Source of the DNA: Desulfosarcinaceae bacterium
GTDB lineage: Bacteria; Desulfobacterota; Desulfobacteria; Desulfobacterales; Desulfosarcinaceae
Length of the DNA: 64,000 nucleotides
Reading direction: 5' to 3'
Assembly (NCBI GenBank): GCA_030066015.1
Contig: JASJCL010000007.1
Coordinates: 1-64,000 of the forward strand
In this document: piece by piece, positions 1 through 64,000 of the stretch
Position numbering within the stretch: the first letter of the stretch is position 1
How the letters are laid out: every line of letters begins with the position of its first letter
Program-made: the position numbers and the translations under genes
Notes under the pieces: generated by a model
What the model was told of the DNA's origin: nothing
The model's database searches: none
The model's input: the letters and a program-made list of their open reading frames with translations, nothing else

Positions 1-396
1 CTTGAATTTTTCCGGAATCGCCGCGAGTTGGCCAAAATCAAAGAGGGACGGAAAGGCCAGCCACATTCGGCGCCCCTCATCCGCGATGGGCGTTCCGCAC
101 ACTGCACAACTGACCTTGCAGGGAAGCACTCTCTCCTGGAGATGCCGTTCACTGTTGTAGAATTTCAGGCAATCCACACCTTTTGTCATCCGGACGTCAT
201 GCTTGTTGAAAATGGCCGCCCACTGCATGGGCGCCCCATGCAATTTCTGACACGTGCGGCAATGGCATATCTTCGCATCTACGGGGTCTGCACACACCTC
301 ATACTGGACGGCGGTGCAGTGGCATCTGGCCCGATACTTGACCGTGAAATTGGCATCCGCAATGGAAGCATATTCCGGTCCAAATTCTCTTTCCAT
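1..396 (-). CDS. GFA-family (Mss4-like) zinc protein, 3' end cut by window
   Basis: The minus frame is open from an ATG at 396 to the window edge (132 codons), so the gene continues to the left. Zinc-binding cysteines are arranged as in the GFA/CENP-V fold: C25-x-C27, C44-x-C46-x2-C49 and C97-x2-C100. GFA relatives bind or turn over glutathione-formaldehyde-type adducts, but many members have no proven role. It follows the DAO-type oxidase by 69 nt on the same strand. That enzyme class can release formaldehyde during N-demethylation, so a role in capturing C1 aldehyde is a reasonable inference. The family call is firm; the substrate is not. Confidence 0.88.
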   Translation of the reverse strand, partial: MEREFGPEYASIADANFTVKYRARCHCTAVQYEVCADPVDAKICHCRTCQKLHGAPMQWAAIFNKHDVRMTKGVDCLKFYNSERHLQERVLPCKVSCAVCGTPIADEGRRMWLAFPSLFDFGQLAAIPEKFK

Positions 397-465
397 GGCG
401 TCTTAGGTCCTTGGCGATAATGGTCGGTCCCAAACCGATGATATCGTACCCCCTATACATCTCCC

Positions 466-1773
466 TCATCCGATGACAGAAAAGCTGGAGTCGGGGTTTA
501 TCTCTCGCCGGCGACTAAAAAAACCGATGTCGCACTGCCGCTTGATGTAGTGCAGGGTAAACCTGACGGGATCATGGTCATGATCGTGTCCGTTTTCACA
601 GGCGTCAATCAATTCGGCCATCAGGACGCCCACCACTGGGGCGTTTTTATACTGGTTACCGGAAGTGCCGACAGCCATATAAAAACCGGGCAAGTTGGAC
701 TTGTCGTAGATCGGGATCCAATCATCGGAGGCGTCATAGAGGTCCACCAGACCGCTCTTCTGGTTTGGGATACGCAAGTTTTTGATCCGCTGTGCTTCGC
801 GCATCACTTGGGTGGTCCACTGCTCGCTAAAGCCAGTATCGTAAGCGTCCGGATCGTCAATATACTCCAAGGTGTCACATTCTGGATCTTCCGAGCCGAT
901 GAGGATATGGTTGCCCATTTCCGGCCGGGAGTAACAGCCGATATCACTGTCTGAAATGAGGGTCCCCAGGTTCTGGTAGTCAAATCCTTCCGGTGCGGGT
1001 ACATGACACACTTCCTGCTTTAGCGGCCGGGTCTTGATATTCATGTCCTCGAGAACCCCGGCCATCCGGTTGATCTGAAAAGAGTGCGGCCCGGCCACAT
1101 TCACCACGACCGGCGCCGCGATCACCGTCCCGTCAGAGAGTTTGATGCCCCCACAGCGGCCATTCTTTTTCAGGATCTCGGTGACCTCCGCATTGAACAG
1201 ATACTCCCCGCCAACGTGCTCACCGGCCACTTGGACGTTGTGGACAGATTGCTTGGGGTCCGAGATCATCCCGGACTCGGGGATGTATACCGCACCGGGA
1301 ATCGCCTCCCCCGACGGTTGACCAAAGCAGGGATCGTCGGGCAGGGTGGGGGGGCCATACTGCTTCGTGTCAACGATGGGGATGAGCTTTCGGATACCCT
1401 CTGCGTCCAACTCCTCATAAACGACATGCAGTGCGTCCAGAGACGCGATGACGTTTTTCAGATAGTGGTTCTTCTCGGTCTTCATCACCAGGCACCCGGT
1501 GTTGATATAGTTGACCATGCCGGTTGGATCCACCACCCCCAGATATTTGGCCCAGTCCAGCCAATAGAAATAGCCTTCCCGCGCCATGGCGACGCCGTCT
1601 GGGGTGGAGTAGTGCAGCCGGATAACGGCGCAGGAGCCGGAAGTAGATCCCAACCCAGCCCCGGCGAGTTTGTCTACGTTGAGCACCCGTTTGCCCCGTT
1701 TCGCCAATTCATACCCGACACATGCGCCGATGATTCCTGCGCCGATGACGATCACATCATATGCTTTTGACAT
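466..1773 (-). CDS. FAD-dependent DAO-family oxidoreductase (N-methyl amino acid oxidase/dehydrogenase type)
   Basis: A 435-residue flavoprotein. The N-terminal Rossmann dinucleotide motif is VIVIGAGIIGACVG (G11, G13, G16), followed by the DAO-fold substrate domain and a late FAD-contact segment around GTSGNQYKNAPVVG. I chose the ATG at 1773 because AGAGGGG lies just upstream; the open frame extends about 90 codons further but that part is low-complexity. Relatives include sarcosine and dimethylglycine oxidases/dehydrogenases, which oxidise N-methyl groups or secondary amines. It lies 83 nt after an MttB-like methyltransferase gene and before a GFA gene, which suggests work on a partly demethylated betaine. 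The substrate is inferred, not shown. The C-terminus carries a short HDHDHD stretch. Confidence 0.85.
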   Translation of the reverse strand: MSKAYDVIVIGAGIIGACVGYELAKRGKRVLNVDKLAGAGLGSTSGSCAVIRLHYSTPDGVAMAREGYFYWLDWAKYLGVVDPTGMVNYINTGCLVMKTEKNHYLKNVIASLDALHVVYEELDAEGIRKLIPIVDTKQYGPPTLPDDPCFGQPSGEAIPGAVYIPESGMISDPKQSVHNVQVAGEHVGGEYLFNAEVTEILKKNGRCGGIKLSDGTVIAAPVVVNVAGPHSFQINRMAGVLEDMNIKTRPLKQEVCHVPAPEGFDYQNLGTLISDSDIGCYSRPEMGNHILIGSEDPECDTLEYIDDPDAYDTGFSEQWTTQVMREAQRIKNLRIPNQKSGLVDLYDASDDWIPIYDKSNLPGFYMAVGTSGNQYKNAPVVGVLMAELIDACENGHDHDHDPVRFTLHYIKRQCDIGFFSRRREINPDSSFSVIG

Positions 1774-1856
1774 GGCGATGCCCCTCTTGCATGGATTAAC
1801 CGAATGATGGTCACGTGACCACAGAATAGAAAGATCGGTCCATCGAGGCGCTGCTG

Positions 1857-3347
1857 CTACAGGGCGGTTCCCTTTCGTCCTGCCAGCGGGCGATGGCGCA
1901 GCTCCTTTTCCCCAGACCGCTTGATGCGATCTACTTCCGACAGCGCCCCAGCCGACAGCGTATCCGTCGTCTGCCGATCCGACATCGCCGCCAGTTTTTC
2001 CCGCAGCACCTTCGCCAGCGTTTTGGCGCCCGACTGCTCCCATTGTGGACGGGGTCGGCGATCCAACAATGATGGTCGCCAGAATGTCTCCCGCAAATGG
2101 TTCAGCGTGTGCCGCTGGATCAAGAACTGCCCGCCTGGTCCGGCCGCTTCGATAACCTCGGTGGCCAAGGTCTCACGATTGACGGTGGCACCGTTGATAA
2201 ATTGCCTGACCATGGCGATGATTTCGTTTCCCATGAGCAATTGCATTGGGGAGCACGCCATTGCCGAATCCGTGTATCCCACGTCGTGGATGAGGTTGAC
2301 GCCCGCCAGGGCTTGGGCGAACAGATGGAAGGTGGCTTCGATGCCGGCCTGGGCGTCTATGGCTTTGGCGTCTGTCGCCCCGGCCAGGCCCCACGTCGGC
2401 AGTCCATAGGATTGGGCCACAGCAGCGTGAAGCCCGTAGGCCAAACTAACCGCTGGTGCGGCTAGGGAAACAAGCGAGGTGGTCATATCCATTACCGTGA
2501 AATTGGCTGCGAGCGCCACCGGACAGCCGGGCTTTTTCAATTGGGACAATACCACGCAGAACAGGCCTTCGGCCAGGGACAAGGCCACCGATCCCGCCAC
2601 GGTGATCGGGCTGGTGGCCCCCATCTGCATCGCCGAACTTGGCACTTGTGGAATGCCGTATCCTGCGGCGGTCATGATGCGCTCACAGGCGTTTGCTGGA
2701 AAAACGAGGGGCGACAGGTGCACCGGGAACGCAATGAGGAAGGGTTTCCGCTGGAGTTTCCGCAGACCGCCGGATGCTGCCGATGCCATCTCGATAATCA
2801 GTTCCAGAGACCTTCCGGAACTCCCCAGAATGGCCATCGGTTTGATCGTGTGCGTCAACACGGCTTCAAACTCATACAGATCGGCGGCCGCCGGCGGCAC
2901 ATCCTGCGCTGAGCCAAAGGGCATGACAAAGTCGATGTTTTCCAACGTGTCCGCCAGGGCCGCCCCCCGCCGGATATCATCGAGAACGGTCGGTCTTACC
3001 TGCCCTGTCACCGCGTCCATCGTGCTGGGCGCCGCCGTAGAGGTGCCAAAATAGGAGTTGCCGCCCCGAACCTCCATGGCCGCCTGTCCATGCCGGTTGA
3101 AGATGGTCCACCCCTTGGGGGCGGTTGCGAGGCATGCGCCGACCACCTCGGCCGGAATCTTGACGATCTCTTCGCTGACCGCCGCGCCCGCTTTTTCAAG
3201 CAGTCTTCTGGCGCCGCCATGAGACACCCTAAAACCGACGGTGGCCATGATGCTGAGCGCCGCTTGCTTCAACGCTTCAACTTGTTCCGCGTCCAGCAAT
3301 TGCAATTGGCACCGGCTGTTCGTCTTGGCGGCCGAATCGGTCAACAT
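1857..3347 (-). CDS. MttB-superfamily (non-pyrrolysine) methyltransferase
   Basis: A 496-residue member of the trimethylamine methyltransferase (MttB) superfamily. It has the family segments TWGLAGATDAK and HDVGYTDSAMAC in the C-terminal half of the barrel. No in-frame UAG occurs, so it belongs to the pyrrolysine-free branch (MtgB, MtpB and MtcB types), which moves a methyl group from glycine betaine, proline betaine or carnitine to a corrinoid protein. The start at 3347 gives MLTDSAAK with a GGGGGGC stretch upstream. It is clearly homologous to the product of 5270-6727. The expected corrinoid partner and its reactivase are absent from the window, which is unusual. The substrate cannot be read from the sequence. 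Confidence 0.9.
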   Translation of the reverse strand: MLTDSAAKTNSRCQLQLLDAEQVEALKQAALSIMATVGFRVSHGGARRLLEKAGAAVSEEIVKIPAEVVGACLATAPKGWTIFNRHGQAAMEVRGGNSYFGTSTAAPSTMDAVTGQVRPTVLDDIRRGAALADTLENIDFVMPFGSAQDVPPAAADLYEFEAVLTHTIKPMAILGSSGRSLELIIEMASAASGGLRKLQRKPFLIAFPVHLSPLVFPANACERIMTAAGYGIPQVPSSAMQMGATSPITVAGSVALSLAEGLFCVVLSQLKKPGCPVALAANFTVMDMTTSLVSLAAPAVSLAYGLHAAVAQSYGLPTWGLAGATDAKAIDAQAGIEATFHLFAQALAGVNLIHDVGYTDSAMACSPMQLLMGNEIIAMVRQFINGATVNRETLATEVIEAAGPGGQFLIQRHTLNHLRETFWRPSLLDRRPRPQWEQSGAKTLAKVLREKLAAMSDRQTTDTLSAGALSEVDRIKRSGEKELRHRPLAGRKGTAL

Positions 3348-3468
3348 GGCTGCCCCCCGACTCGGCCCGGGTGGCGCGTCGTGATGGCCATGGCCGACAT
3401 CGAATACCACGCTACACCAAATCTACCCGTTTGCTCACGACCGTGCACGCCTATGCTGCCGCCATCGG

Positions 3469-5118
3469 TCATGCCGCCAACCATGCGTTGTTGAACAGCA
3501 TGTACAGTGTTGGGTGCGCTTCAACACCCTTGACCCGCTTGCTGACGCACAACCAGGTGTTCATCCAATAGGCGATCCCAATGGATCCGCGCTCCTGCTG
3601 AATGCGCTCCAGTTTGCAAAACACTTCCCGGCGCTCGTCGGCATCCAGGATTCCGTTGGCCCGATTGAGAAAGGCGGAGAATTCGTCGTCGACCCATCGG
3701 CTCTCGTTCCAGGCGACCGGTTTTCCATCCGCATCGGCCACATACGCCAGGTTCAATACCATGGTACCCAGCGGGCGGTGGGTCCAAGGCGTTATCCCCA
3801 AGCCGACCTCCGTCCACTTCTCCCAATACTGGTTGGCCGGCATGGTTTCGAGGTGAATATCAAAGCCCGCCGCGCGGGCGTCCTCTTTCAGTACCTCGGC
3901 ATAGCGGACCACGTCTGTCCACTGACTGCAGACGGCCAAACCGATTTTGAGCCCCCTGGCGTACCCTGCTTGCGTCAGAAGCTGCTTCGCTCTGGCGGGG
4001 TCGTACCGCGGGGTATCCACCTCACAATACTCAGGGTGGTTGGGGTGTACATGGATGTCCTGACCGAGCACCCCCTCACCCTGGAAGGCCAACGCGAGAA
4101 TTTTCTCACGGTTCTGACAAAGTTTCAGCGCCGTTCTCACCCGATTGTCCTTCCAAGGATCCTGGTCCACGCGCATTCTCAATACCCGCGTCTGGGCCGT
4201 GCTGACGGGCAGAACGCGGATGTTGGCATCATTGCGAACCGCCCGCATGACAGCCGGGCCGGGGTTGTCCGACGTGTCGATCAAATCCACCTCTCCCGAT
4301 TTGAGTGCGGCGATCAATGGCGCTTGGTCGGACCCCATGTCGATGAAGTGCATCTCGTCCAGATAGGGAAGTGAACGGCCGTCGGCGCCTTTTTGCCAGT
4401 AATCGGACCGTGCTTTCAATATGGCCACCTCGCCTTCAACGTACTTCTCCAAGGTATAGGGGCCGGTGCCGTGGGGCTTTCTGAGGAAATCGCCGTCAAA
4501 GGTGCGGTGGTTGACGATGAGGGCCGGGAAATGGTGCAGATGTTCGGGCACTGCGATTTCAGGTCGGCTGAGATGAAGTGTCACTTGGTATTCGTTGACT
4601 TTTTCGATGTCGTTTGCCGAGAGGTACCCGCCTATCAGGCCATAAAGCGAAGACTTTGTTTTCTCGTTCAGCCACTGGCCCATGGTGAAGATAACGTCAT
4701 CGGCGACGAACGGATCGCCATTGTTGAAGGAGACACCTTTGCGCAGATGAAGGGTCCACGTCTTCAGATCATCGCTGACCCCCCAGCGCTCCAACAAGAG
4801 CGGACGGGTGATGTTGTCAGGACCGGTGAGGGTTAAATACTCTGCTACCTGCCGAAGGATATTGGCCGGCTGGATCCAGGAAAATTGGGCGGGATGGGCA
4901 ACTTTCTGGATTTGGGCGGCAACTTTCAAGGTGCCGCCTCTTTGCGGGGTACTGGCGAACGCGTGCCTGGCCATGGGCAGTCCAGCCACCGTTGCCGATA
5001 CACTGGCCGTCACGCCAAGCAAGGCGCTCAACCTCAGGAACTCGCGTCGCGACACCCCCCCCCGTCGGAACTGGGCAACCATCTCCAAATAACGTGGATG
5101 CAGTTTCTCACCAGCCAT
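3469..5118 (-). CDS. Tat-exported family 5 (peptide/nickel-type) ABC solute-binding protein
   Basis: A 549-residue extracytoplasmic binding protein of the SBP_bac_5 family. It begins with a twin-arginine signal ([13 protein letters not shown] near residue 24) and an AFA-type cleavage region near residue 55. The binding domain starts at [12 protein letters not shown] and contains the [13 protein letters not shown] segment common in dipeptide/oligopeptide binding proteins. AAGGAGATGTC precedes the ATG at 5118. No permease or ATPase gene is adjacent, so it must use distant transport subunits or act as a sensor. Its position between two mttB-like genes suggests that it captures the methylated substrate of this cluster. 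Confidence 0.9.
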
Positions 5119-5269
5119 GACATCTCCTTTTTACCTTGCTAATTGGTCGTTCCATTACGCCCGCGCTTCGGCTGCCCTGGCTTTTTTCTCCGCCTGCCGC
5201 TTTGTGGGCCCACAATCGCAGAATATTAGGAAGACAATCGTTTATCTCCTCCCTAACGCCTTTGCCTGC

Positions 5270-6727
5270 CTACTCTCTGGTCAGCTCCTTCTCACCCTCG
5301 TCCCGTATCCGTTCAAGCTCAGCGTGAACGGTGTCCGGGAGGTTCGGAACCTGATGATCTTCCAATATGGCGATAATCTTTTCCCGCACTCTGGTTTCGA
5401 CATCCCTGGATCCGTTCTCCTTCCAGGTTTCAAAAGCCTTGCGGGTGAAGATGGTCGATTGCCAGAGTTCATTGCGGAAATTTTCCATGGTGTGGCGCTG
5501 TTGTAGAAAGTGGCCGCCGGGTCCCACTTGACGGATGACATCGAATGCCAATTGCGCCTCGTCTACCTCCATTCCACGCAGAAAACGCTTGGCCATTCCA
5601 ATGACATCATTGCCCATCACCAATTGCTCCACAGCGCACGCCATCGACATATCCATGTAGCCGACGTCGTGGATAAGATTCAGGCCCGACATCCCTTGCG
5701 CGAGAATATGATACGCCGCTTCGGCCCCTGCCTGCGCATCCAAACGCTTGGCGTCTGTGGCACCCGCCAGTCCCCAGGTGGGGAGTCCCATCGCTTGGGC
5801 CACCTCGGCGTGCGCGGCCAGGGCCAGGCTCATCTCCGGGGCACCGATACTCATCAGTGCCTGAGACATATCGAGAATGCCATAGCTGCACCCAAGGCCC
5901 ACCGGGCAGCCCGGCTGACGCAATTGGGCCACGACGACGCAAAACATCGACTCGGCCACACCTTGGGCCACTGCGCCGGCCATCGTCACCGGTCCAGTGC
6001 CACCCGGCTGAATGGCAGGGCCCATCATTTGGGGTAAGAATCGATCCGCAGCGATGAGAATCCGGCCCGCCACATCTTCCGGCATGATCAAAGGTGAAAT
6101 CGGCTCCGGATAGAGAACCAGGAACGGTTTGTCCCTGAGGGCTGCTTCACCACCAGCGACCGTGGCGGCCATCTCGCAAATCAGTTCGATCCCTCTGGGT
6201 GAATAGGCCAAGCAAACGATGGGTTTGGTGGTATTGGTGACAGTGGCAAAAAATTCGTGTACGTCGGCTGCTTTGGCGGGTACGTCTTGAACCGACCCCA
6301 TGGGCATAACCCAATCGATGTTCTCCAGCGAATCGGCGATACGAGCCGCTCGTTGCAGATCTTCCACCCGGGTTTCATGATACGCGCCCGTCAGGGCATC
6401 TTTGGTCTGCGGGCTCGCCGTTGAAGTGCCGTAGTAGCTGTTCCGTCCGGAAACATCCATGGCGCGTTGGCCATTGCGGTCATAGATGCTCCACCCTTTG
6501 GGGGCGGTCGAGAGACACCTGCGTACGATATACTCGGGCACCTTGACCGACTCCCCGGAGACGATGGCGCCGGCCGATTGGAGCATCTCTCGCACGCCTG
6601 CATGCAGTACCTTGAATCCGACCTTTGCCAATACTTCGAAGGCTGTGGTGGTAATTCTCTCGATCTGGTCATCCGTCAACATGCGGAAATGGGGTCTCGC
6701 CGACAGGGTGCAATTGGTTGCGATCAT
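5270..6727 (-). CDS. MttB-superfamily (non-pyrrolysine) methyltransferase, second paralogue
   Basis: A 485-residue paralogue of the 1857-3347 product. It shares PKGWSIYDRNGQ, YYGTSTASPQTKDALTG, TWGLAGATDAK and HDVGYMDMSMAC. The ATG at 6727 follows GGAGGG. There is no in-frame UAG, so it is pyrrolysine-independent. Family members are corrinoid-dependent methyltransferases for quaternary or tertiary amines. The gene is first in the minus-strand run after gntR, and a 246-nt gap in front of it holds the shared candidate operator. Two divergent copies around one binding protein may mean two substrates or two successive steps. No corrinoid protein gene is present nearby. Confidence 0.9.
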   Translation of the reverse strand: MIATNCTLSARPHFRMLTDDQIERITTTAFEVLAKVGFKVLHAGVREMLQSAGAIVSGESVKVPEYIVRRCLSTAPKGWSIYDRNGQRAMDVSGRNSYYGTSTASPQTKDALTGAYHETRVEDLQRAARIADSLENIDWVMPMGSVQDVPAKAADVHEFFATVTNTTKPIVCLAYSPRGIELICEMAATVAGGEAALRDKPFLVLYPEPISPLIMPEDVAGRILIAADRFLPQMMGPAIQPGGTGPVTMAGAVAQGVAESMFCVVVAQLRQPGCPVGLGCSYGILDMSQALMSIGAPEMSLALAAHAEVAQAMGLPTWGLAGATDAKRLDAQAGAEAAYHILAQGMSGLNLIHDVGYMDMSMACAVEQLVMGNDVIGMAKRFLRGMEVDEAQLAFDVIRQVGPGGHFLQQRHTMENFRNELWQSTIFTRKAFETWKENGSRDVETRVREKIIAILEDHQVPNLPDTVHAELERIRDEGEKELTRE

Positions 6728-6886
6728 CTCGTTTCCCTCCAATGTAGACCGACGGATTGATACGCCCACGCAGCGGCGTTTTCCATATGTGGGGCGAAAT
6801 AGGGTGCGCCCACTTCTTCAGGTCGAAGTGCCCCCATGGCGTCTGTGAACCGGAGAAGCGGCCCAAAGGTTAAATGATTTAAAGTT

Positions 6887-6907
6887 TCGAATGATTCGAT
6901 CAATATT
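6887..6907. promoter_or_regulatory. Candidate GntR operator upstream of the mttB-like operon
   Basis: TGATTCGATCA at 6892-6902 is identical to 7728-7738 upstream of gntR. It overlaps a perfect 13-nt interrupted palindrome, TCGAAT-G-ATTCGA (6887-6899). It lies about 160 nt in front of the mttB-like start at 6727. Binding by the adjacent GntR protein is inferred from position and repetition. Confidence 0.5.
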
Positions 6908-6973
6908 GGGAAATACCCTTGCTGTCAACAGAAAAAATGGCGTCTCTACGATGTTCTTAGGGGATAATGAATA

Positions 6974-7702
6974 TTATCGATTCATTTTGGTGGGCGCGGC
7001 CATGGCATCCATAAAGTAGAACAACAGCTCTTTAACTAGGGACGCCGCTTTGTCCTCATCTCGGTCGGCGATTGCAGGAATGATTTTTTTCCAATAGTTA
7101 TAGGCAACTTGCGTTTCATTATCGCTACCTTTTATCTTGTGACGGGCATACTTCAGCAGGTTGCTGATAATGGGCATCAAGACCGCTTCATAGGTTCGGT
7201 TTTCGATCACTCTCAGGAACTCTTTCCGCAATTCTTGCTCCACTTCACACAATCTCCAAAAGCCCGCGCGACCCTTGTTGCGGCAACGGGCGAACTTGTC
7301 GAGATAGGTTTGAAAACACTCAAGATCTGCTGCGCTCGCCCGATGGACAACCAGCCGAATAACCCCTGCCTCGACAGTGGCGCGAAACTCGTATAGCTCT
7401 CTTGGAGATAAGGACATGTGACGCATGAGCAATTCAAGGCTATCGGTCATGGGATCCGTTGAAAGATCCCGGACAAAAAACCCGCCTTTGGACCCTTTCC
7501 TGACCTCTAGAAGGCCTTTATTTTCAATAATGGCAAGGCTTTCTCGAACCGTTCCCAAACTCGCCCCAAAAATCTCCATCAGCGCCCGGGTGGACGGTAG
7601 TTTGTCCCCCGGTACGTACTCCCCATCCAGGATGGCACCCTCTATCTGCTGAACGACATCCTCGACCAGGCTAAGATTTTTCGCCTTTTTCAACTTCGCC
7701 AT
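6974..7702 (-). CDS. GntR-family (FadR/FCD subfamily) transcriptional regulator
   Basis: A 242-residue regulator. The N-terminal winged helix is recognisable from PGDKLPSTRALMEIFGASLG and TVRESLAIIENKGLLEVRKG (residues about 25-75). The rest is an all-helical FCD effector domain. FadR-type regulators commonly respond to carboxylates and control neighbouring catabolic genes. It precedes the mttB/SBP/DAO cluster on the same strand. The ATG at 7702 has only a weak ribosome site. The 11-bp motif TGATTCGATCA occurs 26 nt upstream of its start and again in front of mttB, which fits autoregulation plus control of the cluster. Confidence 0.9.
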   Translation of the reverse strand: MAKLKKAKNLSLVEDVVQQIEGAILDGEYVPGDKLPSTRALMEIFGASLGTVRESLAIIENKGLLEVRKGSKGGFFVRDLSTDPMTDSLELLMRHMSLSPRELYEFRATVEAGVIRLVVHRASAADLECFQTYLDKFARCRNKGRAGFWRLCEVEQELRKEFLRVIENRTYEAVLMPIISNLLKYARHKIKGSDNETQVAYNYWKKIIPAIADRDEDKAASLVKELLFYFMDAMAAPTKMNR

Positions 7703-7722
7703 GACCCATCCATCGAAAAAGA

Positions 7723-7740
7723 AATATTGATTCGATCATT
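7723..7740. promoter_or_regulatory. Candidate GntR operator upstream of gntR
   Basis: The segment AATATTGATTCGATCATT contains the 11-mer TGATTCGATCA (7728-7738), which is repeated exactly at 6892-6902. It is 21-38 nt upstream of the gntR start, where a repressor would cover the promoter. Function is inferred. Confidence 0.5.
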
Positions 7741-7790
7741 GATACGATCCCGTATAGATAGCGCACTGCCTGGTGAAAAACAACCTATAT

Positions 7791-7810
7791 TCGATTCATC
7801 GATGGATCGA
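7791..7810. promoter_or_regulatory. 20-bp near-perfect palindrome upstream of gntR
   Basis: TCGATTCATCGATGGATCGA matches its own reverse complement at 18 of 20 positions. It lies about 90 nt upstream of the gntR start and resembles the ATTCGAT-rich sites at 6887 and 7723. It could be an extra operator for the GntR protein. Confidence 0.4.
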
Positions 7811-7946
7811 CCTGACGGTTGCCGCCGGCCAGATCCGCAAGCTGGCGTACCGGCAGGCGCGGATCCTTCTCTGGATCCTTGGTGACGGTTCGTTCGCACA
7901 GCATCGCGCGTCGATGACACTGCCGCAGTGTGATGGCTTGGGCGAT

Positions 7947-8095
7947 TTTCGGTAGTACCGAATATCGCAAAAGGCGTCTCCGCTGCACATGGCGTTTTCG
8001 CTTCTTAACGCGATACGCTCTGGCAGCAGCGCTGCGGTTCGTACATCCATAAGAGAAGCGATACCCATTTCGCTTTCAATGTATCCATTGGGGCC
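7947..8095 (-). pseudogene. Possible C-terminal remnant of an ATC-hydrolase-like protein
   Basis: In one minus frame the stretch YIESEMGIASLMDVR is followed about 20 residues later by GDAFCDIRYYRK. This resembles the C-terminal G-x-CDFRF ending of L-2-amino-thiazoline-4-carboxylate hydrolase-like proteins. There is no intact gene in front of it, and the frame then runs on into unrelated sequence. I treat it as a decayed fragment; the family call is tentative. Confidence 0.25.
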
Positions 8096-8097
8096 CC

Positions 8098-8733
8098 CTA
8101 TTCCCCAGGGGAGCGCGTCGCGTCAAGGATGAACGCGCTGTATGTTCTGGTCACACCGTCGCTGTCCTCCCTGGGCACGGTCAAAAAAGTGTGGGTCTTG
8201 TTGGGGATGAAGCCACCCTTTGCAAAGTGTCGGGACAACGCAGCAGGATCAAAACCGTTGTGCGGGACGACCTCCGGTGCGTGAAAGGTCCCGGATTCGG
8301 CCTCCAATTCGCCGATGGTCACGCGGCCGCCGGGTTTGATCAGCTGGTGCAGGTTCCCGATCAGGGCCGGAATGTCTTCCACATGATGCAGGGCCATGTT
8401 GGAGATGATCCAGTCGACGGACGCCGTCGCAAGGGCCTGCCCGACCAGCGTTGAAAGCGTTCCATGGTGGAGGGTGACCTGCTTTGCCTGGGCCTCGCTT
8501 TTTGCGCGTAGGACATCGAGCATGGCCGGAGAGGTGTCGACCAGGTCCAGTGAGGCGGCTTTTTCAGCATAGCGGAGTCCGACAAGGCCTGTGCCGCAGC
8601 CGAGCTCCAGGATGGCGAGCCCACTGTGATCCGGTACAATCTTGTCCAATTCAGCTGAGAACAGGTCGGCCAGGGCCCTGATCTGGGGATTGGCATCCCA
8701 CATTTTGGCTTTTTCCGCGAATGTGTCCGTCAT
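8098..8733 (-). CDS. Class I SAM-dependent methyltransferase
   Basis: A 211-residue methyltransferase with motif I ILELGCGTGLVGL (about residues 43-55), an acidic motif II LDLVDTSPAM, and the Methyltransf_11/25-type ISNMALHHVEDIP segment. The ATG at 8733 follows AAGGAG; an upstream in-frame ATG lacks this. It is preceded by a 25-bp palindrome and a marR gene on the same strand, 92 nt away. The acceptor substrate cannot be predicted. Regulation by the adjacent MarR protein is likely from the operator position. Confidence 0.85.
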   Translation of the reverse strand: MTDTFAEKAKMWDANPQIRALADLFSAELDKIVPDHSGLAILELGCGTGLVGLRYAEKAASLDLVDTSPAMLDVLRAKSEAQAKQVTLHHGTLSTLVGQALATASVDWIISNMALHHVEDIPALIGNLHQLIKPGGRVTIGELEAESGTFHAPEVVPHNGFDPAALSRHFAKGGFIPNKTHTFLTVPREDSDGVTRTYSAFILDATRSPGE

Positions 8734-8770
8734 TGTTTCTCTCCTTGTGGTGTGCGGTTGTTCATCCACT

Positions 8771-8795
8771 ATTGTTTGTTAGACTAACGAACAAT
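8771..8795. promoter_or_regulatory. Candidate MarR operator (25-bp palindrome)
   Basis: Arms ATTGTTTGTTAG and CTAACGAACAAT surround a central A, with one mismatched pair in 12. The site lies 38-62 nt upstream of the methyltransferase start and just after the marR stop. A weaker CTAACAAT half-site occurs at 9316-9323 upstream of marR. Assignment to MarR is inferred from position. Confidence 0.55.
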
Positions 8796-8825
8796 AAGTA
8801 TAAAAAAAGGGTCTTGCCACCGATC

Positions 8826-9296
8826 TCACTTCACATCTTTTTCAATGGACCGGGCAAGGGCCAGGTAATCACTGAAGGCCCGGTTAAAAAGGGCAAGCTG
8901 CTCTTTCGTGCGATCGCCGTAGTGAGCGGCGAAAAGTGTGAACATTTTGTGGTGCATCTCCTCGTGGCCTTTGTGGACGATGCGGCCTTGTTCCGTCAGG
9001 GTGATGAGGATCTCCTTGCGGTTATCGAGGGCCTTTGACTTGCGCAACAGGCCTTGTCGGGTGAGCTTTTTGACCCGTTCGGACATGGTGGCCTTGGTCA
9101 CATTCATGGCCTTCGCAAGGGCTGTCAGGTTTAGTCCCTGGTTGTCACCCACGGCCTGGATAGTGTGGGCTTCAACCGGCGAGAAACGGTCACCCGTTCC
9201 GTAGTCCACGCCATCCTTATGCCCGGCATTGATCAGGTCCACAATCGCCAGAACCAAATCCTGCATGCGATTAAACGAATCTTGGGGATGATCCAT
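8826..9296 (-). CDS. MarR-family transcriptional regulator
   Basis: A 156-residue regulator with the MarR winged helix: NLTALAKAMNVTKATMSERV as helix-turn-helix (about residues 55-75) and a wing around LRKSKALDNRKEILI. Helices at both ends would form the dimer interface. The start at 9296 has no clear Shine-Dalgarno sequence. The gene is followed by the SAM methyltransferase. A palindrome in the gap and a half-site upstream suggest that it controls both genes. The ligand is unknown. Confidence 0.88.
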   Translation of the reverse strand: MDHPQDSFNRMQDLVLAIVDLINAGHKDGVDYGTGDRFSPVEAHTIQAVGDNQGLNLTALAKAMNVTKATMSERVKKLTRQGLLRKSKALDNRKEILITLTEQGRIVHKGHEEMHHKMFTLFAAHYGDRTKEQLALFNRAFSDYLALARSIEKDVK

Positions 9297-9681
9297 GAAT
9301 AAATAGTAAGGTAAGCTAACAATAATGTCAAGACGAATTTTGATGAACGCATAAATTTGGCGATAGGGTGCGGCGGATGAAAAACGTCATCCGGCCTAGC
9401 AGAAGAGTAACCACCGGACCTCATCGTCACCTAGAAATAGCGGGCGTCGTTGGATGCGGCGGATCTGAAACGCCTCTTCCCAAGTGGCAGGATTCCCCAA
9501 TTACATGAAAACACAGGTGAAAGGGTAGGGTGAATTGCGCTTGACCCTTCATCAAACCACCCCGGTCATTTGCTATCCCGCGCTACACACTACCGCCGGC
9601 AAGCTCTTTTCTTTCACCTGCAATCGTGCCACTATCGTTGCGTGCCGATGACCGAAATCGAAGAACCAAATTGAGGTGTCA
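9297..9681. other. Intergenic region between divergent marR and DUF6599 operons
   Basis: About 385 nt without a supported gene. It must hold the promoters for marR (minus) and the 9682 operon (plus). A CTAACAAT half-site at 9316-9323 resembles the MarR palindrome arm. I see nothing else recognisable. Confidence 0.5.
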
Positions 9682-10680
9682 ATGAGCTTGGCGTCTGAAA
9701 AACCCCACGTGACCCCCATGGAGCGATGGGTGGGCTGGGGCGTGTTGGTGGCCTTGACGGCGATCGCTCTGGGCATCTACACCGTTCAATATCGTTTCAA
9801 TCCGGCGGTGACCGCCACGCAGCTGCCTTCGGAAGGCGCCGCCGCCACGGCGTCATTCCCCCTGGCGGATCTGGCGCCCGCCGAGATCAGCCCGTTCTCT
9901 CCGCCGGAGCGCTTCGATCCGGAAACGCTGTCCGACAAGATCAACGGCAAGGCGGAACTCTATTTCAGCGCCGGATTCCAGTCTTTGGAGGCGCAGCGGT
10001 TTGTGCTGGCCAGTGATCCGGCCCTCTGGTTTGAAATCTTCGTGTACGATATGGGCACTGCCCGCAACGCCTTTTCCGTCTTCAGCATGCAGCGCCGGGG
10101 CGATCTGGCGACCGGCGGCCCCACCCCCTTTGCCTACGCCACGCCCAATGGCCGGTTTTTTGCGCACGGTCGCTACTACGTGGAGCTGGTGGGTGCCGAA
10201 GCGTCGGATGCCCTGATGTCGGCTGCCGAGGCCATGGCAGCGGCTTTCGTTGACCGGACCTCTGCGGAGGCGGCCAATGTGACCGAGATGGCCCTGTTTC
10301 CAGCGGAGGCCCGGGTGGCGGGCAGCCGGTCCCTGGTGGCCACCGATGCCTTTGGCATCACCGGGTTCGACCAGGTCTTCACGTCGCAATACCGGCTTAA
10401 TGGGGCCGACATCACCGCCTATGTGGCCCGGCGGGAATCGGCGGCGTCGGCGCGGTCCACGGCCGAGACCGTGCGGGATTTTTATCTGGAATACGGTGGC
10501 ACCTCCCTGGACGGGCCGGAAGGCGTTGCCGTCATCGACATATTGGATACCATCGAGGTCGTCCTACACCAGGGCAGATACGTTCTCGGCGTGCACGAGG
10601 GCCCGGACAAGGAAACCGCCCTGGCCCTGGCCGAACGAATCCGGAAGCAATTGCAGGAGCTGGGTGATGACGCGCCTTGA
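9682..10680 (+). CDS. DUF6599-type protein with N-terminal membrane anchor
   Basis: A 332-residue protein with one transmembrane or uncleaved signal segment (WGVLVALTAIALGIYTVQY, about residues 20-38). The exported region contains a segment typical of DUF6599 proteins (FEIFVYDMGTARNAFSVFSM). The function of that family is unknown. The ATG at 9682 follows GAGG; a GTG two codons upstream is the alternative start. The stop overlaps the next gene by 14 nt, so the two are translationally coupled. The partners are a DUF362 protein, a NapH-like polyferredoxin and a Tat-exported aldo/keto reductase, suggesting an accessory part of a membrane redox complex. Confidence 0.75.
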   Translation: MSLASEKPHVTPMERWVGWGVLVALTAIALGIYTVQYRFNPAVTATQLPSEGAAATASFPLADLAPAEISPFSPPERFDPETLSDKINGKAELYFSAGFQSLEAQRFVLASDPALWFEIFVYDMGTARNAFSVFSMQRRGDLATGGPTPFAYATPNGRFFAHGRYYVELVGAEASDALMSAAEAMAAAFVDRTSAEAANVTEMALFPAEARVAGSRSLVATDAFGITGFDQVFTSQYRLNGADITAYVARRESAASARSTAETVRDFYLEYGGTSLDGPEGVAVIDILDTIEVVLHQGRYVLGVHEGPDKETALALAERIRKQLQELGDDAP

Positions 10681-11653
10681 TCGCCGGCTTAATCGTCGCG
10701 AGTTTCTCCACCGGTCGGTAAAGGCCGGGTTGGTGTCCGCGTCGGCGCTGGGTGTGGGATGGTGGCGGCACGCTACCGATCCGCCGCCCTTGGAGCCATC
10801 CACCGCGGTCCTCAGCGGCATCCCCGATTTTTCGAAACCACCCGATGGCGGCCCGGCCATGGCCATTGCCAGGGGAAGGGATCGGGCCGATCTGGTGCAC
10901 CGGACGTTGGGGGCCTTGGGCGGGATGAAGCGGTTCGTCCAGCCCGGCCACCGGGTGGTGATCAAGGTCAATGCGGCCTTTGCCTCACCGCCGGCAATTT
11001 CGGCCACCTCTCACCCGGAGCTGGTGGCAGCGCTGGTGACGGCGTGCCGCGACGCCGGGGCCGCCGATGTGGTCGTCACCGACTACCCCATCAACGATCC
11101 GGCCAGTTGTTTTCGGCTCACCGGGATCGGGCCGGCCGCCGACGCCGCCGGGGGCCGGGTGGTGTTGCCAACCGCCGATCGTTTTGCGGCGGTCACCCTT
11201 GCCGGCGCTCGGTTGATCCGGGACTGGCCGGTGCTGGTCGGACCGCTGGCCAATGCGGATTGTCTCATCGGTGTGGCGCCCCTCAAGGACCATCATCGCA
11301 GCGGCGCCTCCATGACGATTAAAAACTGGTATGGACTGCTGGGTGGTCGCCGGAATGTCTTTCATCAGGACATCCACACCATTATTGTCGAACTGGCGGC
11401 CCTGGTGCGCCCGACCCTGGTGATACTGGATGCCGTCACCGCCATGCTGCACAACGGTCCCACGGGCGGGTCCATATCGGATCTGGCCGATACCAACACG
11501 CTCGTGGCCGGCATCGATCCAGTGGCGGTGGACGCTGCCGGCGCGGAGATTCTGGGGCGGCGGCTGGATCAGCTCCCCCACCTTCGGCAGGCGGCGGATG
11601 CCGGCTTGGGCACGCTCGACTACCGAACCCTCAGCCCCGTGGATCTTTCATGA
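10667..11653 (+). CDS. DUF362 domain protein with Tat-like signal
   Basis: A 328-residue protein beginning MTRLDRRLNRREFLHRSVKA, a twin-arginine type signal, then a hydrophobic stretch and the DUF362 domain. Family segments include GHRVVIKVNAAF, KDHHRSGASMTIKNWYGLLG and GIDPVAVDAAGAEILG. DUF362 proteins are often found beside Fe-S proteins, but their reaction is not established. The start at 10667 lies inside the upstream gene, and the stop overlaps the next start as ATGA, so the cluster is coupled throughout. No Fe-S cysteines are visible here; they are supplied by the next gene. Confidence 0.85.
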   Translation: MTRLDRRLNRREFLHRSVKAGLVSASALGVGWWRHATDPPPLEPSTAVLSGIPDFSKPPDGGPAMAIARGRDRADLVHRTLGALGGMKRFVQPGHRVVIKVNAAFASPPAISATSHPELVAALVTACRDAGAADVVVTDYPINDPASCFRLTGIGPAADAAGGRVVLPTADRFAAVTLAGARLIRDWPVLVGPLANADCLIGVAPLKDHHRSGASMTIKNWYGLLGGRRNVFHQDIHTIIVELAALVRPTLVILDAVTAMLHNGPTGGSISDLADTNTLVAGIDPVAVDAAGAEILGRRLDQLPHLRQAADAGLGTLDYRTLSPVDLS

Positions 11654-13599
11654 GACTCGTCATTGTCCGGCGAATCTGCCAGACTTTTTTTCTGCTCTTG
11701 CTGATCGGCAGTTGCCTGGTCACCACCGTGGGCGACCGCTGGTACGAACTGCGAGGGTGGCCGGTCAACTGGCTCCTGGAGTTGGATCCCCTGGTGGGGC
11801 TGGCCACCGTATTGACCACGGGCACGCTTTACAAGGGGTTGATCTGGGGAGCGGTGACGCTGGCGGCAACCGCCTTGGCGGGCCGTTTTTTCTGCGGATG
11901 GCTCTGTCCGCTGGGAACCCTTCAACAAATGGTCGGCGCATGGGCCGACAAGGGGCGCCGGCGGCGGGCGCGGGCCGCCGGACGGCAACCCCATCCCGGC
12001 CAGCGAATCAAGTACCTGCTGCTGGTCGGGCTGTTGACCATGGCGGCCGTCGAGCTTGCCCGGCCGTTGCTGGCCATGCTGGCGGTTGGCGGCTGGATCC
12101 CGCCCGCTGCGGCCATTTTGGCCGGTCTGGTTTTGATGCGATGGGGGAATCGGTCATGGGCCGTGTCGACCGGATGGACAGTGGTCGTTGCCGGCGCTAT
12201 CGGACTGGCCTTGGGCGTGATGCTGCCGGGCCACCGCCTGTTGGCGGCCGGGCTGCAGACCGGGCTCCTGGATCCCATTCCCCTGGTCTACCGCTCCATC
12301 TCGCTGGTGGTCCTGCCCCTGCTGGCCCCGGGGGCCGACACCATTGTGGTTGCCGGCGGATTGCTGACCGGCGCCGTTTTCGTTCTGGTCCTGGCCCTCT
12401 CTTTCTACCGTCCCCGGTTTTACTGCCGCTATCTGTGTCCGTTGGGAGCCTTGCTGGGGATTGCCGCCAGATGGTCTCTATGGCGGATGGGGCGACGGGA
12501 CGTCCGTGCTGATGCCTGCACCGGTTGCGGACGTTGCGATCTTCATTGCGAAGGGGCCTGCACGCCGGCCGATCGGATCCGGTGGGCGGAATGCGTGCTC
12601 TGTTACAACTGCAGGGACGACTGTCCGGAGCGGATTCTGGGGTATGCGACCTCACCGTCAACCAGCGGGGAGATCGCCGGCCCGGATCTGAGTCGAAGGC
12701 AGGTGTTTGCCGCGGCCGCTTCCGGAGCCATCCTCCTGCCATTGGCCCGGTTAGGGGACCCGCTGGGGGTGGGCTGGCGACCGGACCTGGTGCGGCCGCC
12801 CGGCGCATTGACCGAATCCGAATTCTTAAACCGCTGCATCAAATGCGGGCAGTGCATGCGCATCTGCCCCACCCACGTGATTCAACCGGCCATTTTGGAG
12901 GCGGGGGTGGAAGGTCTCTGGACGCCCCGCCTCGATTTTCGCCTGGGCACCAGCGGCTGCCAGCACAATTGTATCGCCTGCGGCCATGTCTGCCCCACGG
13001 CCGCCATCCGCCCCCTGGCCTTGGATGAGCGCATGGGGCAGGGCCGTTTTAGCGACACCGGTCCGGTCCGCATCGGAACCGCCTTCGTGGTTCGGGGCCG
13101 CTGTCTGCCCTGGGCCATGGGAATTCCCTGTATCGTCTGCCAGGAGAACTGCCCCGTCAGCCCCAAGGCCATCACCACCCGCACCGTGCTGGAGCCGGTG
13201 GCCGGGCTGGAGCGGTTGACGGTGACCCGGGTGCGGTCGCAGGCCATTCATCTAAATCTACCGCCGACCCGCCGACCATTGGCTGGCGGCGATTTTTTTC
13301 TGGTCGGACCCGCCGGTCCCCACAAGGCACTGCGGATCGCCGGCCACCAGGCAGACCAGATCGAGGTGGTGGGCGATCCGGCCTTGGCCGCGCTCCGGCA
13401 GGCGGCGTCGGCGGCGGTCCATGTCCGCTTGCAGCAACCCTACGTGGACCCCCACCGGTGCATCGGCTGCGGCGTCTGCCAACACGAGTGCCCGGTGCGC
13501 GGCCGGGCGGCAATACGTGTGACCTCCGAAAACGAAACCCGAAGCCGGGCCCATGCCTTGCTCGCCGGGGCCGGCGGTCTTCCACAAACAAAGGAGTAG
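11650..13599 (+). CDS. NapH/NapG-like membrane polyferredoxin fusion
   Basis: A 649-residue protein in two halves. The N-terminal half (to about residue 330) is NapH-like: several transmembrane helices, the repeated C-G/R-x-L-CPLG motifs (FFCGWLCPLG, FYCRYLCPLG) and ferredoxin cysteines (CTGCGRCDLHC, CVLCYNCRDDCP). The second half has a Tat-like SRRQVFAAAASG followed by clusters resembling NapG (CIKCGQCMRICP, CIACGHVCP, CIVCQENCP, CIGCGVCQHECP). I count at least six 4Fe-4S-type motifs. It should carry electrons between the quinone pool and an extracytoplasmic partner, plausibly the adjacent Tat reductase. The ATG overlaps the DUF362 stop by 4 nt. Confidence 0.88.
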   Translation: MRLVIVRRICQTFFLLLLIGSCLVTTVGDRWYELRGWPVNWLLELDPLVGLATVLTTGTLYKGLIWGAVTLAATALAGRFFCGWLCPLGTLQQMVGAWADKGRRRRARAAGRQPHPGQRIKYLLLVGLLTMAAVELARPLLAMLAVGGWIPPAAAILAGLVLMRWGNRSWAVSTGWTVVVAGAIGLALGVMLPGHRLLAAGLQTGLLDPIPLVYRSISLVVLPLLAPGADTIVVAGGLLTGAVFVLVLALSFYRPRFYCRYLCPLGALLGIAARWSLWRMGRRDVRADACTGCGRCDLHCEGACTPADRIRWAECVLCYNCRDDCPERILGYATSPSTSGEIAGPDLSRRQVFAAAASGAILLPLARLGDPLGVGWRPDLVRPPGALTESEFLNRCIKCGQCMRICPTHVIQPAILEAGVEGLWTPRLDFRLGTSGCQHNCIACGHVCPTAAIRPLALDERMGQGRFSDTGPVRIGTAFVVRGRCLPWAMGIPCIVCQENCPVSPKAITTRTVLEPVAGLERLTVTRVRSQAIHLNLPPTRRPLAGGDFFLVGPAGPHKALRIAGHQADQIEVVGDPALAALRQAASAAVHVRLQQPYVDPHRCIGCGVCQHECPVRGRAAIRVTSENETRSRAHALLAGAGGLPQTKE

Positions 13600-13603
13600 C
13601 GTT

Positions 13604-14821
13604 ATGACCACAGAGAAATCCGGCATCAAACGCCGCACGTTTCTGCAAGTTCTTGGAGCAGCCGGTGTCGGCAGCATGGTGGGTGCCGTCACCAGGCCAA
13701 CGGTTGCCGATGCCGCCGACATGAAGGTGGGCACCCGACCCTTTGGCCGCACCGGCGTTCAGGTGCCGATTTTGTCATTGGGTACCATGTTCGATACCGG
13801 TGCCAACCAGCTGTTGCTCCGGCAGGCGGTGAAATGGGGGGTGGGGTATTGGGATACGGCCCAATACTACAACCGGTGGGGAAGTGAGCCGGGAATCGGC
13901 AAGTACCTGGCCAAATATCCGCAGGACCGGAAGCAGATTTTTCTGGTGTCCAAGTCCGGCCACCGGGATGCGCATGGCTTGACCGCGGAACTCAACGACT
14001 CCCTGGAGAACCTGCAAACGGATTATCTCGATCTCTTTTTTATCCATGCGGTCGATGATGCCGAAGCGGAATTGACGCCGGAGATCAAGGCCTGGGCCGA
14101 TAAAATGAAATCCTCCGGAAAGATCCGCCTGTTTGGCTTCAGTACCCATTCCAATATGGCCGCGTGCCTGTCACACGCGGCAACCCTCGGTTGGGTCGAT
14201 GGGATCATGACCACCTATAACTACAAAGTCATGACCACAGATAAGATGAAGCGCGCCATCGCTGCCTGCCATAATGCCGGCATCGGGCTGACCGCAATGA
14301 AAACACAGGCCTCCTCTTCCTGGGCCCGCTTGGGTTCGGAAGGTGCCGAGGGCCGGGCCTTGGCCAAGCGCTTTTTGGACAAGGGCATGACGAAGGAGCA
14401 GGCGCGATTACTGGCGGTCTGGACCGACGAACGGATCGCGGCCATCTGTTCCCAGATGAACACGATGACCATCCTCAAGGCCAATACCGAAGCCGCCGCG
14501 AATCAGGCGCGCCTGACCGCTTCGGATCGTCGCAGCTTTGACGCCGAGGCCCGGGCCACCGCCGCCAATTACTGCGCAGGCTGCACCGCCACCTGCCAGC
14601 CCCTGCTGGCCGCTGCCGTTCCGGTGGGCAAAATCATGCGATGCCTCATGTACGCCCGCAGTTACGGCGATCATTTTCGGGCGCAGGGTGAGTTTCGCGA
14701 CATTCCGGCGTCGGTGCGCGCCCAATTGGCGACCTTGGATTATTCGACCGCCGAGCGTCAGTGCCCTCAGAAGATGCCCATCGGCCGGCTTATGGTCGAA
14801 GCGGTGGAAGAACTTTCCTGA
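13604..14821 (+). CDS. Tat-exported aldo/keto reductase with C-terminal Fe-S-type cysteines
   Basis: A 405-residue protein. The N-terminal IKRRTFLQVLGAAGVGSMVG is a twin-arginine signal. The TIM-barrel aldo/keto reductase domain (about residues 45-300) has DTAQYYNRWGSEPGIGKYL with the catalytic-type Tyr, and KIRLFGFSTHSN. The C-terminus has CAGCTATC and a later RQCPQKMPIG, the arrangement of AKRs with a ferredoxin-like tail. AAGGAG overlaps the previous stop. Export of an AKR next to a membrane polyferredoxin suggests electrons delivered through Fe-S clusters rather than by soluble NADPH. The substrate is unknown. Confidence 0.87.
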   Translation: MTTEKSGIKRRTFLQVLGAAGVGSMVGAVTRPTVADAADMKVGTRPFGRTGVQVPILSLGTMFDTGANQLLLRQAVKWGVGYWDTAQYYNRWGSEPGIGKYLAKYPQDRKQIFLVSKSGHRDAHGLTAELNDSLENLQTDYLDLFFIHAVDDAEAELTPEIKAWADKMKSSGKIRLFGFSTHSNMAACLSHAATLGWVDGIMTTYNYKVMTTDKMKRAIAACHNAGIGLTAMKTQASSSWARLGSEGAEGRALAKRFLDKGMTKEQARLLAVWTDERIAAICSQMNTMTILKANTEAAANQARLTASDRRSFDAEARATAANYCAGCTATCQPLLAAAVPVGKIMRCLMYARSYGDHFRAQGEFRDIPASVRAQLATLDYSTAERQCPQKMPIGRLMVEAVEELS

Positions 14822-14848
14822 TCCGCATCCATTGAACCACGCCAAGGC

Positions 14849-16066
14849 ATGCCGACCATCGACTTGAAAATGGCACGTCGCTTGGCCCTGGCACGGGCGG
14901 GGCTTCTGAAACCCGACTGGACCGGCTTTCCCAGGCGAGCGGCAGATAAAACCAAACGGGCCCGCAAAGCGGCCCTGAAGGTGATCGAGCGCTTCGGTTA
15001 TCTCCAGTTGGACACCGTCTCCATTGCCGGCGCTCGCAGCCATGCGATTGTCCTCATGTCGCGCTTGGAGGGGTTTCAACCGGATCTGGCCGAGGAACTG
15101 CTGCAACCGGGGGAGCCGCTTTTTGAATACTGGGGCCACGAAGCCAGTTGGATTCCCATGGAATTCTATCCCCTGTTCGAATTTCGCCGCCACGCCTTCC
15201 ATGAGCACCCCTGGTGGGGTGATATCATCGGCAAACACCCCCAGGTTGCAACCCAGCTACTGAAACGCATTCGCGATGAAGGGCCCTTGCGCTCCATGGA
15301 GATGGAGGGGCGCGGTAGCCGCGGATGGTGGGATTTAAAGATTGCCAAGAGGGTGGCCACCGCCCTTTGGTCCGACGGTCGGTTGGCCATACGGGAGCGG
15401 CGCAATTTTCAGCGGTACTATGACCTGCGGGAGCGGGTGATTCCCGCAAAATGGCGCGGCCCTGGGGTTGGGAAGCAAAAGGCCATCCAGGCACTTCTGC
15501 AGCTCGCTTTGCGGGGGCATGGGTGGGCCCAGACCGGTACCCTGGCCAAAACATTTCGGCTGCACATTCGCGCAGACGACGTTCAAGGGGCATTGCATCG
15601 CCTGAAGGACACCGGCCGCATTCTGCCCTGCGAATTGATGCTAACCAAGAAGCAGAAGCTGGCGGGGTGGATCCGCCCGAAAGACCTCGAACTGGCCGCA
15701 CGTCTCCGGAGAGTTCGCCCCCATCGGGAAAGCGGGGTGCTGCTGTCGCCCTTCGACCCCCTTTTGTGGGATCGCAGCCGCGTGGAACGCCTCTTCGATT
15801 TTGACCAGATACTGGAGATATTCAAACCCGCCGCCAAGCGACGCTACGGATACTATTGTTTGCCGGTGCTGGCCGGAGAGCGGCTGATCGCGCGGCTGGA
15901 CCTCAAGGCGGATCGTCGTAGGGGGCGATTGGCGGTGTTATCCCTGCGCTATGAAAGTAAGGGCAGCAAGCGCCCCTCCGCGATCGATCGCAAGGCCGTA
16001 GACAGCGGGCTCCAGCGCTTCAGCGACGCGCTAGGCTTGAAACCCACTGGCGCAAACGTGTCGTGA
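14849..16066 (+). CDS. Winged-helix DNA glycosylase of the YcaQ/AlkZ family, AlkX-like
   Basis: A 405-residue member of the HTH_42 (COG3214) family. Family segments include RFGYLQLDTVSIAGARSHAI near residue 50, FEYWGHEASWIP and LLSPFDPLLWDR. YcaQ/AlkZ enzymes remove bulky or crosslinked bases. The catalytic motif here reads Q-L-D, as in the AlkX branch, not Q-x-Q as in E. coli YcaQ. The ATG at 14849 follows AAGG and lies 27 nt after the AKR stop on the same strand. The link to the redox operon may be only positional. Confidence 0.82.
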   Translation: MPTIDLKMARRLALARAGLLKPDWTGFPRRAADKTKRARKAALKVIERFGYLQLDTVSIAGARSHAIVLMSRLEGFQPDLAEELLQPGEPLFEYWGHEASWIPMEFYPLFEFRRHAFHEHPWWGDIIGKHPQVATQLLKRIRDEGPLRSMEMEGRGSRGWWDLKIAKRVATALWSDGRLAIRERRNFQRYYDLRERVIPAKWRGPGVGKQKAIQALLQLALRGHGWAQTGTLAKTFRLHIRADDVQGALHRLKDTGRILPCELMLTKKQKLAGWIRPKDLELAARLRRVRPHRESGVLLSPFDPLLWDRSRVERLFDFDQILEIFKPAAKRRYGYYCLPVLAGERLIARLDLKADRRRGRLAVLSLRYESKGSKRPSAIDRKAVDSGLQRFSDALGLKPTGANVS

Positions 16067-16227
16067 ATCTCCCGATCGCGGGTGCGATCAGGTAAAGTGG
16101 CTGGCAGCTCTACAGACGACAATTGCAGCGGATTGTATTGGCGGTATTTATGCACATGGCTAAGCTCGGCGGTGCGGCGTCGCCGCCACCGGTTGCAGCA
16201 CCTTAAGAGAGGGAGACAAATACGACC

Positions 16228-17121
16228 ATGGCAGAAGCAATTCGATACAGCATCGAGCCTCGTAAAATCCAATTCGACGGCTTTCAAGTTGCCCGCCTCC
16301 TCCCAAGGATTGGCATAAAAGGTGTTGGGCCTTGGCTTTTTTTCGATCACATGGGTCCCCATCAATTTGAGGCTGGCCAGGGCCTCGATGTTCCTCCCCA
16401 CCCCCACATCAATCTTGCCACGGTGACCTACCTCTTTGAGGGGGAGATTCTTCATAAAGATAGCATCGGCAATGTCCAGAGCATAACTCCCGGGGCCATC
16501 AACCTGATGGTTGCCGGCGCGGGCATCGCCCACTCCGAACGCGGACCAGATGCACTGCGCCAATCACGTCATAGCGTTCATGGGCTGCAGCTTTGGCACG
16601 CGCTTCCGGAAGAACATGAAGAAATCGCGGCCAGCTTTCATCACTATCCCGTCGATGACTTGCCAAGGACGACCCTGAACGGTGTCAAAATACGGCTACT
16701 GATAGGAGAAGCATTCGGGTTGACATCACCCGTACGGACTTTTTCCCAGACGCTCTATGCTGAATATCACCTTCGCGCCGGTCAATCGGCTGCCGTCCCG
16801 GAAGATGTGGAAGAACTTGCGGTTTATGCCATCGATTCGGAACTGAACGTCGATAATGAGATCTTGGCACCGCGCCGTCTCGCACTGCTGACAGAGGGAA
16901 CGCATCACATTTATGCCGAGAGCAGTACCAGAGCCGTGTTTATCGGCGGACAGTCTTTGGGAAAGCGATATATGTGGTGGAACTTTGTTTCCTCGAGAAA
17001 AGATCGTATCGGAAAAGCCATCGACGACTGGAAACAGGGACACTTCGGCGCCGTATATGACGATGACGGAACACCTGCGCCCCTGCCCGATTCCGATTCA
17101 TACGCCTTGATGTCTGACTAA
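16228..17121 (+). CDS. Pirin-family cupin protein
   Basis: A 297-residue bicupin with the pirin signatures FFDHMGPHQFEAG, VPPHPHINLATVTYLFEGEI and AGAGIAHSER. The His residues in the first cupin are those that bind iron in pirins. Known family members include quercetinase-active and transcription-modulating proteins, so the exact role is open. A GAGGGAG stretch lies upstream of the ATG. The gene ends 20 nt before a short tandem repeat and the RAYT element, which may have landed in its 3' flank. Confidence 0.9.
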   Translation: MAEAIRYSIEPRKIQFDGFQVARLLPRIGIKGVGPWLFFDHMGPHQFEAGQGLDVPPHPHINLATVTYLFEGEILHKDSIGNVQSITPGAINLMVAGAGIAHSERGPDALRQSRHSVHGLQLWHALPEEHEEIAASFHHYPVDDLPRTTLNGVKIRLLIGEAFGLTSPVRTFSQTLYAEYHLRAGQSAAVPEDVEELAVYAIDSELNVDNEILAPRRLALLTEGTHHIYAESSTRAVFIGGQSLGKRYMWWNFVSSRKDRIGKAIDDWKQGHFGAVYDDDGTPAPLPDSDSYALMSD

Positions 17122-17141
17122 CTCCTGCAAGCGTCTGTGCA

Positions 17142-17188
17142 GCAATTCAGAGCAATTCAGGCAATTCAGCACAATTCAGGCAATTCAG
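17142..17188 (+). repeat. Tandem (G)CAATTCAG repeats abutting the RAYT element
   Basis: Five copies of CAATTCAG, mostly as GCAATTCAG and spaced 9-10 nt apart, run directly into the left end of the RAYT element. Similar short repeats (AGAATACC-like) flank the deleted copy near 25192-25232. They may reflect target choice or slippage at the element edge. Confidence 0.75.
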
Positions 17189-17917
17189 GGGACACCTTAC
17201 TTAATTATTGACAACACTAATAATGTTTGATTTTTTTCTTAGATGGCACGAATAGCAAGAGTCGTCGCACCGGGGATCCCGCACCATGTGACCCAGCGAG
17301 GCAATCGAAGACAGCAAACCTTTTTTTCCGACGAGGACTACCAAGCTTACTTGAAGCTCATGTCCGATTGGTGCGCTAAGTATAGGGTAAGCATCTGGGC
17401 CTATTGTCTAATGCCCAACCATGTCCATCTAATTGCAGTACCCGAAACAAAGGAAAGTTTGAATCTCGCGATTGGGGAGGCTCACAGACGTTACACGCGG
17501 CGCATCAATTTTCGAGAGGGATGGCGCGGGCATTTGTGGCAGGGAAGATTTTCATCTTTTATCCTGGATGAAAACCATCTGCTGGCTTGTGTCCGTTATG
17601 TAGAATTAAATCCGGTAAGGGCTGGCCTCGTAAGTAAAGCGGAAGCATGGCGCTGGAGTAGTGCCAAAGCGCATATTAAAGGTAGAGATGACCTGCTTGT
17701 CCAGACAAAACCATTGCTATCGATGATAACATCATCATGGAGAAAATTACTATCCGCCGATGCACGAGAATCGGAAATGGTACTTTTTAGAAAGCACGAA
17801 CGGACCGGAAGGCCAATAGGTGATGATGCCTTTATTGAAAGGCTGGAGCTGCTGCTGGATCGAAGGCTAAAGCCGAAAAAGCCGGGCCCCAAACCGAAAG
17901 ATAAGTAAGGTGTCCCC
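17188..17917 (+). mobile_element. RAYT/IS200-like element with 16-bp inverted ends
   Basis: GGGGACACCTTACTTA (17188-17203) and TAAGTAAGGTGTCCCC (17902-17917) are perfect reverse complements. They enclose one Y1-type transposase gene, giving a 730-bp unit. Related ends occur at 22951, 25015, 25060 and 25176, so this is a multi-copy family in this genome. Confidence 0.85.
17243..17908 (+). CDS. REP-associated tyrosine transposase (RAYT, Y1_Tnp family)
   Basis: A 221-residue single-strand transposase. It has the HUH motif in YCLMPNHVHLIAVP (about residue 57-70), preceded by the RAYT opening HHVTQRGNRRQ. LACVRYVELNPVRAGLV contains the catalytic-type Tyr. The Lys/Pro-rich tail (LKPKKPGPKPKDK) is typical. 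The ATG at 17243 comes soon after the left inverted end, and the stop lies inside the right end. The gene appears intact, so this copy could be the source for the damaged copies at 22951 and 25060. Confidence 0.92.
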   Translation: MARIARVVAPGIPHHVTQRGNRRQQTFFSDEDYQAYLKLMSDWCAKYRVSIWAYCLMPNHVHLIAVPETKESLNLAIGEAHRRYTRRINFREGWRGHLWQGRFSSFILDENHLLACVRYVELNPVRAGLVSKAEAWRWSSAKAHIKGRDDLLVQTKPLLSMITSSWRKLLSADARESEMVLFRKHERTGRPIGDDAFIERLELLLDRRLKPKKPGPKPKDK

Positions 17918-20900
17918 AAGATTCTCAGCACTTCTATTGTTGATCCTCATTTGGGGATCCGGTTGTGCGCCGTTCTCCAGCAAGATGGCGCCGGTGGTCC
18001 AGATGGGCCATCATGCCGCCCTTACCTGTGCCGCCTTTTCAACGGATGGTCAATATCTTCTGTCAGGCGGAGATGATGGCAGCATCAAGCTTTGGGAAGT
18101 CGCCACCGGGCGGGAGATTCGGACACTGGACACGGGGGCGATAATCAGTGATGTGGCCTTTTCACCAGATAATAAGACCGCTCTGGCCGGCAGCGGCGAT
18201 GGGTCCCTGGTCCTTTGGGAGGTTACCACGGGGCGCCTGCGCCATTATCCCAAGGTTCATCAGACCGCCGTCAAGCGAGTGGCCTTCAGCCCGCATGGCT
18301 TCTTCACGGTTTCTGGAGATGGGAACCTGAAGGTCGTGGTGATGGACGTGGCCACCGGCAAAAGGGTGCGATCCTTTAACGGGACCAAAGCGTATTTGTT
18401 CAATTACGCACCGAGTGCCGTCGCGTTTTCGAACGACTGCCGGTTGGCGCTATTGGGCAGCAACAACAATCAGCTATGGAATGCCGAAACCGGGCGAAAA
18501 ATATACACCCTCGGGACCTACACACCGATGATGAGGTGGGGCAATCCCATCGTTGATGTGGCATTTTCGCCGGACGGACGCTTTTTCGTCTCTGCTGGTA
18601 GAGTGATGGATCTGATTGAAACTGCATCCGGCCGAACGGTTCGATCCTTCTCGGATATACCAAGCGGACTCCGGTCCGTGGCCTTCTCTCCTGACGGGCG
18701 ACATCTGGCGGCGGCCACGAATCAGGGCTTGGCCCTGTGGGCGGTGACATCCGGGCGGCGGCTGGGAACCTATGCCCACCAAACCGGAAAGATTCATCGC
18801 GCCGTTTGGTCTCCCGACAACCGATTTATTCTCACTGCGAACTTGGACGGCAATCTCTACCTTTTGGACAGCGCAACGAAACGGAAAGTTCGAGATTTCA
18901 AAGGTAGATCGGAAAAGGTGATGGCCACGGCCGGTTCAACAGACGGGCGGTTCATCCTCACCGGCACCCAGACGGGGGCCCTGGTCCTATGGGATCTTCA
19001 AAAAGGCATCGGTGCAAGGCGTTTCAAGAGCCACATGGAAGAAGTGCTCTGTCTTGCAATTACGCCGGATGGCCGCTACGCCCTCTCCGGCGGAGCGGAC
19101 CATTTGATCAAATACTGGGACATCCACGAGGGCAAGGTGATGCGAACCTTTGCCGGGCATACCGCTGAGGTGACCTCCCTGTCCGTATCACCGGATGGGC
19201 GAACGGCCATATCTGGGAGTCGCGACCATACCAACATCCTATGGGATCTCCAAACGGGTCGGTCGGTGAGGCAGTTTAAGGGCCATACCCACTGGGTCAA
19301 CGCCGTTTCCCTTTCCCCCGATGGCCGCACCATCTTATCCGCTGGCAGCGATAGTACTTGGCGGCTCTGGGACCTGACGACCGGCCGGGAGATCCGCTCC
19401 AATACCGATAGCGCGGGGTGGATTCACAGCACCGCATTTTCCCCTGAAGGGCGTTTCATTTATACGGGAAGCTGGAAAACCGTCACGATGTGGGACACCT
19501 CTTCGGGTGAAAAAGTAGCTAGCTTTAACAACCACCTGGGAAACGTCACCAGCATCGCCGTCTCGCCCGACGGACGCTTGGTCCTTTCGGGCGATGATAA
19601 GGGGGGCTTGCGGAGCTGGGAGTCCGGCACCCGCAAAGCGCGCACAGGCTTTGACGGTCATTTGGGCGCTGTTCAAGCAGTCGCTTTTTCCCCAGATGCT
19701 CGGATGGCCCATTCCGCGGGAGAGGACGGGACCACCCGAATTTGGAGCGTCGCTACTGGAGAAGAGATCGCGCGAATGGTTTCCTCCAAGGATGGGGAGT
19801 GGCTCATTGTGACGCCGGATGGATACTACACGACCAGCCCCGAAGGCGGAGGACTCTTGCACTGGGTAGCAGAGAGGGGGTTGGAGACATTTACCTATGA
19901 GCAGTTTCAGTCAAAGTTCAACCGCCCCCTTGTCATAAAAGAACGGCTTGCAGGAGAGTCCGGCGCCGGCAGGCCTGTACCGGAGGCCACGCTCCCCCCC
20001 ACCGTCGTCCTCCCAAACCACCAGACGGTCGCCAAGGTCGCCGATACGGTATTTCCGCTGACGGTTTCGGCTGTCTCCCATCAGCGTTTGACCGCCATTC
20101 GGATATTTGCCAATGGCAAGCCGGCGAAGGAGATTCTTCTCAGCGCCAAGAAGGCCAGGCAGTCATTGCAGGTTCCGCTGTTTTCCGGGTTCAATCGCAT
20201 TACCGCAGTGGCGTGGGATGAAAATGGATTTTCAAGTAATTCGAAATATATGGATGTTATCTGCGACCGGCCGAGTTTGCCCAAGACGAATCTATATGTG
20301 TTGAGCGTGGGGATAAGCGATTACCCGCATCTGGCTCCGGAATGGGCGCTCAAGTTCGCCCATACGGATGCGCGGAGCGTGGCGGAAGTGCTGAAGGGTC
20401 AGAAAGAATTGGTATTTGACCGGGTGGAAACCAACCTCGCCGTGAACCAGAACGCGACAGTGGGCGGGATTACCAGTGCTTTAAATTCCCTCAGCAGTAT
20501 CGGCGAGAATGACATCGCGCTCATATTCATGGCCGGCCATGGTGTTAGGGATGAGAATGGAACCTTCTATTTTCTGACATCCGATGCAACGTCGGGCGAC
20601 CCGGGATCTGGTGGCATCAATTGGGATCTCATTGGAGAGTATCTGTCCAGAATCAAGGGGCGCGTGATCTTGCTCTTGGATGCCTGTCATTCCGGCAGCA
20701 TTGTTCAGGAGACCATTGTGCCCAATGATGAACTGGCGGGCGCCTTTTTTGCCGGAAAACGAAATGGTGTTATGGTATTCTCCGCATCAAAAGGCCGCCA
20801 ATACTCATTTGAAAGCCCTGATATTGAAGGTGGATTCGGCATATTCACCTATGCGCTGACCCAAGCGCTCACCAAGCGGTCCGATGAAGTGGATACGGAC

Positions 20901-21080
20901 GATAACGGTTACGTTGAATTTATGGAACTGGTCGACTATGTTCGTCAGTATGTAGACGACGAAACCCAAGGCGCCCAGACGCCGTGGCTGTCCAGGAAGG
21001 AATTGTTCGGGGACTTGCCCATCGCGGTTGTCCAAAAAGAAGGGGTGGACCGCTTGGTGGGGGCAGCTTTGCCAAACTGA
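17910..21080 (+). CDS. WD40-repeat lipoprotein with C-terminal caspase-like (C14) domain
   Basis: A 1056-residue protein. It starts with a lipoprotein signal (LLLLILIWGSGC, lipobox Cys near residue 19). About a dozen WD40 repeats follow (for example HHAALTCAAFSTDGQYLLSG), then a linker. The peptidase C14/metacaspase domain has His877 in MAGHG and Cys926 in LLDACHSGS. The WD40 part would form one or two propellers that sense a partner and control protease activity. The GTG at 17910 lies within the right terminal repeat of the RAYT element; no better start precedes the signal peptide. An OmpA-like gene follows 34 nt later. Confidence 0.88.
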   Translation: MSPRFSALLLLILIWGSGCAPFSSKMAPVVQMGHHAALTCAAFSTDGQYLLSGGDDGSIKLWEVATGREIRTLDTGAIISDVAFSPDNKTALAGSGDGSLVLWEVTTGRLRHYPKVHQTAVKRVAFSPHGFFTVSGDGNLKVVVMDVATGKRVRSFNGTKAYLFNYAPSAVAFSNDCRLALLGSNNNQLWNAETGRKIYTLGTYTPMMRWGNPIVDVAFSPDGRFFVSAGRVMDLIETASGRTVRSFSDIPSGLRSVAFSPDGRHLAAATNQGLALWAVTSGRRLGTYAHQTGKIHRAVWSPDNRFILTANLDGNLYLLDSATKRKVRDFKGRSEKVMATAGSTDGRFILTGTQTGALVLWDLQKGIGARRFKSHMEEVLCLAITPDGRYALSGGADHLIKYWDIHEGKVMRTFAGHTAEVTSLSVSPDGRTAISGSRDHTNILWDLQTGRSVRQFKGHTHWVNAVSLSPDGRTILSAGSDSTWRLWDLTTGREIRSNTDSAGWIHSTAFSPEGRFIYTGSWKTVTMWDTSSGEKVASFNNHLGNVTSIAVSPDGRLVLSGDDKGGLRSWESGTRKARTGFDGHLGAVQAVAFSPDARMAHSAGEDGTTRIWSVATGEEIARMVSSKDGEWLIVTPDGYYTTSPEGGGLLHWVAERGLETFTYEQFQSKFNRPLVIKERLAGESGAGRPVPEATLPPTVVLPNHQTVAKVADTVFPLTVSAVSHQRLTAIRIFANGKPAKEILLSAKKARQSLQVPLFSGFNRITAVAWDENGFSSNSKYMDVICDRPSLPKTNLYVLSVGISDYPHLAPEWALKFAHTDARSVAEVLKGQKELVFDRVETNLAVNQNATVGGITSALNSLSSIGENDIALIFMAGHGVRDENGTFYFLTSDATSGDPGSGGINWDLIGEYLSRIKGRVILLLDACHSGSIVQETIVPNDELAGAFFAGKRNGVMVFSASKGRQYSFESPDIEGGFGIFTYALTQALTKRSDEVDTDDNGYVEFMELVDYVRQYVDDETQGAQTPWLSRKELFGDLPIAVVQKEGVDRLVGAALPN

Positions 21081-21114
21081 AAGACGCTTCATACATAATG
21101 GAGGGGGAACAGCC

Positions 21115-21756
21115 ATGCGGACCTCAATTGGGATTGGACTGAGAAACCCAGGGCGCCCGAAGGAAAAGATGAGAAGCTATTTAGCGACCACGTTGATCTT
21201 TATCCTGTGGGTGGGCACAAGTGCTGCGACAGCGGAGGAGCTGACCTTTCCCCAGACCACCGCTGAAATTTATGACGCCTTGCAGTTTAAACCAGGACCC
21301 GTTGCGGTCGACGATATGACATATGAAATTGAGAAGAACAATGTCTATCGCATCATCAATGGAAAGCGGTTTAGGCTGCGAGGATTAAAGATAATAGAAA
21401 CCAAAGGATTGGCACCGCGGGCTGGGGCGATGATCCATTTTGACACCGACTCGGCTACTATAAAGCCGGTGTCCACCGTCCTGCTGGACAAATTTGGGAA
21501 GGTTCTGGCCAACGACATCAAGGAGGCCACCATTGTCATCGCCGGGCATGCCGACAGCCGCGGCACTCACACGTATAATCAGTCGCTATCGGAAAAACGG
21601 GCGCGCGCCGTATCCGCCTATTTAATTTCCAATTTTCAAATCGCCCCAGAACGGATTTTAAGCAAAGGCTATGGCGAGACAAGACCCTTGGCGAACAATG
21701 ACACCGATGAGGGTAAATCTAAGAACCGGCGCGTTGAATTTATCCGGATTCATTAA
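21115..21756 (+). CDS. OmpA-family C-terminal domain protein
   Basis: A 213-residue exported protein with a signal peptide (LATTLIFILWVGTSAATAEE) and a peptidoglycan-binding OmpA domain in the C-terminal half: MIHFDTDSATIKP, then GHADSRGTHTYNQSLSEKRA, and GYGETRPLANNDTDEGKSKN near the end. I used the ATG at 21115 because GGAGGGGG precedes it; an ATG at 21169 would give a shorter signal. It lies 34 nt after the WD40-caspase lipoprotein. The pair may form a cell-envelope assembly, with this protein holding the peptidoglycan. Confidence 0.88.
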   Translation: MRTSIGIGLRNPGRPKEKMRSYLATTLIFILWVGTSAATAEELTFPQTTAEIYDALQFKPGPVAVDDMTYEIEKNNVYRIINGKRFRLRGLKIIETKGLAPRAGAMIHFDTDSATIKPVSTVLLDKFGKVLANDIKEATIVIAGHADSRGTHTYNQSLSEKRARAVSAYLISNFQIAPERILSKGYGETRPLANNDTDEGKSKNRRVEFIRIH

Positions 21757-21959
21757 CCGTGTACCGCGAGATACGATCTTGATGCCAAGTTCATTCGGGT
21801 GACACCATCCACAGCGTATGTCCCTGCCGTCATAGCGCATGTGGGCGAATTTGAGAGGATACTATTATTTGCCAATTGATATGTTCTTGATCGCGTCCGG
21901 GGGTGGAGAGGATGGGGTGCTAGCGCTTACGCCCTGTCACCCCGTTTGATAGTGACATT

Positions 21960-22085
21960 TCACTTCTCAGGGTTCCTCACCACTGGCTTCGAGCCTTTGC
22001 TTTTCTTTGCACCTATGCCGAGGCACCCGCAGCCACAATTGCCTTTCTTCTTCTCGGTAGCTTGGGCTTGTTTTTTCTTCGCCAT
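21960..22085 (-). CDS. 41-aa Lys-rich protein with CGCGC motif
   Basis: The ATG at 22085 is preceded by AAGGGGGC, and the frame is open for 41 residues. It starts MAKKKQAQATEKKKG, then N-CGCGC-LGIGAKKSKG and ends NPEK. The three alternating cysteines on a basic background suggest metal binding, but I do not recognise a family. It is on the same strand as, and downstream of, an ArsR regulator that carries a similar CSCGC motif. Coding status rests on the ribosome site and composition. Confidence 0.5.
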   Translation of the reverse strand: MAKKKQAQATEKKKGNCGCGCLGIGAKKSKGSKPVVRNPEK

Positions 22086-22167
22086 TTTTTCGCCCCCTTT
22101 CCTTTAGATTAGGTTAGTTCGGGATGTGAACACCACCAGTGGCCTCACCTCCCCCTGCACCACTCTC

Positions 22168-22299
22168 TTATTCAGCAATAAACAAAGCGGGCAGTTCTGT
22201 CTCACCGATTGGACGGATTGTTTCCCGAAGAAAGGTTTCCATCCGAGCAATTTCCACAGCACAGGTTGCGATGACCTTTATTTGGGATTCGGTCTGCAA
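22168..22299 (-). CDS. Possible 43-aa ORF downstream of arsR
   Basis: From a TTG at 22299 (AAGGCGG just upstream) the frame reads MQTESQIKVIATCAVEIARM and then ETFLRETIRPIGETELP before a TAA. It looks protein-like, with an amphipathic helix, but it has a non-ATG start. The 13-codon ORF just upstream (ATG at 22347) may be its lost N-terminus, separated by a stop. No family recognised. Confidence 0.3.
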   Translation of the reverse strand: MQTESQIKVIATCAVEIARMETFLRETIRPIGETELPALFIAE

Positions 22300-22383
22300 G
22301 CCGCCTTATTGCAGCCTGATGACAGGCGTTGTTGTCTTTTTCGCCATGGCAGCAATCTTATCGGGAGCAGATTTGATTAATTT

Positions 22384-22407
22384 ATTAAGCAAACACTGAA
22401 ATACTTA
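22384..22407. promoter_or_regulatory. Candidate ArsR operator, downstream copy
   Basis: ATTAAG-N3-ACACTGAAATACTTA lies just after the arsR stop and in front of the small ORFs. It repeats the sequence at 22852-22875 with the same internal spacing. The outer AAGCA/TACTT arms form an interrupted inverted repeat, as in many ArsR operators. Confidence 0.4.
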
Positions 22408-22422
22408 CCAAAAAAAGAGAGG

Positions 22423-22836
22423 TTACTTCTTTTCGGCAAGTTCCTCCATGCGGCAGCGTACCTCCTGGAGTTGCTGTTGCAATTCTTTTTCCCAGCTTTT
22501 GAGAAGCGCTAGTTTATCTTCGGCAGCCGCCAACTCGCCCTCCCGAATCTTGCCCGTTTCTTTGCAGCCACATGAGCACACTTTTGACAATAGCGTCTGG
22601 CATTGTTCCAGGGCCTCCTCGTTCACTGTGTAGGGTATCCAATACCCTTTGCGCTCATTGCGAACCAGGCCTGCATGCCGGAGGATCTTTAGGTGCTGGG
22701 AGACAGCCGAAGGCGTGATTTCGAGAGCTTCCGACAGTTCGTTCACCCCCAGTGGTCCCTTCGATTTTAACAGCTCAATGATCCTGATGCGGTTTTCAAC
22801 GCCAAGAACCTTGAACATTTCGGCTTGGTCAAGCAT
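22423..22836 (-). CDS. ArsR-family winged-helix regulator with Cys-rich linker
   Basis: A 137-residue regulator. The ArsR winged helix covers about residues 5-85 (VENRIRIIELLKSKGPLGVN, SAVSQHLKILRHAGLV). A CSCGC motif follows near residue 90, and then a long charged coiled-coil tail. The cysteine cluster outside the usual alpha-3 site suggests a metal or redox sensor with an unusual input site. The ATG at 22836 sits after AAGGGTGC. A 24-bp repeated motif lies upstream of the start and again just after the stop. Targets are probably its own promoter and the small Cys-rich ORFs. Confidence 0.85.
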   Translation of the reverse strand: MLDQAEMFKVLGVENRIRIIELLKSKGPLGVNELSEALEITPSAVSQHLKILRHAGLVRNERKGYWIPYTVNEEALEQCQTLLSKVCSCGCKETGKIREGELAAAEDKLALLKSWEKELQQQLQEVRCRMEELAEKK

Positions 22837-22851
22837 CGTCCGCACCCTTTA

Positions 22852-22875
22852 ATTAAGTATACACTGAAATGCTAA
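22852..22875. promoter_or_regulatory. Candidate ArsR operator, promoter copy
   Basis: ATTAAG-N3-ACACTGAAATGCTAA lies 16-39 nt upstream of the arsR ATG. It matches 22384-22407 in both blocks and in spacing. Such a position would allow autorepression. Confidence 0.45.
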
Positions 22876-22950
22876 AACAAACCATTGCGGCTGTCAACAC
22901 CTTTTTTTCGATCAAGACCTTGGGTTTCTGTGATTGGAATCTGGGAATCT

Positions 22951-23120
22951 GGTGACACCTTACTTAATTTTTGACAATATTTATTTTGATGGATTGGCAT
23001 TTTAGATGGCACGAATAGCAAGAGGCATAGCACCTGGGTCCCGGCACCATTTACCCCAGCGGGGCAATGGGAGGCAGCAGATATTCCTTACCGATGAGGA
23101 CTACCAAGCTTACTGGGAGT
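22951..23120 (+). pseudogene. Truncated RAYT element (left end and N-terminus only)
   Basis: The left terminal sequence GGTGACACCTTACTTA (22951-22966) is followed by an ATG at 23006. The product matches the first about 36 residues of the intact RAYT at 17243 (MARIARGIAPGSRHHLPQRG, then DEDYQAYW). Homology stops near 23115, before the HUH motif, so no active enzyme can be made. A short hairpin, GCCGC-N7-GCGGC, follows at 23149-23165. Confidence 0.85.
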
Positions 23121-23193
23121 TCCCTCCCCGGAATTCCCGCCGCATTTCACGCGGCAGCTTGATGCCCACGTCTCGAATGGATTATCGGTATCA

Positions 23194-24897
23194 CTATTTT
23201 ACGTTTATCTTTCGCAGGTCCGGGTACATGGTGAAAAAACGGCTTTCGGCCTCCACGCTGCCGATCAGGATAAGTTCGTTCTTTTCGCTGAAGCGGTAGG
23301 AGGGATCCGGATTGACGCACACGACCCCAGGATCGCAGACGGCAACCACGTTGCAGCCGGTCCGTGAACGGATTCGGCTTTCGGCCAATGATTTGTTCTC
23401 AATCGATGGGGGGACCACAACACGGAACACATTCAAATCCTCTGCGAGCATCAATAATTCGCCAGGTTTAAGCAGGTTAAATAAGGTGCTGGCTGCCATG
23501 GAGGCATATGACATGACGAGGTCGGCACCGGCAGTGTGTAATTTGGATATATTTCTATCGAGATTCGCGCGGCTGATGATCTGTGCATCGGGGGCAAGCC
23601 GGCGACAGTAAATTGTCAGGTAAATGTTGGTTGGATCGTCATGGGTGGTAACGAGTATCGATTGGGTCGTTTTGATCCCAGCTTTCTTTAGCGTGTTGAT
23701 GTCCGCCGCGCTACCGTAGATAAAATGCTCATCTATGATTCGGCTTCTTTTTTTCTCGATAATTCGGTATTCAATATTACGCTCTTTCAAGGCGGCCCCG
23801 GCCGCTTTGCCGACCCGGCCGCCGCCCAAAATCAGCGCCGGGGCCCTGTGCTTTTTATCCCTTCCGAATTTAGTGTCAAATGCACTGAATTGATCAGAAG
23901 ATCCGGCCAACAACAGTACTGTCGTGGGATTTATAATCGTTTCGGGAGTAGGGATGTTGAATTGACCACGTTCCCATACACCCACCACATTGATCCCCAG
24001 GGTCTCGCGCACCTGACTTTCCCGAAGTGTTTTACCGACAAGGGGGGTTCGCATGGCCGGGGCTTCTGCGATTAGAAGCGATTCAATTTTACCGATGACG
24101 TTGGTTCTGGTAGTGGTGCCAAGGACCCGGCGTGCCAATGATTGGCCCAGCATTTTCATAAACTGAAATACGTGCGTGCTTCCGGCCAATTCGAGAATGT
24201 CAACGGAGTCATCAAGGTCGGCATTGGCCACAATCGGTACCGTTTGAGAAATTTCGCGAACGGTATAGGCAATGTTGGTGTTCATCATGTCGTCAGCACC
24301 AGCGACGACCAAAGCGGCATTCTCAGTCCGCAATTTTCTATAAACGCCTGGATCATCCAAGTCCCCCACAGCCGTCTTGAAACCAAGATCCTGAAGCTCC
24401 AATGCTTTGTTCACATCTTCGACCAGGATGACATAATCGTGCTGATACTGGCCTAATCTTTCCACCAGGTGGGTAGCAACTGAATCATAGCTGGTTAGAA
24501 TGACATGGTTTTTCGTGCCCGCTGGCAGTTCCCGTGGGGCTTTGGCCCTGGCTTGTGCTTCCAGCCATGGCAGATAAAGAAATTGGATGAAGGTGAAGGG
24601 AAGCATCGTGAGGAGAAACACTATCCCCGACATTAGGACGATAATTGAGAACATCTTACCCAGATCGGTGGCAAAGGTGATATCGCCGAAACCGAGCGTG
24701 GACATCACTGTCAGCGTCCAGTAGAACCCGGTAATCCAGCTAAACTGCCTGTTTTCAAATACCATAATAAAATGGAACAGGACGCTGTAGATCGTGATCA
24801 AAATGATCAATGCGATGAAAAACTTAATGAGAATCCAGGTGTTGCGCTCCTGTTTTTTTGACAATAAATGCACGAACTCGCCGATGAGAAGTTTCAT
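23194..24897 (-). CDS. Potassium channel with two RCK/TrkA domains
   Basis: A 567-residue protein. Two transmembrane helices flank the selectivity filter T67-LGFGD-72. Two tandem TrkA_N/RCK modules follow (first from about residue 130, second from LILGGGRVGKAAG near 350), each with TrkA_C-like segments. The layout is that of a ligand-gated K+ channel of the MthK type but with both RCK copies in one chain, which would give a gating ring of eight RCK domains in a tetramer. In the second module the nucleotide motif is G-G-G-x-V-G-x-A. It is isolated between RAYT remnants. Confidence 0.9.
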   Translation of the reverse strand: MKLLIGEFVHLLSKKQERNTWILIKFFIALIILITIYSVLFHFIMVFENRQFSWITGFYWTLTVMSTLGFGDITFATDLGKMFSIIVLMSGIVFLLTMLPFTFIQFLYLPWLEAQARAKAPRELPAGTKNHVILTSYDSVATHLVERLGQYQHDYVILVEDVNKALELQDLGFKTAVGDLDDPGVYRKLRTENAALVVAGADDMMNTNIAYTVREISQTVPIVANADLDDSVDILELAGSTHVFQFMKMLGQSLARRVLGTTTRTNVIGKIESLLIAEAPAMRTPLVGKTLRESQVRETLGINVVGVWERGQFNIPTPETIINPTTVLLLAGSSDQFSAFDTKFGRDKKHRAPALILGGGRVGKAAGAALKERNIEYRIIEKKRSRIIDEHFIYGSAADINTLKKAGIKTTQSILVTTHDDPTNIYLTIYCRRLAPDAQIISRANLDRNISKLHTAGADLVMSYASMAASTLFNLLKPGELLMLAEDLNVFRVVVPPSIENKSLAESRIRSRTGCNVVAVCDPGVVCVNPDPSYRFSEKNELILIGSVEAESRFFTMYPDLRKINVK

Positions 24898-25014
24898 GGG
24901 TAACCTAATTGTCAGATGATGAGACCATTAATTGAGAGTAACAGGGTAACACTCCCGGGTATAATACTCAAATATATCGAAAGAAGTGGCATGCGAAATC
25001 GGAATTCTAAAAGA

Positions 25015-25030
25015 TAAGTAAGGTGTCCCC
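25015..25030 (+). mobile_element. Solo RAYT right end
   Basis: TAAGTAAGGTGTCCCC is identical to the right end of the intact element (17902-17917), and the preceding AAAGA also matches. No transposase sequence precedes it. It may be the other half of the truncated copy at 22951, with the K+ channel gene between, or an independent remnant. Confidence 0.7.
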
Positions 25031-25059
25031 AGAATTCCGGGGCTAGTCCTGGTAGTTCT

Positions 25060-25191
25060 GGTGACACCTCACTTAACTACTGACAATATCATCAGTGGGA
25101 TGCCTTACTAGGAGGGTTGGAACTGCTGCTTGATCGAAAATTGAAGCCTAAAAAGTCGGACCCAAAACTGAAAGATAAGTAAGGTGTCCCC
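25060..25191 (+). mobile_element. 132-bp internally deleted RAYT derivative (MITE-like)
   Basis: It has both ends (GGTGACACCTCACTTA at 25060-25075 and TAAGTAAGGTGTCCCC at 25176-25191). Between them is only a piece coding for the transposase C-terminus (LELLLDRKLKPKKSDPKLKD). It could be moved in trans by the intact RAYT if the ends are still functional. A further partial end, AAGTGTCCCC, lies at 25218-25227. Confidence 0.8.
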
Positions 25192-25239
25192 AGAATACCC
25201 AGAATACCAGAATATAAAGTGTCCCCAGAATACACACGT

Positions 25240-25454
25240 GATGACAGGTCGACCGAATGATCCGGGTGGTATTCGAGCATCTTCTTCGATGTGTGCGCAT
25301 CCGTCCACAAGTCCGCTGCAGTGTAGAACCGAAAAGGTGCTGGACGGGCGTTGATATCTTCTAAACTGTCAAACATATCGAACTCTTTATGTGATATGAA
25401 ACCGAAAACGAGATCGTCATCTGCAATCAGACTGTATTGCTCTGCTTGAAGCAT
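25240..25454 (-). pseudogene. N-terminal gene fragment cut by RAYT material
   Basis: From an ATG at 25454 one minus frame reads MLQAEQYSLIADDDLVFGFI, then FRFYTAADLWTDAHTSKKML and EYHPDHSVDLSSR. It then runs into RAYT-derived repeats near 25235. It looks like a genuine protein start and faintly resembles the N-terminus of some class I methyltransferases; that call is weak. It overlaps the FMN reductase 3' end by 38 nt, which suggests both were affected by rearrangement. Confidence 0.35.
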
Positions 25455-26100
25455 GTCTGCTGAATTGCTCGTGATGTGCTCCGATTGCCTCCATCTGGGT
25501 CTTGTACCCGCAGAGCTCATGGGCCAGGTTTAGGGCTTGTTGCTCATAGTCTTGTAAGCGTTTCTCCTGGCCTTCCAAAGCACCTTCCTGTATCCATAAA
25601 CTTGGGCACTGCAGCCAGTGACAGTCATGAACACCGGTGTCACGCATGATGATTTTGCACTTCTCGAAAAGAGCGCTGTACACGCCAGCGGGTGCAGCTT
25701 GTGTCTGGATGAGGACGAACTGCTTGTCAGGGGCAAGGCGTCCGTACACAGGATTGTCAAAGTCCTGGTAGAATTCAGGCTTCACATTGCTAAACAGCAT
25801 CCGGTCGGTGAATAGCTTGAGGACACCGCTCATGTCGTCTACGTATACAGGCGTCGCCCAAACGATTATATCCGCCCAGTAGTGGTCTGCCAGTGCCGGC
25901 GCAAAATCATCCTCAACGACGCAGTGTCCTAATACCCAGCACTTCGTGCAGGACTGGCATCCTCGAATATTCCGCATGTCATTGAGGTCGTAGGTGCGTA
26001 CGTTTGCGCCACTTGCCGCAGCCGTTTTACCAAATACGTTGGCGATGGTAGAGGTGGTGCCCGTTTTCCTCGGACTTCCATTGATGATCAGTACGTTCAT
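25417..26100 (-). CDS. NAD(P)H-dependent FMN reductase / flavodoxin-like protein
   Basis: A 227-residue protein of the FMN_red family. The phosphate loop is LIINGSPRKTGTTS (about residues 4-17). The iron-sulfur-flavoprotein-like CQSCTKCWVLGHC follows near residue 50, and ATPVYVDDMSGVLKLFTDR is a flavin-contact and dimer segment. It reduces or carries electrons through FMN. The ATG at 26100 follows AAGGAG. The last about 20 residues overlap a fragment of another gene and may not be original. It is monocistronic between RAYT debris and the NrfD gene. Confidence 0.87.
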   Translation of the reverse strand: MNVLIINGSPRKTGTTSTIANVFGKTAAASGANVRTYDLNDMRNIRGCQSCTKCWVLGHCVVEDDFAPALADHYWADIIVWATPVYVDDMSGVLKLFTDRMLFSNVKPEFYQDFDNPVYGRLAPDKQFVLIQTQAAPAGVYSALFEKCKIIMRDTGVHDCHWLQCPSLWIQEGALEGQEKRLQDYEQQALNLAHELCGYKTQMEAIGAHHEQFSRHASSRAIQSDCR

Positions 26101-26200
26101 TTTGTTTCTCCTTTCTAAATTGCTTCCCAGCAAGTAATAAGATTCCATTGTCACCTATCATTCCAGAAGATATGATCGGTGATACCCCTGCATCCGTGTT

Positions 26201-27367
26201 TCAACTTGTCATGCCCCGGTTTTCATCTCTTACCCCTACTACCAGTTTGAAGAGGAGCGTTAAAATGATAGCCCCGATGCCATAGATCCCCATAGAAACG
26301 AGTAGCTCAAATGCCGTCGGAATGTAATCCACAGCCTGGTGCAGTGGCGTCGGGACGAAACCGCCGGCAACCAGCCCCATCCCTTTGTCGATCCAGGTCC
26401 CAATGAAAAGGGCGATGCAGGCTACGATGAGGATGCTGTTGTTGCGGCGGGTTTTGGGATTTAGTAGCAGAATCGCCGCCAGGCCCATCAGGGTCAGGGC
26501 CGTCCACATCCATGGCACCAGAAAATCGTGGCCGTCTATCCCGGAATAGAGATATTCAAAATGCGCCATGTGTTCCGGTACGCCGCTGTAAAAGACCACG
26601 AATACTTCGCAAAGCAGGAAAAACAGGTTGGCCAGTAGGCCATAGGTAGCAATCCTGGCCAGGGCCTGAATCGGTTCCTGGCCCATATCAAAGGTGCTGA
26701 CTCTGCGAATAAGGAAACACAAAAGGATCAGGAAGGCTGGGCCGGACGAGAAGGCGGAGGCCAGAAACCGCGGAGCCATCACGGCCGTCAACCAGAACCC
26801 CCGGCCGGCGAACCCGCAGTACAGAAATGCGGTGACGGTATGAATGGCAAAGGCCCATGGAATTGAAAGATAGATGAGCGGCTTTACCCAGTATGGCACC
26901 TTGGTGCCGTTGCGTTCTGCTTCCAGGACATTCCACCCCACCAGAATATTGAGAAAGAGATAGCCGTTCAGCACCAGCGCATCCCAGAAAACGACGGACC
27001 GGGGAGAAGGATATAAAAATACATTCAAAGCCCGCATCGGTTGCCCGATATCCACAAACAGGAACAGGCCGCACATGCAGATGGCGGCTACGGCGGTGAA
27101 TTCTCCAAGAATAGTAATTTTTCCAAATGCCTTATAGTCGTGCAGGTAATAGGGCAGGATCACCATGACCGCCGAGGCGGCCACGCCCACCAGGAACGTC
27201 AGCTGAGCGATATAGAATCCCCAGGAGACATCCCGGCTCAATCCGGTGACCGCCAGGCCAACACCGAATTGCACCATATAAGCGGCAAACCCAGCAGCAA
27301 TGACGAACAGCAGAAAGCCCAACCACATCCAGTAATAGCGGTTTCCCGTGACGACCAGTTCAAGCAT
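26201..27367 (-). CDS. NrfD/PsrC-family membrane quinol-interacting subunit (DsrP/HmeB-like)
   Basis: A 388-residue polytopic protein with about ten transmembrane helices. NrfD-family segments include VSWGFYIAQLTFLVGVAAS near residue 45, WDALVLNGYLFLNILVGWN and FVPTPLHQAVDYIPTAFELL near the end. Such subunits exchange electrons and protons with the quinone pool in DsrMKJOP, Hmc or Psr complexes. Here the usual Fe-S and cytochrome partners are missing next to it. The ATG overlaps the end of the upstream methyltransferase gene by 8 nt, with a GGGGGG-rich ribosome site. It is most like the DsrP branch, but the exact complex is unclear. Confidence 0.87.
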   Translation of the reverse strand: MLELVVTGNRYYWMWLGFLLFVIAAGFAAYMVQFGVGLAVTGLSRDVSWGFYIAQLTFLVGVAASAVMVILPYYLHDYKAFGKITILGEFTAVAAICMCGLFLFVDIGQPMRALNVFLYPSPRSVVFWDALVLNGYLFLNILVGWNVLEAERNGTKVPYWVKPLIYLSIPWAFAIHTVTAFLYCGFAGRGFWLTAVMAPRFLASAFSSGPAFLILLCFLIRRVSTFDMGQEPIQALARIATYGLLANLFFLLCEVFVVFYSGVPEHMAHFEYLYSGIDGHDFLVPWMWTALTLMGLAAILLLNPKTRRNNSILIVACIALFIGTWIDKGMGLVAGGFVPTPLHQAVDYIPTAFELLVSMGIYGIGAIILTLLFKLVVGVRDENRGMTS

Positions 27368-28253
27368 TGACCCCCCTTTCCTGAAAACACCTGGTTCGAC
27401 CGGCTTTCACAGCGACGGCGTAAAGTTCAACGCCACGGTTGGTATGTTTCCCCAACAACTCCGGAGCGTTCGCCCAACCGGAGGCCCTCAAAAACGGGAC
27501 TAGCTGGTCAGGTCTTATACTCCAACGCCAAGGCTCTCCAATCTTCGTGAGAAGCCACAAGATCAGTTCTTTACGTGGACCGGCATCTGGCCGACCGTCT
27601 TGATGGGTGGGGATGTATGTAAAGGCGAATCTGCTGTCTTCTGCGATTAGGGCACATTGAATGAACAACTCACGCACCGCTTGGGTCGACAGGTATTGCA
27701 GCAGTCCCTCGGCGATAATTAATGTTGAAGCGGATTCATCCCAGTTTTGATCGTCGCGCAGAACATCGGTCAGCCTATGCAGGCGCAATTCCTTCGCAAT
27801 TAGGTGAAGATTCGGGCGCGGTCCCATCTTTTCTATTCCTTTTGCTTTGAGAAGGGCAGTCGCCGGATGGTCGATTTCAAAAAAGGTCACATTGGGGAAT
27901 TCATACGAAAGACGCCACCCCATTGTGTCGTAGCCGGCACCCAACGTTAGGACTTGGACAACGCCTGCAGTTAAGCTCTCCCGCACCTGGCGATCAAAAA
28001 ATGCCTTCCGATGGGCAAATGCTTCAAACTGGCCAGGCATCATCCAGTCGAAGGCCTCACATACCCAGACCATCTGGGGGGACCGGTACAAGTTCACAGT
28101 CGTCGTACCGGCTGCTCCAGAGGTGACGAGCAGTTTTTCGGTTGCATCGATAATTCCAGGAGGAATGACGCCACTCATCTCAGGTTTTTCCCCCAACGTG
28201 AGGATGTTGAGCGCAACCTTTCTGGCGGTTTTGCTTGGGTGCCCGTTATTCAT
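27360..28253 (-). CDS. LCM-family SAM-dependent O-methyltransferase
   Basis: A 297-residue protein of the leucine carboxyl methyltransferase-like (PF04072) family. SAM-binding motif I is VQVLTLGAGYDTMGWRL, then the acidic VTFFEIDHPAT, and the family motif LIIAEGLLQYLS. AGGAAAATGTC precedes the ATG at 28253. Bacterial members often act on small carboxylates or polyketide-like compounds; the substrate here is unknown. It is translationally coupled to the NrfD gene, which is unexpected and could mean methylation of a quinone or small redox carrier, or merely chance operon formation. Confidence 0.87.
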   Translation of the reverse strand: MNNGHPSKTARKVALNILTLGEKPEMSGVIPPGIIDATEKLLVTSGAAGTTTVNLYRSPQMVWVCEAFDWMMPGQFEAFAHRKAFFDRQVRESLTAGVVQVLTLGAGYDTMGWRLSYEFPNVTFFEIDHPATALLKAKGIEKMGPRPNLHLIAKELRLHRLTDVLRDDQNWDESASTLIIAEGLLQYLSTQAVRELFIQCALIAEDSRFAFTYIPTHQDGRPDAGPRKELILWLLTKIGEPWRWSIRPDQLVPFLRASGWANAPELLGKHTNRGVELYAVAVKAGRTRCFQERGVNA

Positions 28254-28375
28254 GACATTTTCCTTCAGGCAATAATTCCATAGAGCTTTTTATTGGAGGA
28301 TCTCGAAAATGGCATCAAATCCCCAATCCTTTGTATTGCTCCTATACATTTTTTCAAGGTGATCCTGCCAAAGAC

Positions 28376-28657
28376 CTATCGCTCGACTTCATTCCATATC
28401 GTGTGATGGACCAGACCGACCGACTTAAGCTCTGTGACTATACGCAGCCCCAGAGAACTTCCGCCGGTGTGAGTCTTTTTCCCTCTGTGAAATAAAACAA
28501 TACAGATATCAGTCTCAAGGTTTTCACGGTGGAATACCCGAATATCATCTCTGCCGGCACCTCTTGCCACATCCGTCATCAGCCCCTTTAGGGTTTTGGT
28601 CAGTATCCTAATCTCACTACCAGCCGAACGTACCATGATTACTTCTATCCATTTCAT
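28376..28657 (-). CDS. Small conserved-looking protein (93 aa)
   Basis: MKWIEVIMVRSAGSEIRILT opens a 93-residue protein with alternating strands and helices and no membrane segment. TGAGGGAA precedes the ATG at 28657 at good spacing. The shape resembles small alpha/beta-barrel stress proteins, but I do not recognise a family. It lies upstream of the LCM-NrfD pair on the same strand, 122 nt away, and may be in the same transcription unit. Confidence 0.6.
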   Translation of the reverse strand: MKWIEVIMVRSAGSEIRILTKTLKGLMTDVARGAGRDDIRVFHRENLETDICIVLFHRGKKTHTGGSSLGLRIVTELKSVGLVHHTIWNEVER

Positions 28658-29097
28658 GAAGTTCTTCCCTCAATTACCCCTGACGGTTTGAAAGCTATGA
28701 CGCTGTTACACTTAGAGAAAAATGAACCAAGCCGGTGAAGTGACTTGTTACCCGGGATGACGCGGGAGCGTCCGAGTTTTGCGAGTCGGGCAGCCCTGAC
28801 TTGAGCCATGACTTCCGCATGCCGCTGTAGGATGTGAGTTCATAGGAGGTAATCGTTCATTCCATTGTGCCCTTTCGACGAGTGTATTCATTTACCAGCG
28901 GTGTTTTTTCAGTTGTCCTCTTTAAACAGCAAAGGGCGAGCCAAAACTAATTATGCAATAATTACAAGTATATGAAGTTTTTTACTGATAATGTGTTGTT
29001 ATATTTAAAAAGAATTGTTGTGCTATTGAACAAAGTTGGATTAAAATTGTTAATTATCACAAAAGGAATAACTCTCGCGAAATGCTGAAGGCCCCCA
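28658..29097. other. Intergenic region between divergent units
   Basis: About 440 nt, AT-rich toward the plus-strand gene at 29098. No open frame with a ribosome site was found. It must hold promoters in both directions. I saw no clear sigma-54 or operator motif. Confidence 0.5.
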
Positions 29098-30654
29098 ATG
29101 GTCAACCCAAACGAATTCTTTCGAGAAATCACCCTGAAGTTATGCGGCCATCTTGAGATCGAAGAGGGGCTGCACGCCTGTATCAAATATCTTTCTGCGC
29201 ACTTACCCGTCGATTACATCTATCTGGAAAAATACGAAGAAGATCTTGGCGCCATGCGATACATCGCCCGTGCGAATTCTGAAAAAGGTGAACGGATGAG
29301 CGTCCTGGTGCCAATGTCAACACAGGCCAAGGCCCAGGCAGCAGAGGATCTCGAGGATATCAATGACATCTCAAAATCTGTTTTCATCATCAATAACTCT
29401 GAAGAACATCCTATGGCGAGGGATCTGTTAAAAGCGTTAGATCATCCCCCCTCCTCTATTCTGGGCATTATGCTGACTATTGGTGGAGAGTTCGCGGGTG
29501 CTGTTATTTTGGCCGCAGAAGGCGTCGGCCGTTTCAATGATCAGCATGCAAAACTCTTTGGTGCTTTGAAGGAACCGTTTTTTGTGGCCATGTCCAACGC
29601 CCTCAAGCATCGCGAAGTGCTGAAGCTCAAGGATATGCTGGCGGATGACAATCGGTATCTGCATAGTGAACTACACAGGATGACGGGTGATGAGATCGTG
29701 GGGTCGAACTTTGGCCTCAAGCGGGTGATGAACCGGGTGCAGCAAGTTGCCTCCTTGGACAGTCCAGTTCTGATTCTGGGGGAAACAGGCACCGGGAAAG
29801 ATATGATCGCCCATGCCATCCACAATTCATCTACCCGCAGCAGCGGGCCTTTCGTGAGCATCAATTGCGGCGCCATACCGGATTCACTGATAGACAGCGA
29901 ACTGTTCGGACATGAAAAAGGTGCCTTCACAGGGGCGTTGTCCCAAAAAAGGGGCCGTTTCGAACGTGCCAACAAGGGGACCATATTCCTCGATGAAATC
30001 GGTGAACTGCCGGCTGCCGCCCAAGTGAGGCTTTTGAGGGTTCTTCAGAGCCGTGAAATAGAACGGGTGGGTGGGGTGGAAACAATTTCGTTGGATATAC
30101 GCGTTATTGCGGCCACCAATCGAAACCTGGAAGAGATGGTTAAAAACAGGAAATTTCGCGAGGATTTGTGGTTTCGACTGAATGTATTCCCCATATTGGT
30201 CCCGTCGCTACGCCATCGCAAAAGCGATATTCCTTCCCTCGTCCAGCATTTCATCGATCGCAAAGCAAAAGAACTCAAGATCGCTGTCGCACCGACATTG
30301 GGGAGCGGTGCCATCGACTCCTTGATTGCCTACGACTGGCCGGGTAACGTGCGGGAGCTTGAAAATGTCATTGAGCGCGCCATGATAATCCACAGGGACA
30401 ACCCGCTCCGCTTCGATGATTTGGGGCTTTCCCCGGTTGCGCCGGTGGACACTGCAGCCCTCGACGCCAAGGACGAAATGATGACGCTCGACGCAATGGT
30501 CAAAGGGCATATCCAACGAGTACTTACGTTGACCGAGGGTAAGATCCACGGGCCCGGCGGTGCGGGTGAGATTCTCGGGGTGAATCCCGATACACTACGA
30601 TCTAAAATGAGAAAACTGGGTATCCCATTTCGGAAGAAAAAGAAGAAAGTCTGA
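29098..30654 (+). CDS. Sigma-54-dependent activator with GAF sensor domain
   Basis: A 518-residue bacterial enhancer-binding protein. An N-terminal GAF-like domain occupies about residues 10-170. The AAA+ domain (about 200-430) has Walker A GETGTGKD, the sigma-54-contact GAFTGA and Walker B-type GTIFLDEIGELP. A Fis-type helix-turn-helix near the C-terminus (AGEILGVNPDTLRSKMRKLG) is followed by a Lys-rich tail. No receiver domain is present, so it probably senses a small molecule through GAF, as FhlA does. The ATG at 29098 follows GAAGG. Its targets are unknown. Confidence 0.93.
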   Translation: MVNPNEFFREITLKLCGHLEIEEGLHACIKYLSAHLPVDYIYLEKYEEDLGAMRYIARANSEKGERMSVLVPMSTQAKAQAAEDLEDINDISKSVFIINNSEEHPMARDLLKALDHPPSSILGIMLTIGGEFAGAVILAAEGVGRFNDQHAKLFGALKEPFFVAMSNALKHREVLKLKDMLADDNRYLHSELHRMTGDEIVGSNFGLKRVMNRVQQVASLDSPVLILGETGTGKDMIAHAIHNSSTRSSGPFVSINCGAIPDSLIDSELFGHEKGAFTGALSQKRGRFERANKGTIFLDEIGELPAAAQVRLLRVLQSREIERVGGVETISLDIRVIAATNRNLEEMVKNRKFREDLWFRLNVFPILVPSLRHRKSDIPSLVQHFIDRKAKELKIAVAPTLGSGAIDSLIAYDWPGNVRELENVIERAMIIHRDNPLRFDDLGLSPVAPVDTAALDAKDEMMTLDAMVKGHIQRVLTLTEGKIHGPGGAGEILGVNPDTLRSKMRKLGIPFRKKKKKV

Positions 30655-31010
30655 AGGTAAAAGATTAAAGCAGGTACGGTGGGAATAGCATCAAATTATC
30701 CCTTAATCGTCCACCACCTGGAGAACACTGCCCACGCATCATTGCGCCACTACCTCAACTGCTGATTTCACCGATCTGGCCGAGATGTCGGGATGTGGAT
30801 TCCTACCGATAAAAATGTGGTGTTGGCTCTAAAAATATTTGATTCGTCCGGTTAAAAATGCAATTGGGGTATTATACCACTTCAGTGGGCCAGATTCATA
30901 TATTGGCTCAGGACGTTCGCAGCGCGCTCTCTCCCACCTTCAAGCGTTGATTAAGCACCTAACGATCACAGTTTTACCGAATCCTGATACGCCAGCCTAA
31001 AGGGGGTCAT
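30655..31010. other. Intergenic region before the EEP gene
   Basis: About 355 nt with no supported gene. The 30830-30885 part is AT-rich and could hold the promoter of the next gene. I see no repeat or RNA gene. Confidence 0.5.
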
Positions 31011-32180
31011 ATGGACCTGAACATTGCTTTTTGGAACCTCGGGAACCTGTTTGACACGATCGATAGTCCCATTTCGCAGGATTTTGAGTTCACACCCGAT
31101 AAAGGATGGACTGCAGAAACCCAAACCGCAAAAATTGGCAATCTCGCTGCCGTAATCAATCAGATGTTCGACGGCAACGGACCCGACCTTCTTGGGATCT
31201 GTGAAGTCGAGAACGAAGCAGTACTTAAAAAGCTTGTAGAGGCTGTGACCGTTAGAAATGATCTTGCAATTTTACAATTCGAAGATGGGCCGGATATCCG
31301 TGGTATTGATTGTGCGTTAGTGTACAGCGACCAGAAGTTTGAACCGATCCGATTCACCGACCCAGAGCCACCAGCGCCAAAAGGGCACCTCATCCACAAC
31401 CGCTACCCCACCCGCGACATTTTCGAAGCACCGCTCAAGGTACTTGATAACGATGCAGAACTCATCGTTTACATAAACCACTGGCCCTCACGCAGCCGCG
31501 GTCGCTACAAAACAGAATCCCTTCGGATAGCAGCGGCCTATCACTTGGGACGCCTCATCGATCAAAGGCTCAAGATGACCCGCCAGGAGTTACTAGCATT
31601 GCCGGACACGGCTGCATCCATGAACCTGCTGCAAGCACGGTGGAACCGGAACATCCTCGCCATGGGCGACTTTAACGATGAGCCCTTTAACCGCAGCGTA
31701 ATGGAGGAATTGCGTGCGTCAAGCGGGTTGGACAAACTCGAAGAGCCTGTAGAAAGGTCTGGGACATACGAACACATCCCAGATGTAGTGCCCTACGCCA
31801 AACTCCAAGCGTCGCTCTTTAATTGCATGTGGCCGACTGTCGCAACGCCGGACAGAGGCTCCTACTTCTACGGCAGCAGCATTCCCACCATGAACATGTT
31901 GGATCAGTTTTTGGTCACCCGCGGACTGTATTACGGATTATCCGGTCTGAAAATGATCAGAGACACTGCTTATGTACCCGCTGTACACCCCGATGAGCCG
32001 CCCATTGAAATGGAAGAAGACACCATCTGGACAGATGTTTTTGATTCTGACCTCATGATTACATCAAAAGACAAGCGACGGCCCAAAAAGTTCAAATTCG
32101 AAATGAAAGACGGTCACGCAAGGCACAACAATGGTTACAGTGATCACTTTCCCATCGTTACAGCCATGGAGGTGCTGTGA
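31011..32180 (+). CDS. Endonuclease/exonuclease/phosphatase (EEP) family protein
   Basis: A 389-residue cytoplasmic protein with the EEP-fold metal and catalytic motifs: IAFWNLGNLFDTID at the start, LLGICEVENEAVL (metal Glu), YINHWPSRSRGRYKTESLR, AMGDFNDEP and the terminal YSDHFPIVTAM (catalytic Asp-His). Family members cleave DNA, RNA, phosphoinositides or sphingolipids, so the substrate is open. There is no signal peptide. AAAGGGGGT precedes the ATG. Confidence 0.88.
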   Translation: MDLNIAFWNLGNLFDTIDSPISQDFEFTPDKGWTAETQTAKIGNLAAVINQMFDGNGPDLLGICEVENEAVLKKLVEAVTVRNDLAILQFEDGPDIRGIDCALVYSDQKFEPIRFTDPEPPAPKGHLIHNRYPTRDIFEAPLKVLDNDAELIVYINHWPSRSRGRYKTESLRIAAAYHLGRLIDQRLKMTRQELLALPDTAASMNLLQARWNRNILAMGDFNDEPFNRSVMEELRASSGLDKLEEPVERSGTYEHIPDVVPYAKLQASLFNCMWPTVATPDRGSYFYGSSIPTMNMLDQFLVTRGLYYGLSGLKMIRDTAYVPAVHPDEPPIEMEEDTIWTDVFDSDLMITSKDKRRPKKFKFEMKDGHARHNNGYSDHFPIVTAMEVL

Positions 32181-32332
32181 CCGGTATATCGTCGTTCCTC
32201 TTCAAGGTACGGAAGCGATAAATATATAAGGTTCGGTAGTAAAGAGCTGTTCGTGTTCAGCACGCTAAACCATAAAAGCCATGTTAGAACTCGGATAGGA
32301 CGCAAAAGTCGTCGCCTAATAGGAGGCATGAA

Positions 32333-33328
32333 ATGGAAGCATCCGGTGGTAAGAAGTTATTTTTTGGAATGTATCTATGCAGTATAATAGCCATTATTGC
32401 CTATTGTCTTGTATCGATATGGGATGTTCCTTCTGGGGCATCGGAGAATGTTTGGGAAACGTCTTACCCGTTTATTAGACCAGAACTGATTATTCACCAT
32501 GAAGTACGATTAATCCTGCTGGTTCTATTGGCAGGTGCAATGGGGAGCTGTATCCATGTAGCAACTTCATTTGCAACATACGTTGGCAACAAGAGTTTGG
32601 TAGATAGTTGGTACTGGTGGTACCTATTAAGACCCTTCATTGGAATGGCGCTTGCCCTGGTGTTTTATTTTGCGATCAGAGGAGGCCTTCTTCTCGTAAC
32701 CGGGGCCAACGACGATTCTTCACTGAATCCTTTCGGAATAGCCGCTTTATCTGGGCTTGTCGGCATGTTCTCAAAACAGGCGACGGATAAGCTCAGCGAT
32801 GTTTTTTCGACCCTTTTCAAGACAGATCAAGGTGATGAAGAACGGGCCAACAATTTGGCCTCCATGCGCCCAGTGCGAGAGTTAATGCTTGGTATTAACA
32901 AAATCTCCGCGTACGAGATGAAAGCAGATGAGGAGGATAATCAAGTAGGGATCAAAGAACTCCACGCAATGCTTCGAGGAGGCGTAACCCGAATTATAAT
33001 ACTCTATCCGGATAGGGCTGTTAAATATGTGATTCACCAAAGCATGCTTTTTAAATTCATCTCAAATAAACTCATCGAAAATACTGGTTCTCCAGTTGAT
33101 GTGGCGACGCTTAAATTGGACGATTTTTTGCAGTTTGAAGATATGCGTCAATTGGTGGAAGGATCATTGGCATTTGTATCTGAAAGTGCGGCATTGGGGG
33201 ATGCCAAGAAGGTGATGGAGCAGACAGATTACTGTCAAGATGTATTCGTTACCAAAAACGGAGGAAAGAAGGAGCCTGTCTTGGGATGGTTAACCAACAA
33301 TGATATTGCGCGCTATTCTAAGGCATAA
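32333..33328 (+). CDS. Membrane protein with C-terminal CBS-like domain
   Basis: A 331-residue protein. Three transmembrane segments lie in the first about 150 residues (YLCSIIAIIAYCLVSIW; VRLILLVLLAGAMGSCIHVA; GMALALVFYFAIRGGLLLV). The cytoplasmic part has two CBS-like halves (AMLRGGVTRIIILYPDRAVK and VFVTKNGGKKEPVLGWLTNN). CBS pairs often bind adenine nucleotides. AGGAGG is close to the ATG. No exact family recognised. It may be a nucleotide-sensing membrane protein. Confidence 0.75.
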   Translation: MEASGGKKLFFGMYLCSIIAIIAYCLVSIWDVPSGASENVWETSYPFIRPELIIHHEVRLILLVLLAGAMGSCIHVATSFATYVGNKSLVDSWYWWYLLRPFIGMALALVFYFAIRGGLLLVTGANDDSSLNPFGIAALSGLVGMFSKQATDKLSDVFSTLFKTDQGDEERANNLASMRPVRELMLGINKISAYEMKADEEDNQVGIKELHAMLRGGVTRIIILYPDRAVKYVIHQSMLFKFISNKLIENTGSPVDVATLKLDDFLQFEDMRQLVEGSLAFVSESAALGDAKKVMEQTDYCQDVFVTKNGGKKEPVLGWLTNNDIARYSKA

Positions 33329-33474
33329 TCATCTCATCACGGCGCTTTTTACCCAACTCAAAGGTTTCCATCGGCCGTCAGCCTTGATTACGATAGCCGC
33401 GCTGCGGGCGGTGACGGTCATCGTGTTCCAACCATTCTTTCTGATCCTTTTGAAGTGCCGCCGTTAAAGAAGAA

Positions 33475-35028
33475 ATGGGACCATTTATGAGGAATTCAGT
33501 GAACCAGGAAGATGTGATCTACTTCATCGTTACAGATCGCTTCTTTGGGCAAAATAAACGATCGGTGGATCCATCAGACACCAGTATTCATGGCGGTACC
33601 TTAGATGGGATCATCGAGAAGCTCGATTACCTCATTGAGCTTGGTGTGACAACCATCTGGGTAACCCCCGTCTATGAAAATATTCCCAACCTTGAGGGCT
33701 CAGAACCATACCATTACTACTGGCCACAGTCTTTTGAGCGATTAGACACACGTCTCTTGGATGGTACCCATCTACCCCAATCGACAGATATCAGCACTTT
33801 CGGTAGGTTCGTGGAAGCCTGCGAAGCCAAAGGACTGAAGGTCGTTCTGGACATGGTTGTCAATCACGCCGGCTATGGTGCACAAGACAAATTTCCGCCC
33901 AATTGGTTCAATGTCGGCGGTTCAGGAGATACCGAAGGGGAGCTAGCGGGGCTTCCGGACTTTGATCACCGGAACCCAGAGGTAACGGACTTTTTCCTCA
34001 ACAACATCGAGGATTGGATCACCCATGGCAAGGTCACCAATATCCGGATGGATACGGTAAAGCACGTGCACCCACTGTTCTGGCACTATTTTAAAACCCA
34101 GATTCGGGGCGAATATTCCGACAGCCAGCTTATCGGGGAAGTGTTGTTCGAGGGGAAGGAGGATATCAAAGCGCTACTAAAATATCAGAACTACCACGAC
34201 TTTGACTCCATTTTCGACTTTCCGCTCTGTACTGCCTTGAGATCGACGCTTGTTCACGATCAAAGCATCAAGCATTGGCTGGCCAGACCACGGTTGGATG
34301 ATGACGAACCCAAAGGTGTTCTCGATGATGATAACCCATTTAAAGAGGGGTATCGCAACGCCAACAGGCTGGTGACCCTGCTCGATAACCATGATTTAGA
34401 GCGTCGCATCATGAGCCATGCACGATCGAAACACCAAGGGGAAGGGGAGGGGCTGGATTGGGCCATCCGCGTGACAAAGCTTTGCCTGGGAGCCCTGTTC
34501 ACCGTTCGCGGGATTCCCCAGCTGTATTACGGAACCGAAATCGGTCTCGAAGGATGGAAGGCAGCGGACGACAGAGACCTGAGGCGGGATTTTTCTTGGG
34601 ACGTTATTGGACCGGACCAACACCCCAAACCCCAGTTTCGCAAGGAACACGAGATCTACGAATGGACGCGGGATCTGATCCAACTGCGTAAAAGCAGCTC
34701 GGCTCTGAAATATGGAACCACGATTACCTTGTGGGCCGATGACCTGGTCTATGCTTTTTTACGCATCGCCACAGACGATGTTGCCCTCGTCATCATCAAT
34801 AACGGCTATCTCTCCATGCCAACACCCATACAGCTGCCGCTCAATCAGGAATTACTCCCCAACCGCGTAGTGAACATGATTGCAGGTGAACTGCGACATT
34901 GGCGCTCGGAACAGCCTTTAGCCGTGCGCAACAACCGTGTCGAGCTATCCGTAGCCGGTAAAACCATTGACATATATCGCCGCCGATCATCGGCATCCAT
35001 AGTCAATGCGCCAGGTAAAGTAGGATAG
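33475..35028 (+). CDS. GH13 alpha-amylase-family enzyme
   Basis: A 517-residue glycoside hydrolase or transglycosidase. The four GH13 regions are visible: DMVVNH (I), NIRMDTVKHV with the nucleophile Asp (II), IGEVLF with the acid/base Glu (III) and LLDNHD (IV). Region II starts NIR instead of the usual GFR. A C-terminal beta domain follows. No signal peptide is present, so it acts on cytoplasmic alpha-glucans or maltooligosaccharides, as neopullulanase/cyclomaltodextrinase-like enzymes do. The start could be the ATG at 33475 or 33487. Confidence 0.9.
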   Translation: MGPFMRNSVNQEDVIYFIVTDRFFGQNKRSVDPSDTSIHGGTLDGIIEKLDYLIELGVTTIWVTPVYENIPNLEGSEPYHYYWPQSFERLDTRLLDGTHLPQSTDISTFGRFVEACEAKGLKVVLDMVVNHAGYGAQDKFPPNWFNVGGSGDTEGELAGLPDFDHRNPEVTDFFLNNIEDWITHGKVTNIRMDTVKHVHPLFWHYFKTQIRGEYSDSQLIGEVLFEGKEDIKALLKYQNYHDFDSIFDFPLCTALRSTLVHDQSIKHWLARPRLDDDEPKGVLDDDNPFKEGYRNANRLVTLLDNHDLERRIMSHARSKHQGEGEGLDWAIRVTKLCLGALFTVRGIPQLYYGTEIGLEGWKAADDRDLRRDFSWDVIGPDQHPKPQFRKEHEIYEWTRDLIQLRKSSSALKYGTTITLWADDLVYAFLRIATDDVALVIINNGYLSMPTPIQLPLNQELLPNRVVNMIAGELRHWRSEQPLAVRNNRVELSVAGKTIDIYRRRSSASIVNAPGKVG

Positions 35029-35471
35029 GGGGGAGCGCATATAAAAATGGCAGGATCGCGTTAATAACCATACAATCAGCAACCAATGAGAAAATGCTAT
35101 GATTCCCTGTTCCAGCAGTCCCCCATAAGACAGATGATTGACAGATAGTATGACCTATGGTAGCGAAAAAATACACACCACTCATCATAATGCTTTGCAT
35201 TTCACGAAGACCCTCATCTGCACTCCAGTTGCGTCCATTAAGGCTGCTCTGAGCACCCGCCTATAAGTCCACACAGCGTTGATCATTTCATGATTGCGCA
35301 GTCATGTTCCACCTAAAATCGGTCGATCCGATGCCGCCAACAATCGATTGGCCGTCGGTGACCTTCTATTTTCTAGCGCTAGTCTGCAACCGTCTTTATT
35401 GTGGATTTGAGTTAGCCTGCGTCAGCTGGATGCTTGCGGCGCATAAACCAACAACGCAAAGGAGGTAAGAA
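35029..35471. other. Intergenic region before the small protein/radical SAM pair
   Basis: About 440 nt without a credible gene; the short minus frames lack ribosome sites. The last 60 nt must include the promoter and the strong GGAGG of the next gene. Confidence 0.5.
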
Positions 35472-35684
35472 ATGGCCAACAACATTGAACTGCCCTACGA
35501 GCTCGTTTTCAAGAAGGATTGGGTTTGGGATCCGCCACCACCGTTCCTGCAAAAGATGGAAATTCAGGATATTGCCCGCATGGCCGTAACGCAGCTCAGA
35601 ATGCAACATGGGATACTGAAGCTGCAGGAGGAGGCTCTCGAGGAAACGCTCAAAATAGTGAGTCGCTACGCAGACATGCGTTAA
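35472..35684 (+). CDS. 70-aa protein next to a B12-type radical SAM gene
   Basis: The ATG at 35472 has an excellent AAAGGAGGTAAGAA leader. The product has an N-terminal part with an aromatic/proline patch (KKDWVWDPPPPFLQKM, about residues 15-30) and a long helix to the end (RMQHGILKLQEEALEETLKI). There is no cysteine, signal or transmembrane segment. It is 58 nt upstream of the radical SAM gene, the position of a peptide substrate or small partner protein. No family recognised. Either a RiPP-like precursor or a helper subunit is possible. Confidence 0.75.
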   Translation: MANNIELPYELVFKKDWVWDPPPPFLQKMEIQDIARMAVTQLRMQHGILKLQEEALEETLKIVSRYADMR

Positions 35685-35742
35685 CTGGACTTGATGGATC
35701 CCAATTTTTTCTTGTGCGGATGCAATTGGTTGCGTGACACTT

Positions 35743-37329
35743 ATGCTGCAAGCACACCCTAAAACGGTTTTATTGGTAGGGTACCAAGACCAAGGTAATC
35801 TTGGTCTTGGTTACCTTGCTGCAGTCCTGAAAGCCAGTGGTTACGACGCCCTGTTTATCGATTTTAAGCAAGGCCCTGCCGTATTACAGCAGACCATCAG
35901 CGCAAAAGCCCCAATTCTGGTGGGCCTCTCACTCATATTTCAACACTTCTTTCATCAGTTCGCTGAATTGGCTCAATATCTTAGGCGTCACGGGTATGGC
36001 GGCCACCTGACTATCGGAGGGCACTACTCCAGTCTAAGGTATGAGCGTGTGCTAAGCGACATCCCCGAGTTAGATAGTGCCGTTCTCTTTGAAGGCGAAT
36101 ACACGTTGCTGGAGCTGGTACACCGTCTCGCAAATGGCAATGATTGGCAGGCGATCCAGGGAATAGCCTATCGCACGGGTTCAGAGATTATTTGTAATCC
36201 CTTGAGACCCCTAATCGAAGATCTCGATACACTGCCGTTTCCCTTGAGGCCTAACGAACCGGATCAAACCTTGGCGCAGGTAACTGTTCCACTGGCCGCA
36301 ACGCGCGGCTGTATTCACCGTTGTGCATTTTGTTCGATCCGAGAGTTTTATACGCGCGTACCCGGAAAAAAAGTCAGAAGGCGCTCCCCACAAAATGTAG
36401 TGGATGAAATGAAGTCGCTCCATACCCAGCGGCGAGCACGCATATTTCTGTTCCAAGATGATGATTTCCCCGTGGCAGGGAAGGGCGGTCGCGCGTGGGT
36501 GAACAAATTCATAAAAGCGTTGAAGGATCAGAATCTCTTTGGCCGCATAATTTGGAAAATTAGCTGCCGTGTAGATGAGATTGATCCGAAGTTATTTGCG
36601 CGTATGAAAACCGCCGGGCTTTATTTAGTCTACCTGGGCATCGAATCGGGAAACCCAAATGGGCTCAAAATCTTGGGGAAGGGCGCTGGGGTCGAAGACA
36701 GCATGCGGGCTGTATCAACGCTAAAAGAATTGGACCTTCTTTTCGGTTACGGCTTTATGATGTTTGATCCGGGAAGCCGGTTCGAGACAGTACGAGCGAA
36801 TTCAGCCTTTCTTCGAGAATTGTTGGCCGATGGGTCGGCAGCCGTCAATTATTGTAAGATGCTGCCTTATGCCGGTACGCCCATCGCAAAGGATCTTGCC
36901 CTGACTGGCCGTTTGGCTGGCACCGATCACCTGCCCGACTACAGATTCGAGGAGCCCGAGCTGAATACCTGCTACAGCTACCTCCTGAGACTCCTCGACG
37001 ATTGGGTGCACGATCGCGAAAGCGTGTCCCAACACATTAACCTTTTATGGCACGAATTGGCGGTTATAAAAGCCCTGTTTCCACATCTGGAAGGACAAAG
37101 GCGCTACGAAGCCGAGCTTCGCGAAAGCACATACAATTGCAATGATACTATTTTAAGCGCTCTTGAATTGACACTATCGGACTTTGAAAATGGAGACAGG
37201 CCAACCCTTGCCGTATCCGATCTCGCATATCAAGCCACTCAGGCAATCAGGCATCTACTCGTCCGTAGAGATCGTTTTATCCATCATAACCAAGAGCGTC
37301 TTATGGCCACCATTCAACACAGTGCTTGA
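35743..37329 (+). CDS. B12-binding-domain radical SAM enzyme
   Basis: A 528-residue protein of the COG1032 type. The N-terminal cobalamin-binding-like domain (VLLVGYQDQGNLGLGYLAAV) is followed by the radical SAM barrel with the 4Fe-4S motif CIHRCAFCS (C-x3-C-x2-C), and later YLGIESGNPNGLKILGKG. Such enzymes methylate unactivated carbons or remodel tetrapyrroles, lipids and peptides. The ATG at 35743 or a GTG at 35734 may start it; neither has a strong ribosome site. It directly follows the 70-aa gene and probably acts with it. Confidence 0.88.
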   Translation: MLQAHPKTVLLVGYQDQGNLGLGYLAAVLKASGYDALFIDFKQGPAVLQQTISAKAPILVGLSLIFQHFFHQFAELAQYLRRHGYGGHLTIGGHYSSLRYERVLSDIPELDSAVLFEGEYTLLELVHRLANGNDWQAIQGIAYRTGSEIICNPLRPLIEDLDTLPFPLRPNEPDQTLAQVTVPLAATRGCIHRCAFCSIREFYTRVPGKKVRRRSPQNVVDEMKSLHTQRRARIFLFQDDDFPVAGKGGRAWVNKFIKALKDQNLFGRIIWKISCRVDEIDPKLFARMKTAGLYLVYLGIESGNPNGLKILGKGAGVEDSMRAVSTLKELDLLFGYGFMMFDPGSRFETVRANSAFLRELLADGSAAVNYCKMLPYAGTPIAKDLALTGRLAGTDHLPDYRFEEPELNTCYSYLLRLLDDWVHDRESVSQHINLLWHELAVIKALFPHLEGQRRYEAELRESTYNCNDTILSALELTLSDFENGDRPTLAVSDLAYQATQAIRHLLVRRDRFIHHNQERLMATIQHSA

Positions 37330-37513
37330 GAATTGTCCTTAGTCAAAGAACAATCAGCCTGTTTTGGTGCTACACGCGTATTCCAAATGAGGATGAAGTA
37401 ACCTCCTGCATCTAAATTTCCGATTTATTGCTAAGATTTTGGTCTATGAATGAAAATTATTGCTTTTTATCATCGTCAAATTAGTCGAATTTGAGTAAAT
37501 AAATAGGAGGGAA

Positions 37514-38500
37514 ATGATGGACACTGAATTTCACTATTACATAACAGGAATCATCGCCCATGCTACAGGGTTCACTCAAAAAGATGCCGCCTTGATCGCA
37601 TGGGCAAGTGAGTTTACTGATGAAAACGATGATGTAGTTAAGGTCCAGCATCGCGACACCAACGTATTTTATGAAAACTACATCTCCCAAACCATGAACA
37701 TTCTGAAACCAAAGCGCAAGTTGATGCGGATCTATCCTGTATTTCATTTCGTTCCAGGTGAGCCGGATTACCCGCTAGCAAATAGAACAGATGGAAAGAT
37801 GCACATTCTAAATACAACACCAAACGGCGGTCTGGCCCGAGAGTGGTTGGATGAAGCACTCAAAGTGACCTCTGAAACCCGTCTGTATCGCATCGGGATC
37901 GCCACTCATGCGTATGCTGATACCTGGGCGCATCAGAACTTCGTAGGTTGGTATGACTATTATAATAATATCTCGCTGGATCCAAAGCCGGATATTGGCC
38001 ACGCTGATGCAGAACATCACCCCGACTGGGTGGCTCACCGATGGGACGACAGCCGATTAGTAAATGGTGAGCTTAGCAATACCGAGCGATTTCTTGACGC
38101 CGCAGAATACATATATAATCGTTATCGACTTCACTTGGAATCCCGGGGAGTTTCGGAACGAAAATCATGGGAAGAACTGCGCCGTGATCTCTACCAGGCG
38201 ATGGGATACGATTACTCAGGCTGCTTTAAGTGTGATGAGGACAAGCGAATTCAAGCCTATAAAAAATTGGCGCCTTGGCTGAGAAAATTTGATAAAAACA
38301 AGTGGAAAAAAAACGCAATGGAAGGTAACCTATTTGAACTATTAAGTGATGGTTGTTGGAACGTGTGGCGAGAAGATATCGACTATCAAAAGACTGATTG
38401 GTACCGTTTCCAGGAAGCAGTCAAGGAGCATCAGGCCTTGGCAATGAAACAACTTGAGCCATTGTATAAAAAAATGGATGTCGAGCTGCGAAAATATTGA
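37514..38500 (+). CDS. DUF6765-family protein
   Basis: A 328-residue cytoplasmic protein rich in His and Trp. The spaced histidines in EFHYYITGIIAHATGF and GIATHAYADTWAHQNFVGW fit DUF6765 and recall the metal-binding helices of zinc-dependent phospholipase C. DAEHHPDWVAHRWDDSRL adds more possible ligands. No signal peptide is present, which differs from phospholipase C. GGAGGG precedes the double ATG at 37514. The function is unproven. It is 184 nt after the radical SAM gene. Confidence 0.75.
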   Translation: MMDTEFHYYITGIIAHATGFTQKDAALIAWASEFTDENDDVVKVQHRDTNVFYENYISQTMNILKPKRKLMRIYPVFHFVPGEPDYPLANRTDGKMHILNTTPNGGLAREWLDEALKVTSETRLYRIGIATHAYADTWAHQNFVGWYDYYNNISLDPKPDIGHADAEHHPDWVAHRWDDSRLVNGELSNTERFLDAAEYIYNRYRLHLESRGVSERKSWEELRRDLYQAMGYDYSGCFKCDEDKRIQAYKKLAPWLRKFDKNKWKKNAMEGNLFELLSDGCWNVWREDIDYQKTDWYRFQEAVKEHQALAMKQLEPLYKKMDVELRKY

Positions 38501-38854
38501 TAGGGCATTTAAGTTAATTGTGAATTAATATCCTATTTACTAAAGGGTCTTGATTTGAGGCTTTTTCTAATGAGCCTTATTGAAACCATACCAAGTAGGC
38601 TGTATTCATGACGGTGACTCTGTAGGTATGAGCCAGTCTCTCATAACACGTGACAACATGACATCAATTCCATAAACTGTAGGAATATAAACTACATCAG
38701 GTAGTTAAGATTCTATTCTAGAATTGCACCATTTGATAAGCAATTAATATAGAAAAAAAGAAATCATTCGAATCATTGCCGGAAATAGCCGCAACTACGA
38801 CGCAAGATACCATCGGTTTGCGGAGCTGTTACTCTAAGGAGCAACGAAAAACCC
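38501..38854. other. AT-rich intergenic region
   Basis: About 350 nt. GGCTTTTTCTAATGAGCC near 38553-38573 could form a weak hairpin followed by TTATT, perhaps ending the DUF6765 transcript. No open frame with a ribosome site was found. It also holds the promoter of the phosphatase gene. Confidence 0.45.
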
Positions 38855-40297
38855 GTGGTTTTCGATAGAGAAGAAATTACCCGGCTACGGCAAAAAAATG
38901 CCGTTTTTCAGGCACTGGCCACACTCTTCGAGGACTTCATCCAGTTGGCCGGCACCCCCCATCGACCGGAAGTGATCAATGGCCTGTTACAGAAAGTGGT
39001 CGAGGTGAGTACAGAACTCACCGGTGCCGAGCATGGCAGCCTCTTTCTGCTGGATCGATCGGGAATGGTCACCGAAAGTCTGCTGGCGCGGGGACACCTT
39101 TCGCCCAAAGAAAAAGCGACCATTGTTGACACGGTTTTGGATAAAGGACTCGCCGGATGGGTGCGGCGCAACCAACAGATCGGTTTGGTGGATGATACCG
39201 CCACCGATGAGCGCTGGCTGACCGTTCCCAATCAGCCGTTTACGGCGCGCTCTGCTCTGTCGGTCCCCATCGTAAGCGCCGAACGCCCTTTGGCCATCTT
39301 AACGCTGATGCACTCTCAACCGCGCCATTTTACATCGGATGTCGCCGAATTAATGCGCCTAACCGCCAGCCAATTGGCACTGGTATTAGAGAATGCCAAC
39401 CTTTTTTCGCGCCTGGACCAATCTCTGGCCTCTTTGGCCAAGGCCAAGCATGAGATTGAACTATACTCTAATGCGCTCGACAACCAGCTGGAAAAAGGAC
39501 GCCAGATACAGAAAGACTTCCTACCGTTTCGACTTCCGGCGCTGCAGCAGTGGGAGATCAAGGCCTTTTTTCACCCCGCCTGGCAAGTGGCCGGTGACTT
39601 CTACGATGTTTTCACGCTTCCAAGCGGCCACATCGGCCTGGTGATGGCAGATGTTTGCGATAAGGGCGTCGGCTCTGCCCTTTTCATGGCGTTGTTCCGG
39701 AGTCTGATCCGCTTATTCTCGGGTCAGGCGCAACTAAGCCGTATGGCCATCGATACTGAGAAACAGGTTGTGGGCGGTGAAGCGTTGGCCTCCCCGGCGC
39801 GCCAAAGCGACCATCTCTATGCCCTTCGAACCATTGCCCTGACCAATGATTATATCGCCCAGGAACATGCTCGCATGTGCATGTTTGCGACGGTCTTCTT
39901 CGGGGTTCTCGACCCCCGTATCGGTACCCTTTATTACATCAACGCTGGACACGAGCCTGTTTATCTCATTGACAGCAACGGCATCAAAGCGACCTATTCC
40001 ACGACCGGGCCGGCCGTGGGCCTGGCCCCAAGAATGACCTTTCACTACGAACTAGTCCAGATGGATCCCGGAGACATCCTGTTTGCATATACCGATGGCG
40101 TCACCGAGGCGCGCTCCCCGGAGGGCGAGCTGTTTTCCAAAGGCCGGCTGACAAAGCTCATCAGCATCCCATCCACTAGTGTCGCCGAACTCATCCGACA
40201 GGTCCAAGAAGCGCTCTTCAACCACATCGGAATAGCGGCCCAGGACGATGATATTACCCTCCTGGCCATTCAACGCGTGGAGGCAATGACCCATTAA
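38855..40297 (+). CDS. GAF-domain SpoIIE/PP2C-type serine phosphatase
   Basis: A 480-residue protein. The N-terminal GAF domain (about residues 30-180) is followed by a coiled-coil linker (LAKAKHEIELYSNALDNQLE). The SpoIIE phosphatase domain has the metal-binding VAGDFYDVF, VMADVCDKGVG, INAGHEP and YTDGVTEA. It would dephosphorylate an anti-sigma-antagonist-like protein after a signal reaches GAF. The GTG at 38855 is 13 nt from AAGGAG, rather far, so a slightly different start is possible. The cyclase gene begins 57 nt later on the same strand. Confidence 0.9.
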   Translation: MVFDREEITRLRQKNAVFQALATLFEDFIQLAGTPHRPEVINGLLQKVVEVSTELTGAEHGSLFLLDRSGMVTESLLARGHLSPKEKATIVDTVLDKGLAGWVRRNQQIGLVDDTATDERWLTVPNQPFTARSALSVPIVSAERPLAILTLMHSQPRHFTSDVAELMRLTASQLALVLENANLFSRLDQSLASLAKAKHEIELYSNALDNQLEKGRQIQKDFLPFRLPALQQWEIKAFFHPAWQVAGDFYDVFTLPSGHIGLVMADVCDKGVGSALFMALFRSLIRLFSGQAQLSRMAIDTEKQVVGGEALASPARQSDHLYALRTIALTNDYIAQEHARMCMFATVFFGVLDPRIGTLYYINAGHEPVYLIDSNGIKATYSTTGPAVGLAPRMTFHYELVQMDPGDILFAYTDGVTEARSPEGELFSKGRLTKLISIPSTSVAELIRQVQEALFNHIGIAAQDDDITLLAIQRVEAMTH

Positions 40298-40354
40298 GGG
40301 GACGTGTGCTGTACAATCCGCGGCAGTCGATTATGGCTCAGATCGAGGTGCAAA

Positions 40355-42625
40355 ATGGTTGATACCCGTATGCAACGCAAGCTGCGCGCCATATTCAGTG
40401 CCGATGTCAAAGGCTATAGCAAATTGATGGGCGATGATGACGAGCACACCATTAACACCATTTCCGCATACCGAAAAATCATGGCCGAACGGATAGCGGC
40501 CCATCAGGGCCGGGTCGTGGATGCGCCCGGTGATAACGTCTTGGCTGAATTTAGCGGGGCACTGAATGCCGTCGTTTGTGCCGTTGAGATCCAGAAGGAA
40601 CTGGAGAATCAAAACAGCAGCTTGCCCGAAGACCGGCGAATGGATTTTCGTATCGGCATCAATTTGGGAGATATCGTTCATCGGAAGGACCGGATCTATG
40701 GCGACGGTGTAAACGTTGCCGCCAGGATTGAGAGCTTGGCGGATCCAGGCGGCATTTGTATTTCCAGGGGGATTTTCGATCAGGTAAAACACAAGGTCCA
40801 ACAGGGATTTGAATATCTGGGAGAACATTCGGTTAAGAATGTTGCCGAACCGATTAGGATCTATCGATTGTTATTGGCATCGGAATTTGAGGGCAGGATC
40901 ATTGGAGAACCGGCTACCAAATCCTCAATCAAGAAACCCGCTACAATTGCAATCGGACTAATTCTATTTTTAAGTCTCGCAATACTTCTGATGTTTTATC
41001 CGCGGCCGCCAACAATTGATCCTGCTTCACTTGGTAAAATGGCGTTTCCATTGCCAGAAAAACCGTCCATTGCGGTCCTACCTTTTGACAACATGAGTGA
41101 CGACCCCAAGCAAGAGTATCTCAGCGACGGAATATCAGAAGAGATTATCAGCAGCCTCTCCAAGACGGATCAGTTATTTGTTATCGCCCGCAACTCGTCG
41201 TTTACCTACAAGGGAAAGCCGGTCAAGGTGAAACAGGTCGCTGAGGAACTGGGTGTGCGCTATGTTTTAGAGGGCAGCATCCGGAAATCTGAAGAACGCG
41301 TGAGGATTACTGCTCAGTTGATTGATGCTTTATCTGGCCACCATCTTTGGGCAGAACGCTATGACCGTGAACTTACGGAAATTTTTACATTACAAGATGA
41401 CATAACAAAAGAGATAGTGACAGCATTACGAATCAAGCTCACTCAAGGCGAGCAGGCTCGAATTTGGGGCCAAAAATCCGACAACCTGGACCTTCTGCTG
41501 AAGCGAATGGAAGCGGTTTCTTTATGGAATAAAGGAACAAGAGAAGCCATGGTGGAATTTGGTCGAATAGCAAACGAATATATAGATACTGCGCCCGAAG
41601 ATGCGTATGGATATAGAACTCTAGCTTGGTACCATTGGTTTTTTGCGATGTATGGCGACTCACCTTTGGAACACGGCAGAAAAGCTTATGAGGCGGCTCA
41701 GAAGGCTCTGTCCATTGATGAGTCTGACGCAAATTCGCATTCATTATTGGGCGGGATATATCTAATGATGCGGCAGCATGAAAAAGCGATCGCTGAAGGG
41801 AAAATCGCTATATCTTTGAATCCAAACGGTGCTTTCGATTATGGAATTTTAGGCTTGACGATGAGTTATGCAGGTAAGGTAAAGGAGGGTATCTATCATT
41901 TGAAAAAAGCGATTCGCCTTGACCCATTCCCTGAAAACTACCATTACCTGAACTTAGGTCGTTGCTATCTACTAAACGGGCAATATGAGGAATCACTTGA
42001 GCAATATAAAAAGGCGCTCCATCTGGCTCCTGACAATATGCTTTCTCAAATAGGCATCACGGCTGTTTACAGTTTAATGGGTCGTGATGAGGAAGCTCGT
42101 CGAGAAGCAAAAAAAATCTTAGAAATAAATCCTGGTTGGACTGTCGAGGATGTTACAAAGGCGCCATTTAAAAACCAGGATGATGCACAACTATTTATGG
42201 ATGCGCTGCGTAAAGCTGGGCTTCCTGAAAAACAACTGATTGGCAGGCAAGATAAGGCGTTTATTAAGAACCGTTCCAATTCTACGGAAAGATTCAGTAA
42301 TACGGGCGTTATCGATTTGTCTGGAGAATGGGACGCCATTTACGACAGTAAATTCTTGGGTGTCAGTAATGACATTATAAAAATTACCCAGAATGGTGAT
42401 GACTTTATTGGTATCAAACTTATGGGAAGCAAATGGGTTCCGAAGGGGAGTGAAACGATAAAAGGGAAATTGGAAAAGAATAGGATCAAATCGATTTATC
42501 TAAAAACTGGTCAGGGATGGGGACCTGCGAAAGGCCAATTAAACAAAGAAGGCGATGAAATTGCTTTAGAACAACATCTTGATGCCTTTGGCATTACAAT
42601 CGATGTCACATTAACCAGGAAATAG
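40355..42625 (+). CDS. Class III adenylate/guanylate cyclase with TolB-like and TPR domains
   Basis: A 756-residue protein. The N-terminal cyclase domain has the metal Asp in IFSADVKGYSKLM and a second metal site in FRIGINLGDIVH, then YGDGVNVAARIE. A single transmembrane helix lies near residue 200 (IAIGLILFLSLAILLMF). The TolB/FlgO-like domain (IAVLPFDNMSDDPKQEYLSD) is followed by TPR repeats and a beta-rich C-terminal tail. This is a common signalling layout in Desulfobacterota and rhizobia. The ATG at 40355 follows GAGGTG. It likely forms a unit with the upstream phosphatase. Confidence 0.9.
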   Translation: MVDTRMQRKLRAIFSADVKGYSKLMGDDDEHTINTISAYRKIMAERIAAHQGRVVDAPGDNVLAEFSGALNAVVCAVEIQKELENQNSSLPEDRRMDFRIGINLGDIVHRKDRIYGDGVNVAARIESLADPGGICISRGIFDQVKHKVQQGFEYLGEHSVKNVAEPIRIYRLLLASEFEGRIIGEPATKSSIKKPATIAIGLILFLSLAILLMFYPRPPTIDPASLGKMAFPLPEKPSIAVLPFDNMSDDPKQEYLSDGISEEIISSLSKTDQLFVIARNSSFTYKGKPVKVKQVAEELGVRYVLEGSIRKSEERVRITAQLIDALSGHHLWAERYDRELTEIFTLQDDITKEIVTALRIKLTQGEQARIWGQKSDNLDLLLKRMEAVSLWNKGTREAMVEFGRIANEYIDTAPEDAYGYRTLAWYHWFFAMYGDSPLEHGRKAYEAAQKALSIDESDANSHSLLGGIYLMMRQHEKAIAEGKIAISLNPNGAFDYGILGLTMSYAGKVKEGIYHLKKAIRLDPFPENYHYLNLGRCYLLNGQYEESLEQYKKALHLAPDNMLSQIGITAVYSLMGRDEEARREAKKILEINPGWTVEDVTKAPFKNQDDAQLFMDALRKAGLPEKQLIGRQDKAFIKNRSNSTERFSNTGVIDLSGEWDAIYDSKFLGVSNDIIKITQNGDDFIGIKLMGSKWVPKGSETIKGKLEKNRIKSIYLKTGQGWGPAKGQLNKEGDEIALEQHLDAFGITIDVTLTRK

Positions 42626-42824
42626 AAATCCTTTTTGATCTGGGATTTAGATTTTATCCTTCTATCCAACTCTGGCAAGATATTTTCACAGAAGGCAGCT
42701 TTAACTTTTCATCATTCACCAAAAAAATAAAAGTCGACCTAAAAAAATGAACAAAATTGAACATCATTCCTACTCATAATTTTATACATAAGCATTGCAG
42801 TTTCAGCCAAGTATGAGGCATCAT

Positions 42825-45800
42825 ATGAAATGCCAAGATTGCGGGGATGAGAACCGTAAAACAGCTGTTTTTTGTAGTGAGTGTGGTCATAAATTTGAGC
42901 AGATATGCCCCGAATGTAATCATTCGAACAGATTAGACGCAAAATTTTGTGACCATTGTGGCCTTAATCTGAAAACACCTCAAGAACCTATTCCAATTAG
43001 CTACGATCACCCCCAATCCTATACGCCAAAACACCTGTCCGAAAAGATTCTCACCACGCGCAGTTCCATAGAGGGTGAGCGTAAATTGGTAACCGTCCTA
43101 TTTGCTGATGTGGCGGATTACACGACCTTTTCCGAGAAACTCGATCCTGAGGAGGTCCATCAGATTATGGATGGGTGTTTCAAGATCCTGATGGATGAGA
43201 TCCATCAATTTGAGGGCACCATCAATCAATTCACCGGCGATGGTGTCATGGCCCTTTTTGGCGCACCGGTGGCCCATGAAGACCATGCCCAAAGGGCCTG
43301 TTACGCGGCCCTGTCTATTCAAGACGCCCTGCAGACATATGGTGACAAAATAAAGCGGGATACAGGCATAACGTTTAAGATGCGCATCGGCCTCAACTCA
43401 GGGCCGGTGATCGTGGGCGTCATCGGAAACGATTTGAGGATGGATTACACGGCCGTTGGGGATACAACCAACCTGGGCGCCAGGATGGAGGACATGGCCG
43501 GACCGGGCACTGTGCTCCTATCCGCGAATACCCACAAGCTGGTAAGGGATTTCTTTGAATTTGAATCCCTGGGACCAATCGCGGTGAAAGGTAAACGAGA
43601 GCCTCAGGAGGCCTTTAGATTGATCAAGGCCAGTGAGGTGGAGACCCGTATCGGAGCTTCGGTGGCCAAGGGCTTGACCCGCTTTGTGGGCCGCAAGAAT
43701 TCCATGGCCACCCTGGTGAATGCCTTTGAAAAGACAACATCAGGGTCAGGGCAGGTGGTCGGACTGGTGGGCGAGGCCGGGGTGGGCAAATCGCGGCTGT
43801 TGGTAGAGATGCGCAACCGGCTGCCGCAAGGTAAATACAACTATCTTGAAGGTCATTGCCTCCACTACGGCGGTTCCATGGCCTATCTGCCGGTGCAGCA
43901 TATCTTGAGGACCTATTTTGGTATCAAGGAAGGGGAGCGAGCGGCTCTGATCAAGAAAAAAATGGAAACGAAAATCCTTGGTCTGGATGAGAATCTGAGG
44001 GGCGTTATCCCCCCCCTCAGTCGCTGTTGTCGCTGCCAGTGGATGATGACGCTTTTACCAAGCTCGAACCCAAAGAGAAAAGAGAGCGGACCTTTGAGGC
44101 CCTAAGGGACATGCTCATCAGGGGCAGTCAGGAAAGACCGCTGGTTTTGGTCGTGGAGGACCTTCACTGGATCGACAACACCACGGAGGCGTTTTTGACC
44201 TATTTTATGGGCTGGCTGGCCAACACGCCTATCTTGCTGATCCTGCTCTATCGTCCCGAATATGTCCACCAATGGGGTAGCAAGTCCTTTTATACAAAAG
44301 TCGGCCTCGATCAACTGGGGATGACCTCCAGCAATGAACTGATCAAGGGCATCCTGGAGGAGGGTGAAGCGGCTCCGGAGCTCATAGCGCTAATCTACAA
44401 TCGTGCGGCCGGCAATCCGCTGTTTATGGAGGAATTCACCTATACCCTAATAGAAAACGGCTCCATTGAGAAAAAAAACGAGAGATATGTTTTAAGCGGA
44501 AAAGCCTCGGACATTCAGATCCCTGACACCATTCAGGGGATCATTGCGGCCCGGCTCGATCGGCTGGAGGAAAATCTCAAGCGGACCATGCAGGTGGCAT
44601 CCGTGATCGGCAGGGATTTCGCTTTTCGGATCCTCCAGACTATCACCGGAATGAAAGAGGAACTCAAATCCTATCTGCTCAACCTCCAGGGACTGGAATT
44701 TATCTATGAAAAGAACCTATTTCCGGAGCTGGAATATATCTTCAAGCATGCCCTTACCCAGGAGGTCGCCTATAACAGCCTGCTTTTAAATAGAAGAAGG
44801 GAGATCCACGCTGAGATCGGAAGGGCCATCGAGGAACTCTACGTCGAGAGATTGGAAGTGTTCTACGAAATGCTGGCCTATCACTATTCCAAAAGCGACA
44901 GACGTGAAAAAGCCTTGCGATATTCCAGGTTAGCAGGGGAAAAGGCACACGGAAATTATTCGCATCAGGAGGCCTTTGATTTTTACAAAAACGCCATAGA
45001 TCAGCTCAACAAAATGCCCGAATCCACTGAGAACAATAGGAAAAAGATGGAGGTTCTCCGTTCACTGGGAGGGACTTTGCTATTATTAGGTTTTCCCAAT
45101 GACGCCCTAAATATGCTCCAAGAAGGAGAGCGGTTTTCAAAAGAGCTGGGGGATGAATGGCATCTGGCAAGGTTCTATAGCCTAATTGGTCATTATTATT
45201 CTTGTAAAGGCGATCCTCAATTGGGGATGAAGTATACAGAGGCTGCCTTAAAAGAGGCCCGAAAGAACCAGGACCTTGAATTGATGGTACCGCTCGCATT
45301 TGGTCTTATCAATTCTTACGCACCATCAGGGGAATATTACAAAATAGCCGATATGGCACCGGAGGTCATTGATCTGATTGAAAAGATGGATAGAGTATCT
45401 GATTTTTTTTACATGTCATCGAACGCGTATTCAATGCTCTGTGGGATTTGTGGTCAGGCCATGTATTCTTTAGGTGCCTTTGATGAAGGAGGGCATTTAT
45501 TGGAAAAGGCGCTTGAAAATGCGACCAATATGAATGATCAGATAGCTTTGGGACAGGTTGAACTGATTTACGGCAGTTTATACCGTGTTAAAGGGGACTG
45601 GAAAACGTCAAAAGAACATTTTGAAAAAAGTATCAAGCACAGCGAAGAATCGAAATTCGCGTTTCATTCCGCCCTGTCTTACAGCGGCCTGGGATATGTA
45701 TGCGCCATGCTCGGAGATTATGAGATCGGCAAAAAACATGCGGAAAAGGGGCTTAAGATCCACCGTAACAGTGGTTATGAGATGTATTTATCCCTGGCGC

Positions 45801-46189
45801 ATTATTTTTTAAGTCTGATTCACCTGCATTCTGGCGAGATAAAAGATGCCCGGAACTATGCAGAAGAGGCATTGAGGTTGTCCCAAAAGAACAATGAAAA
45901 GTTTGTAGAGGCGTATTCTTGGCTCCTCTTGGGGAGAATAGCTTTGGATACAACGCCCCTTCAATTCGATAAGGCCGAGGAGCGTATCCTATAAGGCATC
46001 GAGATTGGTAGGAAATTGAAGACGATAATAATATACTCTTTGGGGTATCTGTTTCTGGGTCAGCTATATCTAAATGCAGATCAAAAGGAAAAGGCCAGAA
46101 GAAACATCCAGAAGGCGAATGGAATGTTCCGGGAGATGGGAATGGATTATTGGTGGGGTAGAGCACAGGCGCTTTTGGAACAGCTATAG
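42825..46189 (+). pseudogene. Cyclase / AAA-type ATPase / TPR regulator broken by a frameshift and a stop
   Basis: Three parts line up as one gene. The first part (from ATG 42825) has two zinc ribbons (CQDCGDENRKTAVFCSECG), a class III cyclase domain (VLFADVADYTTFSEKL) and Walker A GEAGVGKS. The frame then shifts at a run of eight Cs (44009-44016). The second part continues SLLSLPVDDDAFTKLEPKEK, LVLVVEDLHWIDN and TPR repeats. At 45992-45994 a TAA follows EERIL, yet the same frame continues with GIEIGRKLKTIIIYSLGYLF to a TAG at 46187-46189. Two separate lesions favour a decayed gene; the C8 run could also be a sequencing error or a slippery site. Confidence 0.8.
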
Positions 46190-46323
46190 ATGTTTCTGCT
46201 GTCAATCTCACATCACGGGAGAAAGAGGGACACAGGTTCCTTGAGGATCACCAACTCTGTCCAATTCGGCCCTGATGGCAAATATATACATTCCGATCTC
46301 TGAAAACACCCAAAAACTTGCAA

Positions 46324-47751
46324 TTACCGAAATAAGAACTTGTAGAGCCACCGGTGTATGGAACGCCCGTAAGGTGGCCATGCCAGAAAACTCGTATTGA
46401 TACGGCCCGTTTCAAATATCGATCGTGCCTTCGAGAAGGTGAGAAAGCCTTCTTTACCGTGATATTCACCCATTCCGGATTGACCAATCCCTCCAAATGG
46501 CATGTCATCCACGACCACATGCCTTAGCGTGTCGTTGATGCACACACCGCCTGAGCGTGTGTGATTGATGAGGTGCTTTATTTTCTTCCGGTCTTCTTCA
46601 AAATAATATAAGGCCAATGGATACGGATGATTGTTTATGTAGTTTATTGCCTCGGATATCTTTTGATATGTGATAATCGGCAAAATGGGCCCAAAGATCT
46701 CCTCTTGCATGACCATCATGGTTTCACTGGGATTTAACACCAGCCATACCGGCATTTTAAGGCAGCCCGAAAAGTTTTCCTCGGCTGGGTTGATTTCAAG
46801 AAGTTGTGCCCCTTGGCTGCGGGCATCATCAAGATACCCGCAGATTCGGTTGAACTGTCGAGAGTTTACAATGGCTGAATAGTCCGGATTTGTTGCCATC
46901 GTTGGATACATACGGGATACAGCTGATGAGAAATGATTCACAAATGCGTTAAGATGATGTTGTGGACATAATACATAGTCGGGCGCAATGCAGGTTTGCC
47001 CGGCATTGAGACACTTACCGAAGGCGATACGTTCAGCGGCAATTTTGATGGGGTAATCGGGGCCGATCAAAGCCGGTGACTTCCCGCCAAGTTCCAGGGT
47101 CACTGGCGTTAGGTTTTTAGCTGCGGCCCGCATAACGCTACGGCCGACGGAAGTAGATCCCGTAAAGAGCAAGTGGTCGAAGGGGAGTTCGGAGAAGGCT
47201 ACGGCGACATCGGACTCTCCAATCACGACCGTCACATGATCCGCACTAAAGATCTCAGCCAACATTTCTTTTAATGCCCAAGCGGTATTCAGGGTGAATT
47301 CGCTGGCCTTAATCATGGTCCGGTTACCTGCAGACAGTGATCCCGTTAATGGTCCGAGGGTCAAATAAACAGGATAGTTCCACGGAGAGATGACGCCAAC
47401 GACCCCCAATGGCTGGTAAATCACCCGAGCCCTCGCTGGTTGGAGGATCATGCCGACCCTGCGAGCTGATGGTCGCATCCACCGGTCCAGATGACGGATA
47501 GCATACCGAATCCCTTGAAGGCTGGGATAAATTTCCGCCAACAGCGTTTCGTCCTGACTGCGACCGTTGAAATCTGTATTAACCGCATCGATCAGGCGAG
47601 TTCGGTATTTTTGTATGGCTGATGACAATCTTCTAAGATGCCGCTTTCGACGCTTGGCAGACGGCAAACGGTCGTTCTTAAACGCCTTTTGCTGGCAGTT
47701 AAATAAATGCTGCAATGATTCCAATGATGTATTTGCTCTGTCTGAAGTCAT
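46324..47751 (-). CDS. Aldehyde dehydrogenase (coniferyl-aldehyde-dehydrogenase-like)
   Basis: A 475-residue NAD(P)+-dependent enzyme. It has ISPWNYPVYLTLGPLTGSLS, LLFTGSTSVGRSV, the catalytic-Glu region VTLELGGKSPALI and the active-site Cys in FGKCLNAGQTCIAP. It ends with MGEYHGKEGFLTFSKARSIF. The first about 50 residues (QKAFKNDRLPSAKRRKRHLR) and the tail are close to the CALDH group that oxidises long-chain or aromatic aldehydes. The ATG at 47751 follows AAAGGTG. There is no operon partner; the decayed ligase gene lies upstream. Confidence 0.9.
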   Translation of the reverse strand: MTSDRANTSLESLQHLFNCQQKAFKNDRLPSAKRRKRHLRRLSSAIQKYRTRLIDAVNTDFNGRSQDETLLAEIYPSLQGIRYAIRHLDRWMRPSARRVGMILQPARARVIYQPLGVVGVISPWNYPVYLTLGPLTGSLSAGNRTMIKASEFTLNTAWALKEMLAEIFSADHVTVVIGESDVAVAFSELPFDHLLFTGSTSVGRSVMRAAAKNLTPVTLELGGKSPALIGPDYPIKIAAERIAFGKCLNAGQTCIAPDYVLCPQHHLNAFVNHFSSAVSRMYPTMATNPDYSAIVNSRQFNRICGYLDDARSQGAQLLEINPAEENFSGCLKMPVWLVLNPSETMMVMQEEIFGPILPIITYQKISEAINYINNHPYPLALYYFEEDRKKIKHLINHTRSGGVCINDTLRHVVVDDMPFGGIGQSGMGEYHGKEGFLTFSKARSIFETGRINTSFLAWPPYGRSIHRWLYKFLFR

Positions 47752-47870
47752 GGTCAGCGACACCTTTAATTATAAGCGATCAATGTGACGCGGTACGCGC
47801 AGAAAAATCAAATCGTTCAACGGTAACACTGAGCATTGAATTCACCCGACCGGATTGATTTCTTGCATAT

Positions 47871-48395
47871 CTATCTGAAGCTTACTTCGCAGTGGTGAAT
47901 TACAAGAATGCACAACGTCTGTGAGACCATGTCAGCATGGGCTTGGAAAAAACGAGAAGATCTCAGTCCGAGGGCGTCATCCTCTAATAATCCAGAAAGT
48001 TCAACCCGTATCCAGACCGATAGGTGCCTCCAAGCTGATTGTCGGGCGATATTTCCCCGAACGCGCATCACGGGGATCTGAACGATCTGATACTGTCGGA
48101 CCTAATGTATAGTGTAAAGTGCCGTTTGCAATGCCATCGGCGGAATTTTTTCATAGCCACCTTGAGGGCGTCTAAAATAAAAAACATCCTTGGCTCGACC
48201 CTGTAAGGGCAGCAGCGTAGGAAGAGGCGATCCGCCTGGACAGCTTTGGCTGGAGAAGCTGATCATGTCCTCAATCTCGTATCGAATGATCGGTTGCAGG
48301 AAATTCACTAGATCTGTCAAAAAATCCTTTTCTCCGTATTGACCCACGCCACAATCATAGACATGTCCAATATTCGCCCGAATGGTGGCAGTAAT
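47871..48395 (-). pseudogene. C-terminal remnant of a PaaK/CapK-like acyl-CoA ligase
   Basis: One minus frame reads GVGQYGEKDFLTDLVNFLQP, IIRYEIEDMISFSSQSCPGG and LQGRAKDVFYFRRPQGGYE, which matches the adenylate-forming C-terminal part of phenylacetate-CoA ligase relatives. After ALYTIH a TAG (48102-48104) interrupts it, and the same frame continues VRQYQIVQIPVMRVRGNIA. The N-terminal domain is missing. The single nonsense codon and the truncation mark it as decayed. Confidence 0.65.
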
Positions 48396-48400
48396 AGTAG

Positions 48401-49201
48401 TTAAGCCGAAAAATATTGACCTGGCGTTTTACCGAGCGCTTTTTTAAACATCGATATGAATGCACTCGGACTGTCATATCCAAGATCGATAGCAACGGAT
48501 ATCACCGGTTCATTCAAAGCCAACCGCCTGAGTGATTCAAGAATCCGGATTTGCTGTCGCCACTGCCCGAAGCTCATCCCAACTTCTGAATGAAAAAGTC
48601 GCGTCAAGGTCCGCCGCGTTGCACCCACCTGTTTCCCCCACTGGTTAAGAGTTCTTTTATCCCCTGGATTTTCGGATAGTCCCCGATAGATTTTATATAG
48701 GCGGGGCTCCTTCGGGATTGCCAGACTCAACGGCTTTACATCCAAATGCTGAATTTGATCTAAGATAACACGCATGATGCGTTCTTCTGGACTGTCCAAT
48801 GGGTAATCTATCGGCATGTTGACTGCGTATAAAATTAGTTCTCTCAATAAAGGCGAGACACTGACCACACAACACTGCTTGGGTGTTCTATCGCAATACG
48901 CAGGGTCAATGTATACCGTCCGCATTGATAAATTTCCGGACGCTTTGATTTGGTGCTGCGTTTGAGCCGGTATCCACACAGCACGAAGTGGTGGAACCAC
49001 CCAAATGCCCGAATCTGTGGTTACGGTCATGACCCCAGTAGGCGCATATAGTAGTTGCGATCGAGTATGCTGATGTGACGCGATCAGATGCCCCGAGGGG
49101 AATTCTTTTGCCAATCCCACAACAGGGCGCAGGGCGTTCATAATTTCTTGAGGGTCAGAACCCACCGTCTTTGTCTCATTTTCGATATTTCTTGTCCTCA
49201 T
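48401..49201 (-). CDS. AraC-family regulator with cupin sensor
   Basis: A 266-residue regulator. The N-terminal cupin (SGHLIASHQHTRSQLLYAPT; PPLRAVWIPAQTQHQIKASG) is followed by a C-terminal AraC domain with two helix-turn-helix parts (GATRRTLTRLFHSEVGMSFG; PVISVAIDLGYDSPSAFISM). The start at 49201 is the first ATG of the frame, without a clear ribosome site. It is transcribed divergently from the MFS gene only 72 nt away, a classic arrangement for a regulator of an exporter. Confidence 0.9.
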   Translation of the reverse strand: MRTRNIENETKTVGSDPQEIMNALRPVVGLAKEFPSGHLIASHQHTRSQLLYAPTGVMTVTTDSGIWVVPPLRAVWIPAQTQHQIKASGNLSMRTVYIDPAYCDRTPKQCCVVSVSPLLRELILYAVNMPIDYPLDSPEERIMRVILDQIQHLDVKPLSLAIPKEPRLYKIYRGLSENPGDKRTLNQWGKQVGATRRTLTRLFHSEVGMSFGQWRQQIRILESLRRLALNEPVISVAIDLGYDSPSAFISMFKKALGKTPGQYFSA

Positions 49202-49273
49202 AACGCAAGATATAGCCAAATTTTTGCAGTATCGTCAATAAAGCACTGAAATAAAGCGACTTTGGATGATGCC

Positions 49274-50446
49274 ATGAAGATCAGATCCATTTGGATATTA
49301 TCTGCTGGGCACCTGATAACGGATGTTAACCAGGGCGCCCTGCCAGCCATGCTGCCATTTTTTATCTCTGCTTATGATCTTTCTTATACTGCCGCGGCAG
49401 GCATCGTGTTTGCCGCCAATTTAGCATCGAGTATTGTCCAGCCGTTATTCGGCTATACGGCCGACCGTTTTTCATCGCCATGGATGCTGTCCATCGGCTT
49501 AATCCTGGCAGGGGGTGGTATTGGCCTGACAGGGCTTTGTGAAAACTACCAGTTGATACTGGTGCTGGCGGTTACCAGCGGCATTGGCATCGCAGCTTAT
49601 CATCCTGAAGCCGCACGCTTGGTCAATTATGAAGCGGGAAACCAAAAAAATGCCGCCATGAGCATTTTTGGTGTTGGCGGGACCATTGGTTTCGCAATCG
49701 GTCCTTTTCTGATCACAACGGCACTTATTCACTGGAATTTGAATGGTACGATTATCCTCATTTTGCCGGTTTCAGTCATGGCAATACTCTTGACAATACA
49801 ATATCCGAAATTGCAGTCAATTAGCCGAAAACACCAACTCAGGAACTATGGTTCTTCAGGACAGGCAGTAAACGATGATTGGTGGGCATTTATACGGTTG
49901 ACATTCGTTATCATCGGGCGGTCCATCATTTTTTATGGCCTAAACACTTTTATACCGATTTACTGGATCACCTATTTGCACCAATCAAAAATGATGGGAT
50001 CAATTGCGCTCACGACCTTTGCCGCATCGGGGATAATTGGTAATCTGATTGGCGGGAGCCTTGCGGATAAATACGGACCTAAAAAGGTCCTCTTATTAGG
50101 ATTTTCAGGATTGGCAGTACTTTTGCCGATCTTCTGTCTGGTGAATAGCGCCCTGATCTCCTTACTCCTTATGCTTCCCATCGGGTTGATTCTATACGCG
50201 TCATATAGTCCGTCCATTGTCCTGGGGCAAAATTACCTTCCAAATCGAATCGGATTATCTTCTGGTATCACCCTGGGTGTTGCCATTTCCATTGGGGGAG
50301 CAGCCACTCCAATAATTGGTAAAATTGCTGACATTTATGGCGTATGGTCCGGAATCGCTACGACTGCGTGTTTACCCATGCTGGTCTTATTATTGGCTAC
50401 GCGTCTGCCAAACCCTCAATTGGATGGCATCTCAAAAACAACGTAA
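49274..50446 (+). CDS. MFS transporter of the fosmidomycin-resistance (Fsr) type
   Basis: A 390-residue protein with 12 predicted transmembrane helices. The N-terminal Fsr-like segments are GHLITDVNQGALPAMLPFFI and GIAAYHPEAARLVNY. The C-terminal half begins near FIRLTFVIIGRSIIFYGLNT. It would export small molecules, probably under the divergent AraC regulator. The ATG at 49274 has a poor ribosome site. Its last few codons overlap an IS5 transposase remnant on the other strand, so the natural C-terminus may have been replaced. Confidence 0.9.
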   Translation: MKIRSIWILSAGHLITDVNQGALPAMLPFFISAYDLSYTAAAGIVFAANLASSIVQPLFGYTADRFSSPWMLSIGLILAGGGIGLTGLCENYQLILVLAVTSGIGIAAYHPEAARLVNYEAGNQKNAAMSIFGVGGTIGFAIGPFLITTALIHWNLNGTIILILPVSVMAILLTIQYPKLQSISRKHQLRNYGSSGQAVNDDWWAFIRLTFVIIGRSIIFYGLNTFIPIYWITYLHQSKMMGSIALTTFAASGIIGNLIGGSLADKYGPKKVLLLGFSGLAVLLPIFCLVNSALISLLLMLPIGLILYASYSPSIVLGQNYLPNRIGLSSGITLGVAISIGGAATPIIGKIADIYGVWSGIATTACLPMLVLLLATRLPNPQLDGISKTT

Positions 50447-50630
50447 CAGGATAACGATATATCCAAGCTGGACCATGCCGAGATAGTTCTCAGCAGGATA
50501 TTCCCAACGGGTAACAATTCTTCTGAAATTGTGAAGCCAAGCGAACAGACGCCCTACTTTCCGCCTCCGCCGGCAGCGTCTCAATACCCAACCATCCTGT
50601 TTTTTTGCGCCAACCGCTACAAACTCGCAT
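50432..50630 (-). mobile_element. IS5-family transposase C-terminal remnant
   Basis: The minus strand encodes WVLRRCRRRRKVGRLFAWLH, then NFRRIVTRWEYPAENYLGMV and QLGYIVILLRCF with a stop at 50432-50434. This is the DDE-end signature of IS5-group transposases (R-x7-R-x-FAWL, then YEY-x-AENFLG). The remainder of the element is gone. It overlaps the 3' end of the MFS gene by 15 nt. Confidence 0.8.
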
Positions 50631-50739
50631 AGGTCTGGAATAGCTCACACTAGCGACAATGGTACCCCACCACCACCTTTTTTACTTCTCCGCGAAAGGG
50701 GCTTGGTTGATGATGGTAATGGTCACTGAGATATGGATG

Positions 50740-52185
50740 TCATTTCTGATGCTTGCCTGAATACTGTATTAGCCTGGGTTGGATTGACTTGCCAATCAAT
50801 AGTAACCAGACGGGCACATACTGGAGCCATACCACCCAATGATCAAAAACATCTGTTTCCTGCCGTGCTTCGAAGTAGCATCGCATGTAATAGATCGGTA
50901 ACAGGGCGGTCAGAAGAAGCAATGAAAGGTTAATGCGCAGTGCTAAGAATGGTAGCAGCCACAAGAAATACCATGGAAACTGGGTAGGGCTGAGAAAAAA
51001 CAACACGGCGGTGGGTAATAGAAACCTTCCAGCCAATTCCGTGTCATCAACATGCGCTTTTCGAATCGTAAAAAAGATGACGACGACCAAAAAGCAAACG
51101 ACCGCTGAACGTGCCAATAGGTGGATAAAAATGGGGTCATTGGAAATGGTTGCGACCTGGCGGATGCCCCAGAACAGCGCCATGTACAAAGCGTCGTTCA
51201 TCTGCCAGTAGGATGCATAAGCTGAAAGCCCGGAGAATTCACCGAAACCGCTATATACCATCGGAAAAAACAAGATCCCAAATATGGCAGTAAAAACGAA
51301 AAGCCCCAAAAACATGCGTTGGGTTTGGCACCAGAGAGGTCGCAGTACAATCGGAAGCAGCAGGGCCGGCCATATTTTGATACCCGACGCAATGCCGAGA
51401 ACGCCTGATGCGAGCATATAGCGTTGTCGACTGGTAAATAGAAATGCGGCAAGCAAAAATGGGAAAAGCAGTATATCCATATGTCCCGAATTATAGACCT
51501 CCTTAATCAGCAGCGGATTCCACCAATAGACAACCAGGCCTTTCATCGGGAAATTGAATGTATGCAGTACGTAAAATAGAAGCATTAGCGTCGCAACATC
51601 TATGACCAATAGAACCACCCGCCAGGCCCAAAGGCGCCATGGTGAAAGCTTATGTGCCAAGGCGAATGCGCCCTGAACTAAAGGCGGGTAAATGGTTCGC
51701 AGGTCGGGGTGATTGACGTGGGGAAGAATCGCTTCTGCCTCTTTTGCCAACCCTTTCAATTTCAGAGGTATAACCGCATCGGACGGCTCTATGAAAGCTT
51801 CTGGAGCGAATTGATAGGGATTGAAACCACTTGCTAGAACCGCTCCATCCCAGAGATATCGATAGTGATCATCCTCTAGGATGGGAGGGGTAAGGAACAT
51901 CAGAAGACGGGCGATCAAGCCGATGCCCAAGATCCATATGCACAACCACCTATTTCGCAACCAGCCAATCTTTGCAAGCGCTAATAGATAGGCCATTCCT
52001 GACATCGCCATGACCAACACAAAGGGCAAAATCGGTTGCTCTGGAGAGTTTAAGCCAAGATCCAAAGATGATGAGAGAAGGCAAACACCTCCCAGCCCAC
52101 TGACCAACGCCAGTCCTGCCAGTACCCACAGCAAACTGCTGGAACTGGCATTCGTTGCTTCAGTGCTCAATTCGAAAGCTTTCAA
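50740..52185 (-). CDS. GT-C-type integral membrane glycosyltransferase
   Basis: A 481-residue protein with about 11 transmembrane segments. The loop EDDHYRYLWDGAVLASGFNP has the acidic motif of GT-C mannosyl/arabinosyltransferases that use polyprenyl-phosphate sugars (DUF2029/GT87 type). TIYPPLVQGAFALAH and PTQFPWYFLWLLPFLALRIN are further family-like segments. The start is unclear: a TTG at 52185 is the only upstream initiator in frame and its ribosome site is weak. It is isolated between an IS5 remnant and the rhodanese gene. Confidence 0.8.
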   Translation of the reverse strand: MKAFELSTEATNASSSSLLWVLAGLALVSGLGGVCLLSSSLDLGLNSPEQPILPFVLVMAMSGMAYLLALAKIGWLRNRWLCIWILGIGLIARLLMFLTPPILEDDHYRYLWDGAVLASGFNPYQFAPEAFIEPSDAVIPLKLKGLAKEAEAILPHVNHPDLRTIYPPLVQGAFALAHKLSPWRLWAWRVVLLVIDVATLMLLFYVLHTFNFPMKGLVVYWWNPLLIKEVYNSGHMDILLFPFLLAAFLFTSRQRYMLASGVLGIASGIKIWPALLLPIVLRPLWCQTQRMFLGLFVFTAIFGILFFPMVYSGFGEFSGLSAYASYWQMNDALYMALFWGIRQVATISNDPIFIHLLARSAVVCFLVVVIFFTIRKAHVDDTELAGRFLLPTAVLFFLSPTQFPWYFLWLLPFLALRINLSLLLLTALLPIYYMRCYFEARQETDVFDHWVVWLQYVPVWLLLIGKSIQPRLIQYSGKHQK

Positions 52186-52454
52186 AGTCTTACAGTGCCT
52201 GCAGGCGGCTGATGCCGGTGGGTGAAAACAGGAAAGTTTACATCAGATCTGACGCATCACTGGGAAAAGTGCGCGTTACACGGTTTTGCGCTGAATCCAT
52301 AGGCGCATTGACCTTTTGCGCTGTCCCATTATCGGTATAGCAACTGTGGTTCAATTTCAACAACCGGTCGGTTCGATCCAGTTTCGATCACGGTATCGAA
52401 TGGCTGGAGGATGTCCCCCCTCGGTTGCTGCTGATCCGTCAGTAGTGGGTCAGC

Positions 52455-52509
52455 CGAAAATAAAATGCCACCGGAACAGGGCGTTGGGTCGAAGTCCTTT
52501 TCCGGTGGC
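52455..52509 (-). terminator. Rho-independent-type terminator of the selenoprotein gene
   Basis: GCCACCGGAA (52467-52476) and TTCCGGTGGC (52500-52509) form a perfect 10-bp stem with a 23-nt loop. In minus orientation they are followed by ATTTTATTTT. It starts 37 nt after the TGA at 52546, supporting a complete gene that is read to that stop. Confidence 0.7.
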
Positions 52510-52545
52510 AAGAAGGTGCAATCCGATGACGGCACCCTCTGGTGG

Positions 52546-52965
52546 TCAGGGAGCGGGTCTCATGGGATATCCTTTGGCTTCCCAGGCGGAAACGCCGCCT
52601 TTCAGCGCCTTTACGTTGCTATAACCTTTTGCCGCATATGTCTCTGCCAAACTGGCAGAAGTACCCTCGTTGGGTCATGCTCAGTAAAAGATTATCTCCT
52701 GCGTTTTCGGCAAGGTCGCAAGTTTGGATTCGAATTCACTGCGGAGCAGCGCCCCTTCGAACAACATGGTTTTGCATTTATCATCCGCGTATGAGCAGAC
52801 CAAAAGGGCCTCCCCGGCTTCGCTCTTTTTCATCGCTTCATCCGGGTTGATGCGATTCGTCTCGGCAACGGCCTTGGTGCTGCTCGCCATCAAGGGGCTG
52901 TACAACCCCACCGTGACAAGGAGCGAGAGCACAATTGCCAAAACGACCCATTTTGTTTTAGCCAT
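52546..52965 (-). CDS. Exported rhodanese-domain protein, probable selenoprotein with two UGA (Sec) codons
   Basis: Read with UGA as selenocysteine (U), the gene gives 139 residues. A signal or anchor (WVVLAIVLSLLVTVGLYSPL) is followed by a rhodanese domain from RINPDEAMKKSEAGEALLV to GYSNVKALKGGVSAWEAKGY. The active-site part reads EIIFY-U95-A-U97-PNEGTSASLA. Close rhodanese relatives have Y-C-x-C-P-N-E there, so both UGAs sit exactly on cysteine positions. The frame is intact on both sides, GGGAG precedes the ATG at 52965, and a terminator follows the final TGA. A perfect hairpin lies 16 nt after the second UGA. Without Sec insertion the product would end at residue 94 and lose its active site. 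Confidence 0.85.
52643..52659 (-). promoter_or_regulatory. Bacterial SECIS-like hairpin
   Basis: In the mRNA, UCUGCCA-GUU-UGGCAGA forms a perfect 7-bp stem with a 3-nt loop that starts GU. The loop G is the 23rd nucleotide after the second UGA and the 29th after the first. Bacterial SECIS elements recognised by SelB lie inside the coding region about this far from the UGA and carry a G/U at the loop start. The match supports Sec insertion. Confidence 0.7.
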
Positions 52966-53475
52966 AATCTTCTCCCTTCTGTTGTGTGATTGTAACGGCG
53001 CAATCCCATCAGACGCCCAATAGAAACCATTATCCAAATAATATTAAATCTATATGGGTGCAATGCAACCACCGGGCGGTCCTGATGGTTCGATTTCACT
53101 GTTGGTGGCGACCATGGGTCAACGGACAACGGTGGTGTCACGGCAGGTCGAAATTGGTGTATATCAGACACCTTACCAATTATCTGAAACAATAGCGGCC
53201 TCATTGCACATGACGTGGCGGTGGGAATAAACAATATTTTTATGCACATGTGTCACGATCCGGCCAGGGTGGCCATGATCGCCCATCATTCGGGCTACAC
53301 GATACCTAGCTCGGCGGTGGATCTGAGGTGGACCCATCACATGGATGATCTGGTGGGGGTGATCAGCTATAAGAAGTTCCATCGCCTCCAAATCTGCACT
53401 GTCGGCCGCATCTTCTTGATTGGCGCCAAATCCCATTGTATCTGACCACCCATTGCATCTATACTGTCCACCACG
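52966..53475. other. Intergenic region between the selenoprotein and 53476 genes
   Basis: About 510 nt. It holds divergent promoters. Frames of 76-87 codons on both strands around 53173-53445 lack ribosome sites and recognisable motifs, so I do not call genes here. Confidence 0.45.
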
Positions 53476-54756
53476 ATGGATTGGTGGTGGATCATAAAAC
53501 TGTCCTGGGGTGCTATCGGTCTGGGCCTCACCTGCCTGCTGCTGATTGTGATGTGGCGCGCTCAGGGAATTATCGTCTGGAACCGCTCCCTACAAAAGGA
53601 ACTGAAATCCCTGGCCAAGGAGGCGAATACCGTTTCCTTGAACCGCAGAAACGGTATCCAGGTGATCCAGGATCGGTGCGATGAAATACTCTCCTCCCTG
53701 TCGCCCAGTCTCGGTGATCTGGATCAGCTGCGGGATTATGTTCGCGCCATCGCAGCCTGTTTTTCCCCGGACGCCAAACGCCCCGAACTCCAGGTTACGT
53801 TAGGGTATCTGATTAAGTGCTTGAACGACTCCCTGGTACGGTTTGACCTGATACTCCAGCGACCAGCATTGAATCGTATGAAATCGCTGAATATCAGAAC
53901 CATCCGCAATCTGTATCGGTGGTCTAATGGCGTGATGCAACATCCGACAATGAAGTGGTACGCAGACCATCGAATCCTGATCCGGAGAATCAGCCGCCTT
54001 CGCTTCGTTCTCCTTATCGATCCATTCTCCTGGATATTGTTATTGTCGCGAAAAGTTGTGGCCCTTTTGCTGATACGCTCATTGGTCTTGGATATCACCG
54101 TCTATCTGGGCAAGGTCGCCCTGAATGCCTACGATCAGAACCATGGCAGATCCGAGGATGCAGATGTTGGTGTCCTGGAAGAAACCCTGGAAGACCTTTC
54201 CCATGTGCAAATGCCACCGGCCATGGCGACCGACCCTGTATTGCTTGAAATACGCCAGGAGCTGGTTGGGTTTTCTACAGTGATGCTGTCCAACTTAACA
54301 TGGGAGAAATGGAAAAAGGCCGTTCTGAAAGCTGCAGACCATATCGCCCGGAAATATTTTCCCGAATCCGACACGCCGATGGAAGAGGCCGCTATCGGTC
54401 CGCTGCTTTATCGGACGCGGTCCTGGCTGGACACGCTGGGAAAGGGAGAGACAATTGCCATCGTTCGTTATGCATACCGCACACGCATTGAAACCTTGTT
54501 TCAGGCCAAGGATGTTTCCAATTTGATTCTCACGCCAAGAGTTCGCACTTTAATGCGGACCGCACTGGGTACGTATGGCTGGCTTAAATGGCCGCTGTTC
54601 ATCTACCGGCATGCCAAACGATTCTCCCTGCCCCGTATGGCCATTGATCTAGGGTGGTTTGCGGGCAAAAAGACGATCCTGGTTTTAATCCATGGCCGTA
54701 CATTTGACCATGTATGCCGGGAATTGGACTGGGTCTACAAGATTTCATCCAGGTGA
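53476..54756 (+). CDS. Uncharacterised membrane-anchored helical protein
   Basis: A 426-residue protein. One N-terminal transmembrane helix (GAIGLGLTCLLLIVMW) is followed by a mostly helical, charged domain. A second hydrophobic stretch lies near residue 180 (FVLLIDPFSWILLLSRKVVA). There are no enzyme motifs that I recognise. Codon use and length argue for a real gene. The ribosome site before the ATG at 53476 is weak. There are no close neighbours on the same strand. Confidence 0.65.
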   Translation: MDWWWIIKLSWGAIGLGLTCLLLIVMWRAQGIIVWNRSLQKELKSLAKEANTVSLNRRNGIQVIQDRCDEILSSLSPSLGDLDQLRDYVRAIAACFSPDAKRPELQVTLGYLIKCLNDSLVRFDLILQRPALNRMKSLNIRTIRNLYRWSNGVMQHPTMKWYADHRILIRRISRLRFVLLIDPFSWILLLSRKVVALLLIRSLVLDITVYLGKVALNAYDQNHGRSEDADVGVLEETLEDLSHVQMPPAMATDPVLLEIRQELVGFSTVMLSNLTWEKWKKAVLKAADHIARKYFPESDTPMEEAAIGPLLYRTRSWLDTLGKGETIAIVRYAYRTRIETLFQAKDVSNLILTPRVRTLMRTALGTYGWLKWPLFIYRHAKRFSLPRMAIDLGWFAGKKTILVLIHGRTFDHVCRELDWVYKISSR

Positions 54757-55210
54757 ATTGGACGGCGTCAAGCCGGCCGAATATGGCTGTTGAATCCCAG
54801 CAAGAGCGCTGCGCCAGTTCCCGACCCTATAGAATTAGCCCATGAGCAACCGTATCCCTCGCATAACAGCATGACACTTGTTACACTAGTGTAAGCGTCA
54901 TGTCTGTAACAGGTGACAATGTAACCGCATGACCGGTCGCCTTCCGGCACCATCCCCACATCGATCTACACAGGCATCCTGTCCCCGTCCCGAGCGTTCC
55001 GGCACTTTTCTCTCGAACGTGGCACACTATTTGTTCTTAATATGACATCACGTCTGGCAGCTTCCCCTGCTGCACCCTTATCCGGCGCATATGCACTGAT
55101 TAACAGACGCCCCATTGCAACGGTCCCGGCTCGACCCGGTGTCCGTTGGTGATCCTGTCGCGCCCGACCGTTGCTGCCGATATCGTATCACTACCGAGTA
55201 AGGAGGAGTC
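54757..55210. other. Regulatory-looking region upstream of the betaine transporter gene
   Basis: About 450 nt with no gene. TTACACTAGTGTAA at 54881-54894 is a perfect 14-bp palindrome, framed by ATGAC (54871) and GTCAT (54897). Related TGTAAC elements follow to 54930. GTGGCACACTATTTGTTC at 55019-55036 resembles a sigma-54 promoter (GG-N10-GT rather than GC). Both could control the BCCT operon. Confidence 0.4.
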
Positions 55211-56800
55211 ATGCGAACCCAGTGCGCCATCAAGGAGCGGAAAGGCGGGAAGCTACCCTACTACATTCAACCAGCCACCTTTTTCTGGTCGTCGGCCATC
55301 ATCATCGGCTTCGTGGTGATCACCATCCCCTTGCAGCAGATTCTGGGGAAGGTGTTCTCCTCGATGATGAGCTTCTCCATGGAGTATCTCGGTTGGACGC
55401 TGGTGTTGGAGGTGAATCTCTTTCTGATTTACAGCATCTACCTGATGTTCAGCAAATATGCCCACGTGAGGATCGGCGGCAAGGACGCCGAGCCAGAATT
55501 CAGCAACGGCGCCTGGGTGTCCATGCTGTTCAGCGCCGGCCTGGGCATCGGCCTACTCTACTTCGGGGTAGCCGAACCCATGTACCACTTCATCGCCCCG
55601 CCCTTTGCCGAGGCGGGCACCAAGGATTCGGCCCTCTGGGGCCTCTCCATCACCTATCTCCACTGGGGCCTGCACGGTTGGGCCATCTTCGCCGTGGTGG
55701 GCCTGGGCCTGGCCTTCGCCACCTTCAACCGCGGTCTGCCCCTGACGGTGCGCACCGTTTTCTACCCCCTGCTGGGGGACCGCATCTACGGCCCCATCGG
55801 CAACACCATCGACATCGTAGCCACGGCTTGCACTCTCTTCGGGGTGGCCACCCCCCTGGGACTGGGCTCCCAGCAGATCAACGCCGGGCTCAACTATCTC
55901 TTTGGCATTCCCCAGAGCCCCTGGGTCCAGCTCATCCTCATCGCCATCATCACCTGCTTCGCGACGGTCTCGGTGGTCCTGGGGCTCAAGGCCGGCATCA
56001 AGCGTGTCAGTATCCTCAACATGAGCCTGGCGGCGACCCTCTTCTGCTTCGTTCTCATCGTGGGGCCGAGCCTCTTCGTCCTCAACCTCTTCATTGAAAG
56101 TGTGGGCCACTACCTGCAGAACTTCATCTTCCTCTCCACCTGGAGCGAGACCTTCACCGGCGGCACCTGGCAGAACGGCTGGACCTGCTTCTATTGGGCT
56201 TGGTGGATCTCCTGGGGGCCCTTCGTGGGCATGTTCATTGGCCGTATCTCTTACGGGCGTACCGTGCGGGAGTTCATCGGCGGCGTCCTCATTGTCCCCA
56301 CAGTACTGACCTTCATCTGGATGAGCCTCTTCGGCGGCAGCGCCATCTGGATCGAACTCTTCGGCAACGGTGGCATTGCCAAGGCGGTGCAGGAGAACAT
56401 CCCCTCCTCCTTTTTCGTCTTCCTGCAGCAGTTCCCCCTGGCGCCCTTGGCCTGCGGTCTCTCCCTGGTGGTGGTGACGGTCTTCTTCGTGACCTCCTCC
56501 GACTCGGGGTCCATGGTGATCGACATGATCACCGCCGGCGGGCACATCGATCCTCCCAAGCCCCAGCGCGTTTACTGGGCATCCATGGAGGGGATCGTGG
56601 CGGCCGCCCTGCTCTTCGGCGGCGGCCTGGTGGCCCTGCAGACCGCCACCACCCTGGTGGCCATCCCCTTCGGCTTCATCATCGTATTCATGTGCTGGAG
56701 TCTACAGAAAGGGCTGCAGGAGTTCGTCGAAGAGGAGGAAGAGGAACTGGCAGCCCAGGCCGGTCTGGACCCAGCGGCTGCCCAGACGGAGGCGGCCTGA
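55211..56800 (+). CDS. BCCT-family betaine/choline/carnitine transporter
   Basis: A 529-residue transporter with 12 transmembrane helices. BCCT signatures include NGAWVSMLFSAGLGIGLLYF, HWGLHGWAIFAVVGLG and the aromatic WWISWGPFVGMFIGRISYGR. TSSDSGSMVIDMITAGG follows near the end. It has an acidic C-terminal tail (EEEEEELAAQ-like) in place of the basic osmosensing tail seen in BetP, so its regulation may differ. TAAGGAGGAG precedes the ATG. Local GC is clearly higher than in the flanking genes. It is the first gene of a set with betaine- and taurine-type binding proteins. Confidence 0.95.
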   Translation: MRTQCAIKERKGGKLPYYIQPATFFWSSAIIIGFVVITIPLQQILGKVFSSMMSFSMEYLGWTLVLEVNLFLIYSIYLMFSKYAHVRIGGKDAEPEFSNGAWVSMLFSAGLGIGLLYFGVAEPMYHFIAPPFAEAGTKDSALWGLSITYLHWGLHGWAIFAVVGLGLAFATFNRGLPLTVRTVFYPLLGDRIYGPIGNTIDIVATACTLFGVATPLGLGSQQINAGLNYLFGIPQSPWVQLILIAIITCFATVSVVLGLKAGIKRVSILNMSLAATLFCFVLIVGPSLFVLNLFIESVGHYLQNFIFLSTWSETFTGGTWQNGWTCFYWAWWISWGPFVGMFIGRISYGRTVREFIGGVLIVPTVLTFIWMSLFGGSAIWIELFGNGGIAKAVQENIPSSFFVFLQQFPLAPLACGLSLVVVTVFFVTSSDSGSMVIDMITAGGHIDPPKPQRVYWASMEGIVAAALLFGGGLVALQTATTLVAIPFGFIIVFMCWSLQKGLQEFVEEEEEELAAQAGLDPAAAQTEAA

Positions 56801-56895
56801 GTGCCGACCCCATTTGCAGCTCGGCCTGAACCCGGCTGATGGTTAGGAACCACCGTGCTTAAACCTCAGATCCCGTTCAAGGAGAGGAGGCTCCC

Positions 56896-57810
56896 GTGGC
56901 CAGAAGATATAGCTCCCCGCACCACATCAGCTGCCTGATACTGGCACTGCTGTTCTGCCTCGCGGCAGCGCCGGCTCAGGCGCAGTCCCAATCCCTTAAA
57001 ATCGCCTACGAGGACTGGTCGTCCGAGATCGCCGCGGCCTATGTGATCAAGGCCGTCCTTAAAGAGCGGCTGAAATATCAGGTAACCCTCACGCGCATGG
57101 GGCTCACCGAAACTTACGAGGCCCTCGCCGACGGCAGCCAGGACGCCATGATCGGCGCCTGGCTGCCCAGCCAGAAACCCTACTATGAGCGCTTCCAGGG
57201 TCAGTTCGAGGATTTAGGGCCCAACCTGGAGAACGCCCGTCTGGGGCTGGTGGTGCCCAACATCGCCACCAAACGCCAGCTCGCCGAGAACGCCATGAGC
57301 ACCGGGCACAACATCACCATCGATTCCATCGGCCAGCTCAAGGACCATGTGGACGCCTTCGAGGGCCGCATTATCGGCATCGAGACCGATTCAGGCATGA
57401 TGCGGACCATGCGCGACCGCCTGATTCCCGCCTATGGGTTGGAGGCGTTCGAGCTGATCCCCGGCACCGAGGTCTCCATGCTGGCCGAACTGGCCAATGC
57501 CATCAAGCACAACCGCTGGATCGTGGTCCTGGGCTGGGAACCCAGCTGGAAGTTCACCCGCTGGTCGCTGAAATTTCTGGACGATCCCAAGGGGATCTGG
57601 GGCGGCCCCGCCAGCATTCACACGATCACGCGCAACGGCCTGAAGGCGGACCTGCCCCCGGCGGTTTTCAAGCTTCTCGATCAGTTCTACTGGACCCCGG
57701 ACCAGCTGGGCTCGCTCCTCCTATGGAACGAGATGGGGGGCGATCCGTACAGTAACGCTAGAAGATGGATGCGCGCACACAAAGATTTGGTGGACGCCTG
57801 GCTCAAATAA
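56896..57810 (+). CDS. OpuAC/ProX-like glycine betaine-type solute-binding protein
   Basis: A 304-residue exported protein. A signal peptide (LILALLFCLAAAPAQAQ) is followed by the OpuAC fold (LKIAYEDWSSEIAAAYVIKA; DGSQDAMIGAWLPSQKPYYE; IGIETDSGMMRTMRD). Several Trp/Tyr residues could form the aromatic cage for a quaternary amine. The GTG at 56896 follows GAGGAGG. There is no ABC permease or ATPase nearby, so it may feed a distant transporter or hand substrate to the BCCT gene product. It lies 95 nt after the BCCT gene. Confidence 0.92.
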   Translation: MARRYSSPHHISCLILALLFCLAAAPAQAQSQSLKIAYEDWSSEIAAAYVIKAVLKERLKYQVTLTRMGLTETYEALADGSQDAMIGAWLPSQKPYYERFQGQFEDLGPNLENARLGLVVPNIATKRQLAENAMSTGHNITIDSIGQLKDHVDAFEGRIIGIETDSGMMRTMRDRLIPAYGLEAFELIPGTEVSMLAELANAIKHNRWIVVLGWEPSWKFTRWSLKFLDDPKGIWGGPASIHTITRNGLKADLPPAVFKLLDQFYWTPDQLGSLLLWNEMGGDPYSNARRWMRAHKDLVDAWLK

Positions 57811-57851
57811 GCCCTTCAACCCCCAACCGGAAGCGCCAAAGGAGGCGAGAC

Positions 57852-58307
57852 ATGTTTGAGTGTAAATCGATTATGGTGCCCACCGACTTCAGCGAATATG
57901 CCGACCTGGCCCTGGTGGATGCCCTGGGCCTGGCCGAACGCTGCGAAGGGATGATTTATCTGGTTCACGTCATCCGGGAGGTTCCCAAGGCCTTCAAACC
58001 CAACGAATTTTATGAAGCACAGAAACCAGTGGCCATGAAGGCCCTGGAAGAACAGATCGCCAAATTCGACATCCCCGCCGGCGTGACCATCGAACCCGTG
58101 GTGCGCACCGGCCGCGTGGCCACCACCCTGCTCCAGTATCAGAAGAAGATCCGGGCCAATATCGTGGTGGTGACCACCCAGGGGCAGACCGCCTTCGAGG
58201 ATTTTCTCGTGGGCAGCACGGCCCGGCGCCTCATGCGCCACAGCACCTGCTCGGTCTTGGTGGTGCGCAAACCCAAGTACAGAAAGAAGTGGCAGTATTC
58301 TGGGTGA
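57852..58307 (+). CDS. Universal stress protein (UspA family)
   Basis: A 151-residue single-domain UspA protein. The N-terminal strand and loop are SIMVPTDFSEYADLALVDAL. The nucleotide-binding end reads FLVGSTARRLMRHSTCSVLV, close to G-x2-G-x9-G-S/T. AAAGGAGG is at ideal distance from the ATG. It sits between two binding-protein genes in the uptake set. UspA domains are often linked to transporters as nucleotide sensors, so control of uptake by energy state is a fair guess. Confidence 0.93.
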   Translation: MFECKSIMVPTDFSEYADLALVDALGLAERCEGMIYLVHVIREVPKAFKPNEFYEAQKPVAMKALEEQIAKFDIPAGVTIEPVVRTGRVATTLLQYQKKIRANIVVVTTQGQTAFEDFLVGSTARRLMRHSTCSVLVVRKPKYRKKWQYSG

Positions 58308-58371
58308 CTTCTGAATTTCATTGGAACCTTATTCGGCTGAGGCTTGAAATGCCGGCGACGGGGAAGCCATC

Positions 58372-59394
58372 ATGAAGAAAATCTACTGGTTCACATTCGT
58401 ATGGATCTGCCTGCTGGCCGTGGTCGCTCTGGGGCCGCGGTCGGGGCATGCTGCCAAGGCGGCCGAGACCCTCAAGGTGGCCTACTTCCCTGGCTGGCCG
58501 GGGGCCTTTCAGGTGGGCTGGGCCAATGGCTGGTTCGAGGAGGCCCTAGGGATGCGGGTCGACTTTCGGGAGTTCGACACCGGGGCCCAGATCACGACCG
58601 CCATGGCCTCGGGGGACGTTCAGATCGCCTATGCCCTGGGAACCATCCCCCTCTGCGCGGCCGTCTCCCAGGGGCTGGACCTGCGCATGGTGGCCATCTC
58701 GGAGATTTACAACGACGCCGAAAACCTGGTGGTGCGCCTCAAGGCGGGCATCAACCACCCCCGCGACCTCATCGGCAAGAAACTTGCCGTGCCCTACGGC
58801 ACCACGGCCCACTACCGCCTGCTGGGGATCCTCAACATGTTCGATATCCGTGAAGACCAGGTCCGGATCTTTGATATGCCAGGCATGGAGATGGTGGCTG
58901 CCTTCCAGCGGCGCGACATCGACGGCGGCTGCACCTGGGAGCCCACCCTCTCACGTATGCTGGAGCACGGCGGCAAGACCTTGGTGTCGCCCTTCATGCA
59001 GGTGGTGGCGGGGTACGCCACCTACGGGACGGTGAGTGTTACCGGTCATTTTGCCGAGACCCAGGCGGTTTTGCTCGCTAAATTTCTGCAGGTCGTGGAC
59101 CGCTCGATTCGCTATCTGCGCGTCCATCCCGACGAGGCGATTCCCCTTATCGCCACCAAGGCCGGTCTGGATCCCAAGAAGACCGACGCCATCATCAAGG
59201 AGATGGGGTTTATCACACTGGCCGAACAGCTGACCCCGGCCTGGCTGGGAACGCCAGAGCGCGGCGGCAGCGTGGAGACCCACCTCAAAAACGTGGCCGA
59301 GTTTCTGGTCAGCCGCCGCAATATCGACAAGGCCCTGCCCAGCTACGGGCATGTCATCGCACCCCAATTTGCCATGGGCCTGGTGTCGCCCTGA
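58372..59394 (+). CDS. TauA/SsuA-like (NMT1 family) solute-binding protein
   Basis: A 340-residue exported protein. A signal peptide ends near GHAAKAAE. The binding domain is of the taurine/nitrate/sulfonate class (LKVAYFPGWPGAFQVGWANG; FREFDTGAQITTAMASGDVQ; GGCTWEPTLSRML). It is 64 nt after uspA and is the last gene before a strong terminator. TauB and TauC partners are missing. Together with BCCT and the OpuAC-like protein it suggests scavenging of taurine and betaine, both possible carbon, sulfur or methyl sources. Confidence 0.9.
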   Translation: MKKIYWFTFVWICLLAVVALGPRSGHAAKAAETLKVAYFPGWPGAFQVGWANGWFEEALGMRVDFREFDTGAQITTAMASGDVQIAYALGTIPLCAAVSQGLDLRMVAISEIYNDAENLVVRLKAGINHPRDLIGKKLAVPYGTTAHYRLLGILNMFDIREDQVRIFDMPGMEMVAAFQRRDIDGGCTWEPTLSRMLEHGGKTLVSPFMQVVAGYATYGTVSVTGHFAETQAVLLAKFLQVVDRSIRYLRVHPDEAIPLIATKAGLDPKKTDAIIKEMGFITLAEQLTPAWLGTPERGGSVETHLKNVAEFLVSRRNIDKALPSYGHVIAPQFAMGLVSP

Positions 59395-59470
59395 TCGACG
59401 GGCTTGCCGGGGGGGGATACTGAGTCATCGATTGATTATTTTCCATCGGATATCCAGTAGTAGAACATCG

Positions 59471-59505
59471 AAGGCCAACCGCAATAGTTTGTGGTTGGCC
59501 TTTTT
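59471..59505 (+). terminator. Rho-independent terminator after the uptake operon
   Basis: AAGGCCAACC (59471-59480) pairs perfectly with GGTTGGCCTT (59493-59502) around a 12-nt loop, and a T-run overlaps the right arm (CCTTTTTG). It ends the 55211-59394 operon and separates it from the convergent gene at 59625. Confidence 0.85.
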
Positions 59506-59624
59506 GAGTTGTCCGGTGGTGATAGACCTTCTTTCTGACACAGCGAGCAGCGCCCGTACAACGCTTTCATCGCCCCTCGACTGTGAAGGTGGGCAATAGG
59601 TTTCCCAACGACACCGGGGTCGCT

Positions 59625-61955
59625 CTAAATGTATAAGAGAATAAAAATTCCAATAGCAGTAAAAAAATAAAGCGGCTGAACCACGCGGCCGATCATTTCG
59701 AGTCTTTTTACCAGCAATTCTCTCCCCCGGAGATATGCCACAAGTACGGCGACAGAAATGATAATTCCTGAGAGGAGGAGGGCATAGGTGGCAAAATAGA
59801 TATAGTCCAGCGCGACGAGATACCCGATATCCGGTAGCTGGCTGGAGGCTCTTACGCTCAATATGATGGCTGTCAGAAGCGCTGTAACGCCCAGGTTCAT
59901 CCGTGCCACAAACGGTGGCCCCTGGGGAGGGACGAAGAGCATAGCGTACCCGAGTAAAATTATGATAAACAGTGGGATTAGATTACTGAGTACATAGTTC
60001 TTTGCATTCCTTTTAATCTCGGTGACGACGTTGAAGCGAGAGTAGTCTATATCGGTGTCTGCTGTGTCATGAAACATCTGCGGATTGCCGAGGGTCGAAT
60101 CGGTGGCACTGATGTCTGAAAAAACCATCACATTTTGCAAATGCCATTCTCCCTCAGTGTGAATGATGGGATGCCCCTTGGGATTCTCCATTAGTTGAGG
60201 ATCGCCATTTTGCTGCATGCCGATATCATCTGCCACAAATAAGAGGTCGTTATTGTTGCGCCTTTTATGACGTAAACGGATATTCAACTTCTGTGAGTCG
60301 AAGGGATAGTCTCGAAAATTAAACTCTTCCTGGAAATCCCCTTTAATTCTATAGGAGCTGTGTGAAATATCATCAATTCTCATTTTCATGATGGGATCAC
60401 TGAGGTGAATGGCTCCCACGGCATTTGGGAATTCAATTTTGCTATAATCAAGGGATTCTGTGTGTCTGAACCACAAGTAAAAATCCACACTGAAAGTTCC
60501 ACTTCTTGGATCGATATTGCTGATCTCATTGATGTCTATTCCTGTATAAACGATCGTGGTTTTGTACATAAAGTGATCATCCAGGGCGAGAATCCTTCCC
60601 TCTTCCATCTTCTTGTGAAAATCGATGATGGCGTCGATGTTGACGATCGGCTTGAGTTGGACAGGGGCTGAGATCAGCTTGCCCTGCAAATAAACACCGA
60701 AAGGGCATGTCTTCATAGCATTGCCGTGTTCATCAAAATAGATGCGACCGGTAACACCTTTGTGGGCATTTTCAACGTTCCTGAAAGTCGTTAACTGATT
60801 GCGGACACGTTCACGGCTCTGGGTTAGATCGCCCTTCGGCTTTGCCCTTTTGATGGCCTCAATAACAACTGATGCCGCATCATAACTCGTGGCAGCCATG
60901 TCATCGGGTTCTCTGCCGTAATGGCGCTTAAATGCATATTCGAATTCCTGCGCAGTAAAGTTACCGATATCGCGTATAAAAAATGTGGTGGCGTAAATAC
61001 CATCGGCGTAATGGCCGTCGCCTCTCTTTCTGGGAGAAATACCTTCAAATATCCTGGGAAATGATTCTGATCCGATCGCATCTCCACCGACGATCGTGAG
61101 GCCCAAGCCTTCGTCGCGAATTAGACGGACAAGCTTGGCGGCTTCATGATCCTGGAGAGCTAGAAACAAGGCCCCAGGCTTGGTGTCCTCTTGCACGTCA
61201 TGCGTGATCTTCTCGAATATGGTGTCGATATCACCGGTCTCTGTGTCAATCGCCCAAACGTTTTGGATTTGAAGCCCAAGGTTACGGGCAGTGCGCGTGT
61301 ATGACCGTTGCAGCGCAGAGCCGTAAACGTCCTGTTCATACACAATGGATACCTTGTCCTGATGAAGTATCGCCTTGGTATAAATGGCCGCGAATTTTCC
61401 TTGACGATTTGTATCGGGGACAATGCGAAAGTACCAATTGTTTCCTTCGGTTACCTCAGAAGCGGTTGCGCTTGATGTGACTGCTGGAATTCCATTTTGC
61501 TGGTAAATCCTTCCGCCCTCAACAGAGGTCGAACTGTAGTAATGACCAATCACGGCCAAGGCGTTGCTTTCTCTGGCGATCGCAACAGCCTGTTCGCGCG
61601 CAATTTTCTTATTGTTTTGATCGTCGTATGCGAGGACCTCTACTTTTCTGCCACGAATACCACCGCTTTCATTGATCTGTGCAACACATAGCTTCACCCC
61701 ATCCAGCATCGCCCGGCCTGCGGTGTGGTCTTTTCCGGACAGGGGGCCGATAACGGCTATCTGGATCGTGTCGTTACCCGCACACGCACTGAATGAAAGT
61801 ATCAGGCCTACAGCAGCGATAGCGAATAATGACTTGCCGTTGCGGCATACCCGTGACCCTTTCAACGCGAATAGCACTGCGCTGATGTTGTTCGGACAGA
61901 GGGTGCCCACAGCCTGCTGGAAAAATCGCCTCGGTGGTCCTAGTAGTGCAGACAT
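59625..61955 (-). CDS. Periplasmic-binding-protein / pentameric ligand-gated ion channel fusion
   Basis: About 776 residues from the ATG at 61955. A lipobox-like signal (LILSFSAC) is followed by a Leu/Ile/Val-type binding domain (IQIAVIGPLSGKDHTAGRAM; residues about 60-455). The pLGIC extracellular domain (about 463-652) has the Pro-loop FNFRDYPFDSQKLNIRL. The four-helix pore is complete: M1 from NYVLSNLIPLF, M2 RMNLGVTALLTAIILSV, M3 ending VAVLVAYL, and M4 at the C-terminus. The binding domain probably gates or tunes a cation- or anion-selective pore. The true start is uncertain: the signal fits better if translation begins at a TTG near 61865. Confidence 0.9.
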   Translation of the reverse strand: MSALLGPPRRFFQQAVGTLCPNNISAVLFALKGSRVCRNGKSLFAIAAVGLILSFSACAGNDTIQIAVIGPLSGKDHTAGRAMLDGVKLCVAQINESGGIRGRKVEVLAYDDQNNKKIAREQAVAIARESNALAVIGHYYSSTSVEGGRIYQQNGIPAVTSSATASEVTEGNNWYFRIVPDTNRQGKFAAIYTKAILHQDKVSIVYEQDVYGSALQRSYTRTARNLGLQIQNVWAIDTETGDIDTIFEKITHDVQEDTKPGALFLALQDHEAAKLVRLIRDEGLGLTIVGGDAIGSESFPRIFEGISPRKRGDGHYADGIYATTFFIRDIGNFTAQEFEYAFKRHYGREPDDMAATSYDAASVVIEAIKRAKPKGDLTQSRERVRNQLTTFRNVENAHKGVTGRIYFDEHGNAMKTCPFGVYLQGKLISAPVQLKPIVNIDAIIDFHKKMEEGRILALDDHFMYKTTIVYTGIDINEISNIDPRSGTFSVDFYLWFRHTESLDYSKIEFPNAVGAIHLSDPIMKMRIDDISHSSYRIKGDFQEEFNFRDYPFDSQKLNIRLRHKRRNNNDLLFVADDIGMQQNGDPQLMENPKGHPIIHTEGEWHLQNVMVFSDISATDSTLGNPQMFHDTADTDIDYSRFNVVTEIKRNAKNYVLSNLIPLFIIILLGYAMLFVPPQGPPFVARMNLGVTALLTAIILSVRASSQLPDIGYLVALDYIYFATYALLLSGIIISVAVLVAYLRGRELLVKRLEMIGRVVQPLYFFTAIGIFILLYI

Positions 61956-62095
61956 AGCGATGACCCACTTCTCTTTTCGCCGCCATTTAAGGCGGTTTGT
62001 CAAATTCGAGCCGAGCCATTGACGATAGCCTGATCATATAAAAGAGCGACCTCCCCCTGGCGATGCTGCAACAGTAGTGATGCGGGCCCAAATCC

Positions 62096-64000
62096 TCATC
62101 CGCTTGAGCGGTATTGTATAGGCCGTTGGACCGCTAAATCCGGTTCACCGCAGTGCAGTAAAATCGCCTGCCTTGTGGCATCGCGCAAGGCGACGACAGC
62201 CTGCCAGTCTCTTCCGGCAGGTGGGATCGGTTGACCAATGGTTACCGTGGCAAGCCCTCGCCGCGGGAACCAGGAGTCAGGATGCAGTAGCGAGCGTGTG
62301 CCCCGAAGGCTGATCGGCAGGATCGGGATGCCGGCATCAACGGCGATTTTAAAGGCACCGATATTGAAGGGACGCAGGCCGTGTATGCGTGTAAAAGTGC
62401 CTTCGGGAAAGAACAGCAGATTGTTCATTTTCTGCGCGGCCCGGGCCAGCTGGCGAACCCCGATGATCCCATCTTGAGCGTTGTAACGCTCTACAAAGAT
62501 CACTCCCAATCGCTGTAGAAAAACGCGACTGAAAAGATGTTGCCGCAGCTCGATCTTTGCCACATAGATCGGCTGAATGGGCAAGGCCGCCGTAAGTAGA
62601 AACGAATCGAGATAACTGGCATGATTAACCGCAATCACGCGCTTCTCGCCGCTCACCAGGTTTTCTAGTCCATTGACTTTCAGCGTATTCCCGCTGAGTA
62701 GGACCATTAGACGGGCGGCCGTGCGTACCAGGGCCCAACGCCAGGTCTGCCTGGGCAAAATAACCACTGAGCACCACAGGGGCAGTACCAGTGAAACCAG
62801 CAAGGTCCAGGCATACCCGGCATAAAGGATCGCCTTCAGTCGGCGGGCGCCGTTTTTTAACAGCGGATAGACACTGCCAAAGGCGATACTTGTGAACTGT
62901 AACCACACCCGATGTTGATGACCGATACGTCCCTGCTCATATAGCTGGCGCATGGCGTTGCGGCGGATCTTGCCACTGGAGGTCTTTAGCACGATATGCG
63001 GCGGCAAAAGCAACACCCGGTCAGGCGGACTGTCCAGATGCTCCGTCGCTACAGCCAGCACTTGCTGATGCAATTTTTCACGCTTGTAAGGTTCCGTTTC
63101 GCGGGTCTCGGCCAGCACTACCAGACGTTCGGTGGCTGTTTCGTCATCACGGCTACCGATGACCGCGACGCACCCCTTACGGATACCGGCAATAGCTCCC
63201 ACGGCCGCCTCTACTGCATAGGGCAAAATGTTGCGTCCGGCCCGAATGATAATGTCCTTGACCCGGCTGGTAAGGTAAACATCTCCCTGATTCAGATAGG
63301 CCAGATCGCCGGAATCCAACCAATCGCCAACAAATAACTTTTCGGTCTCCATGGCATTGCGGAAGTAGCCGCTTGTGGCAGAAGGGCCTTTGAACTGCAG
63401 TCTTCCTTGCTGACGTTCGGGAAGTTCACGCCCTGCAAGGTCTACGATGCGCACTTCATGCTCGGCCAAGGGCTGCCCGCAGGACACAAATTCCATAACC
63501 GCATCGTCGGTTTCCTCGGCCGGAACCGCCAGGCCCTTGTCTTGAAAGGGCTCTCGCTGGATACGATCAATGAGGGGACCCCGACCCAATGGGGGAAAGG
63601 TTAGGCCGACAGCGTTCTCGGCGAGCCCGTAGACGGGCGCCAATACTTCCTTATTGAAGCCATATGGCGAAAAGCGGTCACAGAAGCTCCGCAAGGTTTG
63701 AGGGCTGACGGGTTCGGCACCATTAAATGCCAGGCGCCAGCTGCTCAGGTCCAGGCCTTCTAAAGCACTTTCGGCAATGCGATTTAGACACAACTCGTAG
63801 GCGAAATTGGGCGCGGCCGACAAGGTCCCACCATGGCGGTGGATGGCCCACAGCCAGCGCTCAGGTCGGGCCAGGAAATGCAGTGGAGACATTAGCACCA
63901 AAGGGAATGCATAGTACAAACTTCCCAACCAGGCGCCGATGAGCCCCATGTCGTGGTAAAGCGGCAGCCAGCTCACAAAAGTATCCCGTGAATCGGCCTG
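62096..64000 (-). CDS. Fatty-acyl-AMP ligase fused to a PlsC acyltransferase, 5' end cut by window
   Basis: The frame is open to the right edge, so the N-terminus lies outside. The visible 634 residues start in the ANL core (FVSWLPLYHDMGLIGAWLGS), then VYGLAENAVGLTFPPLGRGP and the AMP-binding WLDSGDLAYL. The ANL C-terminal lid contains VLKTSSGKIRR. After a hydrophobic stretch comes a PlsC domain with the H-x4-D motif in VNHASYLDS and FFPEGTFTR. Such a fusion could activate a fatty acid and hand it to an acceptor such as a lysolipid. No acyl-carrier domain is visible in the part shown. Confidence 0.9.
   Translation of the reverse strand, partial: QADSRDTFVSWLPLYHDMGLIGAWLGSLYYAFPLVLMSPLHFLARPERWLWAIHRHGGTLSAAPNFAYELCLNRIAESALEGLDLSSWRLAFNGAEPVSPQTLRSFCDRFSPYGFNKEVLAPVYGLAENAVGLTFPPLGRGPLIDRIQREPFQDKGLAVPAEETDDAVMEFVSCGQPLAEHEVRIVDLAGRELPERQQGRLQFKGPSATSGYFRNAMETEKLFVGDWLDSGDLAYLNQGDVYLTSRVKDIIIRAGRNILPYAVEAAVGAIAGIRKGCVAVIGSRDDETATERLVVLAETRETEPYKREKLHQQVLAVATEHLDSPPDRVLLLPPHIVLKTSSGKIRRNAMRQLYEQGRIGHQHRVWLQFTSIAFGSVYPLLKNGARRLKAILYAGYAWTLLVSLVLPLWCSVVILPRQTWRWALVRTAARLMVLLSGNTLKVNGLENLVSGEKRVIAVNHASYLDSFLLTAALPIQPIYVAKIELRQHLFSRVFLQRLGVIFVERYNAQDGIIGVRQLARAAQKMNNLLFFPEGTFTRIHGLRPFNIGAFKIAVDAGIPILPISLRGTRSLLHPDSWFPRRGLATVTIGQPIPPAGRDWQAVVALRDATRQAILLHCGEPDLAVQRPIQYRSSG

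Follow-up and report, generated by a model that had tools for sequence, protein, structure and literature searches.

A probable double-selenocysteine rhodanese with a U-x-U active-site loop encoded in a Desulfosarcinaceae genome

Introduction

A 64,000-nucleotide stretch of contig JASJCL010000007.1 (positions 1 to 64,000; hereafter the window), from the Desulfosarcinaceae bacterium assembly GCA_030066015.1, carries on its minus strand a small rhodanese-like gene containing two UGA codons separated by a single codon. This raises the question of whether both codons are read as selenocysteine (Sec, U), and what a rhodanese would gain from a U-x-U active site. Selenocysteine is costly and bacterial UGA read-through is inefficient, so two UGA codons six nucleotides apart in one small gene represent an extreme case. 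We conclude that the gene very probably encodes a small rhodanese-family selenoprotein, probably exported, with two Sec residues in a U-x-U active-site loop, as both UGA codons lie in-frame within a conserved domain, the Sec apparatus is present in the genome, and a conserved hairpin occupies a fixed place downstream.

Gene structure and selenocysteine machinery

The open reading frame at 52965-52546 (minus strand) starts with ATG and, read through two in-frame UGA codons, encodes 139 residues followed by a TGA stop at 52548-52546, near which many homologues also end. An earlier note made from the sequence had described a complete gene with two in-frame UGA codons, a normal rhodanese C-terminus and a TGA stop, and this description holds. 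The first UGA (TGA 52683-52681) corresponds to residue 95, which aligns with the catalytic Cys position of rhodaneses, and the second (TGA 52677-52675) to residue 97, as assigned by alignment with relatives; the two residues are found in the context F-Y-U-A-U-P-N-E-G-T-S-A. A Shine-Dalgarno-like GAAGGGAG lies at 52972-52979 on the same strand. With U treated as Cys, the product matches Pfam Rhodanese PF00581 at 32.2 bits against a cut-off of 22.2, over residues 77-131.

Codons 1-28 (52882-52965) encode a positively charged and then hydrophobic N-terminus, which was flagged by a screen for leader-like sequences and shows low pLDDT. It may serve as a signal peptide or anchor, and this hydrophobic segment is the one feature indicating that the protein is probably exported or located in the envelope. 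L029, L030 and L031, which head the remaining matches of the order search, have a comparable N-terminus. The screen also flagged L164 and L186, in which the stretch may precede the true start.

Downstream of the gene, a terminator-like element at 52457-52510 (minus strand) consists of two 11-base arms (52510-52500 and 52476-52466) enclosing a 23-base loop, followed by TTTTATTTT. The terminator claimed in the earlier note is therefore visible by reading, but it is absent from the output of the terminator scan, the rule of which admits loops of 3-8 bases only. The next ORF downstream, on the same strand, is GT87-like (23.1 bits, below the cut-off of 25), and the ORF upstream, on the opposite strand, has no Pfam match, so that the gene looks monocistronic. 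Clustering of flanking ORFs across the loci of relatives revealed no conserved operon and no neighbour that names a substrate or a reductant; the largest cluster (10 loci) corresponds to the cytochrome segment of fused genes, the others being lineage-specific neighbours or frame-shadow ORFs.

The source assembly (155 contigs, 5.73 Mb, 96.6% complete) encodes tRNA-Sec (73.4 bits), selB (363), selA (608) and selD (370), each above its curated cut-off. Absence of this machinery had been named beforehand as a finding that would speak against a selenoprotein. Use of UGA as a general sense codon is rejected on two grounds: TGA is also the stop of this gene, and the genome encodes tRNA-Sec, SelA, SelB and SelD.

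Further Sec-related genes were observed in the same genome. The selD gene (L023, G000:C94:14023-14946) contains an in-frame TGA, suggesting that SelD is probably a selenoprotein as well. A paralogue (L010, G000:C81:27533-27901) carries the motif C-A-U and scores as a member of NF041203 at 168 bits; a permease-like ORF, recognized by eye, precedes it on the same strand and also occurs near L198, L200, L204 and L206. A Sec rhodanese of another type (L012, G000:C107:30478-30639) has Sec at the catalytic position in V-Y-U-A-I-G-G-R-S and is fused to a rubrerythrin domain (43 bits, cut-off 22.8).

Overall fold and the active-site loop

A structure model built from 60 aligned sequences revealed a confident domain from about residue 38-41 onwards, with pLDDT of 92-98 in ten-residue blocks, and low values for residues ~1-37. 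The rhodanese domain, delimited by the Pfam match, the model and the fold matches, comprises residues ~38-136 (52558-52854). Strand 90-94 leads into the U-x-U loop, which is followed by helix 101-112, the pLDDT of the blocks in this region being 95-97. A Foldseek search against the PDB gave rhodanese domains as the best matches, including persulfide reductases and persulfide dioxygenases with a rhodanese domain; a few titles among the first fifty do not mention such a domain. The fold and the place of the catalytic residue are shared with GlpE (1gmx), YgaP (5hbo, 2mrm) and the Francisella protein 6mxv. However, these proteins have Cys instead of Sec, and the aligned loop of 6mxv is two residues shorter and lacks a second Cys or Sec.

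In the profile alignment, the first Cys/Sec of the family falls on the FYC/YC of solved rhodaneses, placing U95 at the catalytic position, and the family loop is two residues longer than that of known rhodaneses. The usual rhodanese active-site loop has six residues, C-x4-R/K. In contrast, the loop U-A-U-P-N-E-G-T of the window protein is two residues longer, has no Arg or Lys and does not fit the C-x4-R/K pattern. With the usual Arg/Lys absent, even sulfur transfer would be no more than a possible activity.

A second distinctive site was found at the end of a strand, where Cys57 (52795-52797) stands within a V-C-x-Y motif in place of the usual D-x-R. A regular expression found V-C-x-Y in 76 of the 174 UxU and CxU relatives. 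Judging from the fold, Cys57 is probably a third conserved chalcogen residue near the active site. The V-C-x-Y subfamily to which the window protein belongs separates from four D-x-R outgroup rows with support of 100/100.

The closest known family is NF041203, rhodanese_LYCAU, listed as form 3 (CxU) in Table 1 of PMC13188914, and the earlier remark that single-Sec rhodaneses are already known is correct in this respect. NF041203 and the window protein have in common the rhodanese domain and the register of the SECIS element. The NF041203 loop is C-x-U, often followed by P-N-E, and is listed with one Sec, whereas the window protein has two. The window protein scores 71.1 bits, below the curated cut-off of 115, and lacks the single-Sec C-x-U motif; by sequence it is placed in a subfamily related to NF041203 but below its cut-off. 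Two members of NF041203 by score, L056 and L092, turn out to be UxU. NF045694, TsoB, resembles a rhodanese/DsbD fusion and likewise combines a rhodanese-type protein with two Sec residues, but its model spans 572 positions, its spacing is UxxxxU, and the window protein scores only 21.1 bits against a cut-off of 805. The Prx-like thiol:disulfide oxidoreductase with UxxU and other two-Sec families in Table 1 of PMC13188914 also have two close Sec residues that may form a diselenide, but their folds and spacing, as given there, are unlike those of the window protein.

In Table 1 of this 2026 inventory of prokaryotic selenoproteins, the UxU motif is absent and the two-Sec rhodanese is TsoB with UxxxxU; the paper contains no match for the UxU term. 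The literature searched yielded no report of a U-x-U rhodanese; outside that set, Haft and Tolstoy (2025), the study of the Olavius symbiont by Zhang and Gladyshev (2007) or Deng et al. (2026) could mention one.

Proposed catalytic mechanism

The catalytic Cys of rhodaneses forms a persulfide, which a second chalcogen two residues away could resolve. As the resolving residue here would be Sec as well, the resolved form would be a diselenide. We propose, with somewhat less than even confidence, that the window protein reduces sulfane sulfur in three steps. Sec95 at the catalytic position would take up sulfane sulfur as an Se-S(-) adduct. Sec97 would then resolve this adduct, releasing sulfide and closing an Se-Se bond (Se-S in the CxU relatives). 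Finally, an electron donor in the envelope would reopen the Se-Se bond. The net role would be that of a persulfide- or polysulfide-type reductase and not that of a plain sulfur transferase. The suggestion of the earlier note, a seleno-persulfide or diselenide carrier in the cell envelope, is plausible.

Fusions of UxU rhodaneses to other domains suggest redox partners. In ten loci (L072, L073, L075, L079, L094, L102, L116, L121, L169 and L174) the UxU rhodanese is followed in-frame by a shared multihaem cytochrome c part, confirmed with Pfam in L072 and L102, which points to electron transfer. The cytochrome fusions that were scanned are of the D-x-R type, outside the window subfamily. The CxU relative L242 contains the beginning of a cytochrome fusion, its cytochrome matches being weak and partly below cut-off. 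In L163 the UxU rhodanese is fused to a YHS-like part (28.7 bits, below the cut-off of 30.3); of the fusions, only L163 and its sister L089 fall within the window subfamily. Two other architectures were observed: a UxU rhodanese fused to a guanylate cyclase domain (L159, 3313-4311), and one joined to cohesin, to HEAT repeats and to an AhpC-like start that scores below threshold (L154, 2008-3636).

A second reading is a protein that has little part in sulfur transfer and uses U-x-U as a redox pair, acting as a thiol/diselenide oxidoreductase or peroxidase. We regard this as a serious possibility, though short of probable. The lengthened loop without the rhodanese Arg/Lys, the likeness of CxU and UxU to a redox pair, the cytochrome fusions and the fusion of a Sec rhodanese of another type to rubrerythrin in the source genome all point in this direction, while retention of the rhodanese fold and of the catalytic-Cys position argues against it. 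A third function, that of a plain selenium or sulfur carrier in which Se or S would be kept on Sec95 in a stable adduct and then handed on, is unlikely. Such a role has been proposed for some rhodaneses and would agree with the fold; however, the repeated occurrence of another Sec two positions on is more in keeping with a resolving step than with storage of a stable adduct, and the window protein probably leaves the cytosol, where SelD is expected to reside.

The SECIS-like hairpin

A bSECIS-like hairpin is located at 52642-52660 (minus strand), as delineated by covariation, a synonymous null and folding. Its stem pairs 52660-52654 with 52648-52642, the outermost pair being U-G, and encloses a five-base loop at 52653-52649. 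With one more pair formed, the loop is GUU (52652-52650); the perfect 7-bp GUU-loop hairpin at 52659-52643 is the one that had been noticed earlier at SECIS distance, and its register is conserved in relatives. Numbered from the first base of UGA-1, positions 23-29 pair with 41-35 and the five-base loop begins at 30, that is 21 nt past UGA-2 and 27 nt past UGA-1. The bSECIS features given in PMC13188914 are a loop of 3-9 nt with G in the first two places, a stem of 4-16 bp, a distance of 16-37 nt from the UGA and an MFE <= -7.5. The window hairpin agrees with these values, its constrained 37-nt fold having -11.5 kcal/mol. Taken alone it is moderately unusual (z -1.94 for a 71-nt stretch), and 124 of 20,000 synonymous resamplings of the gene match it.

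Comparison with relatives gave a much sharper picture. Five or more of the six pairs (G-U allowed) form at register i+j=64, numbered as above, in 100/106 UxU and 65/68 CxU genes, the next best register being found in 30 UxU and 13 CxU genes. When an xG[GU] loop is required in addition, 99/106 UxU and 64/68 CxU genes remain, compared with means of 15.0 (maximum 27) and 7.3 (maximum 15) under synonymous recoding. The idea that the hairpin is a by-product of the protein sequence is rejected for the family by this null. The pairs 23-41, 26-38 and 29-35 each join two wobble positions. Watson-Crick pairing at 26-38 occurs in 98/106 UxU genes (shuffled mean 39.8, maximum 57) and 63/68 CxU genes (31.5, maximum 44), at 29-35 in 105/106 (71.8, maximum 81) and 67/68 (51.8, maximum 59), and at 23-41 in 56/106 (29.7, maximum 42) and 32/68 (19.6, maximum 30). 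Pair 24-40 is weak (43/106 UxU, shuffled maximum 43; 25/68 CxU, maximum 24), and any excess over the shuffles is absent or slight for the outer pair 20-44 and for the inner pair 30-34. In a smaller set (82 + 35 genes), 26-38 is the top-ranking one of 120 tested wobble pairs in each group. The Gly at codon 11 is encoded by GGT in 74/76. Because of kinship among the rows, the shuffles exaggerate significance; firmer evidence comes from the pairs that join two wobble positions and from the use of one register. The register is also present in two of four CxC rows, a number too small for a real control. In one C-A-C relative (L057, 334-564) the SECIS-like hairpin is kept at the same register, as if Cys had replaced Sec recently.

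A scan of registers i+j 40-99 in the 106 UxU and 68 CxU genes revealed no second common hairpin for UGA-1. With the register shared by the UxU and CxU sets and no further hairpin common among them, one SECIS element appears to serve both UGA codons, which is the simplest reading. SelB bound to this single hairpin would decode the two codons successively, the apical loop being 27 nt from UGA-1 and 21 nt from UGA-2. The upper hairpin of E. coli fdhF lies 11 nt from its UGA, according to PMC8659212, whereas the window stem starts 14 nt past UGA-2 and 20 nt past UGA-1, with the well-conserved pairs 2 nt further on. UGA-1 may therefore be read poorly.

This distance bears on a more restrictive account, in which only UGA-2 is decoded efficiently and UGA-1 acts as a slow, leaky or regulatory stop, so that a fragment of 94 residues would dominate and the complete protein would be made only under ample selenium supply. 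As the register is identical in CxU and UxU genes, the hairpin may be tuned to UGA-2, with UGA-1 6 nt farther away, and UxU is the minority form (7 of the 44 order matches listed). However, 27 nt falls inside the published 16-37 nt range as given in PMC13188914, and a tree clade of 23 rows that are all UxU (98/85) suggests long retention, although most of these rows were picked by the UxU pattern. We consider this account improbable and keep to insertion of Sec at both codons.

Distribution and phylogeny

The order search matched 41 of 291 genomes at E <= 1e-10. Among the 44 order matches listed, which include two from the source genome and a pair (L051, L053) identical over the compared stretch, 36 are CxU, seven UxU, one CxC and none UxC. 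The best 30 loci of the phylum search (alignment A1) comprise 27 CxU, three UxU (one being the window gene itself) and no UxC; in total 234 of 395 genomes gave matches, probably including ordinary rhodaneses. Cys or UGA thus occupies both positions in the relatives. The earlier note had expected Y-C-x-C-P-N-E there; the positions are exactly those predicted, but the relatives are mostly C-x-U and not C-x-C.

A scan for UGA-x-UGA anchored on conserved codons, covering one genome per species for 84,980 species, found 107 stretches, of which 102 contain a UxU rhodanese ORF by motif and profile. The other five failed this filter (L085 and L107, which are chance matches, and L160, L170 and L173). 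The 202 candidates were reduced to 178 rows by a score filter and removal of identical 90-base stretches. Eighteen loci had been fetched for having no stop, 15 of which failed the motif and profile filter; of a further 18 fetched loci, 11 were dropped as identical to existing rows or failing the filter. The 106 UxU genes remaining after deduplication are enriched by design, 102 coming from a pattern that finds nothing else. Recurrence of the double UGA at the same two codons in 102 other loci, some from the same bin or close kin, makes a sequencing error unlikely; with downstream protein and RNA structure conserved in the window gene too, an error, a pseudogene or a chance ORF is hardly credible, even though the nearest relative, L029, is CxU.

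By NCBI names the 106 UxU genes span eleven phyla: 38 Thermodesulfobacteriota, 15 Nitrospirota, 14 Myxococcota (those inspected being titled Deltaproteobacteria bacterium), 10 Chloroflexota, 8 Methylomirabilota, 4 Planctomycetota, 2 Armatimonadota and one each of Nitrospinota, Fidelibacterota, Poribacteria and Binatota, with 11 lacking a phylum. These rows are mostly metagenome bins, so individual assignments can be wrong; the Fidelibacterota row, which falls among Desulfobacteraceae in the tree, is an example of possible misassignment. A clear cultured carrier is Desulfospira joergensenii DSM 10085 (L123). The UxU rhodanese recurs widely across many distantly related, mostly uncultured bacteria, as a probable double-Sec version of an established single-Sec family.

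The tree of all rows, based on few columns and with many unresolved forks, gives 23 UxU/CxU changes, or 24 when UxU is set against all other rows, of which at least four are forced by supported branches. In the subfamily tree (85 rows, four of them outgroup, and 110 columns), the sister of the window protein is L029, which is CxU (99/88). L030 and L031, which branch off next, are CxU too, in a poorly supported grouping (93/61 and 86/0). The all-UxU clade mentioned above carries the names Nitrospirota, Planctomycetota, Methylomirabilota and Desulfobacteraceae, and its CxU members may be unsampled owing to the selection of its rows. This tree contains 10 state changes, at least three being forced by supported branches. 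With 10 changes and the window protein beside CxU rows, the window gene probably represents its own CxU/UxU switch. The CxU neighbours suggest a gain of Sec, the tree itself being silent on gain versus loss. The occurrence of CxU and UxU without UxC (none among the 44 order matches listed, none in the best 30 phylum loci) would mean that Sec arises first at the resolving position and then at the catalytic one.

A wider generalization is possible but doubtful: the U-x-U rhodaneses may form a recurrent double-Sec class in which a single SECIS element, fixed in register, directs Sec insertion at two successive sites six nucleotides apart, and a loop diselenide couples the reduction of sulfane sulfur to envelope electron carriers, including fused multihaem cytochromes in some lineages. 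Natural C-x-U and U-x-U pairs matched in hairpin register make the spacing tolerance of SelB and SECIS directly testable; the family also poses the question of which chemistry a diselenide would carry out inside a rhodanese loop. The UxU genes would presumably be truncated by annotation that allows for one Sec or calls a stop.

Other genes in the window

Two further regions of the window were observed. The ORF at 59625-62003 (minus strand) encodes a 792-residue protein in which a periplasmic ligand-binding domain (PF13458, 153 bits) precedes a stretch similar to the transmembrane parts of neurotransmitter-gated channels (PF02932, 25.6 bits, just below the cut-off of 28.1); it may be a bacterial ligand-gated channel whose sensor is LivJ-like. 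On the plus strand, 55211-59391 encodes consecutively a BCCT betaine/choline transporter, an OpuAC substrate-binding protein, a universal stress protein and an NMT1-like binding protein, perhaps constituting an osmolyte uptake cluster.
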